From Cantharellus purpuraceus (Eukaryota > Basidiomycota > Agaricomycetes > Cantharellales > Hydnaceae): a stretch of DNA of 64,000 bases. Shown here one piece after another: positions 1-64,000 of the stretch. Below the pieces are notes generated by a model. That model did no database searches. It was not told where the DNA came from and saw nothing but the letters and a program-made list of their open reading frames with translations. Position numbers and translations under genes: made by a program. Numbering within the stretch: the first letter of the stretch is position 1; every line of letters starts with the position of its first letter. The stretch lies in the NCBI GenBank assembly GCA_025174535.1, contig JALBUN010000014.1, positions 1 through 64,000 of the forward strand. Reading direction: 5' to 3'.

Positions 1-3
1 GAT

Positions 4-136
4 GGCTCGAATTAGAGACTGAGGTGGATAGGGAGTTGCGGCGCTATTTAAAAGTTGATACGAAAAGACGCTGGCGGAGTTGGACTGTCAGAGTGGTTCG
101 ATATGCGTCCTCGATGCGTCCTGGCTCGTCAGCGGG
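4..136 (+). repeat. 133-bp dispersed repeat, copy 1
   Basis: This segment is nearly identical, in the same orientation, to 8181-8314. Here it runs directly into a Ty3/Gypsy pol fragment, while the second copy runs into a Ty1/Copia gag. This copy keeps many CpG sites where the other has TpG or CpA. It could be a short element or a recombination junction; its family is not recognised. Confidence 0.75.
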
Positions 137-411
137 ACAGGTCCACCACTCCAATGTAGATCCTATTTCCAGACTCAGAAGGAATGTTCCATATCGAGAT
201 GGGCCTTCTTCTGATGACTCCATTCCTACTATCCTGGACTCAGAACAGGATCCACTTGTAGATTTTTATTCAGATATCTCTCCTCACTTTGAAGCCAGAA
301 CTTTAATGTTAATGGCTGTGTATGAAGAAGAGAACCAGAGAATTCCACTGAACGTGCATGCTTCTTCCATCCAAGCTAATACCAGCCTGGAGAAGATTTT
401 GTTATTTAAAT
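125..411 (+). pseudogene. Ty3/Gypsy pol fragment, RNase H to integrase linker
   Basis: The frame contains HHSNVDPISRLRRNVP, a signature of the tether after RNase H in basidiomycete Ty3/Gypsy polyproteins. An acidic linker follows and the frame stops at 411. The reverse transcriptase and RNase H expected upstream are outside the window or replaced by the repeat at 4-136. The integrase of what looks like the same element resumes at 1180, about 770 bp later, so the polyprotein is split by non-coding DNA. Orientation and order fit one damaged element spanning roughly 125-5,150. Confidence 0.7.
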
Positions 412-1179
412 AATGTGAATAATTGCCTTGCTGGGGTGTAGTGATGAGCAGAAGTCAAATAGAAAATGGAGCAGTGGTGGGAACACGATGTATGCACAGT
501 CGAATTGGAGATATATCTTGGGAGTATCCTCGTACGAAGTTTGATGGGATTTGGTGTAGTCTTTGTCTAGATATTGACAATTTGAGCAGGGATCAGGAGC
601 AGATGACTTGAACGAGAGTAAATGCTTAATAAAAAAGTAGCCAGTGATTGTATGGCTTCGTAATTCGAGATTCGAGTGGGATATGCAGTATTATAATATA
701 ATATAATATGCAAAAGCTAATAGAAATACGCGTTTGTCCTGGAGATATTCCAGATACGAATAGATTCAGACACACAGACAGAATATGCGAGAGATAATTG
801 CTCTATCTTTTCAAGTGCATTACAGATGTGATTTATATATGATACTAAGTCCTATGAATGAATGAAGTCATTCATGAATGTCCTGAGTCAATGATGGGAT
901 GGATGATGAGATGATGATGGGGGGATATGTCCATGATGATGAAATGATGAAAATAAAAGTGAAATAATGTCCAGGAAGTTCTGGAACTCACATGGGCTTC
1001 TCCTGTTCCCTATTCCATTCCTGTAACCATCCTCCTTTACCCCCTTCTCCCCTCCAAACCTCCTGAGCCTCCTATATGCTCCTGTTCCTCCCCTGTCCCC
1101 TCTAGATGTCCAGCAGCTGGAACAACAGATTTCACCATTCCATACGTGACAGTCAAAAGCTATAATCTAGTCTCTAGCC
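412..1179. other. non-coding gap splitting the Gypsy pol, with simple repeats
   Basis: No gene is seen. The stretch holds an AT-rich run of tataa units near 692-710, a GATG-rich simple repeat at about 893-955 and a pyrimidine-rich tract at 1010-1105. It lies between two parts of a Gypsy polyprotein that should be contiguous, so it is probably inserted or rearranged sequence. Confidence 0.5.
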
Positions 1180-2770
1180 TTGCTCAGGAAGATTCAGAAA
1201 ATAGTTGATGTGTATGCCAAAGATCCTTACTTCAAAAGGGTCAGATCTGAATTACAACAGGAGTCTAATTGGATCAGTCCAAAGCATCCACTCTTTTTCG
1301 AAAATGAGGATGGATTGCTTTACTTTGAAGATTGGAATGGCAATTACAGGCTATGTGTACCCAAGGCTGAGCAATCTAATCTTCTAAGTGAAATTCATGA
1401 TGAAATCACTGAAGGAGCTCATGTGGGTTATCATAAAACATACAACAAGCTGGCTTCTACCTTCTATTGGCCTAGAATGAGCAGAGATGTCAAGAAGTTT
1501 GTTGTAAGCTGTGACATTTGCCAGAAAGCCAAACCAAGGTGACATGCACCTATTGGACTGTTGCAGCCCATACCTATTCCAGAAATCCTTTTGAAGTTAT
1601 CACCATGGATTTCATTATGGAATTACCTGAGAGCAATGGGTACAATTCTGGTGATAGTGGATAAACTTACAAAGTTTGGCATCTTTATCCCTACTCAAAG
1701 CATTATTGATGAGGAGAGAACTGCTTGGATACTGTTTGAACATGTGCTATCCAAATATGGAATTCCCAAACAAATTATATCTGACAGAGATCCCAGATGG
1801 ACCAGCACCTTCCAGAAAGAGATATGCAAGCAAATAAATACTCAAAGAGCTTTAACTACAGCCTATCACCCTCAAGCAGATGGTCAAACTGAAGTGTTGA
1901 ACCAGACACTTGAAACCATTCTACATTCTTATGTAAGTCCAACATGTGACAACTGGGTGGCTCTCCTCTCACCATTTGCTCTATCCTACAACAACCTCCC
2001 ACACTCCATGACTGGATTTGTGCCAGCATTTCTACTGTATGGATACCATCTACGCACTCCATCCTCCTACATTCATTCATCCTCTCATGGCATCCATTGG
2101 CCTTCCAGCCTGCCAGCTCCATGACCAGTTGGATCAGTCAATTGCATTGATTTGATGAAGTCCCCTGCCAATGAAGTTGAAAGTACAAAAGCTACAGATT
2201 TCTTAGGTGAATTAGCTACTTATTGATCTCAGGCTAGAGAAGCCCTGCAATTTGCACAGGTTGCTCAGCAAAAGAATTTCAACACTGGTTGTCTGGCTCA
2301 AGAATTCAACATTGGTGATTGCATTCTCATCAATCCCCGTTCCCTTAGTCTATTACATGCTCAAAAAGGCCTAGGTAAGAAGCTTCAAATGAAATATGAT
2401 GGCCCATTTGATATCATATAAAAATTAGGGCTGGCTACCTATCACCTTTGCATGCCTGCATCATACAGGCTCCATCCTGTCCTTAACATCGCTCACCTTG
2501 AGCTCAACTCCTCCTCACCCCCTTCCTTTGGTCCATGACCTTTCAGATCTCTTGAATGCGCTGATTTCATGCAACCCCCAGAATTTGAGGTTGAGTCCAT
2601 CATTGGTGAACAATGGTATAAGGCCTGTAATGACCGACATGTCCAGGAGCTCCTTACATGTTTCATCAGATACAACTCATCATATGACAGGTGGCTCCCA
2701 TGAAAGAACCTTTGCAACACTCCTGACTTCCTTCACGATTGGGATCAATGTGATCAGTGTATCTCTTGCC
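1180..2770 (+). pseudogene. Ty3/Gypsy integrase and C-terminal domain, broken
   Basis: The first frame (1180-1542) carries the HHCC zinc-binding motif of retroviral-type integrases, ending in CDICQKAKPR. The catalytic core follows in 1561-2124, with a YGIPKQIISDRD block and HPQADGQTEVLNQTLE, which gives the last Asp and the Glu of the DDE triad. Stops at about 1542, 2124 and 2225, and again near 2420, interrupt the frame. The downstream part still reads as the C-terminal domain (YDGPFDI, YRLHPVLNIAHLEL). The element would insert cDNA copies into the genome; with this many stops it is dead. Confidence 0.85.
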
Positions 2771-2899
2771 ACTAGAGCTTCCTCTACCTATTATTCTCTT
2801 ATCTCAGCCTTCTACCATACTCCTTCACCTTCCTAGCTACCCCAGACCCTTCCCCTACCATTCTATAAACCCAATATCATGATGTCTTTATTTTACTCA

Positions 2900-3570
2900 A
2901 TCCCAACCACCTCTAACTTTTGAAAAACCTCAGCAAATCTTTAGTCTTTCAGCCTATCTACCTCTTCCCACTATGGCTAACTACCCTGATGTTTCTGTCA
3001 TTGACTTCATGGTTCATAAAGAAAACAATACATATATACAAGATGGAGTTCCTGTACCTAACTATGGACTTCAATTCACTTCCAACTTTGACTTCTACCA
3101 ACCCAATTGTTTTGACTTCATCTATCTTGAAGCACCGGCAAGTGAGTACGCCATACTATGCAGCTTCTGGGAGACATTGAAGATGAAAACTCAATACATT
3201 CTCACAGCCGCTCACAGATGGGACAGTGAGTCAACCCTCAAACCTCTCCCTTCTGAGATCCCTCTTGGAAAACTCCAGGAGATAGATATGATTCCCCCTC
3301 CTTTTCCAGCTCATAACCAACTCTCATTCAACTTCTTCCTCCTCCCAGAGAAACCCTCATGTGAATGGATCCATGCTTGGCAAAATCAGTCTCACCAGCT
3401 CTCTGCATGGATCTGCAAATCCAAAATCAATAGTGCACACACCCCAGGCTGCTCCTAGAGGTGGCCACCTTCACCACTCTACTCCCATCCTTTTGATGAC
3501 ACATCAGAACTTGATTATAGAATCTCCCAAGCCACTGAAGTGAACTCCACTATATCTGAGTCCTCTCTCC
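2900..3570 (+). other. possible 3' part of the Gypsy element, unrecognised frames
   Basis: An open frame at 2973-3458 (161 codons) lies between the integrase C-terminus and the downstream LTR. It has no motif I recognise. Its position suggests the 3' internal region of the retroelement or a captured fragment. The overlapping frames have transposon-like CpG-poor composition, so a host gene is unlikely. Confidence 0.3.
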
Positions 3571-3993
3571 CCTCTCTCCCAGTTGTTTGTGCTTTCAGAG
3601 CCTATGCTGAACCTGATGGTCTCAAAAGACCCCATGAGTCATCTCCTTTTGAGGCCAATCATGATGGTGATGATGCCAACAAGAAATGTCTTGTGTTGTG
3701 GCAACCTTCAGCAACCCAACTTTGAGAGATGTACCTTTCCCTTTTACATGGATATGTTAGCTCATACTCTGCTCCCATGTCTTCTATCACCACTCCTCCC
3801 AACTCACCAGCTCCTCCTCCTTATAACAAAAACCCAACTCACTCCTTTGATCCACAAGTTCCTAGGCCTATATTGACTCATTGGACTTGACTCATGACTC
3901 ATGTGTTCAAAATCCTTTTGCCACAGGTAACTCTGGAGGATATGAGAGGATGGAAGGGAAAGATATGCATGACTAGGTCAGGGAAAGAATATT

Positions 3994-4008
3994 TGAAGGG
4001 GGGATGAA
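3994..4008 (+). other. polypurine tract before LTR
   Basis: A purine run containing GAAGGGGGGATGAA sits directly before the TGTATGGGAACC start of the LTR. This is where the plus-strand primer of an LTR retrotransposon is expected. Confidence 0.6.
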
Positions 4009-4876
4009 TGTATGGGAACCTCCTTTTCCCTATCAAATTCCATTTATGCAGCACCAATGTGCTCTATTTTGCTTTTCCATTCCTAAATATCAGCATATAC
4101 ATAGTGCTTGTACCTGAAATGGACTTATTCAAATATTCTCTATTTTTCCATTTTTTTTCAGGAATATTCCATGCAGAACTTGTCCCAGAATGCTCTTATT
4201 CTGCTGTGCTACAGTTGTGGACCCATAGGTGCCCACAAACCTTCACACAGTCAGCACTCCACCTCTGGACCAGGCATTTGGCCTGAATTCAAGCTCAGAT
4301 GTTTCTGATCAATAAATAATCTGTGACTTGACAACCACAGCCTCTCAGGGCACAAATTTCCATGGAGATCATCACCTGAGATGTGGCTATCCATGGCTGT
4401 CCAAACCAGTGCAGAAAACAGGGTGGATACCCTTCTTTTGCCTGATCACTTACAGTTGTGTAACTGTACTTGATTGCACTCAAAGTAGTGATATTCCTGC
4501 TTTGGGTGTGAGTGTAGTATCTGCCTCATGTGACTACAAATCTACAGGGTGAGATTGTCTGTTGATAGTCCTGCCATTAGTGCTCTTGTTTAAGTTACTA
4601 GTGTGTACTGCCTTTGCAGAGCATTAGAAACTTGAACTCATGTGAAGCAGTTGCTAGACTACTTCACACATTGCTGTTACCTGCTTCAGAGTGCCACTGG
4701 TTGGACAGTTGGATTCATCCACCTACTTCCTTTAGCCTCTAAGTGCATTCCCCTTATTTTGGAATATCTGGACCCCTAAGCGTCTGTGAACTCTAGACTC
4801 TGGAAGTCTTATTCATTTCTTGCTGCTAAGAAATGTATTACTTTTCTGCATATAGTCTCCATTGACCAATACAAAT
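4009..4876 (+). mobile_element. LTR of the Gypsy-type element, sense copy
   Basis: It begins with TGTATGGGAACC just after a polypurine tract and contains AATAAA near 4312. Two blocks (about 4009-4300 and 4440-4876) are found again as the reverse complement at 15337-16518. Homology ends near CATTGACCAATACAA. Compared with the antisense copy it lacks several hundred bases, including the TATA region. It sits downstream of the broken Gypsy pol in the right place for its 3' LTR. Confidence 0.65.
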
Positions 4877-5156
4877 GTCAGGGTTCATATGACTCAGTTT
4901 CTATTTTTAGTACCTTTCTTATCACCCCTATCAGCACAGCCTGTTAGGTGCGCTCTCCTATCTCTCCCCTATTGTTCTCCTATCTTGGTTCCTCTATACC
5001 TTGCATCATCTAGTATAAAGACCTAGCCTGGTGCAGCATGGTTTCCTCAGCTTGATCTCTGAGGATATCCACTGTACCAGCTGGCATTATCTCTTATCAG
5101 CTCTCACTTATTGAGTATCTTGTTGTTGTGGCCTCATCATTCAGCATAGCCACAAC
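4877..5156. other. transposon-derived spacer
   Basis: No coding signal is seen. It contains TATA-like TAGTATAAAGACC at about 5010 and ends in CACAACA, which resembles an LTR 3' end, but no second copy in the window defines its borders. Confidence 0.3.
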
Positions 5157-5157
5157 A

Positions 5158-5306
5158 AAGGATTGTAACCAAAGTACAAACATTAAATTGTTTCTGGAGT
5201 TGTGCTGCAGCAGGGTTTGATATTCTTCTCAGCTGTTCATTCATGGAATTGTGGTGATTTAGAGTCTGCCCTAACACCATAATTTTGTGGGTTTCAAAAC
5301 ACTCAG
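5158..5306 (+). repeat. GATTGTAACC palindromic-family repeat, copy 1
   Basis: It begins with GATTGTAACCAAAGTACAAA and ends near CACCATAATTTTG. The whole stretch matches the reverse complement of about 15195-15335. A part also occurs at 16519-16597. It is non-coding and looks like a small MITE-like or foldback element. Confidence 0.7.
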
Positions 5307-5508
5307 TTCTGTAGTTTGTTGGGAAAGGCATTTCAGACAAGTCAAAGAGTGTTGTCTAAGGCTTTCTATAATAGTTCAACCTTTCATATCCTGAATACCA
5401 GTCCACATGTGCATGAGAAAAGGGGAGATAGTGACAGTACAATAATGCTAATATTGTTTTGCTAATAGTTGAGACTCCCAACAAATGTTTCATAACACAA
5501 AGTTTCAT

Positions 5509-7110
5509 CTAAGAGTGTATCATCTTCATCTGGCAACACAGCACCTCCTCTAAGTCTTCTATCATAATTTCATCTACATCATCATACTCAGGAATCACCA
5601 ATGGTTTTCCTGTATCACCTATCAGAACCCCTGGAGGCCAACTACCTGTGTAACCTCCAAGATTTTGGAGAAGGCAAAGTTTACAACAATGCACATCATT
5701 GACTCAGCAATGATGAGCCAGGAGTGTATTGAGTGCACCTTGAATGTAAGGGTCTACTTGTTCCATGGCCTTTTCCTCATTGTTGATCCATGTCCACAGG
5801 CAATGACTCTCTACATTGAGGCATACAAGTTCTTCATGAGCACATATGATCTTAAAATACATCAGTGCAACCTCTCAATGGGCAGGGATAGCACATGGTT
5901 TGTCAAGCAGTCGGGCATGGGAGGATTTAAGAAGATCAAATTCACCAAGCAATGTGTAGGATGCAAACTTGTGTACTTGAGTTGTGGACAGGGTGGCACT
6001 TGCAGGGGTGCAAACTGGTTGTACTTGTCTAGAGCTGTCCTGATTGCTGCTGACCAACATCCAATAGCCTTAGCTATGTGTTTGTGCAACTTGTATCCAG
6101 TGGATGACAAGTTGGCTTTCACCAGTTCAAATAGCCATTGAACTACAAGCCCTTCAAGGGTCTCCACAATGCAAATACATTGTCAATGAGAAGTATATGC
6201 CCTTGCATCCTGATATTCCTTATCAGCTTGGCACCAGCGGGTAGTAATACCAAGATGGTGCTCAAATTCATCCACAACATTCATGGCCAATTCTAGTCAG
6301 TTCTGAACCCCCTGCCATTTGGCTTCCTGAGCACATTCTCAAGCATGTGACATTGTTGGAATACTACCACCCTCTTGAAGGTCAGCTGGAGCATAATTTT
6401 TGAACTGGACCGTTGTTATCTGTCCATATACAGCTCTTTGAATCCCTGCATTGGTCAACCATGCAGTGTGTAAGAAAACATAGGACTCACTGTGCTGCCT
6501 CTAGAGCTCAAAGGGCCTCAATGTATGCTACAGTCCAGACATCTCTCTCAGGTTCCTTTTCCAAGCTGGAGAGGTAGCACTGCTCTTCATCATGCCAGGA
6601 TTCAAAGTCAGTGTCTTTGAGACCAAGCATAGTTTTAAGCTGTTCAACATGAGGAGTGTACTCCCTGATAATATCAAGAGCCTGCTTGTAATTGTTATAT
6701 ATAAAAGAATCTGTATGTGACTAATCAATGATATGACTGACAGAACAACACAGATACATACTAAGCTCAAAGTATTTATCCTTGTCCCATTGTTGAAAAT
6801 GGAGGTCAAGAAACTGAATATAAGGGAAATGTGAGGAATACTGAACTAGTCATGACACAGAGTTGGAAGATGAGAAGATGCGCTTGCATGTCTCAAGATC
6901 TTCCAAACCAAAACCTTTGAGATATAATGGGTGACAGTGCAGCTGGCAGAGCCAATTATGTGCATGTCTATGAAATGCATTCACTGCAAGAAGTAGATGC
7001 TCCTCATGGACACGCAAGTGAGCTCTTAGCGATGTTGGTTCGCTTATGGAATAGATCCTATAAGCCTGTGTGCAACGGTCCTAACAAACAGATGGTGTGT
7101 AACGCAGTTG
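5509..7110 (-). pseudogene. KDZ (Kyakuja-Dileera-Zisupton) transposase remnant
   Basis: Minus-strand frames read in order from 7110 down. They contain HEEHLLLAVNAFHRHAHNW, GFGLEDLETCKRIFSSSNS and WDKDKYFEL, then an ALDIIREYTPHVEQLKTML block. Downstream come LVVQWLFELVKANLSSTGYK and AIRTALDKYNQFAP. These match, from memory, the conserved C-terminal half of basidiomycete KDZ transposases, where GLxDGEGCER marks the catalytic region. Here that motif reads GLEDLETCKR. Several stops and frame changes interrupt it and the N-terminal half is missing, so it is a truncated, inactive copy. Confidence 0.75.
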
Positions 7111-7179
7111 TTCAGCACTCCAAAGATCAATCAGGTCAAGGGGTAGAGGTAGCACTGAGTAACAGGAAAGTGAAATAGT

Positions 7180-7836
7180 GCTCTGTGGTTGGATGAGGAT
7201 GGGAGCAAAAGGTCAGTCCTGATGGCTGATCGTGCTCTGTGACTGGATGACAATGGAGAGCCCAGTTGGGAGGTACGCAAAAGCTGGTTTCAGGAGAAGC
7301 AACCTCTCGGTGGCGGAGGGAAATCTGATCGTTGAACCAAGGTGCTTTGCCTCAGTGTAGAGATGATGGATTGTGATATAGAGCATAGAGCGTAGACTTA
7401 TAGAGCGTGGACTTTGACTTTAGAGCATTGGCTGAAAACTTGTTTATTGATTCAAAAGGCAAAAACTAGCGCCCTTTTATATACAAATCCCCAGGGCACA
7501 ATGACACAATATGAGGAGCAAATGATGTAATATGATGCAAGAAATGCTGATCAAGCCTGCTGACAAAGCATGTGAAGTTGAACTACTAATGGGGAAAATC
7601 ATGGAGAAATGAAATGACAGATAGGGGTAATCTTTGTAAGAATAGGAGGTGATGAGTAATAAAAGAACCAAAAATAGAACAAGGATGAGTAAGTCATGTA
7701 TGAATGAATTAAAAGATGAAACAGGGGTGAGTCATATAAAAGAACAATAGAAATGTCCACCAATACCATCTTCCCTATGGCTCCAAAGGTAAATTGACCC
7801 TGAGTCACATGAGGACTTCAGTCAGCATCCACAACA
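7180..7836 (-). mobile_element. probable antisense LTR, unassigned family
   Basis: On the minus strand the segment begins TGTTGTGGATGC at 7836 and has a TATA box (TTTGTATATAAAAGGG) at about 7473-7488. An AATAAA signal follows at about 7443-7448, so the order U3-TATA-polyA is right for an LTR. Two copies of a short GTGCTCTGTG motif occur near 7178 and 7233. No partner LTR is in the window. It abuts the KDZ remnant, which it may have truncated. Confidence 0.45.
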
Positions 7837-8180
7837 AATACTCCTTATTGTCTTAGTGATCTGTCTCCATATGGTATCCCGTTCCAAGGGTTTTTGGTCC
7901 CTTTGCCTGACATGATGTAACCTGAGTTGGATTGAAGTGGGAGGATAGGTCGGTGATGGTGACTGAAACTCTACCTCATGTTTGACTGTGGCTTAACATG
8001 CCTGTGGAGCTCAGTGTATTTTTGATAGTTCTCTGTGTCCAGAGACCAGTGTGATGTAATATTAGAAGAGATGTTGGAGAGGGGAATAGAATTGGAAGCC
8101 ATGTGAATGATGATGAAAGGATTGGTGTGAATAGAAGGCTGATAATGATCAATGGCAATGAAACACGAGTGACAATTGAG
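7837..8180. other. transposon-derived spacer
   Basis: An open minus-strand frame exists here (about 8297-7971, 108 codons) but it has no recognisable domain. The composition matches the surrounding CpG-poor transposon DNA. I see no supported gene. Confidence 0.35.
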
Positions 8181-8314
8181 GGCTAGAATTAGAGACTGAG
8201 GTGGAGAGGGAGTTGCAGCGCTATTTAAAAGTTTGATATGAAAAGATGCTGGTGGAGTTGGACTGTCAGAGTGGTTTGGTATATGTCCTCGATGCATCCT
8301 GGCTCGTCAGTGGA
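8181..8314 (+). repeat. 133-bp dispersed repeat, copy 2
   Basis: Near-identical, same-strand copy of 4-136, ending where the Copia gag homology begins. Nearly every difference is a CpG in copy 1 that is TpG or CpA here, for example the GACG, GGCGG and ATGCG sites. Confidence 0.75.
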
Positions 8315-9267
8315 ATCAACTCTAAATTCAATGCCCTTCAAAACGCAATGAGATTACAGTTCACCACAGCCAGTATGGCCTCTACAGTTCTGACTAACCT
8401 CAAAGATTACATGGAGGCAATATATAGCCATAAACCACCAACCAAGGATGAATGGACTGTTGCAATTCTACTTCATGCCATGTGCAACAGCAACTTTGAC
8501 AATCTACAAAAATTCTCATGGCATCCCCAGTCCCACTCACCCCCTCCACCATCATCCAAAGAATTCACACTGAAGAACAAGAAGGCCACCATCATGAATC
8601 AATCAAGAATGACGATACTATCCTTGCTGCCAAACACAAACAGTCAAAGAGTGCTAAAAGCAGCAAGACCATGAAGTGTACAAATTGCGCAAAGGCAGGA
8701 CACACATCAGAAAAATGTTGGGAAAAAGGGGGAGGTAGTGAAGGAAAAGCTCCGGATTGGTGGAAATCAACAAAGGAGCAATTGCCCAAGGATGGAAATA
8801 AAAAGGGGAAAGGCAAAGATCAAGTACATGCAGCCATCACTGAAGTCTCAGAAAGCAACTCAGGCTCAGAATCCTGTGTCATTCTTCAAGAAGCATCCTC
8901 AGCTACTGACTGCCCCATGGATTGGGATCACACTGTTGCCTTGGCTGTTGACAACCCGCCATTTTACCTTGATTCTGGAGCGACAAGTCATTGCTCTCCA
9001 GATAGGAATGACTTCTCTGACCTACATCCCATCCCCCCCTGTGAGATTTGTGGTATCAATGGAACAAGCATATCTGCTTTGGGGACTGTCAAATTGCGCT
9101 GCAGCAAGGGCTGCTGCTTGGTCCTGCAAAACACCCTCTATATCCCTGAGGCCAAGCTTCATCTTATCTCTATCAGTAGACTTGGTGACATGGGTATGAA
9201 AACCACATTCACAGATACACAATGTGCCATACTACAAAATTCTAGAATGGTCACTCAAGGCACTAGA
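8315..9267 (+). pseudogene. Ty1/Copia gag and protease, interrupted
   Basis: The first frame (from about 8315) resembles the UBN2-type Copia gag, with an LQNAMRLQFTTASM stretch. The reading frame then shifts near 8520-8560 to a second frame. That frame contains a CCHC zinc knuckle (CTNCAKAGHTSEKC, spacing C-x2-C-x4-H-x4-C) and an aspartic protease site (FYLDSGATSHCSP). At 9267 the frame is cut by a 1.39-kb insertion and resumes at 10658. The 5' LTR is absent; the element begins at the 133-bp repeat. Gag would form the particle and the protease would process the polyprotein. Confidence 0.85.
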
Positions 9268-10657
9268 TGTTGGGGTATATGCAGTTCTAAACTACTTCAA
9301 ATAAGGACTATTATTTAGTAGTTTAAAGGTATTTCAAATGTTCTATTGAATGTACTTATATTTCACTTTTTTGTGTATTTGAGCCCACAAGTGTACACAA
9401 GGGGTCAGTTGCTGTATAATCTGTCATTCAACTCCAACGAGCACTCGTGCATGAGCAAACGATGCGTGCATTACATAATCATTGGAGTTCACGCACCTCA
9501 GCCAAAAGCAGCCACAGAAGGTTCTGACACCTTCCTGGACCTTCCACAAGGTTCCCCGGCCTTCTCTCTTTCCTTCCAGGGGCTTCCCTAAGCACCAGGA
9601 ATGTTCTCTGATTAGTTACATAAGCTAGATAGTCCATGTATATAAAAAGGGCTGCAACAGCAGTGCAAAAATAAGATCTTTTTACCACACACACACAGCA
9701 GTGTCTACTCAAGCATTGAGTAATCATCACATAAGCATCACGCTTATATCAGCTACTCTTAGTGTATATTAACTTTGATTGACTCTCAGAGAAGCCAGAA
9801 GTTATTATATTACAAGCACAGCAGGCTCTAATATTAATCAAACTCAGAGAAGAGGTTAATATGGAGTAACTGATTAGTAATTAACACACTACACTTGGAG
9901 CAGTAAATTGAAGTGTATTAATTGTTATTCATTGATCAAGAACCTTACACATGTAATTGAGACTCTGAGGTTAGTCAAATTATCACATATCAGGCTATTG
10001 GTTATAATCAAGAATCTTGCACATTTAATTGAGACTCTGAGGTTAGTCAGGTTAATATGTTCTAGGCTATTGATTGGTCAAGAATACTGCACGTTTAATT
10101 GAGACTCTGAGGTTAGTCAGGTTAACACATACTTTGCTATTGATCGGTTGGTTCAATTGTGGGCATTTCAATAAATCAACAACACAGTCTATTAACTCAC
10201 CTCTTTGAGACGAGATTAATATCCCTTGACTGTTGATTCTATAACGGATAAACACGTACAGTGAATACACTTGTTCAGAAGGAAGTGTTCAAGTGCGTAT
10301 CTATCTTTTTACGTTGAAGGGATTATTGTTAGCTTTAATCCACTCAACCCACAGTACTAAGGCACTAGGTTACTTCCCCCTTTGAAGCATCTGAACCCTT
10401 GAACGCCTGTCAATCTATGACTTTACATTGCATCAGCAGTAAAGTGTGAACTACACGTGACAAGCATAAATCTCTATTGCTTCACTTCCTGTGGCAACAT
10501 TGATTGTGATTGTTCACCAGAGTATAATTTCTTAATTGGGTTCTCCATTAAAATAGTTTCAAGCTTATTGCCAGCCTTGAAAGGTCATACATCCTCAGGC
10601 TAAACTTAAATTGTGATTAACACCACAGTTTAGGTTGAAGTTCACGGTTCCAAAACA
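9268..10657 (+). mobile_element. 1.39-kb TG..CA insertion (solo LTR or small LTR element) inside Copia pol
   Basis: The insertion starts TGTTGGGG and ends AAAACA. It is flanked by a 5-bp duplication CTAGA at 9263-9267 and 10658-10662, the typical target-site size for LTR elements. The Copia frame on its left continues in phase on its right once the insertion and one repeat are discounted. There is a TATA box (ATGTATATAAAAAGGG) at about 9641. Its first ~380 bp are repeated in reverse at about 14545-14937. A threefold repeat (GAGACTCTGAGGTTAGTCA) lies at about 9959-10120. It has no long coding frame and retains CpGs, so it is younger than its host. Confidence 0.8.
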
Positions 10658-11640
10658 CTAGAACAGGAACAGGTCTCTACCATCTAAATAATATAACTAC
10701 TGAACATCTACTCATTGCACATGCTACACCAGACCTTGTGACTTGGCACAGACAACTTGGCCATGTCAACTATCTGTCAATCATCCACATGGCTGAAAAG
10801 CATCTAGTTGCAGGTATGCCCACCAACCTCTCAACTCTCCCACCTGTTTGTGACCATTGTGTCCTTGGCAAACAGATGAGGACTCCTGTTCCCAAAGTGC
10901 GGGAAGGGGGGAGGGCAAAGAGGATACTTGAGAAGATCTTCTCAGATATCATGGGACCAGAAGATGTGCACACAACACAGAAAGGCTTGTACACACTAAA
11001 TTCCATAGATGACTTCTCCCAGAAGACCTGGGTATACATCATCAGACAAAAATCAAAAGCTCTTGAATGTTTCAAAGAGTGGAAATCACTTGTTGAATGA
11101 GAAACCAACCTCATGGTTCAAACACTTTGCACAGACAATGGAGGAGAATACACATCAAAAAATTTTGAACAATACCTATGAGACAAAGGTATCAAACACC
11201 AGACAATGGCACCTCACTCCTCAGCACAGAATGGAAAAGCTGAAAGACTTCATCATATGCTGTTCAATCATGCTCATGCAATCATGTCCAAGAACAAATT
11301 TCCTCCTAAGCTCTGGGGGGAATGCATTAAAACAGTAGCATACATCAAGGACCAGTCACCTACCCACACCCTAAATGATAAAACACCTTATGAGGCATAC
11401 TATGGCACCAAACCAAATATATCTCACCTATGTGAGATTGGTTGCAGGGCCTTCATCCTTGTCCAATCTGAACACCACCCCAAAATCTACAGCCAATCTG
11501 CTAATTGGATACTCACAGAACTCAAAAGCTTACTGGTGCTATTATCTTCTCACAGGGTGCATCATAGTATCAAGGCACATCTCATTCATTGAAATGAAAG
11601 ACACCAAGACGCTTGTTCAGAAATACATCAAATATGTATA
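10658..11640 (+). pseudogene. Ty1/Copia integrase, broken
   Basis: The pre-integrase zinc-binding block reads TWHRQLGHVNYLSIIHMAEK followed by CDHCVLGKQ. The core has the first catalytic Asp in NSIDDFSQKTWVY, the second in TDNGGEYTS (another frame) and the Glu in SSAQNGKAERLHH. Stops at 11098 and about 11180 and a frame change near 11480 break it. The reading ends in an AT-rich insertion at about 11640. Order and motifs are those of Copia, with integrase before reverse transcriptase. Confidence 0.85.
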
Positions 11641-12190
11641 TACAACCCATTTCCTCAAATTTTATATAATATACTTATATTAAAACATATTTTGATATTT
11701 CATACATGATTCTCAAATTTATATAATTTACTTAGATTTAAAACATATTTTGATATTTTGACATGATTCTCAAAAATAATTCTTTTTTTTTTCATTTGCT
11801 GGTGGCAACTGCTTCAAGGAAATATTCTACTCCTGCTACACTTAATTTCTTTCACTCATTCTTTCTTGTACTATACTGGTAAAATAATCTAATGTACCTT
11901 GAATCCTCACCTGGCATTTGTATATCTAAATATTCTCTATTATACCAATAATATTAATATATACATTACTGTTATATTCATATAAACAATTATGTTCATC
12001 CATAACAAACATCTTATCTTTTAAAGTTTATTAAAATATGAAATATATATTTATATTTATAAAAATTTAAGATATCCAGAAAGAACTTGGATATCTGAAA
12101 TCTTTAAAGATATCCAGATTGTAACTCCCTATTTTTATGATCATTATTAAAATTCTGATGTACATCTTGTATACATCAGAATATTGTATA
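11620..12190. repeat. AT-rich insertion with tandem repeat and hairpin
   Basis: An extremely AT-rich block separates integrase from reverse transcriptase in the Copia pol. It contains two tandem copies of a unit of about 58 bp at 11656-11713 and 11714-11771. GATATCC motifs recur at about 12073-12118. A perfect 11-bp inverted repeat (ATTCTGATGTA / TACATCAGAAT) lies at 12152-12182. No gene is seen; it is probably a separate insertion. Confidence 0.55.
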
Positions 12191-14196
12191 ACAGCATCCT
12201 TCCGAACAAGCGTCCAAGACATGGCCCTACCATCCTTGTGAAAAAATAAAGGGTATACAAGACCCTGAGGAAATCAAACAATTGGACCATCTCAACTGTA
12301 TGTCAAGCCCCCCTGAAGAGCCCATCAAACTGCAGCAAGAGGATAGAGAGGAGACTACTGAGGAGAATGTACCTGATGAACCACATGGGAATTCCCCACA
12401 CCGGTCATCAAGACCCAAGAAACTGTTGGCAGCAGGTGCAGCAATGCAGGGGGTGCCTCATGAGTCCCTCCTAGAATGGACTAAACATCAGATTAGGGAA
12501 CAATTGAAGCAACAGGAGAATCACTCTGAACAGCTACATCCTCTCACCAACTATCTCCAAACTCTGCCAGAAAAAAGGATGGATGAATTCCTTGGAGTTG
12601 TGGATGATGACCCTTGCACTTATAAAGAAGCCACTGAAGCCTATGATGCTCCTTACTGGGATGAAGGTTACAATGAGGAGATGGACTCACTCCACCATCA
12701 TGGTGTCTGGACTCTAGTTCCTTGATCCACTGTCCCCAAAGACCACCAGATCATTGGAAGCTGGGCAGTATTTTTTTTAAAAAAGGGATGAGAACAACAA
12801 GGTGTCAAGATGAAAAGTATGTAGTAGCAAAAGGCTATTCCCAAATCAAGGGGGTTGACTATACAGATACATTTGCCCCTGTAGCCAGACTGGAATCTGT
12901 TTGCACTGTCCTTGGAATCACCACATCACTTGACTGGGAAATACATCAATTTGATGTTAAGACAGTGTTCCTTCATGGAAAACTCATGAGAAAATCTATA
13001 TGGAGCAACCAGAGGGGCAAAAAGAGCATGGCAAAGAAGACTAGGTATGCAAATTACACAAGTCACTCTATGACTTGTGTCAGGCTGGGCAATGTTGGTA
13101 TGAGAGACTATGTGGTGAGATGCAAAGGGTAGGATTCACCTGGGTGAGTGTTGACCACAGCATCTTTGTGAAACACAATCACTCAGGTGATGCCATGGTC
13201 ACCATCCATGTCGATGACATGGCAATCGCAACAAGCAACAACAAAGCGATGACATATAACAGCCTTTGGAAGATCATCGACATTGCTGACATGGGTGACA
13301 TCTGCTGGTTCTTAGGCATGGCAGTGACACATGATCATGATGCAAGGATGATCTCACTCTCTCAATGTGCTTTTATCAACACAATCCCCCAGCGCTTCAG
13401 CATGCAAGACAGCTATGGCGTTACAACCCCTCTCAATCATAATGTGACCCTGTCCAAAGCAATGGCACCTACATCCAATGAGGAAAAGACAAAGATGAAG
13501 GGATTACCCTACCTTGCCAGAGTTGGCTCCCTGATGTACGCATCACTGGCAACTCAACCAGATATAACCTTTGCCACCAACAAACTCAGTCAGTTCAACT
13601 CCAACCCTGGTCAGGCTCACTGGACAGCCCTACAACAAGTTCTCTGCTACTTGAAATGGACTCAAAACTATGAGCTTTGTCCTTGGAGGAAAGGAGATGC
13701 CTATTCTCACTGGTTACATGGATTCTGACTATGCTAGTTGCATAGACAGCTGCCATTCCACCTCAGGCTATGCCTTTACTTTGGGATGTGGGTCAATTTC
13801 CTGGAGCTCAAAACGACAACCAATCATCACAGCATCAACTTGTGAAGTGGAGTATGTGGCCAGTTGCCATGCAACAAAGGAGGCAATGTGGTTACACTGT
13901 CTACTTGAACTTCTAGGTCATAAACAAGCAATGACAACTATATACAGTGACAATTCAGGCTCCATCACTCTCACAAAGGATCCAACATTCCATGCTTGCT
14001 CCAAACACATCAACATACAGTTCCACTATACACACGAACATGTTGCAAACAAAGATGTCTCATTCCATTATATTCCTACCTCTAATATGCCTGCTGATAT
14101 CATGACAAAGGCACTACCTCAAGACAAGCATGAAAAATTCACTCAAATGCTTGGCCTGCATCCATCTTCTTTCTCACACTGCTTTATCTACCAGCA
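12190..14196 (+). pseudogene. Ty1/Copia reverse transcriptase and RNase H, broken
   Basis: The frame at 12282-12725 leads into the reverse transcriptase start (DPCTYKEATEAYDAPYWDEG). A stop and an A-rich frameshift near 12725-12790 follow, then KGYSQIKGVDYTDTFAPVAR. The catalytic motif is HVDDMAIA, close to the usual YVDDM. RNase H follows from about 13700 with the catalytic Asp in YMDSDYAS, then ITASTCEVEYVA and YSDNSGSITL. At least three frame changes make it inactive. It ends next to the polypurine tract and LTR at 14213. Confidence 0.9.
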
Positions 14197-14212
14197 CACC
14201 AGTGAGGGGGAG

Positions 14213-14479
14213 TGTTGGAATACCGGATACAGGATCCTACCATAACAATGCATCAACACAGGTTGTCACAATGTGGACATTACTCATTCAATCCACATGA
14301 CAATGGTCCACCATATTTAAATCTATTTATTCCACTAGTACTTACTTCACAGCTGTGATGGTATATATAAAGGAGTCACAGCTGTCTCCCTTCCCTCAGT
14401 TGTGTTTAATACACACATGCTGAGGTAGGGAGTTGCTTTATTACCCCTAAATACTATGTTCACTTATTTATCATTACAG
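14213..14479 (+). mobile_element. 3' LTR of the Ty1/Copia element
   Basis: It starts TGTTGGAATACCGG directly after the polypurine tract GAGGGGGAG and has a TATA box (GTATATATAAAGG) near 14361. The end at about 14479 (ATCATTACA) is a guess, because no intact 5' LTR is in the window. Confidence 0.65.
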
Positions 14480-14544
14480 TTTATCTGTCAAGATATTTAG
14501 ATTATAGGCAGTCATGGTTAATACACACACACTGAGTTTATTTG

Positions 14545-14937
14545 TCAAGTATTTTTAATATATACATGAGCTATCTAGCTTATGTAACTAATTAGAGAAT
14601 ATTACTGAGGCTTAGGGAAGCCCCTAGAAGGAAAGAGAAGGCTGGAGAACCTTGTGGAAGGTCCAGGAAGGTGTCAGAACCTTCTGTGGCTGCTTTTAGC
14701 TGAAGTGCATGAACTCCACTGCTTATGTAATATGCATGTTGTTTGCTCACACAAGTGCTCTTCAAGGTCACATGACATATTATATCAGCAACCAACCCAT
14801 TGTGTATACTTGTGGGCTCAAATACACAAAAATGCAAAATATAAGTACATTCATTAGAACATTTGAAATACCTTTGAACTACTAAATAATAGTCCTTATT
14901 TGAAGTAGTTTAGAACTTCATATACCTCAACAACACC
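14545..14937 (-). mobile_element. truncated antisense copy of the 9268-type LTR
   Basis: On the minus strand it starts TGTTGAGGTATATGAAG at 14937. It follows the first ~380 bp of the 9268-10657 insertion up to the TATA region near 14560. The rest is missing next to the Copia LTR. CpG sites of the 9268 copy are CA or TG here. Confidence 0.75.
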
Positions 14938-15146
14938 AACTTACAGTATGTTACAGCAGTTCATATACTGTATTGACTGAGGGGGTGCAACACATAAGTT
15001 GAAGCCAAGTCCACTTGATCCAACTCAATAGTTATTGTACTACCCTGTCTCCAGTTGAACTGGAACAGTAAAGTCTTTCTTCATCCCTCTAGCACCAACT
15101 CCAGTTACATCTCTGAACCCCAGCATTTCCAGCATTTAATAAAGTG

Positions 15147-15335
15147 ATTGTAACCAAAGTACAAATGTTAAATCATTTCTGGAGTTGTGCTGCTGTTTTG
15201 GAACCTGCAAAATTATGGTGTTAGGGCAAACTCTAAATCACCACAATTCCATGAATGAACAGCTGAGAAGAATATCAAATCCTACTGCAGCACAACTCCA
15301 GAAACAATTTGTACTTTGGTTACAATCCCTTGTAA
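15147..15335. repeat. palindromic (foldback/MITE-like) repeat
   Basis: The left end GATTGTAACCAAAGTACAAA returns as its reverse complement at the right end (TTTGTACTTTGGTTACAATC), with inverted arms of about 50 bp. The interior and right arm (15195-15335) are the reverse complement of 5158-5306. No coding capacity is seen. Confidence 0.75.
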
Positions 15336-15336
15336 T

Positions 15337-16518
15337 GGTCAATGCGGACGATACGCAGGAAGGTAATACATTTCTTAGGGGTAGGGAATGAATAAGACTT
15401 CCAGAGTCTAGAGTTCATGGACACTTAGGGATCCAGATATTCCAAAAGAGGGGAATGCACTTAGAGGCTAGAGGAAGTAGGTGGATGAATCCGACCGTCC
15501 AACCAGTGACACTCTGAAGCGGGTAACAGCAATGTGTGAAGTAGTCTAGCAACTGCTTCACACGAGTTCAAGTTTCTGATGCTCTGCAAAGGCAGTACAT
15601 ACTAGTAACTTAAACAAGAGCACTAATGGCAGGACTATTGACAGACAATCTCACCCTGTAGATTCGTAGTCATGCAAGGTAGATACTACACTCATGCCCA
15701 ATGCAGGACAATCACTACTTTGAGTGCAATCAAATACAGTTACACAACTGTAAGTGACCCTTGAACTGGACAATCAACAGTTACTGAGATATAGAGGATG
15801 ACACTGTATGTCACTCTAGTCACACTGGTGTGCAAATGATGGGGTAGAAATGGTTCTTTATTCAGAGGCAGAATGGCCTCCTTTTATATTGTATTTACAG
15901 GAGCTGACTAATACTACTGGAAACTTCTACCTATTAATAGATGGAAACTACTGGAAGCTAGTGGAATATGTGAGAAGGGGGTGGAAGTTTCCTAGCCAAT
16001 GAGCTGCTTGGATTTGCTCTGACTCATGGCATGAGTCACCATTACTCAAATAACTTGGTCAATACTTCGTTTCCCAGGCTGATTAGCACAGCTATGGGTA
16101 GGCACAGCTTCTATTGAACTCTCCACTGAAAATGGAGTCAGGAGGTGCAGTGGTTGTGAAGATATTGAGCATTTACTGGCAGTGGTGGCCAGATTGAGTC
16201 GGAGATTGAAATGAGTCATGTGATCAAAAATGAGTCAGTTGTCCAGGTGACTCTGGCTGACTTTAAAGCTGCTGACATCTGTGAAGGTTTGTGGGTCCAT
16301 GTGGGTCCCAAACTTTGCCCAGCAGAACAACAAGGTTGTGGACTCATTTCTGCATGGAAAAATCCTGAAAAAAAATATGAAAAAATAGAGAATATTTGAA
16401 TGGCCCTGAATCAAGAGAAAGCAGCACATATATGCTGATATTTTGAGGCCATGAAGCAAAATTGTACAGTTTTGGGACTTTAAACAAGATCTTTTAAGGG
16501 ATAACCAGTTCCCATACA
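15337..16518 (-). mobile_element. LTR of the 4009-type element, antisense copy
   Basis: On the minus strand it starts TGTATGGGAAC at 16518. It has a TATA-like ACAATATAAAAGGAGG at about 15885 and AATAAA near 15858. Its beginning and its end match 4009-4300 and 4440-4876 in reverse. It is longer than the sense copy because it keeps the promoter region, and it abuts the palindromic repeat at 15335. Confidence 0.65.
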
Positions 16519-16597
16519 GCTGCAGTAGGATTTGATATTCTTCTTAGCTGTTCATTTCATGGAATTGTGGTGATTTAGGTTTGCCCTAACACCATAA
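16519..16597 (+). repeat. GATTGTAACC palindromic-family repeat, partial copy 3
   Basis: This stretch, from GCTGCAGTAGGATTTGATA to CTAACACCATAA, matches the interior of the repeat at 5158-5306 in the same orientation. It lies directly beside the antisense LTR, so a copy of the repeat was probably the insertion site or was rearranged with it. Confidence 0.65.
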
Positions 16598-17852
16598 GGT
16601 GATGGAAACTGAGATGGAATATATCCTCTGTTGCAAAGGACAAGCATAGCCACTGCCCAGGTGCTCAACACTATGTGGACAAACTCTAGTTACAATGTTG
16701 TGAGAATGATAACATATTCAAGAGAATTTTTGGAGACAATTGGGTATCATGGAAATGCAAATTACTGGCTATGGCACAGGACAGAGGGTTGTAAATTTTT
16801 CACACTGCCAACATCCTCTCAATTGGCCTGCTGACTTTGGGCTTTGCGCATGCCTTATACATTGCCTAAAGTTCAATGTAGACAACTATCCACTTTCACT
16901 GCCTGAACATTATTATGGTGCAGTATCTGCAGGTTGACTCACCTTGGAAATGTATCAAAGGATCTTGAGCTGTAGAATATTGTGGGTTGTGGTATCAAGA
17001 TCCAGCAGTATACTATCCAAATGGTAAAGCAACTTTGGGTCCATCATACAGAACTCAGATAGAGTTGGGATATGGCATGACATAACAATAACCTTGGGCG
17101 ATGATAAGAATGGCACCTCAACCTTGGCCAAAAGGTACTGTCCATGACTGCCTGAAGGTTGGCGGACTTCTTCAGCTCCAAGTTGAAAACCAGCCTGTTT
17201 TTTTTTTTTTGGAATATTCAAAGGTGAATGGAAATGGGACGGTGTCAGGTAGTACTTTACTTGTCGCACAGTAAGGAGGCTAGAGTTGATAACACTATAG
17301 ATCGACCGTTAGAAAAACTGTGTGAAAAGAACAAATGTGGTACGAACCTCAGTCTTGTAAAAGCGAATGAGGTCACTTCTAAAGAAATTCTCTCTTATAT
17401 ATCCCGCATCCAGTTCAATCCAATAGCGACGCAGAACCAACAACATAGGCGTTTGTGAACCATCGTGTCTTCATAAACGCGCTCCCATGAAGGGGGAATG
17501 GCCGACTGCCGGTTACCAAAGTCTGAATATATACCTACTTTCATTGCACCTTGAGGAGCAAAGCACATTTGCTGCCAAAAAAAGTGCACTCATATACGAC
17601 ACCAAAGCTTTAGCTTTGGTAATTACTCACTCGGGCCCTGCACAGCAAGCCTAATTCCAACAAGGTTTCGGTCGCTGAGAAGTGAATCTGCCAACTTTGT
17701 GACGAGGATGGGTTTTATTTTGTTGCAGTGGTACAAACCTCTGTAGAACATAGCCTTGCTTCGTCAGGCTGTGTGCATGACAAACACGATATATCGGCTG
17801 GCATATAAGGAGTAGCGTCTACACAGGTGCCATAGATAGCGTTTTCTCCACC
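16598..17852. other. intergenic region, transposon edge
   Basis: No supported gene. Short open frames exist on both strands, but none has a recognisable motif. CpG frequency rises toward the right side, marking the transition from transposon DNA to host genes. A T-rich homopolymer lies at about 17199-17210. Confidence 0.5.
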
Positions 17853-20800
17853 ATGTCAAAGAGATCCCACGCGTCTCTATCCGGCATCGATACGGTGCGC
17901 AAGTTACTAAAACGGCCTCGAACGTCGTCTCGACGATCTCCCTCTCCAGCGCCTCCTGGACCGTCAGAGTCAGGCGGCGCCTTCGTCCCGCCAGTCGATG
18001 CCCATCTACCTCATACTGTATCCGGAACGTCAAACTCAGAAAGCACTTCCAGATCCTCCGCTGATGCTGTTCATACTCATCAGCCACCAAACTCGCTGGG
18101 TGGTGATGGCCACGTCAACCACTTTGACAACCTCCTTAATCGCACTGATCCTCATCGGACGTTGGCTCAGGATGTTCGCGGCATTGCTCATGAGGGGTTC
18201 AAAGGTGGCCTTGTCATGGCGGACACAGTGGGGTATGCCCTCCCACCGCTAAAAGCTGCTGCTACGGGGGCAAACCGTCTCATGACGGTGATCGATGTAT
18301 GTATCTCTAACAGTAGGTGACTGTTCAGGACTAACTCATGAGACAGAAAGCGGAACAGAATAAGCGAGGCTTCGAAGCGATACAGGAGACACTAGATGCC
18401 ATCATCTCCGTCATTACGAAGTATAAGCAGCACGGCTCTCAGGGAGCCCAGGAAGAAGCAGCTGGTCCGAGTCGTGTTGCAGATTTTTCAACGTCTGTGA
18501 TTCCATTGTGCTTCATCGGCCTACCTTGGAGCTGACTAGTATTCCAGTGCTATGAAAGCTCACAAGGATGAAATCGGACGTGTACAAAACCACGGGTATG
18601 TTAGGCGTGCGATCGAGAATGTCAAAGATGGCTCTTTGATTACACAATCGTTTCGCGACATTGGATTGGCGAAGGGTATATTCAACGTATGATTCTTCTG
18701 ACTATGTGAAGACAGGTTCGCTTAACTGACGGATTCCAGATGGGGACCATGCTTCGAGTTGAGGACATGGTACAGGATATATTGGGAATGCTCAGAGAGG
18801 AAACCACTCGTGAGTTGGCCGTTAATGTGTTGCTGTAATTTTGATGACAGGGGGATTGAGGCCGTCTTCAGACGGACACCGCGTCTTATGTTGAAGCGAC
18901 AACAAAGGAAATATTGCAAATCCTCAGGGGTGAGGAGACCACTCGTGAGTCGGCTGTGGTCTTATGCTTCTATGTAGTTTTGATGACAAACGGATAGGCG
19001 GTCCTAAGATGGACACGGTTGAAGCTATGGTAAAGGACATATTGCAAATGCTCAGGGAAGAGGTGATTACTCGTGAGTTGTCTGTGATGTGTGATGCTTG
19101 TGTATAGTTTTGATGACAGGGATTAGTCGGTCCCCAAATGGACGCCACGCTTCATGCTGTGCAAAGCCTCAGTGAGGATAAAGAAATGACCCGCGTCATT
19201 CGTGAGTTGGGTGCGATGTGATGTTATGTGTACTTTCGTTGACAAAATGATTAGAGAGTCTTCCCCATGCCAAACACGCATCTTACAATACCCGTCAATC
19301 ACCTGACGATATTGAACCTCAGGGTTGCATGGCAGGCACCCGTGTACAGATCTTGGCCGAACTCGAGCAATGGGCGCTTGACGATACAGCTCCAAAGGTC
19401 TACTGGTTGAATGGGATGGCGGGGACGGGCAAGTCCAGCATTGCCCACACCCTCAGTAAAATACTGGATGAGAAGCAAATGCTTGGAGCCAGCTTCTTTT
19501 GTTCTCGTTCAGCTTCCCAAGAGGTTAGAGATGCAAGTCTCATCATCCCCACCGTTGCCTCTAGGCTTTCTCAGGCCTCTCCTCTGCTGCGATCTGCAAT
19601 GAGCCAGGCTATCGAGAATGAACCCGACGTGGGTTCATTGCAAACCCTCTCAATGCAGTTCCGCTTGCTGCTGGTACAACCAATTCAGCGCGTCCTTGAT
19701 CCGTCTATCAAGACGTATAAAATTGTCGTCGTTGACGCACTTGATGAGTGCACCAAACTTGGGACGGTGGAGAAATTGATCCAGGCTGTCGTTGAATTCA
19801 CTCCAGACATACCTCTCAAATTCTTCATCTCCAGTCGTGATCAGACCACAATCCGGAACGCCTTTCATCATAATCCTATGCATCTACCAAAGATCCTTTC
19901 GTTGCATAGTGTTGAGAGAGCAATCGTGCAAGAGGACATCAAAACGTACCTGCAAGCTTCCTTGTCTGCAATTGCCCAAAGATTCCAACAACCTATATCC
20001 TGGCCCCCTGTGGATGAGCTCGAAATTCTTCTCGAGCGGTCGGACCGATTGTTCATTTACGCCGCAACGGCCGTTCGGTATATTGGTGCACCTGATGTCG
20101 ACTTCAGAAAGCGCTTATCTCACATCACTCGTCTCACGCCGTCACGGATGCAGACAGGAGTAATCGATTCGCTCTACAATGACATCATGCAGCAGGCGTT
20201 CCATAGCAAACTTGAACCTGACGAAGTGTCGCCAAGGCGCCAGACGCTTTCTGCTGTTGTCTTCCTTCTTGACCCCTTGTCTTTGAATGACCTCGCGTCC
20301 TTATTAACCATAGATAGCCTTCAGGCACGGGTCGCTCTGGCACCATTTCGCTCCGTGATTCATGTATCTGCTGCCGACATTGGTCCCATTGCCCTCTTTC
20401 ACGCCTCGTTTCGTGATTTCATTGTTCAACCGTCTCGCTGCGAGAAGCACTTCTTGGATGTTTCCGAAGGCCACCGATTGTTAACTGTCGAGTGTCTCCG
20501 GTGCTTGAACCAGTCTCTTCAATGCAATATTAGCAATTTGGACAGCAACACGACACACTCTCTCCCATATGAATCCAACGCTCTCCAAGGCAGCTTACGA
20601 TACTCGTGCTTGCACTGGGCCTCGCATTTCGTGCATGCTTTTACAGAAGCTTTAGAACACAGTTCAGTGATCGAGGTCCAGGAGCTTATTTCCGAGTTTG
20701 TCAATGAACATCTGTTACACTGGTTCGAATGTCTCAGCGTGTTGAAAGAGCTCGAATCAGGTATAAAGTCGCTTGACAGAGCCAGCGAAGCGATCTCAGT

Positions 20801-22886
20801 AAGCACCAAGTTACTTGGGAAAAAGATCCTTGATAAATCCCTTTCCCAGGCCTTTTCTGAGAAGCCCGTTGGATTTGAGGGCATATCACCTCTCTTGGAA
20901 GACGCGCTTCGGTTTCTGCAATTCGCCTTTGAGCCTATCAAACAGCAACCCCTGAATACGTATCGCTCTGCGCTGGTTTGGACCCCGGGAAAGTCACTGA
21001 TGCGTGAGCGATATGCCGCCACGCTCCGCGGCACTCCCCAAGTGATACTTGGGCTGTCACAGTTTTGGCAGCCACTGGTGCATGTCATACCACACGCCCG
21101 AGAAGTAACGTCTGTTGCGTTTGCACCTGATGGAAGCCGCCTAGTATCTGGCTCAAAGGACCAGACAGTTCGGGTCTGGAACACTGCAACTGGGGAGAAA
21201 GTGGCCGAACTGGAAGGCCATACAGGCAGGGTGATGTCCGTGGCCTTCTCGCATGAAAAACCTGGACGTTTCATTGTATCTGGGTCAGGCGATAGCACGG
21301 TTCGTGTTTGGAATGCAAGGACATACGAGACATTGCATCTGCTGAAAGGCCATAAGCGTGGAGTGATGTCTGTTTCCCTGTCAAGGGACGACAAGTACGT
21401 GGTGTCTGGTTCGGACGATACGTTTATTCGAATCTGGAACACAGCAACGGGCCAGCTTTTCCGTGAGCTGAAAGGCCATTCAGATATGGTGAAATGTGTC
21501 GCGTTCTCTCCAGACTGTCAACACATTGCATCTGGGTCGTATCGCGAGTTATGGGTCTGGAGAACGGATGGTATCATAGAGCACAAGCTTGAGCCCCCGT
21601 CTGGAGTAGGCTGGATGAGGGACGTTTCTTTCTCGCATGATGGCCACCGAATCGTGTGCAATCAAGGCAGTATGGCATGGAGGACAACAGGGCAGTATCT
21701 CTCTGTGAAGGACACATACGAGAGAATAATGACCTCGTCCGTGGCTTATTCACCAGATGACGGTGAGATCGCTTCTGGCCTAAAGAATGGAGAGGTCCTG
21801 ATCTGGAATTCGGCGACCGGGATGAGCCACTACTGGCTGGAGGGCCACTCAAGTAGGGTTACCTCTGTCGCCTTTTCACCTGACGGCAGCCGCATTGCCT
21901 CTGGATCGGACGAAAAGACGGTTCGAATCTGGGACACGAGCCTGAGGGATACGGACGAGCATGGAATCTCTTCAGAGAGGCTGAGATTTGTCGCCTTGTC
22001 GCATGACAGCAGGCGGTTTGTGTTTCTGTCGGGCAGCAAGCTTGTTCAATCCTGGAATGTGGCACAAGCTGCAACAAAGATGAAGGAGCTGTTCTATTCT
22101 GGATTAGATCGAGTCACATCTTGTGCGCTTGCACGCGACGGCAATCGTGTTGCGTTGGGATGGAACAAGATGGTTTGGATCTGGGACCCGGCGATGAACG
22201 TCATGAGGCGCAAGATGATGGGGCACTCCGATGTGGTACTATCCGTCGCCTTCTCCCATGATGGAAGCCGTGTTGTATCGGGATCATCTGACAAGACTGT
22301 TCGAATATGGGACTATCACGCAGGTAAACAAATTAGCTTGTATCAGCATTCGGATGAGGTATCGTCCGTTGCATTCTCTCGGGATTATTGTCGCGTTGTA
22401 TTTGGATCGGACGATCAAACAGTTCGGATATGGAACCCAGCAACCGCCGAGATAGAAAGCGAGCTAACGAGCCGTACAAGCACTGCAAAGGTGAAGTCTG
22501 TCGCCTTCTCGCACGACGGCAGTCATGTCGTATCTGGATGGTCCGATGGAACGGTTTGGATATGGAATGTGTTGACCAACGAGTCCAGTCTACTGTCTGA
22601 GCGAATCCAATTGTCGGATGGGACCCGAATCCATTCTCTGAGCAACGGTCAATTTCACATCTACGATCCAGCTGACCAGGAGACAACAAACGATATCTCC
22701 CCGTACCTATTATGTATATCAGCGAATCGCGACTGGATCATCGGTGAACAGGCAATGCACAACTGCTGGATACCCACCCAATACCGGAACTTTACCATGG
22801 CGAGTGTGGCTGGGTCAATAGTGTGTCTGGGATATGCTTCGGGGCGTGTTATTATTTTGGACCTGAAAAGTACCCACGACGTTTAA
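17853..22886 (+). CDS. NACHT-WD40 STAND protein (fungal NLR-like)
   Basis: Eight exons give a continuous frame of 1,554 codons: 17853-18296, 18347-18492, 18548-18686, 18740-18809, 18861-18944, 18998-19072, 19127-19201 and 19255-22886. The N-terminal ~345 residues start with a Ser/Pro/Arg-rich segment (MSKRSHASLSG...) and match no domain I recognise. Exons 4-7 are tandem copies of one helical segment. The NACHT NTPase has a P-loop NGMAGTGKSSIAHT (about residue 398) and Walker B VVVDALDEC (about 507). About eleven to thirteen WD40 repeats follow from about residue 960 (for example SPDGSRIASGSDEKTVRIWD). Some blades are diverged. Such proteins are thought to oligomerise on NTP binding and act in non-self recognition or signalling; the ligand is unknown. 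Confidence 0.9.
18740..19254 (+). repeat. four tandemly duplicated exon-intron units in the NLR gene
   Basis: Four exons of 70, 84, 75 and 75 bp encode related peptides, for example VEDMVQDILGMLREETTR and VEAMVKDILQMLREE. The introns between them are also alike: each begins GTGAGT(T/C) and contains TTTTGATGACA or a close variant. The unit is about 130-140 bp. Splice phase is 1 at every internal junction, so adding or losing units keeps the frame. Confidence 0.8.
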
Positions 22887-24100
22887 TGTGGCACGTTAGA
22901 GGTCTGGACCTGTCCAGGATCATTCCTTCGCCGTCAGAGTGTAGGACGAGACTCACTAATGGTCAGACAACTAAAGCACGCCATTTTGTTGATGAAGATC
23001 TGCAGCGGACGACAGGATTGACTTTCCTACAGCAAGACATGCCAGACGCTGGCGTTGGTTGCAGGCTACATATATTGTGTACTGTGAGGTGACAGTTGGA
23101 ACTCGAATATCCACGAGATCTCCATGGAGACGATGAGGACGTTGGATATGTTACCCGTGTGCTGTTCTGAGAGTTCTCACGTGACTCGCCGTTTATCTCC
23201 TTCGACATATTGGAGGCACTAGTTGCTTATATCCGTCTTCTTCTGACAGATTGGATTATTAAATGGACACCCTCAGATGGGCAGTGCCATTTCCTCTGAT
23301 GTACTTTTGAAACCTCAATAACACAATCCACTGTGTGTGATGCTCCTTCATGAGAGGATTGTGACCTGCGTCTGCAGACAGCATGGACCTAATGGCGCTT
23401 TGACTCATGTTGGACGATTGCTTTTGCTTTTCTCCCAGATAATTGTGGAAAGCTATTCTGATTAAATATCTACAGATCTATTATGCTTCATGGACGACTT
23501 TTACACTAGTTGGGAAGGCAGGGGAAGAGGAAGTCGGCGGTTGAACATCTAGAGAGGAAGTGGGTATTGAACGTCGAGGAATACAGTCCTCTTTAAAATA
23601 ATACCATGCAAGAAAGAGGCCTACTGACAAGCAGCAAGTCGATACATAGAGAGGACCACCGTAAAAGATACATGCTTCCCACGCTGGATAGCATTTCACT
23701 GATCGCACCTAGATCCTTATAACTTTGAGAATACAAGAATTGCACGTTTATCAACGACAGGTTTCTCTCCGTGACACTGTTAGATTTAATGAAGTTGAGG
23801 GCATAATGAGGTCCATTGCCTGACTCCTTTGCAATTGAGCTTCTGATAGCTACTGGGACTGCCTTGAGATTTGGAATTCATGTTACGCATATCATAAAAC
23901 GATGAAATCGCTCTAAGAATTCATGGTCTATCAGCCACACAGATGTCAATAGTCCACAAACAATAAGAGCAAAGATTGTCCGGTTCTCCTGTAATGGAAC
24001 AAGGGAATTATATATAATCGACTACAAAGATGCAATAAGGAAACTTCAAACATTTTCTGCTTGCGATGTAACATGTCTTGTTGAAGAAAGTTTCCGTCAC
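22887..24100. other. intergenic region
   Basis: About 1.2 kb without a recognisable gene. Short open frames on both strands have no conserved motifs and no convincing splice links. Confidence 0.5.
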
Positions 24101-24160
24101 CAGACACTCGGTCCAGCGGCTTTCTTAGTAGCCGGACCGGGGAGCGTTGCTAAGTGTCTG
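24101..24160. promoter_or_regulatory. imperfect nested inverted repeat upstream of hydrolase gene
   Basis: CAGACACT at 24101 pairs with AGTGTCTG ending at 24160. Inside, GGTCC-AGCGGCT pairs with AGCCGGACC. It lies about 80 bp before the chosen start codon. The function is unknown; it could be a binding site or chance. Confidence 0.3.
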
Positions 24161-24237
24161 CAAGTTGTGCTATCCCAGTACGATCTATTCTAGATACCTG
24201 GCTATATTTTATTCTAAAAGTATACCCACAAACTCAT

Positions 24238-26473
24238 ATGTCGCACCAATATACTTCCTATGCACCTCCAGACCCCGCGACGCTCCACCATCATGATCAA
24301 TCCGCCATTACCCCACAAATCATTCCCCGTCCCCTCTCTGCCTTACAGAAACCTCCGACACCATCCTCCCCCCTCCCTGAGCTCCCCTCTCCCGTGCGCA
24401 ACCCATCCTTCACCGCCTCCTACACGCTCACGACACATCTATACCCCTCTGCGTACCCGCGCACGCCTTCCAAGCCCCTCCCGCGCTCTTCATACTCGGA
24501 CGTACCTGAAGAGACGAAATTGGAACGCCATGCGCGGCAAGAGGCTCTCGTGCATGCGTTGTGGGTGCGGAGCCGCAGTGCGGTTGGAGGTGGTGGTGAG
24601 GGGGAAGGGGGAGGAGGAGGAGGAGGAGAAGGAAATAGAGATATGCTGTGGAATGCGGTGAATCGCTATGTGAGGAATGATTTGCTGGTGGGAGAGAAGC
24701 GGGAGGCGCGGGGGTTGACATTGTTTTTCGCACATGCAAATGGGTTTCATAAGGAGGTTTGTGTGCCGCTGTGTGATTTTGAGACAAACGACATCTGACT
24801 GACACTCCTGGGTCATGAAATATACATATATATCCATGAATATTTCGTAGATTTGGGAGCCCTTCCTTCAGGAGACCTTCTCGCAAGCTGAGGCAGCCAA
24901 TGTTCTCATTGACGAGGTATGGGCGTTTGAATCCGTACAGCATGGGGACAGTGGTCTCATCAACGATAATATAATTGGAGATACGTGTACGTCATGTTCT
25001 TCTCCAATTTTGTATTTTGTAACAACAATCTCATATTTATTCTATTTTTATTTATACTTACTTTTATTTAATGCTGATCCGCCTTATAGTCGACTGGGCT
25101 GATAACACCCGCGATATTCTTACCTTCCTTATCTATCACCTTCCCCCGTCCCCATTTCCGTTTCCTGGCTTCTCCGAATCCACTGCGCTTCCTACGCACC
25201 TCCCGCGTCTCCCCGATGGAATAGCTGCACAGCGTCTCAGGGCAGGTTATGCCGATCGCATACTCGTAGGGGTGGGCCATTCCCTAGGAGGATGTTCAAT
25301 GCACGTGGTGCCATCTATCTTTCATGGTTTGGGTTAGGTTTATTAACACACCTCTTCTCTGTTTCCTCCCCTACTACCTCCATTTCTCATCCTCTGCCTC
25401 TTTGAGTTGCTTCCTTGTCTGTACCTGGCGCGACACTAGTACCCGTGCTGCACTCGCCCATCCAGCACTGTTCGCATCCCTTATTTTGGTTGACCCCGTC
25501 ATTCGACCCCGATGGGTGTTTCCCCCCGTCGAAACCGGGCCACCCAGTCTTGCCACGGTCGCGATTCGCAGACAAACAAAATGGAGTTCAAGGCGTGCCC
25601 TTCTCTCGCTCTATTCTTCCTCTGTCGTGTCTCATATATTCCCACCCGCACAGAAAAGATGCCCTCTTAAGACTCCAAAGCTCTTCCTTCTTTGGCGTAT
25701 GGCACCCAGCCGTCCTGGGCAACTACGTGAAATATGGCATGTGTCCCGACCCCAATCCTCCGAATGCCTCGAAAACACGTGAGGATGAAGATGCACATGA
25801 GGATGGAGATATTGCTGTTCAGTTGAAACTATCGGGGGTGCAGGTAGGTTTCTTTTTTTCCCTATTTTCATTCTAGACCTTTTTCATGGTAGTGATTTGC
25901 TTATGTCACTTTCCACCTGTTCAGGAGGCAGTGGTTTTCATCGACGTGCTGGTATCGTATGAAACGTGGGAGCTTCTGCCACACCTCGACCCACGTATCG
26001 CGTTGTATTTTATCCTCAGCGGGAAGGATGCGTCTGCGTGCGTGTGTTCTCTTTTTCTCTTCACTTCCATTCCCTCCGCCTTTTTTCGCCTTCCATGTTT
26101 TCATTTGAAAGCTGACATGCGCGAATCGGCCATTATTATCTTCGGTGACATCAGTTTAGGGGGAGAGCAAGCGGCACGAGAACTTGCATGGCGCCGTCCT
26201 GCAAACACATCCAATATTATAGTTCCGTTTTCTGGACATCTTGTGAGTTTCCTACCGCGACCTCGCAAAGTTGCTGACGGTATTGTGTTCCTTTAGATCC
26301 CGCAGGAGGCACCGCAGGCGCTAGGTGAGTGGATAGTGGACTGTCGTAGCACATCTAGCTAGGCCTTACTGGTTCACTATCTTCCAGCAACGTTAGTTGT
26401 CGGGTTTTTGAAGGAACGGTTTAGTCGTCAACGCAGTGAAGGTACGAAAACGCAGCCAAAGGCGATGTTGTAA
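24238..26473 (+). CDS. alpha/beta hydrolase, Lpx1/toxin-biosynthesis-like family
   Basis: A multi-exon frame starts MSHQYTSYAPP (an upstream in-frame ATG at 24154 is possible). It carries LTLFFAHANGFHKE (oxyanion region), IDEVWAFESVQHGDSGLIN, DWADNTRDIL and the nucleophile elbow VGHSLGG. Next come LVDPVIRP (acid region) and SFFGVWHPAVLGNYV, then FSGHLIPQEAP with the likely catalytic His. This order matches yeast peroxisomal lipase Lpx1 and fungal relatives. The C-terminus is ...KAML, a weak PTS1-like tripeptide, so a peroxisomal location is possible. Introns at 24757-24850, 24987-25089 and 25844-25924 are standard. Two joins (after 25300 and 25592) work only with GC-AG introns, so the model there is uncertain. 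A Gly/Glu-rich low-complexity stretch lies at about residues 118-133. Confidence 0.75.
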
Positions 26474-26899
26474 TCACAGAATAATCTCACACTCGTCTCT
26501 TCCTTATCTGTGGATTGGATTTGTGATTATTGTTATTGAAATAGATGAATAAACCGTCTAGACTGGTCTAGCTACAAGTTGCATCTCAAGCTCTCATTTA
26601 AGCAGACTCTCGCAGACGATTCAGGCTTGAACTTAGGTCTCTCTCCTTGATCTGTCAGATCTTGATTGCCCGCGCAATTGAGCTCATGATAGCCGTTGAG
26701 GCCGTCTTCTTCATGAAGCCACTCCTGCAGGGAACTCCAGAAGCCCGGCATGCTCTTGCCGGAGCACAGTCGTTGCTTACTATAAGACGTACGCATTGAT
26801 GAGGCGATCATCATTGTACGTGATTCACCTCTAATCTTCCTGGCCGGATTCGTTTAGTCATTCACCAGGTGTCCTGTCAAAGAGCCACTGGCGGTCATG

Positions 26900-27830
26900 T
26901 TCATGCAGATAGAACCATGGCATAGTGGTCCTTTGCTGCAATGCTGGCCACAATGTTGAAAAGAGCACTTCGATGAAATTTGTATGCCCTTCTGATTTAT
27001 ATAGGACTCTTGAGTTCCTATATGACTCTCCCGACTTTCTCCGTTCAGTTGGTCTATTTCCACCGCTAATGATTGCACCATATCGGATTCAAAACCACAC
27101 CTACTTTTTCGAGACCCTTTCCACGGGCGGAAGTAGAGAGTTTTTGTTAATCCGCTGGGCAGTGAAGGGAACCCCAAGGGTGGAGGCGAAATCATTTTCG
27201 GGGACGTAGAATGAATTGTTGTATCTGCCGCGACTGATGTCATAGTAAGGTGATGTGACTTGGGTATCTCGAAACCCATTTGGTTCAGTGATTTCCTACT
27301 GAAATCTCAATGTACGCTGCACCTGACTACTACGTATCATTACAGAGCCTGTCGTCTCGGGTTTCCGCTTCAGTAACATCATCTTGAACAGTACGCCCGC
27401 CCACACGGACTTGCAAAGCTATGCTATTTCTCTTCCATTGTATGTACCTTCTTCCCTCCTTTGTCTACAATCCTCACAGCTGATGCGGACTTTGATACTC
27501 TTCTGGAACGCAGCGACACTATTTGATATCCTTTACGCATACAACGCTGCACTCGGAGTACGAGATAAGATATTCTCCAATGACTTCATTGCGTTTCTGA
27601 GAAACCAAACAAGCATCCTGTCGCCCCTCAACTCTCCATCAATATCCATCCCGCCATCAGTGTATATTTATGCACGCCGTCGAATCTGGCGGTTGACCCG
27701 AGGATGGCCTTTTCGTGGATAAGGACTGATGGGCCAGGAATGTTCGCGTTGGAGAAGAGTTGCCTATTCTGGGTACGGTAATGCGTCGTTTCTTCGACTC
27801 CCGTTCCCACATCCCACGGTGGACGCTCGC
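26900..27830 (+). pseudogene. decayed aspartic protease copy
   Basis: Broken frames parallel the protease at 29496-31428 in the same order. At about 27157-27210 a frame reads GGGEIIFGDVE (compare GTGEISFGGVD in the intact copy), followed by GDVTWVS. At about 27384 the frame matches the region of the second active site, but the DTG is changed (AHTDLQSYAISLPLY). At about 27530-27700 come AYNAALGV and SISIPPSVYIYA, matching AYNGSISF and TFSIPPSQYIVP. The end reads GLMGQE for FMMGQK. Several stops and shifts are present and the N-terminal lobe is not recognisable. Confidence 0.65.
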
Positions 27831-29495
27831 CGCTACTTTAACTGCCGCATGGCAGTACGAATACCATTAGGTCAATATCAATCCAACATCATGCCTTCTA
27901 TATACGCGTTTTCGTTTCGCTGCGGACGATAAACCACAAATTATCAACTTCGATGCACATTTGGCATGTGCATAGAGTCTTTTACATGTAAGGACCAGGT
28001 GTGGTGAACTCCTAAGCAAGGAGACAGTCCTTGTGATTTTGGTGGATTTCAGGTAGCTCACTTTACACTGTAATCACCTTTGACAACATATTGCCTACAT
28101 AACCGCCTCACGTCCGCCTGCTCGTACCATCCAACTGTCTCGTTACATCTGACTTCATCTATTAAAGTCTTGTATGATGCCTATCATTGATTTGGAAGCC
28201 TTATGTTTAAGGAATGTTCGTAGTTAAACTAACGAGTGTCGAGACGAGGGATATTCCCTAAGGCTGTGGATAGAAGGGGCGCGATTAGCTGGCGTTGATT
28301 CCGCCTGCAGTTCGTATTCATGTCGTGTCTGTGTCTTTTGCGTATCTCAGCAGGCTTGCAATGACCTGGGTATAGCGATGCTCCTCTTTCGGACGTATAC
28401 TTCACTCCAAGCCACCCAACCGAATGCCCTGAAAATCAGTACAGATATATCAGGATGAAGAGGATTCGTGCGGGAATGCCTCGAAACTTCTGGATGATGA
28501 TGTATGCCATCACAGTGAAATCATGAGGTCAACGAACCGTTTAAGGACTTAACAACTAGTAGGTTCAGGCAGTGAGCTGGACCTTAAGTCTACAGCTGGA
28601 GTTCACGGATAAAGGCGTGTTGTATTAGCTATTAGAGATATAGACTATCACACCATGCGTACCTGGAGTTCACGGATAAAGGCGTGAACTCCAGCAGGCG
28701 CCCGAAAGAAAACTTTTGTATACCCCGCCGAACCGTGGATCCATACGCGTCCACATTGAGGGCGAGTCGCTTCATAGTAAAAAAACTTTGTCAGGACTTG
28801 TATGTTTCCTTTGGCTTTCCTATTCGATTTAGAATTGTTCTTGCTCCAATGGTCAGAAACCATCTTTCATTGCGACGTGGCGCGTAATCGATCTGATCGC
28901 TTATTTCATCTATTTGGCGCAGAGTGGCATTGCTTGGAGCACCCGTAAACCCAAAGCGTACTCAACGAATGAATTCAGTAAACAAAAGCCTTTACGGCTC
29001 GGTAAGAGGTGAATCCATGCAAGTCAGCGCAAACGTCACTGCAAAGACGAGGACAAAAGGCAGTACACCGTGATGACGAACTACCCTGACCGAAGCGGCA
29101 ACCCTTGAGCTTGATGTTCTGGACGATTGTGATTCCCACTCCAAAGTTTCGGGGACGAGTCTCACGCTCACCGATCAACTTATCGGCTGTTTGTTGCGAC
29201 GCAGATCGGGCCCGCGGCACGTGGACCAGAGGAGTATGATACTAATGTGTATGGGATAATTTGGGGTTCGCCATACATTGCCTGCCAAGCCCTTTACTCA
29301 CAATCAATAGTTTGTTTCAAATCACTTCATCTGCTGGCTGCTCTCAGCTGTAGGAGCGTCCCGCGACCGTGTCCGTGTCCACAATCAACTCGAAAAGGAT
29401 TAGAAAAAGGTCGTACGTTCGACGTTTCATTAATTCGGCGTGTTTCGAAGTTCTTATCCGTGTACCGATACCTATGCTGATAGTATCCCGGTAGC
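27831..29495. other. intergenic region
   Basis: No supported gene apart from the small repeat at 28596-28694. Short frames on both strands lack motifs. Confidence 0.5.
28596..28694. repeat. 24-bp direct repeat with a perfect 12-bp inverted repeat
   Basis: The 24-bp sequence starting CTGGAGTTCACGGATAAAGG occurs at 28596-28619 and 28663-28686. The second copy continues into the exact reverse complement of its first 12 bases, so 28663-28694 is a 12-bp stem with an 8-base loop (CTGGAGTTCACG ... CGTGAACTCCAG). Confidence 0.8.
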
Positions 29496-31428
29496 ATGTT
29501 CGAATTCGCGCTCCTTTCCCACCTATTACTCGTCGCGTCGATTGTAGTAAATGCTCAGGGTGGGCTGTTGAAGGTCCCTTTGTCGTCCAGAGTGTGAGTC
29601 TGTTGGCTTTCATGGTCCAGATAATCTTGTTTATTCACCGTGTGACTACACAATGACATATCGCGGTGGTATCGCAGTCTCTCGCTGGATTCCACTGTCT
29701 CGAGTATGCAATCTTTAATCCCCTCCTTGGGAGCAACGTGCAGTCTGTCCAACATGTATCTAATGTAGAGCAACTCGACCCCAAAGCACCCCTCCGAAAC
29801 GCTAATGTCAAAGTTGTTACTTCTGGTAAGAAGCACCTTCACATTCTTCCACTCCATAGTCCCGCCAACTGCTAATCCATGACGTATGAATGGGCAGTTC
29901 AATGTGGTAGTAGCCAGACATTCAACGACGTATTGATCGACACAGGGAGCGGGATACTATGGGTGGGTGGGGAGAAGCCGTATGAGCCAGGCCCATATTC
30001 ACAGAAGTGAGTAATGCATATTGTATTATCTTCCGATCTAAACCACTTTTCGTTTGCTTGCTTTTCAAATTGTCCTTCTCGGCAGTCTCAATGCAACCTT
30101 CGGTGTAGGCTATGGCGCTGGGGGTGTGAGCGGCACTGCTTTTCGCGACAATGTAATTATCGGAGGCGCGTTGGCGAGGGCGCAGATCATCGGGGCATCG
30201 AATAATACGCAGGGATTCGCTCTCGTGTCCCCTATTGACGGAATTCGTATGTCTCTCGCTTGTGTTTCAGCAGAGTTCAATTCATTCATATAACTGTATA
30301 GTGGGACTCGGTCCATCAGGAAGTAACGCAGGCGATGTGTTAGGCTTCAACGCCACCCCCACCTTCGTAGAGACCCTCGTTTCGGAAGGTAGCATCGATA
30401 AACCCATGTTCGGGGTGTTTATCAGTCCGCTAGGGCAAAATGGCGTCCCGGAAGGCACAGGGGAAATATCCTTTGGAGGTGTCGATGAGTCGCGTATTCG
30501 AAGTGATTTGATCAAAACAACTCCCTGTATTCGAGACTAATATCCTAAAGGTGATGTAACATGGGTCCCTCAAAATCTCCCTGTTGATTTCCACTGGGAA
30601 TTCAACGTAAGTGTATATTTCTATTATTTACAGGTCACGGGGATATGTCGCTTTCTTCAACACTGATGTCATGATTCCCATTTTCCTTCGTCAAAGGTCT
30701 CATCGTTCGGCTTTGGTAATGTCTCCTTGGAGGCGGCTACGTTCGCCCGAACGGACACGGGTGTTCTCGCTATTGGGGTTCCATTGTATGTATCGCGTTT
30801 GTTTTTGTTTTTGTTTCATTGTGTTTTGCATTGTATCGGTTATTTAATGCTGTCAGGACTGATGAGATTCACCTTCTTCCTTTTCTTTTTTATTCTATTC
30901 CTTTCAAGTAATATTTACCTAATATGAAATCTTCCGCAGCGACGAACTCATCGCCATGAGCCAGGCCTATAACGGAAGTATATCTTTCGAAAACAGCGCC
31001 CTCAGCGGCTTTCTCTCCTTTCCCAGCAACGCCACGCACTCCCTCCCCTCCCTCGAGTTTACTCTCGGCACCGGCAGCAGTCATACGACATTTTCAATTC
31101 CGCCATCACAGTACATTGTCCCTAAAGAACTGTACGCCTCACTCAACGTGACGGCTGTGAATACTGGTAATGGGACGTTGGTGAAGACGTGGATTACGAG
31201 CGGCGGGTCGGGGCAGTTTATGATGGGGCAGAAGTGGTTAGAGAATGTGTATACGGCGTATGATTGTAAGTTTCCTTTTCCTTTTATTTTGATACATCTG
31301 AACTAAATGTTCTCATTGTTTTGTGAAGTGGCAAACCATCGTGAGTCTTCTGCTGTTTATATACGTTCAAAAAGACTAGTTCATGTCCTCAAATCCCAGG
31401 TATCGGCTTCGCTCACCTTGCCTACTGA
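29496..31428 (+). CDS. secreted pepsin-type aspartic protease (family A1)
   Basis: The start encodes a signal peptide (MFEFALLSHLLLVASIVVNA). The first active site is VLIDTGSGILWVGG (about 29926). The flap region follows with GVGYGAGGVSGTAF, then ILGLGPSG, GEISFGGVD and DVTWVPQN. The second active site is ARTDTGVLAIGVP (about 30750). The end NHRIGFAHLAY is typical of A1 enzymes. About ten short introns are needed; clear ones start at 29594, 30007 and 30247, one near 30500 removes an in-frame TAA, and two small ones lie in the last 170 bp. The prosegment between 29594 and 29897 is the least certain part. Both catalytic Asp are present, so it is probably an active extracellular or vacuolar protease. 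A decayed paralogue lies upstream on the same strand. Confidence 0.8.
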
Positions 31429-32439
31429 GTCCCATCTTCGACACACGAGAAATGACAATGATACTTGACGTATTTTAATTCACACAGCATCATGAACTGT
31501 ACACATTCTTTTGTGTAGCATACTTTTCACCCTATCATAGGTATATTTTTACATGTCCATCACTGGACGCTTGTCGCTCGCTCCAGCCCTTTTCATGTTC
31601 AGCTGTTGTCACGTACACTGATTCTTTTGGACAATGCAATCAAGTTCGCGGACAGTTTTTCTTGCTTATTTGTCACGTTAAAGCTGCCGGTCTTTGTATA
31701 TGTTTGAAGGCGAAGAAACTCAACCGGAATGATTTTCCAGAAGTTGGCCTGAAGATCGTGTGGACTTGCTAGTGCGGCAGATGTTCAGATTTTCACTTGC
31801 ACAAAGAATGACATGTCACTTCAGGGGAAAATTGAATTTGGGAGAATAATGAATAGCTTGATGTGTAAAGAGCAGGTTTAAGCTGTTTCTAGCTGTTTCC
31901 AGTGTGATTGAACGATAAGCGTATTGATGGTGGACGGAGGAAAAAAAATTCTAACTTTCGCCACAGACAATTTTGAATCCTACACATTGTTCATACATCA
32001 ATAACCGTTGGATCGGACATCAATGAGAGATCAGCCGTGCGAGGCGATATCTGACTTGTCTCTTTTGAAGTGCTTGAACTTCCAGACTATGAGCTTTGGC
32101 TAGCCAAGACTTCTTTTCCATTTATACTGATACAATGGGTCCAGAACAAATAGTTGTTACCCACTCATACTACATGCACCCTAGCTCAGCGGACCGTAGC
32201 ACTTGTTGGCCTAGCACTCAAGAAGGTAAGCATTACAAACAATATGTGACGAGGTATCACAATTGAGAACCAAGCAGAGATGACCCAATATGGGAAGTAG
32301 AACGAAGTGCGGCAAGCTATAAAAGCAGTAGGATCGATAACGAGTCAAGAACAAAGCCAGTATTGAACGTCAGATTTAACCAAGATACTGAGAGCAGTGA
32401 GAATATAGAGTGGGGCTAGAACGTTGTGCTAAGGGCCAG
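31429..32439. other. intergenic region
   Basis: About 1 kb downstream of the protease with no recognisable gene or repeat. Confidence 0.5.
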
Positions 32440-32710
32440 CTATTCCTGTAGTTCATCGAGATACATCGCCGGGCAGCTATGCACCGCTTCGATCAGGCTG
32501 TTGGTCATTGTTGCATTCACGGGGCCGAGGTCGCCTGTGAAGAGGGTTTCAAGGCGGAAGTACAGTACATCTCCAAACTTATCCACATTGTGAGCCCAGC
32601 AAGTCAAACTGCTCCGAGACAACACGAAGGGAGCGAACCTTCTTCTGGAACATATCAATATATATAAGAGCTCGCTGCTTGAGATCTCGACGTGTACGTC
32701 GAACACCCAT
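32440..32710 (-). pseudogene. Tc1/mariner-type transposase N-terminal fragment
   Basis: On the minus strand one frame begins MGVRRTRRDLKQRAL, like the start of basidiomycete Tc1/mariner (DDE_3) transposases. A second frame continues with FGDVLYFRLETLFTGDLGP and CPAMYLDELQE, matching the linker and the LYLDEI motif before the catalytic domain. A frameshift separates the two and the catalytic domain is absent. The assignment rests on motif memory only. Confidence 0.55.
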
Positions 32711-34096
32711 CGTTGTTGGGGCGCCTAATTGTAGCGTGCGCCTCTGGGAAACAAAACAAATAACCGTAGTGACTCCCGCGTAAGAAAAAATAAACAGATT
32801 AGTGCATGCGTATGAGCGCACACGCTGAGGTCGCCGAGCTCAGATACGATCCTTTGTCCGTAATAACAATCGTGAGCACTGTGGCGATGACGAAATTAGG
32901 ATCTTCATGTGCATCGGCAGAAGGACGACATTTTGATTCATGCAAGTCGTAGGTGTTGAGTCCGGGCAGCGAGTGGTACACACGTACACAATCACGTGAG
33001 TACGGAGGATAAAGCATTTTCGGCGGCGCTTTATGTTCACTCACTTGTCCGATTACCACTGAGTGAGGTGAGAACAATTCTCGTATAACATTCGTTTTCT
33101 GAATTAATGTAAACTCAGTTGGAGTAAAGTTAGAATACCATTTTTTTTTTCGAAAAAGGTATCGATCCGATGACGACTTGCTCCAAGGGAGGATTTCGTC
33201 GGGTTTGTCGACTCTTTACCCATTCAATTATTTGCGATATGCGGCGTACCTTGTGAAACATACCGAACTGGGCGGACAAGTAGCTTTGTCACCATTAATG
33301 GGAAACCCCCAAAGTGTGACAGTGATGAATATATTCGGAGCAGGATGCTGTCAAAAGCGTCCTCTCCTCCTTCCTTGGAGTTGATCAAGTCATCGAGGGC
33401 AAACAAGGGGTGCCGTCCGGGGATGTTGAGTATTAATTCGTGAGACGTTGAGCTTTTTTCCATAATAACAAGTGTACTACCTCCACACGCATTCGTGCAC
33501 ACGTTTTTGGGCCCTGTGAAGTATATTCCAACGCGGCCTGCCATGCAGCGGCCCTTTTGATTTCTGACGTGGGGTTTTTCGGGCTGGGTAATTTTCACCG
33601 TCCCAATATAAGCCCCCAACACACACACACGGTATCTTGAAACATTCACCTAGGCGCGCGACACGTCTCCCACTAGAAATAAAAACATATACTTACTCGC
33701 TCCAGCAATATCCAAATCAAAACGCAACAACAGTTGCACATTCACACACTCACACCAGCCCCTTTTAATTTTCTTTCCAACACAAAAAAAATCAAGTCAA
33801 TCCAATCCAATCCAAAAACGCACACATGCACACACACATTCTAAAAAACCGACCGACCGACCAACCGACCGACCGACAAAAACAAACTCGACGACGCGAC
33901 AAACGCAAACGAAAAATAGAAAAGAAAAGAAAAACAACAACATCGATAGCGTGAGGTAATAACAAGCACACAAAAATGACACAGATGAAAAAAAAAAAAA
34001 AGTATTGAACAACCGAAAAAAATTAATTCGGGGGGTGGTGGGGTGGAAGGGTGGAGTGGGGGCGGAGAAGCGTAGTAGAAAAGGGTGCAGGTAAAT
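32711..34096. other. intergenic region and likely SET1 3' flank
   Basis: No gene is recognised. Short frames on the minus strand at 32799-33077 and 33224-33649 lack motifs. The right part (from about 33700) is A-rich with CA repeats and a CCGA tetranucleotide repeat at about 33849-33876. It is probably the transcribed 3' region of SET1, which runs leftward. Confidence 0.5.
33849..33876. repeat. (CCGA)n microsatellite
   Basis: Seven near-perfect CCGA units with one A substitution, about 220 bp beyond the SET1 stop codon. Confidence 0.8.
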
Positions 34097-37000
34097 CTAG
34101 TTGAGGTACCCGCGGCACTTTGCAGCGCCACAAAGGCAGGGTATCTTAAAAAACAAAAAAAACAGCATCAGTCAAACAGTCGACACAATCCAACACCCCA
34201 AATCAAAAAAAAACCACCTCACCTTTTCTTGTTCAATGGGAAAGTGATAATCTACAATAAAACACCCAGCCCATGAGAAAGATGGACATCGTAAGAGGGC
34301 TCTGAAACTCACCGTATGTGATCTCATCACCAAGCTCAATGTCCTGCTTAGCGTAAATCACAATCTTCTTCTCCCCACTAATAGTAATGATCTTCGCCGT
34401 GCAATTCGGGTCACAAGAATGATTAATTAAGCGCCTAAAAAATAGAAAAGCAAAAAGCAAAACAAAAAAAGCCAACCATCAGTTCACCATTTCCACACAC
34501 ACACACACAAAACCCTGTTGACTCACCCCAAATTGCCCTTCTTCGTCGCATCCACCACCAAATCATCATCAATCCGGAACAAATAACTGCTCCCGATCCC
34601 CTGCCTCTCATACGCCCGCTCCCTTTTATCCGCCACCGCCTGCCGAATCACCTCCCCCACATACTCAATCACCATCTCCCCCCTCCCAATCCGCTCCATC
34701 GCATACAGCCCCCAATCGTGTATCGGACTCCGCGCAAACCGCAGCTGCTTCTTCCGCGTCTGCAGCTGGTTAAACTTGATCAACACGCTGTCCTTGCTCC
34801 CCGCCATCCCCGCGTCCGCCAGACTCAGCGCCAGCGCCCTGTTCAGATCGTCCACCCCCCGCGCCTGCACGCGCGCGCTGGCGCGGTTCGACCGCGACGA
34901 CGTCAGCGTCTGCTGCGGCGGCACCACCACCACCGGCGAATCCGACGCGTTATTGCTGTTGTTGTTGTTGCCGCCGCCGCCGTTGTTATTGCCGTTCGCA
35001 GGCTTGGCATCGGCGCGGACAATATACTGCGCCACATACCCCGCCTTCTCCGTATGCGGAATCTTATACGACCCCTCCGTCCGCGCCGAGCCCGTCGCAT
35101 GCACCCGGAACCGCGGCAGCCCATTCGCAGTGACCGACACAGACGCCAGCGGCTGCTCAGCCTGAGCACAAGGCGGCTCAAACACGCCCAGCGCCGCCCC
35201 CGCCGCAGCCTTCACATAATACACGTCCTCCTCGTCCCGACACACGCCAATGTCGATCGGGTCCGGCGGCGGGAGCTCCGGGGACGGCGTCCGAGGCGGC
35301 GTCGTCGTCCCAGCGGGCGACGAGAACGGCTCGGGGATGTCGACCACCGCAACGGGCGCGGTGGGCTCGTGTGTCGCTGTGACTATGACGACATCCTCAT
35401 CCTCCTCCTCCTCCTCATGCGCTGCTGCTGCTGCTGCTGCTGCGGCCGCCGCTGCCTTGGCTTTAACGTCCCTCTTGGCCGGTCTCTTCTTGCTCTTGGC
35501 TCCCTTCTTCGTCGATCTCGGCGGCGGCGGCGCGGCGTCTTCAGCTGCAGTGTTGTTATTGTCCACTTGCGCCACCAGCGTCTCCTCGCTGTTCGCAAGA
35601 CTCGTGACATCCGACGCACTCTCCGTCTTGCGTTTCTTGACCTTCGTCGTCCCCCCACCCGACGCGTCCTCGTCCTGCTGCTGCTGCCGCCGTTTCTTGG
35701 GACTGGGCCGCAACACCCCAAGATGAGCAGGCGTCGGTGGCTCCGTCTCCGCCACCGCGTAGCCCTCCTCTTCAGATTCAACATCCTCGCTGATGACCTT
35801 GACAGCAGCCCTCTTCTTGCGCTTAGCGGGAGGCCCTTCTTCTTCCTCGTCCACCCTTGTCACCACAGACTTTGCCACCACCTCCACCTCATCGTCCGTC
35901 TCCTCCGTTTTCACCACCACCACCTCCTCCTCCCTCTTCCGCTTCTTCTTAAAACTCAACCCCTTCAACCCCAACCCCGTCCCAACACCACCGGCACCGG
36001 CACCGGCACCACCCCCCGCCACCCTCGCCGCCACCCCCGCCGCTTGCTCAGCCCCCACATCATCACACACCCTACTCTCCCTCTCCTTCCTCTTCCGCGC
36101 CCGCTCCTCATCCGCAATCTTCAGCACCCGCTCGCTAATCACCCACCTCGCCACATCCATCTGCAGCTTCTCCTTCAACTCACTCATAATGATCTCCCGC
36201 GCATGGCTCACGAGCGTGCGCTCGTCCCACACCACGTCGGCCCCGAGGTCGCGCTTCGCAGGCACCGGCGGCGGCGGCGGCGCGTGCACAGACATGTTCA
36301 AAGACCGGCCGTGGAGCTGTCGCATACCCACCACAAGCCGCGACCGTCGCGCCATATCGCGCGCGTTGAACGTCACAAACCAATACGGCGGGTCCTCCAA
36401 CACCTACAAACGTCCGAGCACGAATAGACCGAGTACGAAATGAGCCCTCAACACGCCGAGGGAGACAAAAACACCAAAAACGCACCTTGTCAACGTCAAA
36501 CCCGCTAAACATGCTCCGAACCTCCGCCTCGGTCACGCCCAGCCCAGCAGCATCGACCTTGACATGGTCAAACGGGCTGCGGGCCAGCTCCGCCAGCACA
36601 CCCTCGTCCCTCGCCTTGCCTTTGCCGGGACTGACATGCACGCCCAGCCCAGGACTGGCGTGTATCCCCAGCTTGGCATGTGCCGGCGGCAGCGGCGAAG
36701 GCGTCCGGGGCGGCTGTCCCGCGGCCCCCCACGGAGCGGCCCATTTCGGTGCATGACGGGACATGGGAGTCAGGGGCGCAAGCGGCGACTGCTGCTGCTG
36801 CTGCTGCGAATGCAGCGACTGTGCATACGGCGCGGGTTTTTGTGGGAGGGAGCCGAGGTGCTGTCGATTAGACCAGGGTGCGTGCTTTCCACTGGCCCCC
36901 GCCGACTCCCCTGCCCCACCACCGGGCGTCGCGCCATTCTGAGGGCTGGCGGTCTGAGCAAAGGAAAGCGCGGTGCTGAGCCGTGCTTTGACGAGTGCCG

Positions 37001-38670
37001 CCGGTGGACGGCGGATGCGTGCGGATGAGATGGGGCCGGCGGGCAAGGAAGCGTTGGGCGTCTGTGCCGGAGTGGAAGGGCCTGCGTGGGCGTTGGCGTT
37101 TGAGGCGGGATTGGCACGGGAGCCTGGTGCATTGGGAAGGGTGCGTGAAAACGTGAATGTGGACGGCGTGGTGTTGCCATTCGGCAGCCTCTGCGAAGTC
37201 GTATGCGGGGTGACCCCTACGCTCTTGCCCTTGTCGGCGTCCCGCCTCCTCCTCTCCTTGTCTTTGCGCTGCTCTTCCTTGTCCTTTAAATACTTGGCAA
37301 GCTTTTCCTTTTCGCCGTCAAACTCGACGGACATGACCTCTGTTCTGTTCCCGGCATGTGCAACGCCGATGAGCGGCTTTCCGTGCGACCGTTGGAGCGC
37401 GAGAGACGCAATAGCATGAGACTCGAATCTAGTTGGGATGTAAACAGACACGTGAGAGGACAGCAAGCGCAAAGCGTACTTGATCCAAACGACCCCCAAG
37501 ATGGCGCCGGTTGCCTTGTCCACCTGCTGGTCGAATGCTTGCAAGTCGCCAAACTTGCGAAAATGAGCGCGAATATCGCGGGCGAGCACGAGTGGACTCA
37601 GGCCCTTGACGAGGACGGCACAGGGCGGGGGTGGGCCGGTCGAGTTGGCATCGTGCTGCGACTGCTGTGAATGAAACGGATAGACGCAAGGACACGGAGC
37701 GTACCTCCCAAGGCGGGACGACATGGACCTTTTCTCTGAGAGTGCGCACGCTCTTGACCTCTGCGCCAAGTCCACGGATACGACGACGGGGATCCTTGAC
37801 GCCATGCACGCCCTCGCTGCCGCCGTCGGTGCGCAGGACGAGCTCCTTTTCTTTTTCTTTTGAACGTCGAGAACGCTCCCAGGCGTCGGCGCAGTAGTAG
37901 TCGTAGGTGACCTTCCAGTTGCCCCTGGGCATGCCCTTCCATTCTGGCGGCGACGGCGACGGCGACGGGGGGGGGTTGGGTGGTTGAGGCTGTTTGCGCA
38001 CATTGGGAGAGGGACGCGACGGGGGTGGAGGCGGTGGCGCAGATGGTGTTTCGGGTGGCGGGGGCGTCGGCGCCGTGTGTGTTGGCGGGGGCGGCGGGGC
38101 GACGGGGGGAGACGAGACGGGCGGTGGCGGTAGGGATGGGAGAGGCGGTGGCGCGGATGGAGGAGGAGGAGGAGGAGGCGGCGGCGGCGGTGGTGTTGGA
38201 TGCGCCGGCAGTTGCGACCGAGGCGGGGGCGGGGGCGGGGTGGAGAGTGTCTGCGGGGGACGTATAGTAGACCATCCATTCGCGTGAGGAGTACGAGTGC
38301 CGTTGGCCAAGATGTGGGCCAAACTTGGGCTGGCCCTCGAGGGGTTGGCGGGGCTGGCAGAGGAGGAGGGCCCCGCGGACGGCTGCCCGGTGCCTTTCAC
38401 CGTGGGGGCGAGCCTCTGCGTCTGCTGCTGTTGGTGTGGTAGGTATCCGCGTTTCTTGCTGTTGGCGCTGTTGAAGCCTCGCGGCGCAGTGGGCGGCGTC
38501 GGCATGGACGACGAGCTGGCGCTCGCTGCGGTGGGTGCGAGGACGGGCAGCGAGGAGGACAGGGAGAGTGGGGAGGAGGACGGTGGATGCAGCGACGAGA
38601 CCAAGGCCCGTGGTCCCTTTGGGGGCGCCTTGCCGGTCATCGTTGCGTCAAACGTTATGGCGGGCAACAA
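34097..38670 (-). CDS. SET1: SET1 histone H3-lysine-4 methyltransferase
   Basis: Seven exons on the minus strand (38670-37705, 37664-37480, 37428-36486, 36403-34527, 34434-34313, 34251-34223, 34144-34097) give 1,389 codons with consistent phases. The first ~290 residues are Ser/Pro-rich, including a long poly-Pro stretch. An RRM-like domain follows ([21 protein letters not shown]) at about 335-390, then a Set1-type second RNA-binding segment (PPYWFVTFN). A long acidic/basic low-complexity region has poly-Ala and poly-Gln runs. The n-SET/SET part begins [20 protein letters not shown], with [10 protein letters not shown], the cofactor/catalytic [11 protein letters not shown] and GDEITYDYHFP. 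The post-SET motif is [13 protein letters not shown] at the stop. It is the catalytic subunit of COMPASS, methylating H3K4 in chromatin. The start could also be the Met ten codons later. Confidence 0.95.
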
Positions 38671-38797
38671 GTTCCCTGTTAGCGGTCACAGCCCGCGCTT
38701 CACCCACTGCATTCGCTCAGACCACCACCGGGTGGACTTCAACTACGGGTGTACTTTAACTACAAGTCCTTACTGCATAGGAACTACCAATATATGA

Positions 38798-40627
38798 TTA
38801 TCGGTCGGCACGCATGCCCTCTGCGAGACTGCGTGGCTCCACGATCCAGACAGCAGCAGCAGCAGCAGCCACACCACCACAGCACGCAGCAGCCGTCGTC
38901 GCATCCTCGCACCCATATTTCACCCCCTTCATCTCGCGCAGCAGCGCCCTCACACTGGCCCTGTTCGCAGTGAGCGTCGTCATCCCCTCACACGCCCCCG
39001 CCAGCATCGACTGCACCGTGTGCACCGTCAGCTTCGGGTTCGCCCTTGTCACCTGCGCCCGTGCCGTCTTCGCATGCGGGGCAGCGTCGTGCGAGAGAAC
39101 GTGACGGCACGTCTGCACGAGGTGGCCCCAGAACAACAAAGCCTCCGTCCCGGCACAACGACCACCGTCTGCCGCGTGCGGCGCGTGAATGTGCATCGGC
39201 AAGAGCGCGGTAAAGTACGACTGAGCATATCGCGAACCACGCCAGAACTCTTCGCGGCAACGGGACAGGTCCGTGGCAGGGTGGGCAGGGAACAGCGCGC
39301 GTGCCCGTCGCTTCTCGTCCTCGCCGCCCATCTGTTCCACAATCTGCAGACACCGATCACGAGCCTCCTCGGTGGTCCAAAATTCAATGGGCCCAGACCT
39401 TAGCCGTCCCACAACCTCGTCGATGAGCCCGTGCTTCATCTCCCGCAAACACTGCATAGACAGAGCCCGGGAGTGCTGGCTACGCTCCCCGTCCTCCTCA
39501 GATGCCGTTGCAGCGCCGTCCCCGCGCAGCGTCCCCGCCCGTCCATTCACAGGCATCCAAAATCTCGCCCACGCCCCGTCCTCGCCGTCCGGAAGCTCAG
39601 CATGCGAAAGATCAGACACCAGCGCAATCAGCATCGACAGGTCCATATTAATCCGCTCGCTGGGATACAGCCGTGCAGGCGAGCGACAGGGGTGGCAAAG
39701 GCCGAGGGCCTCCCCATCGCGATGATAAAGACCGCGAAACGCACGCTCCCCCAGCTGCACGTCCAGCCCCATGCCCGTCAGCGCGTCCATCGTCTCCGCT
39801 ATCCGCGCATCTCGCGCGCCGTCGGCAGAGTGGGGCTGCAGCCGGGTGAGACGCAGCGTGACGCGCGGCCGCGCGTGCGTGCCGGCAATGGGCGCCGCGC
39901 TGGCTGCGGCGAGCGCTCTGCCCATGCGGAGGAGCGAGGTGTCCCGGTCCGTGGTGGGACGGGGGGACGGCTCGTCGGTGTTATCGGGCTCGTCGTCGGA
40001 GGCGAAGTACGAGTCCATCTCGCGGAACTCTGCCCATAGTCGCGAATTTTTCATTCTGTTTCACAAGACAACATCAGTTTGGGAGCGCAAATCGCCATCG
40101 GGCGTCCGAAAGAGGGGAGAACAAGGCATTCACGTGTTGACGCGTATCCATTGACGACCCTCGTCGGCGACGACGTCGACTTTGACTCTGCCGGGTTTGG
40201 CGCTCCCTGTTGGCACGGCTTTGCGCTTTCTGCCATTGGGGGGCTCGAATATTTTCCCCACGGCGACGATGGGAGGGGGGGCGGACACTATCTCGTTCCA
40301 CACGGCGACGAAATACGGCGCGTTGGTTGATATGTCTGACCCACGATCCGCCGACGACCTCGCAAGGTACTAAAAAATAGACCATAAACGACACGACGAC
40401 CCATGGAAACGCCCGCGTCAGGCTTTTACCTGCTCAAGAACGTCGACTTCTCTGCCGACGGCATCCTTGAAGATGCGCAGACCTATGATGGGGTCGCCAT
40501 TGTGAGCATATCCATCGTCGCCGTCAATGATGGGCGGGTTATACCCTTGGGATTCGAGGACGGGGAGGGATTGGGATATTGTGCGTAGTTGGTGCAGCAG
40601 GTCTGCGAGGTGGCCTGGGTGCGGCAT
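38798..40627 (-). CDS. UPF0415 / DUF1308 family protein (C7orf25-like)
   Basis: Three exons (40627-40430, 40369-40134, 40055-38798) give 563 codons with matching phases. Exon 1 encodes HLADLLHQLRTISQSLPVLE. Exon 2 contains NAPYFVAVWNEIVSAP and GRQWIRVN, the conserved N-terminal region that ends W-[IV]-[KR]-V. Exon 3 has INMDLSMLIALVSDLSHA, which matches the NLDxxTLIALVSDLS motif of DUF1308, a predicted PIN-like nuclease fold. The C-terminus is Ala-rich. The biochemical role is unknown. Its end lies about 130 bp from the SET1 start on the same strand, so SET1 is directly downstream. Confidence 0.75.
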
Positions 40628-43322
40628 GACGCGCGGGGAATGGGGTGCGGCCGGAGTTTGGAATGAGCTGTACTTTGCAAGGCAGTCCGTTGCATGTTCG
40701 TCGGTTTTTCCGATGCTAATAATTGTGGGATTGCGGTGTAACCACGTTGATGTTTTCGTGAAAGTAATGATGTTTCTGGGCTAGAGTCTCGCTCGGAAAA
40801 CTCGGGCGCGCCGAGGACGTGCGGGTCCTTCTGCAGTTGAACTGTTGGTCACATCTGTTTCAGCCTGATGTGAACGGCCGTTTTGGGCGTGAGGGGTTTT
40901 TGTCGATGGTGGGCCGTATGTGCTGTGTTATTGATCGGTTATCGTTGCCGGCGCGGGTTTATTAATCAACGGGCATCCGCATAACATGGACCTGTTCAGG
41001 CGCATCTCCGCACGGGTTTGACATTTGAACATACTCGCCAAAAAATATTCGCAAGTCCGTGACATCTTTGCGCAATACTTTTCAGTCGCAAGCTGTTGTC
41101 CCATAGTCTATGGAGATGGAATCTCCCTGATATGAGCTTGTTTCTTCGATAGATCAGACAACGGTGATCGACCACGTCGATCGCACCGGAACCCCCTTTT
41201 GCCCAACTACGGGATGGGAGAGGTCAACGGGACATCAATATGATGAGCCTGCTTAAACGGCAAGGAGCGTTACTCTGGAGGGGCGCCGTTGAAATAGGGT
41301 AGGTCGTGATGTGGCCTCGACGGGGCGTGACGCCTGGGTGTGCCGTATTTGATTTGGGGTTTGTGTGAGCTATATATGACTCGAGGGAGGCGAGTCTGAT
41401 TTGGCCCAGATTGCAATGCGTGATGAGTGGAGCTGGTTGAGGAACGATGTGGATGTGATAGGGTGCGATTTGTCTCGAGAGCTGATTGCTTTTTTCGTGT
41501 TCGCTTTCGTTAGGGTTATCGGTTGCAACTTTCTAGATCTAGCAACACTGAAACATATGCAACTTATCGCAGTGTTTCAGCTATATAATCAAGCGTGTTA
41601 CCATATTGTTTTTGTGATGATTCATCCATGTGAGATGGAAAAGTCTGTAAACGTACAATACCATCTGTCACCAGGTGTCTGAAATCACCACGATATGAAA
41701 AAAAAAAAAAAAAACCCTAGGAAACTCGTCGTTATTTTCGCCATAAATGTTTAATGAGTTATTTACAAGTGTTGGTAAAAATAGAGCGAGTTAGCATGGT
41801 CCAGATGCACGAGGGCATGTCCTGGGAGATATATCCCTTGTTCTAATGATTAATAAACAGTTTATTTACAGCTCTCAACAATTTTTGGGCTTCAGAGGGT
41901 GTCATGCAGCATACAGTCGGAAAAACCTTCCAATACCTGGTGTTCATGCTTTCTCCCAGCGCCATCAGCAAGCTCTGGCCCGTTCGGTGGGAAATTTCTT
42001 GAAGCAACGGTAACTAAGTAAACTGCTATCTTGTCAGGGAACTGAGGAGTTTGATCCACCTGCAGCCTGTCTTTGACATCGTTATCGGTGATTTGATACG
42101 GGTTGTCATCGACAGCGAGTCGGATCCGACTTGTGGAGATGCGACGTTGTCGCGGATACCCTCATTCTGATATCCAGAGTACTTTTACGCGGTTAACGGT
42201 ATGTCATCTTATCTTCTTTTTGCAATACTTTACCCGCAGACGCTCTCACGGATGTATACCAAGTCTACGCACACCTAGTATAATGCGCCATTACTGAATT
42301 GATCCGACATGTTTCTCAACATGCCGAGTCGTCTGCTTTTAGTCGCTGGGCACCGCTCCCATTGAGTGATCCAAAATCAAAATCAACTATATCCGGTGGA
42401 CCATCACGTATTTGATAGCAATGATGCTAGACGGCACAGGATCCTTGGAGTGGCCTACAGCCTCTACACATGGCCCGGACTGACGATGAAGAAGCTGGTG
42501 ACGGACGACTTGAAAACACTACAGAAATTGTTCCTAAATAAACGTCATCCGAGCAGTGATAATCAGCATACTGGAGCCTGTGACTAATCTGATTTCAAAG
42601 ATGGTTGAAACTTGAAGGTATGGACGGCGCGGTGGATGAATCTAACTGTTCTGACGGGTGTTCGACCAATGTCGATCATCCACGGTGGTCAGCAAGTTCC
42701 CAAATCCAGACGACGACGACAAAGCCGATGCTCTTGGTCTTTCAAAGGGAAATGACAAGCCCAGCTAGAAATGACGATCCTGCGCTGTCTGCACAAGGCC
42801 ACCCGCTGAAGCCATGACACTTTGGCCCCATCTTCATGCAGAACAAACTACATTGTACGCTGACGTTCTCCAGGCACAAAACTGCTCTCACGTTTACTTT
42901 TTGTCACCGTTACAATAGAATAAGGAGACGTGTGTTAAATGAGCACCGTTATAGAAGATGGTCTTAGGCGCCGTCGGAGTAAGCCGTGACATCGTGTCCT
43001 CGGTACTCTCGCCTAATCGAAGCACAACGCATCTTTGTACCAACTAGTATAAAGGTTAGCAAGTACACTTCTTCTAATCTGTTCTAGATACTTTCCAAGT
43101 CACGCGCTCAACCAGCACCCCGGCAAATGCGTCGCAGCTTGTGATATCACCCAACTTTCCAAGTGGCTTGCAAGTGAGTTGTCGTGCATTTGTGTCTTTG
43201 AGGTATCTCTAGTAAGCTCCATGGATGTTGGGGTATACCTTGGTCCTTACTGTCATTGTCAGGAGGTGTCGCCTTGCGTGGACAGGTTACACGTGGCTGA
43301 TTTGTTACGAGCTGTTCACCTG
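40628..43322. other. long intergenic region between divergent genes
   Basis: About 2.7 kb between the leftward UPF0415 gene and the rightward RSC7 gene. Short frames at 41401-41682, 42103-42297 and 42366-42587 have no motif I recognise and no convincing splice chain. A 16-base A run lies at 41699-41714. A small gene around 42000-42800 cannot be excluded. Confidence 0.45.
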
Positions 43323-45080
43323 ATGGCATCCACGATGCGTCGCATAAAAATCACCCACTCAGCCTCCCGCGTCGTCGTTCCAACCAGTCCTTCCGAATCT
43401 GCAGCTGGAGGCGAAGCCGAGCCCCCCAACTCCGAGGCTCCTTCTGGCTCGGCACCGTCTGAGGCCGAAGAGGCTAACGAGGAGACGGGAACAGATGTGG
43501 ATGGAACTGAGAGTGTGTCGGGTTCTGATGAGGGTGCACCAGTTGGGTTGATCCGGGGAAGGGGGAGGCCTAGAGGAAGACCACGCGGGTCGAGGGGTGG
43601 ACCTGGTAGACCGAGAGGGAGGGGAAGAGGCCGTGGCAGGGGGAGAGGAACTGTAATTTTGAGACTTCCGGGCTTTAATGGAGGGGATGGTGATGGCGAG
43701 GACAGTCAGGGCGGGGAACCTGGTGAAGATGGGGAAGGTGAGCGGTTGTTGTTCCTCTGGGCTCGTCATGCTGTCATTCATTCTTATTCATTCGGTGGAT
43801 GCAGTCATGGGAGGTGGTAAGCCGTTCAAAAAGGTTGGAGGGCATATATACGTGCTTGAAAACGATGAACTGGTGACTGAGGATGATCCAAAAGGCGACC
43901 AAAAGATTGACAGGGATGGGTTTCTCCAAGGTGGTGAGGTTGCATATAGTCGTTTTGCAGAGTTATTGCTCACACTAGGGTTCAGACCGTCAATTTAAAG
44001 CACAAACGTTTGTTCTTCCTCAACGTCATCCAACTCGACAGTATATGCTAGCCATCGAGGCTGCACGAACGTCGGGATATAAGGACTCTTTGTACTACTT
44101 TCGACGGAATCCACTCATGCACAAGCTCGTATGCACGCAGCCAGAAAAAGATGAGCTCATTTTGGCTGGTACAATTCCCTCGCACATGCGGACTAGGAGC
44201 GTCACTCTCGTAACGGCAAGAAGTGCGTACAAGCAGCATGGCGCAAAAATGCTCCGCGGTTCGTCATCACCTCTATGACATCTTCGCGATGGCGTTCATA
44301 ACTGCTGCATGTAGATGGCAAATGGGTTGAGGATGACTATTACGAAGACAAGGTGTTGGCGGACATACTTGCCAAAGGACTAAAGCCTGGTGATCCTGTA
44401 GGGGACCTCACTGACCTTTTGTCCTATGCTTCTGCAAAAGATCCTGTCACAGCACAATCTCAACCCTCACGTGGTGACGGTCCCTCGCGTGGCGGCGGTG
44501 CTACACTATACAAACCAGGTGGCCCTACGACTTTCTTTGGAGGCAACGGGCTGGGACCGTTTGATGGTGATTTGAGTATGATCAAGAAGATGGCGATACA
44601 GCGCGACGGTGTGGATCGTGAAAATTGGATGTGGACTGCCGCGAATAAAGTACAGGAATGGAATGGGGAATGGACGAAGGCGCGGAAACAGAGGATGAAA
44701 GTCTGTGGGGGCGTTTTGAATGTAGAGCCGAATGGCATGGAGGTCGAGAGTCGACACACCAAGAGGAGGAAGCTGGACAGTGACTTGCCTTTGGGGGTGT
44801 ACGAGCCACATTCAGGGATTGTGCATTGTAAGGGTTGATTTGTCCCTAGGTGTTGTTCATATTCTGACTTTCTCCAGATCGCGAGGATACGCAGCCTACA
44901 CAAAGTCGATGGGTGCCCCTAGACGACAAGGCCAAAGACATTGTTGGCGGGTCAAGAGTCGGTGCTGCTGCTTGGGGCCTGGCTTGGGTGGACACGATGA
45001 TAGAGCTGCCACCAGAATATCAGGAGCAGAAACTCAAGGAGGCAAGAACAAAGTTGATCAGTGACCTTGAGCAGGGTTAA
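43323..45080 (+). CDS. RSC7: chromatin-remodelling subunit RSC7/NPL6 (Swp82 family)
   Basis: Five exons (43323-43737, 43805-43933, 43986-44258, 44315-44827, 44878-45080) give 510 codons with matching phases. The N-terminus is acidic, followed by Arg-Gly rich AT-hook-like blocks (RGRGRPRGRPRGS). The conserved RSC7 domain contains VGGHIYVLENDELVTEDDPKG, the DGFLQG segment joined to RQFKAQTFVLP, then YMLAIEAARTSGYKDSLYYF and the K-x-V-T-P-like region SHMRTRSVTLVTAR. The last part carries a Gly-rich linker and the YKPGGPTTFFGG segment. The family is an accessory subunit of the RSC-type SWI/SNF remodeller in the nucleus. The start at 43323 is the first ATG close to the basic N-terminus. Confidence 0.88.
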
Positions 45081-45429
45081 ACTATTGTACTAGATTTGTA
45101 TTCGTTATACTCATGGCGTATTCTGTTCTTGTAATGCACTTAATAGCAGTTACGGTCTCACGGATCTCAATGGATATGCATATTGATGAGAAGCAAAAAC
45201 GGCACATGTTTGGTTTTTGGGGTGTAGCAATACTTGTATTGTAACTCTGACGGCAACACTCGACAGCTAAGATGAGGAGTGTGGCACCACGCTGGCTGAC
45301 TGGAAGCTATAGCAGCGGCATGGAATGCGGCGGCAACGAATGCAGAGTCGACCACTCGGTGGAAGACCGGATGGAACCATCGGTCATATGGAATCGACAA
45401 CCGTCGCGCCTCCTTTTTTCGTCAGAGGC
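45081..45429. other. convergent intergenic region
   Basis: About 350 bp between the 3' ends of RSC7 (rightward) and RPL41 (leftward); no further gene seen. Confidence 0.6.
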
Positions 45430-45567
45430 TTACTCTAAAATGGGAGGATGATCGGATCAGCCTGGGACCAAGCGACAACTAAAGTGCGACATACTGGAAC
45501 GAGCCCTCATCTTTCGGCGTTTGCGCCTGAGTCTGCGAGACCTTTTCTTCTTCCACTTCTCACGCAT
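45430..45567 (-). CDS. RPL41: 60S ribosomal protein eL41 (25 residues)
   Basis: The coding exon 45567-45495 begins ATGCGTGAGAAGTGG and encodes an almost wholly Arg/Lys peptide: MREKWKKKRSRRLRRKRRK, then MRARS. After GT-AG intron 45494-45435, the last exon 45434-45430 supplies only AG plus TAA, completing a final Lys codon and the stop. This gives exactly 25 residues, the canonical eL41 length. An intron in the 5' UTR is likely: a GTGAGT donor lies near 45636 and an AG lies one base before the ATG. eL41 is the tiny basic peptide near the subunit interface of the ribosome. Ordinary gene finders would miss this gene. Confidence 0.92.
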
Positions 45568-45771
45568 ACTGGTGAATCAATAAAAGGAAAAATTATCCTC
45601 AGTACGGTTCGGGCTTGGTAGGAAAGTTGACTCACATATGTGATCAACAAGTGGTGGTTGGGAGAGAAGTAACGAGCGCGATACTGAGCTTGAAATAGGG
45701 TTCTGTCGGACATTGAACTAGGCCAGTGGCTACTGTACAGTTTGAGTTGGGCCACGTGACCTTGTTCGCTT
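45568..45771. promoter_or_regulatory. shared divergent upstream region of RPL41 and the next gene
   Basis: Only 204 bp separate the RPL41 start codon (leftward) from the ATG at 45772 (rightward). This interval also contains the probable RPL41 5' UTR intron (about 45636-45569), leaving about 135 bp for both promoters. No specific element is recognised. Confidence 0.5.
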
Positions 45772-46757
45772 ATGGCGCCGCCCACCAAGCGTGTACCAGC
45801 TGCTTTTCACTCTGAACTGACAGAGTATGTGTCTCTTTTGCGTTCAATCAGGACTAGCTCTACGCTTGATATCGTACCGCTGTTGTCTCAGGCCAAACCT
45901 CATGTTGGGGGCTCGCATTTGACCTCTGATCTCGAGGATAGCCCTGCTAGTGAGGAAGACGCACAATTGAACGATGGAGAAGTTGTTTGTGAATCATCGG
46001 AGCCCACTCCTGATCATGATGCACAGGGGTCTTTGAATGGGAAAGGAAAGGCTAAAGGTTCACCCAAGAGCACTAAGCGTCCCAGACGAAAGGGAGGTGA
46101 TGATACTTGGACGAGATGGCCTCTACTGAAGGAACACTGCCCACTTCCTGAATGGTCCTTTGATGAGGAAGTTATCGCAATCGCTGAACAATGGCTCCGG
46201 TTTCAATCATCCCCCCCCCAGACAGCCAATAATGATCACGCTGGCGCATCAAGTACCACTGATTTTGATGATGACATGATCGAATTTATTCTTTCCCCCG
46301 CACACCTTTCCGGTTTAACCTCTGATGCGGCTTCGAAACTTACTTGTGTTCTCGCTCTTCTTGCCTCTCACCGTGTCAATGCAACGTTTGCCAAGCACGG
46401 TCGAACTGCCCCTATGAGCTGGGTGGATGTACTCGAAGTGGTCGGTGTAGCAGGGATATTTGATGTAGCGTGAGTCCCTTTATTAGTCTTTGTCCAAATT
46501 TTATCATTCTAGAGTTTCCTGTCTTACTGATTTACTAACAATAGCACCGTGCAACATGTGAAGGAATACATGGAGTCTGTTTTCTGCCCGTCTGAATCAC
46601 AAAGTATGTCTTGCCGACATCTTCTGACACATGTTCTGACGTTTGAATACCTAACTATCCTCCTCATTTAGTTATCACCCGCATGCAAGTCCTTGAAGCG
46701 TCCAGTCGTGCCCTTGCAGAGGCCGAAGCATCCTTTGGCCAAGATCTAATGCCATGA
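45772..46757 (+). CDS. conserved-looking nuclear protein of unknown function
   Basis: Three exons (45772-46469, 46545-46603, 46672-46757) give 280 codons with matching phases. The N-terminus has an acidic stretch and then a Lys/Arg-rich cluster (KGKAKGSPKSTKRPRRKGG) that looks like a nuclear localisation signal. After it comes TWTRWPLLKEHCPLPEWSF, the segment most likely to be conserved. A Rrn9-like RNA polymerase I factor is conceivable from the WxRWPL motif, but I cannot confirm this. The C-terminus is a short helix rich in Ala and Glu (ASSRALAEAEASFG). It is transcribed away from RPL41. Confidence 0.65.
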
Positions 46758-47591
46758 TGCACAGCCCCGTCGTTGATTATTACTATCAGGGTTCGTTGGC
46801 TACTTGCTAGACGGAACACAAAGTATAGGCCGTCGAAAGGATTCCTGCAGTGGCTCGGGGGTTACACAGGTCCTCCCAACCGATAAATGATGTTTTCCAA
46901 AGAAAGATAGTGTTAATACGGACATCGGCTATCCACAAACCAGCCCGTCTTCCCAATCGCCAAACGGTCTGACTCAGCGTGGTCATCGCATCCATGGTGC
47001 ACGGGAGTTACTGGTGCTTTAACAAAGAAGCACTAGGACTACTAGTGAGTCACCCGGTTGTGTTTCGCTTGAGCGCATGTTATTAATGGAAACTCTTTTT
47101 CCCAGATCATCAAGGCCTTTGATATGCCAAACGGGAATCCCAGGGCGAGTGGCTGTCATAATTCCAGATTCTTTTCCTTCCAAACGCGCTTACTCCCGGA
47201 GATGCATCAATGCATAGGGCGGAGAATCTCCATTATTGAACCGGGAGCAGTGTTTTATAGGGTGACCGAAAACTCGCGTTTTATTTGCTCGGTGTTTCTT
47301 TCCATTGTGTAATTAGTTGACTTGGTCCTAATCGGGCATGTGCTTTACCTCGGTCGCAGAGGATGTTCAGTACAACTTCAAACTAGAATACGTGCTGATC
47401 TCTTCACAGCAAACAATTTGATTAGTAGAAGGAAGGTGCCTGTGCGCTGAGGATGACAGTAATGACCGTCGCGTAGTTTCGATAAGTTTTACATGTGCCC
47501 ATCATCATAAGTGTCACTTGAATTCAGCCGAGCGGACGGATAAAGTCACCAATATTGAATTACATGGCATCATAGCACCCACCGTACCCTG
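46758..47591. other. convergent intergenic region
   Basis: About 830 bp between the rightward gene ending at 46757 and the leftward TBCC gene. No recognisable gene. Confidence 0.55.
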
Positions 47592-49002
47592 TCATTCTCT
47601 GGCAGACATCAAACGGCTAAGTGACAATACCTCTTTCACAACGCTCTCCACTTCATTACCATCCACTCCATTGTCCATAACATGCACCAAACGTTCTTCA
47701 AACGAAGCTGAGGGGTCAAGAAAACTCCAGTTAGGTGAAGGTGAAGGTTTTATCCAGTCAAAGTCCTGCGCCATGGTGTGCTTTGAAGGTCGCTATAATG
47801 GACAGCACGCCCTTGAAAAGCATGTCACCTACTAAAGGAGAAACTAACCTCAGAAAAGCTTTGAAGTGATGCATGGTGTAGTGAGGTTGGATATGCACCG
47901 AACCGGATATCTTGTGAACGCTCAATGATTGGGTTGGAAAGGACGTGAAGGAAGACTGTCGTATTTGTGGAGTCGTGCATACGAAACTAGAAGACAAAAT
48001 AATGTTGTAATGAATCGAAGGCGAAGATACAAGAGTTAATCACGAAAGAAAGTGTAGTCAAAGAGTCACAGGACGGGTGAAATGAATATGATACATGCCC
48101 CGAGCGACGTACCTGATGACAGCCAACAATAATAACTGAGTCATGAATTTCATGGAGGAGGACACTTCCTTCGATCGGTGGCATAATGAGTATAACTTGT
48201 GACAGAGCTCTAGCGTGCAGAGCAGTGATTGTGTATGTTGGCTCGGACTTAGCCAAACCATCCTTGAAAGACGTGGAAGGGAAGAGATTTACAATACATG
48301 CTTGAAGATTAGTAAGGGTGATATCTGAGCTGTGCGAAACGCTTCTTGGTTGCGAGAGAGGTCTGTCGGGAGGACGGACAAGAGAGGAAATGGTGAGGTG
48401 TGCCGATGATCGAGTGGACAGTGTAACATTAGTAGTGGAAGGAATCGTCGGGGGTTCCTGGGGTGGGGCCTGGGGCTTGTGCTTAATTACTTCGGAGGCT
48501 GGGAGTGGAGATGATTGGGAGGCAGGAGCAGCCGGTTTGCGCTTAAACGCGAATTTTGCCTTGGGAGCGCGACATCTTGATAAAGTTTCTTCTAATACTT
48601 TGAGTTGCTAAGGCAAAATTCGTTAAATTTTCCCAAATATGATGAGAAGTCCATTGAGCTTGGTAATACTCAATAGTTGGAACAGCTAGATTGCACCTGT
48701 TCGTATTTCCCCTGGTCATATGTAGGGAGATATGAAGTTGCATCAACGAGATTCTTCCGCAGCTTCACAACATCAGAAGAGAGAGAAGTAAATTCGGCAG
48801 TGTTCGTCTCAGATATCGAGCCCGATGGGATCAAGGCACCTAGTCGCGAAGTGATGTCTGAACAGGAACAGAACGCCGTAAATATGTTCCTTCATTGCCA
48901 ATTGTGTTATTGATTCGCACCACTTTGTTTGGCTTGAAAATGGCTGTAAAAATTTGCAGATAGGTCTGTTACGTGCGTTTCATCATTGTCTTCTGACATC
49001 AT
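47592..49002 (-). CDS. TBCC: tubulin-folding cofactor C (TBCC)
   Basis: Five exons on the minus strand (49002-48921, 48857-48697, 48607-48113, 47986-47849, 47765-47592) give 349 codons with matching phases, close to human TBCC. The N-terminal domain contains ANFYSHFQAKQS and VDATSYLPTYDQGKYEQ, like the TBCC_N three-helix domain. A Pro/Ser linker follows. The C-terminal beta-helix domain has LHEIHDSVIIVGCHQFRMHD, NPIIERSQDIRFGAYP and FDWIKPSPSPNW. The last motif is diagnostic. TBCC stimulates GTP hydrolysis by beta-tubulin in the folding complex. The catalytic Arg expected in the Q-x-R-x-H motif is present (CHQFRMH). Confidence 0.9.
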
Positions 49003-51619
49003 GTCAGGAGAATGAGACTGTAGGTGATGTGACCGGTCACATTGTCACGTACGCTTTCCGACCAATTCTCTGGTGTTCAATCACCCCACAATATCCAGTA
49101 TCGATATTCTTCTGATATGCGTGGCTCGAAAACCGGGCGTTTCTTTGCATAACTACTGTCAACTCTACACTCGCGCTCGTAGCCACGTGGCCAATCGAAC
49201 GGCTCGTTCTTTATTCCCGGGGGAACGGTGAATCGTCTTTTACCCGCAGCGCACACGTTGCGCCCTACTCCATTACTACGTTTGCGGATGTCAACCCCTT
49301 ATTCACTCCTCGATTACTTTCTCCTAGCATCAAACCCATCTCCAGAGACCTCCCAGCGTACGTAGTGTCATCGACTACCAAAAGATGGAATGACCCGGCA
49401 TGGCAGCAACTGTGAGAGTGAAGGTGAACAGTAATTTCATTTTGGTGGCTATGAAGAAAAGCGCGAGTAGGAGCAGGAAACTGTTTTGTCTCAGATTCAT
49501 TAAGGCTTGATTGATCAAATCAAATCTCTCAAAGTTGGCTGTTTGGGTGTCTTGCATCAAGCTATGCACGGGGCCATCAAAGGGGGGGACGATGAACGCT
49601 TGAAAGCTGAGGCCATGCAGCCCCATGATGGTTCGATGCATACCAACAGTCAGGACTCCATGTCAAGGCATGCAATAACACAATGAAAGGAACCATTTAA
49701 TCAGATGATAGGAGGCTTCCGGAGATATGAGACCACGGTCAGCTTAGGATACCGTATGCGAACACCCTAATGCCCAGAATCTAATCGGATGATAGGAACC
49801 CAATATGGGACGGATCAATACCGAAGACATTATTACGTGTGAGGGACGAAAGTGGAGAGGTGCGTGATCACTGACATTTCCTATCTTCCAAGTTGCCGTT
49901 TTTTCACCCCCGATTCTCTCTCACTCAAACCTGCATGGCATAGGGAACATGTGTGATTAGGACTGCACCAGATGTTCTCAGAACCTTACAACTCCATGCC
50001 TTCATATGGCACATACCACGGATAGATTGACAAAACTCTATGATGGTCCTGAGCACAGTTTCAGAGAGGCTAGATCCTAGAAGGACATCAGACTCAGCAT
50101 GGCACCGTGCATGGGGCGAAGGAACGCATGGAGGCCAAGGCTGTTTTTAGTCAATCTGAATCATAAAAACGGGCTGCTGGCGGTTTTAGACAATGATAGC
50201 TCATCTGTGAGGACCTGGAAAAGAACGAAAGGTGCTATCGTCACAGGTACAAGGTGTGCCGTTCGTCCTCTCTTATTCAATTATTTCTTGAGGAGAGAAA
50301 TTATGAGAGGAGACAGGGATTGTCAGGACATGGACTGTGCAACTACAGCAAATCCTGCCCACTATCAAACCTACTGGTCATCAGAAGAGCACCGATGGAC
50401 TCACGAGGGTTTATATCCTCTCCAAGATAAGTGCAGAATTGCAAGTACGAAATCCTCATAACGTAACAAATTGTTCCCCTGCCCTGATGAAGCATGGACT
50501 ACAGGACGATGATATGAAGAGTCAGCATTGGTGGTTCATTACATTTCGGTTGATTACTACAGTAAGCCGGTGTCTTGTTTTTGCACGCCCTCCCATCTAC
50601 TTCATTATTTCACTTCACTGGTTTAGTCTCATCACAGACTGTTGGGACCAGTTCGCAGAGCACTTGCATGATTGCTGTGATCATTCACTGACCAGCACAG
50701 TTTGCCGCCCTTTCACCTACGTTGACGCTGGCACAGTGCAGCTTACATCGAGCCGACGTGAGAGTCCGACGATTGATCGCAGGTCGCTTTCATATTCAGA
50801 CTGTCATAGGATGATAATGTCTCATAAGTGACAAACAGAAGTCCCCGCTCACTTTGTGGCTGATACTTGAAAATGAGGTGACATTAGCACATTCAATTCG
50901 ATCCATCAGAACGTAAAACAGGATTTTCAAATTGTGGAAACCTGTGCTCTTCTTGATCCGCTCATTTAACGAGTAGGTGGCTCCTGGAAGCTGCCACGTG
51001 CGACGACTGATGCTCGCTCGAGTATTTTAACCTCGTGCTTGTCATGAGTCATCCCTTCATCAAACTGTGCCAATGTAGGGTATCATTTTGTTACGGTGAG
51101 CTACAGTTTTGCACATGTGAGCTCATAATCTACCATAGATTACTATTCGTCTGTCGGAACTCAAACTAAACCAGCGTAACAGCCAGACCCTTGGACCAAT
51201 TATCGAATATGGCTGCGTCTAGTCCTTGTCTTCTCTCAAGCACTGTGAAGATGACGAGCATAATCAAGATTATGACACTGTTACTATTTCGCCTTTTGGG
51301 GATATCAAGAGCTTTTGGCATAAGCAACGGCGACAATGACCACTTATGGGACGGCACGCATATATTTCAGTTGTAAAACATGATTAGTAAAAGGTCAAAT
51401 AAGCTGAATCTTCAGCCCTGGATAAGTATCCACCCTACATCTTATAATTTGAACAACCTGGTCACCACAAGCCTACCAAATTGTTTCAGACTAATACCCT
51501 TTCACCGATTGGGTGTAAGTGGGGTGCCTGTCATCACCATATATCTTCATCCCGGCTCCCCTCTCCTTTGGCTTCCTTGAAGCGACAACAACTCTCTGCG
51601 AGATATCCAATCCTATACA
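49003..51619. other. intergenic region upstream of the metabolite locus
   Basis: About 2.6 kb with only short frames and no motif I can place. Two short direct repeats of AATC(A/G)GATGATAGGA occur near 49698 and 49790. Confidence 0.45.
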
Positions 51620-52625
51620 ATGGAGTTCCGAACTGTCACATAGTCCTTCGCCCCGCTTGCGTGCACAGACATTACAAAGCAGTGCGATAGCCATCTATCC
51701 GATGACAAAGACGAGAGGGGGTCCTGTACTAATCATTCCTTTGCACTCCACTTTGCACTCCACCGCGCATACAATAGGCTCACATCACGGGGAATAGGGC
51801 GTCAACTCGCTATGAGTTTCCGGCCGCGGGCTCGCATCATTATCTCCTTTCGCTAGTCTGATGCCCATTCTATTTCGGAGACAAATAACAAAGACACCGT
51901 TGTCTATTTTATATTTCACCCAGTGGAATTGGGGACCATTTCATCCATCAATATCATCATATGCAGTGCTAGCGATGTTTGTCCCATTTTTTTGGCTGTG
52001 GAACTTGCACCTTACTTGCAACAGGGTTCTCCGGAGTAAACACGAGAGTACTGTTACCACCGTTCTAAATTTAAGTCCTCAGCATAGATGTTTCTCGTCT
52101 TCTCCACGTGATTTAGGAAGCCTAACTGACAACTGATCATAAATTTGCCAATCTACTCCACACGTCGACCATCAACAGTAAAGGGCACTCATGTGTATTG
52201 CTGTCCCTCTAGGTTGAGATTTGGACTTGGAGAGAAGCAGCCCCTGCATGCTCAATACGTTTTTCCGGTGCTCAAAATCCCGGTCAGCTCTACATGAGGT
52301 ATTGCTCGTTTGCCGTGAGTGGTATTGCCATATTCCTGACTCCCTCAAAACTACCCTTTAAGATTATTATTATAGAGGGGTGCAAAGCCCAATATCAAGA
52401 AACTTCGACCATTGCGTTTTGGGGGTTGAGACATGAAGGGGATATGCTTTACTACATAGTGGCGGTACAGCTTTTCTTAGGACATGGGTCCGCAGGCACA
52501 ATCACTCATGGAGATGATGCTGGAAGCCCTGGCGGGTGCGGGCCGCGTGGCCCCCTCAGGTGGGCGCGACACAATCGATCAGCATCTTGGCAGGAAATTT
52601 CACCCTTTAGGTACCATTGCATTCA
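51620..52625 (+). pseudogene. relic of an NRPS-PKS gene, internally deleted
   Basis: At 51620 a sequence like the start of the intact gene at 55723 appears, with the same AIYPMTKTR block (intact: AIYPMTRTQ). A stop lies early in the frame. At about 52149-52192 the text matches the end of the second carrier domain (59909 onward). At 52230-52450 one frame reads RFSGAQNPGQLY, LTPSKLPFK and FWGLR, matching RFPGADNPDELY, PTPSKLPFK and FWGLK of the KS start. At 52484 it reads MGPQAQSLMEMMLEALAGAG, like the MDPQTRLFMETTLEALEDAG motif. The 4-kb C-A-T part present in the intact gene is missing. Confidence 0.75.
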
Positions 52626-55600
52626 GCCGCATTGGATCGGCGATAACTAACACCACTTGCATCATCTGATTTACTTTTCTCAATCTTTCAGGAGCAGTGA
52701 ACTAGACAAACAATCACATATTTTAATCCAGAAAGAACGACAGATCGCACAATTTGGTCCAACTACAGTCACGGGGGCCCGTTTGTGTAGAAGTTTCAGG
52801 CAATTAAATTTACTATCTAACATATGATGTGATTCTTGTTAGCGGCCAGGGGGCAAAGACCAATAAGGGAGTTCGTGCAATATTTCTGCGAGTGTCGCTG
52901 TCAAAGTGTCGCTATCGACTCGCTCTATTGGGCGTTAGTTTGTATGGCATCACTGACAGCGCAACAAAACAATCATTTCTAGGATACTAAAGTGTTTGCA
53001 ATCAGTTTCAGCGACTTCCCCTTTATTATTTTGTCGGACTTTGAACAGAGAAAGGGAAAATAGCATTTTCGAATTGAGATTTGTTGGGAGCAGTAATAAA
53101 CAGTACATATGGCTAATATGGAAAAAAATTACAGTAAGCGCGATGGGGAGCGTGGGAGGCAATGAGTACTTTACAGGTGCCTCTCAGCCATGTTATGCTG
53201 CCTAGAAGGGAGTCGAGGTATCGTGAATCGCTTACTCCAACCCCCGGAACGGGATCTGGAGCCCGAAATATTTTTACATGAAGCATAAACTATGAAACGT
53301 AGTATATGTGGTATAGCATCTATGGTGGGAGCCAGTCAGTATTGTGTGACACTTGCGTATGTACCTTAAAAAAAACTCTGGACTGAATTGCAGGTAAAAT
53401 ACAGAAGCCGCAAGGGTCTCAACTGATGTGAATTGGATAGTTTGGATGCCAGTATAAATCGATTCTGTGCTTAACAATCAATGCAGTTTGTCAACAATCA
53501 CGGGCTTCGAAAACCCTTTACTGATGCAAGACCGCAGGAAGGTCATATTTGGAGGTTCTACCGGTTTTGATGCGTGGATAGAACACGTGATAGAGTCGTG
53601 TAGCAAACGCGCACGCCAGGACATTCAGTAGGACTGCCTCCCGTTGTGTGAAAGCTGTGCAACAGTGGACAAGGCATGATCTCCGTTAGTGATTGGGTGA
53701 TTATTAGTGATAGGGAATCCACAATCAATATTCACCCAGCGAGCTAGGATTCACGAGATAAAGACCCTTTGATAGAGACGATCATGATGCTGACAGTTGG
53801 TGAATGGAGGTCCAGATATGCCACCATTGTCCCTGTACGTGTCGTGAGATAACACGATCAGTGCGGACGGCGAGCATCCCGGTCGGCTACGGATTGAATG
53901 CAGCATTGAAAATATACAAGCGATGAGTCTGGGAATAATCATACTCTGCCCAGATAGGCACACTCTCAGAAGTAATGGGCACGGAGACGGATTGGAGGTT
54001 TTAAGGGCACCCCGGCGTTTTGAATTCCAGGAGATTGAATGTGTAGGGCAGGGGGAGTTCTATATTGGCAGGGTAACCAGTACTGCTGGGCGCGTCGTCC
54101 CCACCGACGGTGATTTGTCCGGGAGCTCAGCTTACGCAGAAACTTGCTATCGTTTTTACTGTTCAGTATGATGTCCTCCCATATACTCGCGGTGTTTCCT
54201 TGCACCCGACACCCTGCTTTTGATATTCCAGTGTGACATTTAGTGCTAAGGCACCACATAAACAATCTCAGCAGCGAGGCTGGAGCTTACGTTTTATCCG
54301 AGTACAATCATTTCGGTCCGTTGCGCATATTTCCTCTTGTGGACGACCGCCCGCGTGCGGTGATCCATAGGCTCAGGGAGTATTTACTCTCTGATTAAGG
54401 CGCGGGATGCTGAATTAGCGCAGTTATCAAGTTTGTCTCAGCGACGGTAAGCAGGGGACAGCTCTCGCATGGCGCATGTCCCTAAATCAGGAAGCGGTCA
54501 GACCATATACGCTCGCAAGTTTTTCCTCAGCAAAGCACTACCGAGTCGCACTAATTCATTTTTGGATCTTTTGCCTCCAATACAACCTCTTGGTCTAAGT
54601 ACTCGTCAGTTTCTGTGGCTTTACTTGCCTTCACGCCGGTTTTAATTGACCAATGGAGTACCTAGCGACCCTGAATTGATTGCATAGACAATAGAGTGGC
54701 TCATTCACGCCACTTATGGCGCCCGGGCAATCGGAAGCGATACTCGAGGTGATATCCTCCGGGTATGCTGTTATGACGGGGCACGTTGAGTACTGCATGT
54801 TCTAAATCATTTTGGAGTACCGCCAAGTGATGCTTAGAGTGCCAGGAAGATTCCACTGACTCTTTCCCCTGACTAGGCTTTGGCGTAACTCCTCCCGGCA
54901 ATACATTAGTAATTAGGAATAATTCGCGAATTTGCTTCCAGTTGTAACCGAATGTATTACAGGTACTTACCAGAGATAGTTTTTTGTCATGGGGCAGTCC
55001 TACTAAAGTATATTCATATTCGCTGTGATTGATCAAAGGTTTCATACTTGTTGTTGGATCAAAAGTGAAGCGCACGGCAACTAGAATAGGATGCACCGCT
55101 TGCGCACGTTTTACTAGTAATCAGGGATGGACTGTCACATCGTCACGTTGATTGTGTCAGGTATGCACACCTAGCCAACATCTCACTAGGCATACCAATT
55201 TATCATAGCAGCATCGTTTTCTGGCGATCTTCCACCGCAAGTCGGCTAAATCAGGCGCTTGTAGAGCCTGTGTGGTTCGGAGTTTTCCTGTTATGGAAGA
55301 GTCAAAATCACGTCAGTAACCAAGGTCTCTCCTCGTTAAGACTCCAGGATAATATTTTTGTCAAATTTCCTTAGCAAGCGCGGTCGAGCAGAAATCAACC
55401 CTGATGGCTAAGTTACGTACATAGATTCGCCGGAGCAGATCTTACATACCATCACGCATCATAAGAGGCACCGCACTTGGAGTAAGCAATATGGGTTGTA
55501 CCTCCACAGTAAGTATATTTCCTTAATTTGGCGGTTTCTCCGCTGATGGACAATTCACGTATAGCCGTTGAACTCAAACGTGAATTTTCCCTGTAAGATT

Positions 55601-55722
55601 TTCCAATGCGATGCTGACAGTTGGGTATAAAGTGTGTGTCTATTACTTGTAGTTCAGACAGCCCTTCCCCCCTCGTCGTCTTTCAACTGATAACACTATC
55701 ACTATAGCCCGTATTTGCAAAA
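52626..55722. other. non-coding region upstream of the NRPS-PKS gene
   Basis: About 3.1 kb with no intact gene. It may hold further, more decayed remains of the relic, but I could not align any with confidence. The last ~100 bp contain pyrimidine-rich tracts and GGGTATAAAGTG (about 55622), a plausible TATA element for the gene at 55723. Confidence 0.45.
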
Positions 55723-58700
55723 ATGGATTTCATGTCAGGCCCCGAACCTCAACAGAGCACGGTCACCCGTTCGCGAATCCAGACACTCCCGGAGAGTGTA
55801 ATAGCTATCTATCCAATGACCAGAACTCAAGAGGGCCTGTGGACGGACTATTCCTTTGCCCCTCATCGTACACATAATAACCTCACTCTTAAGCTCACCG
55901 TCACGCACGGGGATGAGTCGTATGAAGGTAGCCTCGGTGCGATACATACCGGTAAGAGCACGTCTACTGTGCCTGCACTAGCCACCGGAAATCTCATTGT
56001 GTCATTGATAGCCATAGGAACGCTGACGCGCCGCCATGCGATCTTGCGGTCCACATTTCACGAGCCAAACGGGTACCAGAACCGTCCCTTCGTGGCCGAA
56101 CACGACCCCTCCACTGCAGCCTCGACCCTGCACATTGTCCCTGCTGCGAAGACTAAGCAGGCTGCGGCGAACCTTTTGAAAATGTTGCGTTGTGGCGTCG
56201 ATCTTTCAACGCATTTTGCGATGCGGTGGATTGCAGTCATCTCTGCAAAGGAAACGGAAGTATATGTTGTGTCTCATCACATTGCGCTTGATGGGTCGTC
56301 GATGAGCCAGCTCTCTGTGGAATTTTTTGATATATTGGCGCAGCTAAAGAATGGCGAAGGCGCCAGTGCGCCGCAGACGCTGCAGTTCAGTCATGCACAT
56401 ATTTATGAGGTCAGTTATGAATCCATGTGCTGTTGGTGCTCGCAGCTGATGTCACATTCATTAGGCTGCGTTTATGGCTTCAGCCGAATTCGAAGATGCC
56501 TCACGCTTCTGGCTTGGGCAGCTCACCAATGCCAAAGCCATACAGTGGAAGGCGGCGAACTCGTCGACTTCTAAAGCTACCACTTACCGTTCCATTCAAA
56601 CTTGGATGGACTTTCCCAAGGCGGTCAGCATTTTTTGATTAACAATTTTGATGGCAATAAATATTCTGACACAATGTACTACCAGGACCTCGGGGCGTGG
56701 GGCAACCGCTTCAAAACATCCTGGTTCCGCGTGGCGGTTGCGACTATTGGTCTCTTGACCCGCATTAACTCTGAACCAGACCATGGATCTGATCAAAATG
56801 TTTGGGTCGCCTTTGGCGGCCGCCCCGCGGGTTTCGAGAATGTGCTGGGCCAGTTCGCGAACGCGCTGCCTATCAGGATACCATACTCAGACCTCCTGCA
56901 GAATAATACGCCGGGAGCTCCGGTTCGATTCGAGGATTTGGTGCGGTTAGTGTCGAAGCAGGTGTCAGCCGCAAAAAAGCACGAACGGATGGCTATTATG
57001 GACATTAGCAGAGCGACTAATACGAGGGGCGCATTCGTAAATAGGGCGCAGGTCGCAGTGACTCTGTCTCCGAAACTCTCCCGCGGAGATGCGAGCTTGT
57101 ATCCAGTGGAGGGCCCATATGATTTATTTTTCTGTTTTCTAGAGGCTGAGACTTCGGTCTCTCTTGGCGTAAGTGCATCGTCGGGTGTTTATATGATAGA
57201 TGATATGCTTATGGTTTTTATCGCAGGTAATTTATGACCCACGTCTATTTACTGAGGGCGAGATGAATGGCTTGAAAGCTCAATTTTTCGAGATTCAAAA
57301 AGCCACTAATCTAGAATCCAGCTTGGATATCGCCTCTGTATCGGGAGCACTTGTTCCCCGTATTTATCCCGAGGTGGATTACACCGATCTTGAGGCCATA
57401 AGTGCCTGCCGAATGCACGTCTGGTTCGAAGAGCAAGCCGTGCGGAACCCTGAGCTGGTCGCATTGCATTGGGGCGAGCGGAAGCAGTCGGTGACCTACA
57501 AGGTGTTGAACCAGTCAGCGAATCAGATCGCACATTGTCAGTGGCCAGTTTTATGGTTCGGGATGTCCTGATATATTCAATGGTTATTGTGCAGATCTTC
57601 GAAGCCTTGGAATCGGGCGAGGGATGGTCATCGTGCTGCACATTGGGCGTAACTTCGCGACGATGGAGTGGATCCTTGCGGTGCTCAAGTCGGGTGCGGC
57701 GTACGCAATTGTCGATCAGAGCCACCCAGTAGAGCGTAGCCGTGCTGCAATATCGGTTGCAGAGCCGTCCTTCATTGTCGACGACGGCGGTAGTCCGAAG
57801 TCGAAGGAGCTCTTCGAAGGATTCGAGGGTAAAGTGATCTTTACCAATGATATCAATTTGTCTGGCATGCCATCACACAATCTAACGGATGAGAGCGAGG
57901 ATGACGACCTTGCGTATATTGTCTTTACATCTGGAAGCACCGGTGAGTTGTCGTCTGATTGATGAGTTTTAGCATCCGACTGAATCAACCCAGGCAAGCC
58001 TAAAGGTGTGGAGATCGAACATCGTAACCTGTCGCATTTCGTGGCGGATTCATTTGCATCAAAATATGTGGATCTCGGGCCAGGCTCACGAGTACTGCAG
58101 TTTGCAACGTTCTCGTTCGATGCTGCCGTGCTGGAATGGGCTCAGTGTCTGGCTGTGGGAGCCACTTTGTGCTTTGTCGATACACCGAAAGCTCTCGTTG
58201 GAGACTACCTAGCGGACGTGATTGATGCTAACGAAGTGACGTTCATGCATGTGACGCCTAGTGTCCTTGCGACGCTCCCCACATCACGCGCGTTACCCTC
58301 TCTGAGACAAATATCAGTTGGGGGGGAGATGGTGCCGGCTAACCTGATCAATACATGGAGACCGAGGGTGCACGTGCAGAACGCTTATGGTCCGACGGAG
58401 ACGTAGGTTATCTATGAATCAACGGTAAGGATTTATTCATGATTGGGTATAGGACGGTTGTCATGGCACACCAGCCGCAACCCAAAGACAAGGAAGCGGA
58501 GCAGCCATCGTCAAGCATCATCGGTGCTCCCCACAGCCACACGAAGTTTTATATTTCCAATGAAACATACGATAGGATCTTACCTATCGGGGAGCTCGGT
58601 GAGGTGTGTATTGGAGGACCACAAGTTGGGCGGGGGTGGGTTTCTGTTGCTCTCGGTATTTTGAATCTGACGAAGGTTTGTAGTTACAAAGGCCAAGCAG

Positions 58701-61700
58701 AGCTGACGGCAGCTAGGTTTGCGATCCATCCCGAAGTCGGCGAGCGACTATATCGTACGGGTGACCGCGGCAAGTTGCTGGCGAATGGAGCAATATCTCT
58801 TGTGGGACGGATTGACCGTGAGGTCAAGGTTCGAGGTGAGTATTTGTAATACTTTCGCAAGGTGCTGTGACTGATGGACGGGCCTCGTAGGATACCGGTA
58901 AATCAATTTCTACTCACCCTTTCTGTCACAATTCTGACGATCCTCAGGATCGAACTGGAGGCAGTCGAGCGAATGATCTCCAGCTTGGGTGATGACATTG
59001 AATGTGTGTCTGTCCAGGTGAACACGGCAGGGACTGGACTCTGCGCGTTCATTTCCCCTCAACGTATTGATGGGGACTTCGTGAGAGCTGGGGTTGCGAA
59101 GCGGCTGCCCGACTACATGGTCCCAAGTGCAATTTACACGTTGCCTCGTTTGCCTTTGAATACGAATGACAAGGTGGACCACAAGGCGATCAAGTCCCAG
59201 ATGGAGACATTGATCGCACAGTACGGGAAAGGGAAAGGAGCATCAGCTCGCTCTGTTCCGCTGGCTGCAGCTCGCGTCACCACACCTCCGCGCCCTGCCA
59301 CTATTCGTCCGAAGACAACTACTGAGGGCATCATTGGCCAGATCTGGCAAGGCCTCCTTGGCCTATCATCACGTCCCGCATCTGATACAAACTTCTTTGA
59401 GCTCGGTGGAAATAGGTGCGTCCTTTGATCAAACTGTGTCACCACAACGAGAGCTAATGATGTTGGTTCTAGTCTTCTGGCCACGAAACTTGCAGATGAA
59501 TTGCGGCAGAAGTTCCCCAATAGCAGCATCAGGGTTGTGGAGTTGTATTCTCAAGCGACGGTCAAGCAACAGGTGGAACTAGTTGATGGCAGTCGTGCAA
59601 TTCCACAGGATTCTACGGTGGAAGTTTCCTCCATTCCCAGTGATCCCGAGCCAGCGTATACGGTCCCTACTTCGGGGTCAAGCGGGACGTTGAGTGCAGT
59701 GACGCACAAGCTTACCGAAATTTGGCAGAACATTCTGGGCATAAAGAATATTACCACTCAAGTCAATTTCTTCGATGCAGGAGGCCACAGGTAGGGTATG
59801 AGCTTAAATCACTGTCGCAATACTGATTCATGGTTTCAAGCCTCGCGGTTTCGCGTCTGTTGCATGAAATTCGCGAAGCCTGGCCAACAGTTGACGTCAA
59901 GCTCGTAGATCTATTCCACAAGTCGACCATCACGAGCCAAGCAGCACTCATCTTGCCGTCGCTTCCGGTGGAAACTCTCCCAGAACATCCAGAACATCCC
60001 CCCCAACAGCTTCCTGTTCAAGTCCCCACACACGAAGCAGTTGACTCTGGCTCGGAGATCGCCATAATTGGCCTCTCGGGACGCTTCCCTGGTGCTGACA
60101 ATCCCGATGAGCTTTACCAGTTATTGCTCGATCGCCGCGAGGGATTCACGGCATTCCCCACCCCGTCGAAACTCCCTTTCAAGGACGCTATATTTATTCC
60201 TAGGAAAGGTGCCATCGCCAATGTAGAGGACTTTGACCACTCGTTCTGGGGATTGAAAGAGGATGAAGCTAGGTATGATTTGTTGTGATGCTTCCATGCG
60301 CTAGTCTTACCGATACTTTCAAGGGACATGGACCCGCAGACGCGGTTATTTATGGAGACGACGCTTGAAGCCCTGGAGGATGCTGGCCACGTGCCTTCCT
60401 CAGATGGCCACAACAAAATCGGTCTATGCGTCGGTGCTGCTACGAACACCTGGTTGCATGGTATGTCTGTAAAAATTGTACATGTTGACTTGCATTCTAA
60501 CCTGTTCCTAGCCACCGAGGCAGTGTCTGGCGATGACTTCTACAAGACACATCGCGAAGTACTGACACCGTCGGTTTCGGCTCGGACTGCGTACCATTTG
60601 AACCTTCATGGCCCCAATGTGACGTTGAACACGGCGTGCAGCTCGGGAATGGTCGCGTTGTCACTTGCCGTTGACCATCTCCGTTCTGGACAGTGTGATA
60701 TTTCTGTGGCCGGCGGCGTTTCGATTTCGTTCCCTCAGTGAGTTTGGATAGCTTCCTGAACGCGTGCAACCCGTTGACGATGATTTTACCAGAGGAGGTT
60801 ATATAACTCAAGAAAGGCAGATCTTTTCCACATCGGGCCACTGCAGACCTTTCGATCACCGCGCAGACGGGACGCTTCCCGCAGATGGATTGTGTGCGGT
60901 CGTGCTGCGAAAACTTTCTGATGCTGTGAGAGACGGGGACAGAATCTACTCGGTGATATCGGGTGTGGCGATTGGCTCTGACGGACACACGGACAAGGCT
61001 GGATACTCTGTTCCAAGTCCGCGGGGTCAGGCTGAGCTGATCAAGCGTGCATGGAAGAATTCTGGGTTAGATCCTAGAGATCTTACTTATGCCGAGTGAG
61101 TGGATATGTGGTGATGCGTGCAGTGAAGGTTCGCGAACTGATGAATGTTATTGTTTCAGGTTACACGGCAGTGGTACATCAATTGGGGATGCGCTCGAGC
61201 TGGAAGCACTCAATCTGGGACTTTCAGCTGGGGAAGCACAGAGACCGTCGTGCGTGGTTGGATCCAACAAGGGGAACTTGGGTAACTGCGAGGTAAGTTG
61301 CGCTTTCATCAATGCTCAGAGTCTTCCTTACTGAGCAATATCTAGGCGGCATCTGGGTTGGTATCGCTCATCAAGCTGTGCAAATCCATCCAACACGATC
61401 TCGTCCCCCCTGTCCAATCGTTCGAGCGTATCAGTCCAATGATCAATCCTAGTTTGCCGTTCAAGATCGCCGCTGCGCCGACACGTTTGTCAGAGGACGC
61501 GATTTTGTCCGTGTCGAGTGCCGGTCTGGGAGGTGTGAATGCGCATTGTATTATTCGGTATCCTCCCCCGCGCTCCCGGAGAGCGTTGGACGGTCTCCTT
61601 CCGTCGAGACGGAGGAATGTGAAGAGATTGGATGCACCTGCGCGGGTGGAGCGAGGTGTAGTTGTCGGTGGAGGGTTTGTCGACAAGGCAAGGGCGATCG

Positions 61701-62869
61701 CGCTATGTGCTTCTCGGCTTTTGAGCGTGGATGTGGATGAGGACACGGATCTCCGGAATGCGGGTTTGGACAGCAATACGCAAGTGCGCCTTGTGCGTAT
61801 GATTCTGGATCTCTTTGGGCCTCCATCATTAGGGTAAGTTGTATGATATATCTCAGGTATTGTTGCTGACTCTATATCTAGTGTGACGGCATTCATGCAG
61901 CCCACCTGCACGCCTAGGATTTTGTCTGCGTCTCTTGTGGAGGATGCGGCCGTCGCTCCAACGCTTCCACCCTATGCCTCGGTTCTACAACACGGAAACG
62001 ACACGGTCTATGTCCTGCTTGCGCCTGGTGGTGGCAGTTGTGCTTCGTTTGCAGATCTGATCGACGCTCTTCCTCGGTCGGTCACAATCCTGGGACTCGA
62101 GCATCCTAACTATGTTCGGCCGACGAGCCGGCAATATTCTGTCGACGACCTTAGCGAGCTCTATATCGATGCACTAAAGCAGTACCCTGGCAGTATCAAG
62201 GAATGCGTGCTAGTCGGAGCATCGTTCGGTGGTGTGGTTGGTGTCGAACTGGCAACGCAGCTTCCTCAACACGGGTTCAAGGTTTCCTCGATCGCACTCC
62301 TCGATACCCCTTGGCCTGGCTCGTTACCATCTGGTGCCTTCAGTGTGAACGGTTTCCTCCGCGACGTTTATGGCATCATCATGCGCTCCCGCGAGTTGGA
62401 CTACCCCACGCCCAATCAATCCCCCCCGCGTCCATCTACGCCCTCCAGTTATAAATCCCTCCCCGACTGTGGCGATGGTAGTAACGGTGGATGTGCGACA
62501 TTCGAGAGCATGGCGGTACCATTTGACGCAGCGAGCTTTGAAGCCTTCCTTGCGTCTGCCGCCGTTGCGGGTGGCGACAGCTCAGAGGCGTTTCGGCGCG
62601 TGCAAAAGTCAGACTGGAGGACGCTTTCTGCAGTGTATGCGGATAATATCTGCGCGTTGGAACGGCATAGCGTGGACGACGTGCGCTTGGATGTCCCTGC
62701 GCTGTATATTCACGCGGCGGTGGATGGACTGGATCGTCATGCCCTTGCGCCGTGGTCGGATGTTTTTTCGAGGTTGTTTGTGAAGCATATTGATGCGCCG
62801 CATGCATCGGTATATACGGGGGAGAACGCGAAAGCGGTTGTAGCATCTATGGCGAGGATCGTTTCTTGA
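55723..62869 (+). CDS. hybrid NRPS-PKS synthetase, C-A-T-T-KS-T-TE
   Basis: About 18 short introns join into a continuous frame of about 2,040 codons. C domain: VVSHHIALDGSS. A domain: YIVFTSGSTG joined to KPKGVEIEHRN, NAYGPTE, ERLYRTGDRGK, GRIDREVKVRGYRIE and LPLNTNDKVD. Two carrier domains follow, each with its Ser rebuilt across an intron (LGGNSLLA at about 59414 and AGGHSLAV at about 59790). KS: IAIIGLSGRFPGADNPDELY, active Cys in NTACSSGMVAL, His in ELHGSGTS, and NKGNLGNCEAASG where Asn replaces the usual second His. There is no acyltransferase; after the KS comes a carrier with NAGLDSNTQV, then a thioesterase with VGASFGG and APHASVY. The overall type resembles tenuazonic-acid synthetase TAS1 (C-A-T-KS). 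The product is probably an amino-acid-derived acylated or cyclised metabolite; its identity is unknown. Expression is probably cytosolic. Confidence 0.92.
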
Positions 62870-63435
62870 CTTTATTATTCAGAGCCATATTTATGCCCGT
62901 GGCTAAGCTCCCCTTCTGACATTCTTTATCCGTCGTGGTTTATACGCCACTGTGTTGTGCAACCAAATAGATTAGAGGGGCGAATCATTCCCTCAGCTCC
63001 CTCCCTGCCTCTCTTTTATTTTCAGTCTTTCATTGTTTTCTCTCGTCTTGTTCACAGTCATTTGCTACGTGTTTGGTCTTACATCTTGCGCATTGTCAGC
63101 TGGTACCCTTCTGTACCTCATTGTCTTACATACAATCTAATATAAAACCTATCAGACAATCCAATACTTGTGGCTTATCAGGCCTCAAGATTAGCAACAT
63201 TGGGTGCCCAATATTTATCAGCAAGTTTGTTTATCCCATAATATTTGCCTTCGAGCATGGACGTTGATGATTCTTAGTTGTTACTATGGACATTTTCAAC
63301 TTGAAAACGGTTTTCGTACAGAGGTAATTCTGGATTAATTATTCAAAATTCCACGAGAGGAAACTTGCTTCCTTGCCATTATTTGTGGACCATATTTAAT
63401 CAATGACATGCGTCAAGGGTCGCTCTTTGTAACGA
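62870..63435. other. 3' flank of the NRPS-PKS gene
   Basis: No gene is recognised in this AT-rich stretch. Confidence 0.5.
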
Positions 63436-63793
63436 TCACCAAGCGAGCACCGCACGTAGATCCATTCGCGGCGGTCCGTCTCCGCGGAGGAACATATTGT
63501 AACCGAAGCGGTTTGTTCCGTCGCATCCGATGCGCAGACTGCAAGGGCCGATCGCTGTCTCTATTACATTGAAAAGTGTATCAAAGTGATGCAAATATTG
63601 ACTGCGGGTATACAGTCGCTTTTCTAATGGGAGAGGCCTGTGCAATGTTTATGTTGACGAGACGGGTGAGGTGGCTAAATCGGGAAGCGACTATTTCCCC
63701 AAATGGGAGATGAGATTGCCCGAGATAGTCAACCTGTGTCACGGTCGTGACGTCACGAGCAGTGCCATCCTGATTTCCGCTTGTCGTTGACAA
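63436..63793 (-). CDS. unrecognised gene fragment, minus strand
   Basis: Two overlapping minus-strand frames (63793-63581 and 63645-63436) look like parts of one gene. The second reads YTRSQYLHHFDTLFNVIE and then GPCSLRIGCDGTNRFGYN, ending in DLRAVLAW. The first starts MSTTSGNQDGTA. No intron of normal size joins them, so there is either a frameshift or missing upstream exons to the right. I do not recognise the family. It may be a small gene or a decayed one at the border of the metabolite locus. Confidence 0.3.
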
Positions 63794-64000
63794 GTTCAGA
63801 TTTATTTTACGATGAGTGCCTTTTGGGTATAACTCATCCTAGCACAATAGGCATCTACATGATAGGTATCCAGTCTGTTATGATGCGCTGCATCGGGAGA
63901 CATCATTGATACGCCACTTTCTATGGTACGCCACAGTGCCATCATTGCACCGGCGCCGGCTGCTCTATTTTAATTAAGTTTGAGATCACCGGGTGTGGTT
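63794..64000. other. window end
   Basis: No feature is supported in the last 200 bases. Confidence 0.5.

Follow-up and report, generated by a model that had tools for sequence, protein, structure and literature searches.

Tenuazonic acid synthetase 1 (TAS1) of Pyricularia oryzae joins isoleucine to acetoacetyl-CoA, and the ring is closed by its ketosynthase (KS) (PMC4640141, PMC7698770). The protein acts alone in vitro, and a 2015 paper reports homologs in Basidiomycota together with the Cys-His-Asn triad that they carry (PMC4640141). In a survey of TAS1-like proteins, which had 12 from Basidiomycota, sequences with "unrelated domains" were discarded (PMC10161427), and a tool paper of 2021 mentions unexplored variation among the NRPS-PKSs of Aspergilli (PMC8582187). 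A second point of reference is the mutanocyclin system of Streptococcus mutans, formed by MucD (C-A-PCP) and MucE (KS-ACP-TE), with no acyltransferase (AT) listed (PMC10161427). There, as reported in vitro, an added transacylase supplies malonyl in trans, N-acyl-leucine is extended with it once, and the thioesterase (TE) closes the lactam to give a tetramate (PMC10161427). The KS-ACP-TE proteins described in PMC12634532 and PMC3091305 contain an AT. The Cys-His-Asn triad is also that of the FabH/KAS III enzymes, which prime and condense with malonyl-ACP (PMC12664062, PMC8036411). Here we describe a synthetase gene of Cantharellus purpuraceus that shares features with both systems.

Gene Structure and Domain Content

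The window, the whole stretch of DNA analyzed, comprises positions 1–64000 of contig C14 in a genome of 40.15 Mb and 50 contigs. Splicing by hand, with introns positioned from the reading frame and conserved motifs, gives a single uninterrupted gene of 18 exons on the + strand. Its 17 GT-AG introns measure 48–64 nt each, and their excision leaves a frame open from the ATG at 55723 to the TGA at 62869. A sequence-only reading had proposed these coordinates, this strand, the order C-A-T-T-KS-T-TE, and three KS motifs, all of which splicing and Pfam bear out. The features are as follows.

55723..62869, + strand: whole gene, C-A-T1-T2-KS-T3-TE, 2076 aa (hand splicing, 17 GT-AG introns, open frame)
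56011..57295, + strand: condensation (C) domain, aa 97–466, HHIALDG at aa 185–191 (Pfam match PF00668, 71 bits)
57425..59173, + strand: adenylation (A) domain, aa 510–988, pocket code DALHIVAVVK (PF00501, 249 bits; PF13193, 20.2 bits)
59336..59581, + strand: carrier T1, PCP-like, Ser1069, codon split by the intron at 59416–59472 (PP-binding)
59714..59952, + strand: carrier T2, PCP-like, Ser1175, codon split by the intron at 59791–59840 (PP-binding)
60055..61561, + strand: ketosynthase (KS), Cys1407, His1543, Asn1583 (PF00109/PF02801, match to 6kog, trees)
61688..61924, + strand: carrier T3, ACP-like, Ser1728 in AGLDS, codon unsplit (third PP-binding stretch, masked profile test)
62012..62860, + strand: thioesterase (TE), Ser1862-Asp1889-His2055 (PF00975, 35.6 bits; invariant residues; structure model)

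The KS is matched by ketoacyl-synt (204 bits) and Ketoacyl-synt_C (96 bits), PP-binding is found in three stretches, and the Thioesterase match (35.6 bits) exceeds its cut-off of 26.4, whereas the C-terminal subdomain of AMP-binding (PF13193, 20.2 bits) falls below its cut-off of 24.5. The structure model of the TE (mean pLDDT 74.6, with residues 170–210 under 50) resembles the NRPS/PKS thioesterases 4zxh, Pks13 TE, Vlm2 TE, and EntF, with moderate TM-scores of about 0.5–0.6. The KS motifs are NTACSSG, LHGSGT, and SNKGNLGNCEAASG; LHGSGT keeps its His and SNKGN its Lys, and the second His is replaced by Asn. The protein had been called AT-less from the outset, with an AT in a profile search named as a finding that would speak against it. 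No AT family is among the 12 Pfam families listed at E ≤ 1, a list from which the program's filters remove most matches above about 0.1.

In a hand-spliced gene model, two adjacent genes, an NRPS followed by a KS-T-TE gene, might in principle have been merged. All six interdomain linkers fall within single exons, so that the layout does not depend on any intron chosen between domains and does not reflect two joined genes. Ten relatives are fused likewise, albeit in what are also gene predictions. We therefore reject the two-gene artifact, which the position of the linkers makes extremely improbable.

Phylogeny of the Ketosynthase

The best single-domain match of the KS in the PDB is 6kog, the KS of TAS1 (290 bits); 7zma ranks above it only through the summing of two KS domains. 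We took 61 relatives, fungal where named, which with the synthetase make 62 family sequences. The Cys-His-Asn triad is present in 59 of these, the synthetase included, and in the other 3 one of the triad places is missing from an incomplete sequence or falls in a misaligned part. At the level of sequence, Cys-His-Asn is the signature of the TAS1 family KSs.

Before trees were made, 9 of the 62 family sequences were removed as near-duplicates or truncated (P0125, P0126, P0127, P0134, P0143, P0162, P0132, P0172, and P0165). To the remainder were added 10 PKS rows picked from 114 listed nonfamily proteins (7 are named as bacterial) and 6 KS rows from the same genome, roughly assembled from tblastn pieces, whose places in the tree are unsure. 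The resulting tree has 69 rows, and in it the 53 from the TAS1 family cluster together (100/99), to the exclusion of the 10 PKS rows, which are not a single group, and of the 6 own-genome rows. The first branch within the family is P0156 of Calcarisporiella (the root row). The others are clade I, with seven rows including the Alternaria protein P0153, and clade II, with 45 rows (100/98), divided into IIa (21 rows around the synthetase) and IIb (24 mainly ascomycete rows). The nearest relative of the KS is P0008 of Hysterangium stoloniferum (80% identity), a match that by itself would probably put the source among related agaricomycetes. TAS1 of P. oryzae is not among the best 120 of the 214 matches of the protein search, which do include at least one further relative, P0198; its KS sequence was taken from the PDB alignment for a second tree. 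There TAS1 falls in clade I (8 rows, 99/96), and the 10 PKS rows again stand apart (100/100).

The structural match, the triad count, and both trees thus agree on the kinship with TAS1 and its Cys-His-Asn KS that had been surmised from the motifs. General ketosynthase profiles and PKS structures do match this domain, as would be expected if it came from an ordinary, chain-extending type I PKS (iterative or modular) whose motif has degenerated or whose AT is cryptic. This reading is rejected: no AT family is found in the protein at E ≤ 1, and the KS lies in the TAS1 family (100/99), apart from the 10 PKS and 6 own-genome rows. It would be very surprising if it were correct, and the phylogenetic check proposed beforehand, grouping with type I PKS KSs, gave no such grouping among those sampled. 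In conclusion, it is nearly certain that the synthetase is a TAS1-family fungal NRPS-PKS, encoded by one gene and placed in the sister clade of the one that holds TAS1.

Relative to the 10 PKS KSs compared, four departures are family-wide: N1583 for His, S1545 for Thr, A1552 for Pro, and L1553 for Ile. All four are common to the synthetase and clade I, and the clade majorities show no reversion. Other sites are mixed: at 1408, 1478, and 1642, IIa sides with the PKS majority and not with clade I, and the reverse holds at 1267, 1411, and 1598.

Adenylation Code and Carriers

The positions of the A pocket were located by anchor motifs. The resulting code, DALHIVAVVK, is identical at eight of ten places to that of P0153 (DALHLVAVIK). 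Because the two differ at only two places, the substrate of the A domain is likely a branched hydrophobic amino acid, as in TAS1.

Carriers were classified with ungapped profiles in which the carrier motif was masked; among held-out controls, these placed 122 of 125 ACPs and 48 of 49 PCPs rightly. T3 is ACP-like (3.8 for the ACP profile versus −11.4 for the PCP profile), and T1 (18.7 versus 26.2) and T2 (−10.6 versus 5.0) are PCP-like. With T3 scoring as an ACP of the PKS type and T1 and T2 scoring as PCPs, the synthetase reads as C-A-PCP plus KS-ACP-TE. The same holds for most of the family carriers scored, where T1/T2 are PCP-like in 21 of 22 cases and T3 is ACP-like in 9 of the 10 scored, P0158 being the PCP-like exception; scoring of T3 covered 10 of the 19 proteins tried, the T3 pattern being unmatched in the other 9. 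The Ser codons of T1 and T2 are split by an intron at the identical place, whereas that of T3 is intact. Hence, T1 and T2 look like a tandem copy and T3 like a separate acquisition. The lone T of relatives is T2-like in five clade I rows and in the root row, and gives a near tie in most ascomycete rows.

The Carrier–Thioesterase Tail among Relatives

T3-TE follows the KS in 19 of the 45 clade II rows (synthetase included), versus none of the 8 other family rows. By group, the TE is found in 9 of 21 rows in IIa (again with the synthetase), 10 of 24 in IIb, none of 7 in clade I, and not in the root row. That many members of the synthetase's clade bear T3-TE behind a Cys-His-Asn KS is nearly certain. 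Four more rows of IIa and eight of IIb terminate 60–250 aa past the KS, and 11 of these 12 have a Ser at the place of T3. One pair is instructive: P0102 of Gloeophyllum trabeum, marked partial, lacks T2, T3, and TE, whereas P0104 has all three, and the two are 97% identical over the aligned stretch (54% of P0104). This discrepancy points to an annotation problem, and a tail missing from a gene model is accordingly weak evidence of true absence. P0146, a member of IIa, has a P450 domain where others have the TE.

The whole C-A-T-T-KS-T-TE layout is present in ten relatives, from Agaricomycetes where named: P0027 (Athelia psychrophila), P0104, P0130 (Favolaschia claudopus), P0131 (Mycena capillaripes), and six from Mycena citricolor (P0124–P0128 and P0134, the last with a short TE match). 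They share the triad with the synthetase as well as the layout, at a KS identity of 56–71% in P0027, P0104, P0124, P0130, and P0131. The sequence-only reading knew of no described basidiomycete enzyme of this exact layout; no description was found in the open-license PMC papers searched, but the layout is not unique, given these ten public proteins.

Ascomycete relatives with a TE (among them P0158 of Cudoniella, P0145 and P0150 of Hirsutella, and P0147 of Beauveria) resemble the synthetase in the T3 Ser and the TE triad and differ from it in having a single T before the KS (C-A-T-KS-T-TE). Their A code mostly has Gln or Glu instead of His, and their KS motif is mostly TNCASS. The T3 Ser and the Ser, Asp, and His of the TE do not vary across 12 aligned sequences that bear a TE, of which five are ascomycete; the three TE residues are also invariant in an alignment of 10 sequences.

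Genomic Surroundings

A search of the window with the gene (tblastn and blastn) revealed one further trace of it.

51654..52580, + strand: decayed, fragmentary copy of the synthetase gene, with stops present

The pieces resemble the beginning of the C domain, the stretch from T2 to the KS, and the start of the KS; a weak KS match at 52249–52437 belongs to this copy. The genome-wide KS search gave this weak upstream fragment and no second close match. The search for C domains gave two matches, the synthetase gene and one on contig C4.

Upstream, 10 of the 40 frames of at least 150 aa before 55700 were scanned (9 of 22 between 34.4 and 50.9 kb, and one at 19–23 kb); downstream, 10 of the 15 frames of at least 130 aa outside the gene in the next 20 kb. 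In the frames scanned, SET and TBCC domains, WD40 repeats, and a copia element were recognized, but no tailoring enzyme; spliced genes can escape such a scan. The synthetase may thus act alone, by analogy with TAS1 in vitro.

Proposed Mechanism and Alternatives

The mechanism that we tentatively put first, at somewhat less than even confidence, is one extension by the KS with malonyl on T3, followed by release by the TE. The A domain would load one amino acid, probably branched hydrophobic, onto T1/T2, and the N-terminal C domain would acylate the aminoacyl carrier using acyl-CoA. The KS would hold the N-acyl-aminoacyl chain at Cys1407 and condense it once with malonyl borne by T3, which, because no AT was found, would be loaded in trans. 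The TE would then release a γ-amino-β-keto chain, perhaps closing it as a lactam to give an N-acyl pyrrolidine-2,4-dione, in the manner of MucD and MucE. Several observations point this way. Without the second T, the layout is that of MucD plus MucE (PMC10161427); masked profiles make T3 ACP-like and T1/T2 PCP-like; the T3 Ser and the TE residues are invariant across two phyla in 12 sequences; the TE occurs in 19 of 45 rows of the synthetase's clade versus 0 of 8 others; and the A code shares eight of ten places with that of P0153. The FabH-like KSs, moreover, have the Cys-His-Asn triad and yet condense with malonyl-ACP (PMC12664062, PMC8036411), so that the triad does not decide between closure and extension, and we rejected it as a sign of cyclization only. 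The earlier suggestion, drawn from TAS1, that such a KS closes a ring instead of extending a chain is qualified: the kinship with TAS1 and its Cys-His-Asn KS is supported, but the triad alone is not diagnostic. The earlier proposal was cyclization by the KS, or transfer to the last carrier with release by the TE; an ACP-like T3 together with an intact TE speaks for a single extension with TE release as much as for cyclization by the KS.

Other observations argue against extension. The four family-wide KS departures are common to clade I and unreverted in the clade majorities, and the only characterized family member known to us, TAS1, closes the ring without extending, according to the sources cited above. 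The T3 of P0158 is PCP-like, with T3 scores for 10 of the 19 proteins tried. T3-TE is lacking in the clade I and root rows sampled, and the tail may therefore have been added later to a KS that cyclizes. No free-standing malonyl transacylase was recognized in the genome by an exon-wise, nonexhaustive search; its seven PF00698 matches lie in genes read as PKSs (on C4, C5, and C25, each near a KS match) or as FAS (on C34).

The TAS1-like alternative is that the C domain joins a β-ketoacyl-CoA, such as acetoacetyl-CoA, to the aminoacyl carrier, that the KS releases a 3-acyl-tetramic acid by Dieckmann closure, and that T3-TE is ancillary, for editing or a side branch. It draws on the membership of the KS in the TAS1 KS family with the same triad and a common SNKGNxGNxEAASGLxSLIK block, on the chemistry of TAS1 (PMC4640141, PMC7698770), on an A code near that of P0153, and on the family-wide KS changes that remain unreverted. 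The retention of the T3 Ser and the TE triad in the aligned TE-bearing relatives of both phyla would be odd if the tail were dispensable. We regard this closure as unlikely, if a serious contender, and judge extension on T3 with TE release to be somewhat likelier. More doubtful still is a relay, in which the KS would move an N-acyl or N-β-ketoacyl aminoacyl chain unextended from T2 to T3 and the TE would cyclize or hydrolyze it. A transfer-only KS domain with one triad His changed is mentioned in PMC7698770, the TE residues are intact, and no AT was found in the protein; but both the LHGSGT His and the SNKGN Lys remain in place, and the characterized KS of the family, that of TAS1, forms a C–C bond.

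The single-extension reading can be carried further. The synthetase could be a fused, AT-less fungal counterpart of MucD/MucE, with a KS of the type I kind and a KAS III-like center, performing one Claisen extension with trans-loaded malonyl before the TE closes the tetramate, the ACP-TE tail being the switch, inside one family of fungal enzymes, between the Dieckmann route of TAS1 and the lactam route. As a whole this is possible but on balance rather improbable.

Comparison with Known Systems

The synthetase belongs to a known family and presents a new subfamily architecture. No description of a T3-TE-bearing sister clade with tandem carriers was found in the open-license PMC papers searched, and the survey that discarded sequences with unrelated domains may have dropped this layout. 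TAS1, so far the one case known, becomes a branch of a family in which there are two architectures or more, and it becomes testable whether a Cys-His-Asn KS cyclizes, extends, or relays, and whether the ACP-TE tail decides. Judging from the sequence, the synthetase probably couples an amino acid with an acyl group, and the extra carrier and release unit suggest that its product is finished otherwise than that of TAS1.

The features of iterative type I PKSs and PKS-NRPSs, an AT domain and a KS within PKS clades, are absent from the synthetase. With TAS1 and its homologs it shares the order C-A-PCP then KS, the lack of an AT, the KS family, and the Cys-His-Asn triad. It does not share the single PCP and the terminal KS: its KS is preceded by two PCPs, is followed by an ACP and a thioesterase, and lies in the clade sister to that of TAS1. 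These additions on both sides of the KS make it a member of a sister subfamily, not TAS1 itself. The likeness in A code to the TAS1 group is through the Alternaria relative P0153 (eight of ten places), not through TAS1's own A domain, and is not decisive for Ile as the substrate. With MucD/MucE it has in common an AT-less C-A-PCP plus KS-ACP-TE organization, a relation of layout only. The bacterial system consists of two proteins with a single PCP, whereas the synthetase is fused and has an extra PCP.

Probable Carrier Duplication and Surroundings of the Synthetase Gene

The two tandem PCP-like carriers that precede KS, T1 and T2, are each interrupted by a phase-2 intron (59416-59472 and 59791-59840, respectively), which splits the codon of the carrier serine at an identical position. 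Because the introns lie in the same place, T1 and T2 would have arisen by tandem duplication of a carrier along with its intron, the shared position being a mark of this event. A decayed copy of the gene lies 3 kb upstream, among other frames of the window:

19251-22883, + strand, open frame of 1211 aa rich in WD40 repeats
34526-36403, - strand, frame matching N-SET and SET (COMPASS, Set1-like)
47990-48607, - strand, frame matching TBCC
51654-52580, degenerate fragment of the synthetase gene, with stops inside

On the downstream side, 12 kb from the gene, the same contig (C14) carries a Copia-type element with gag, integrase, and reverse transcriptase frames (about 74.9-78.7 kb; 2874-6707 of locus L010).

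PKS-like Loci and a Variant Tail

Elsewhere in the genome, KS and AT matches occur at PKS-like loci on two contigs:

C5, near 0.54, 0.90, 0.97, and 1.00 Mb, four loci with near-identical KS and AT match scores
C25, about 36-41 kb (L006, L017), one locus

Close to the C25 locus is a putative reductase-like frame, assigned by reading. Among TAS1-family relatives, a 2073-aa protein of Mycena citricolor (P0146) has a cytochrome P450 domain after KS, in place of T3-TE.
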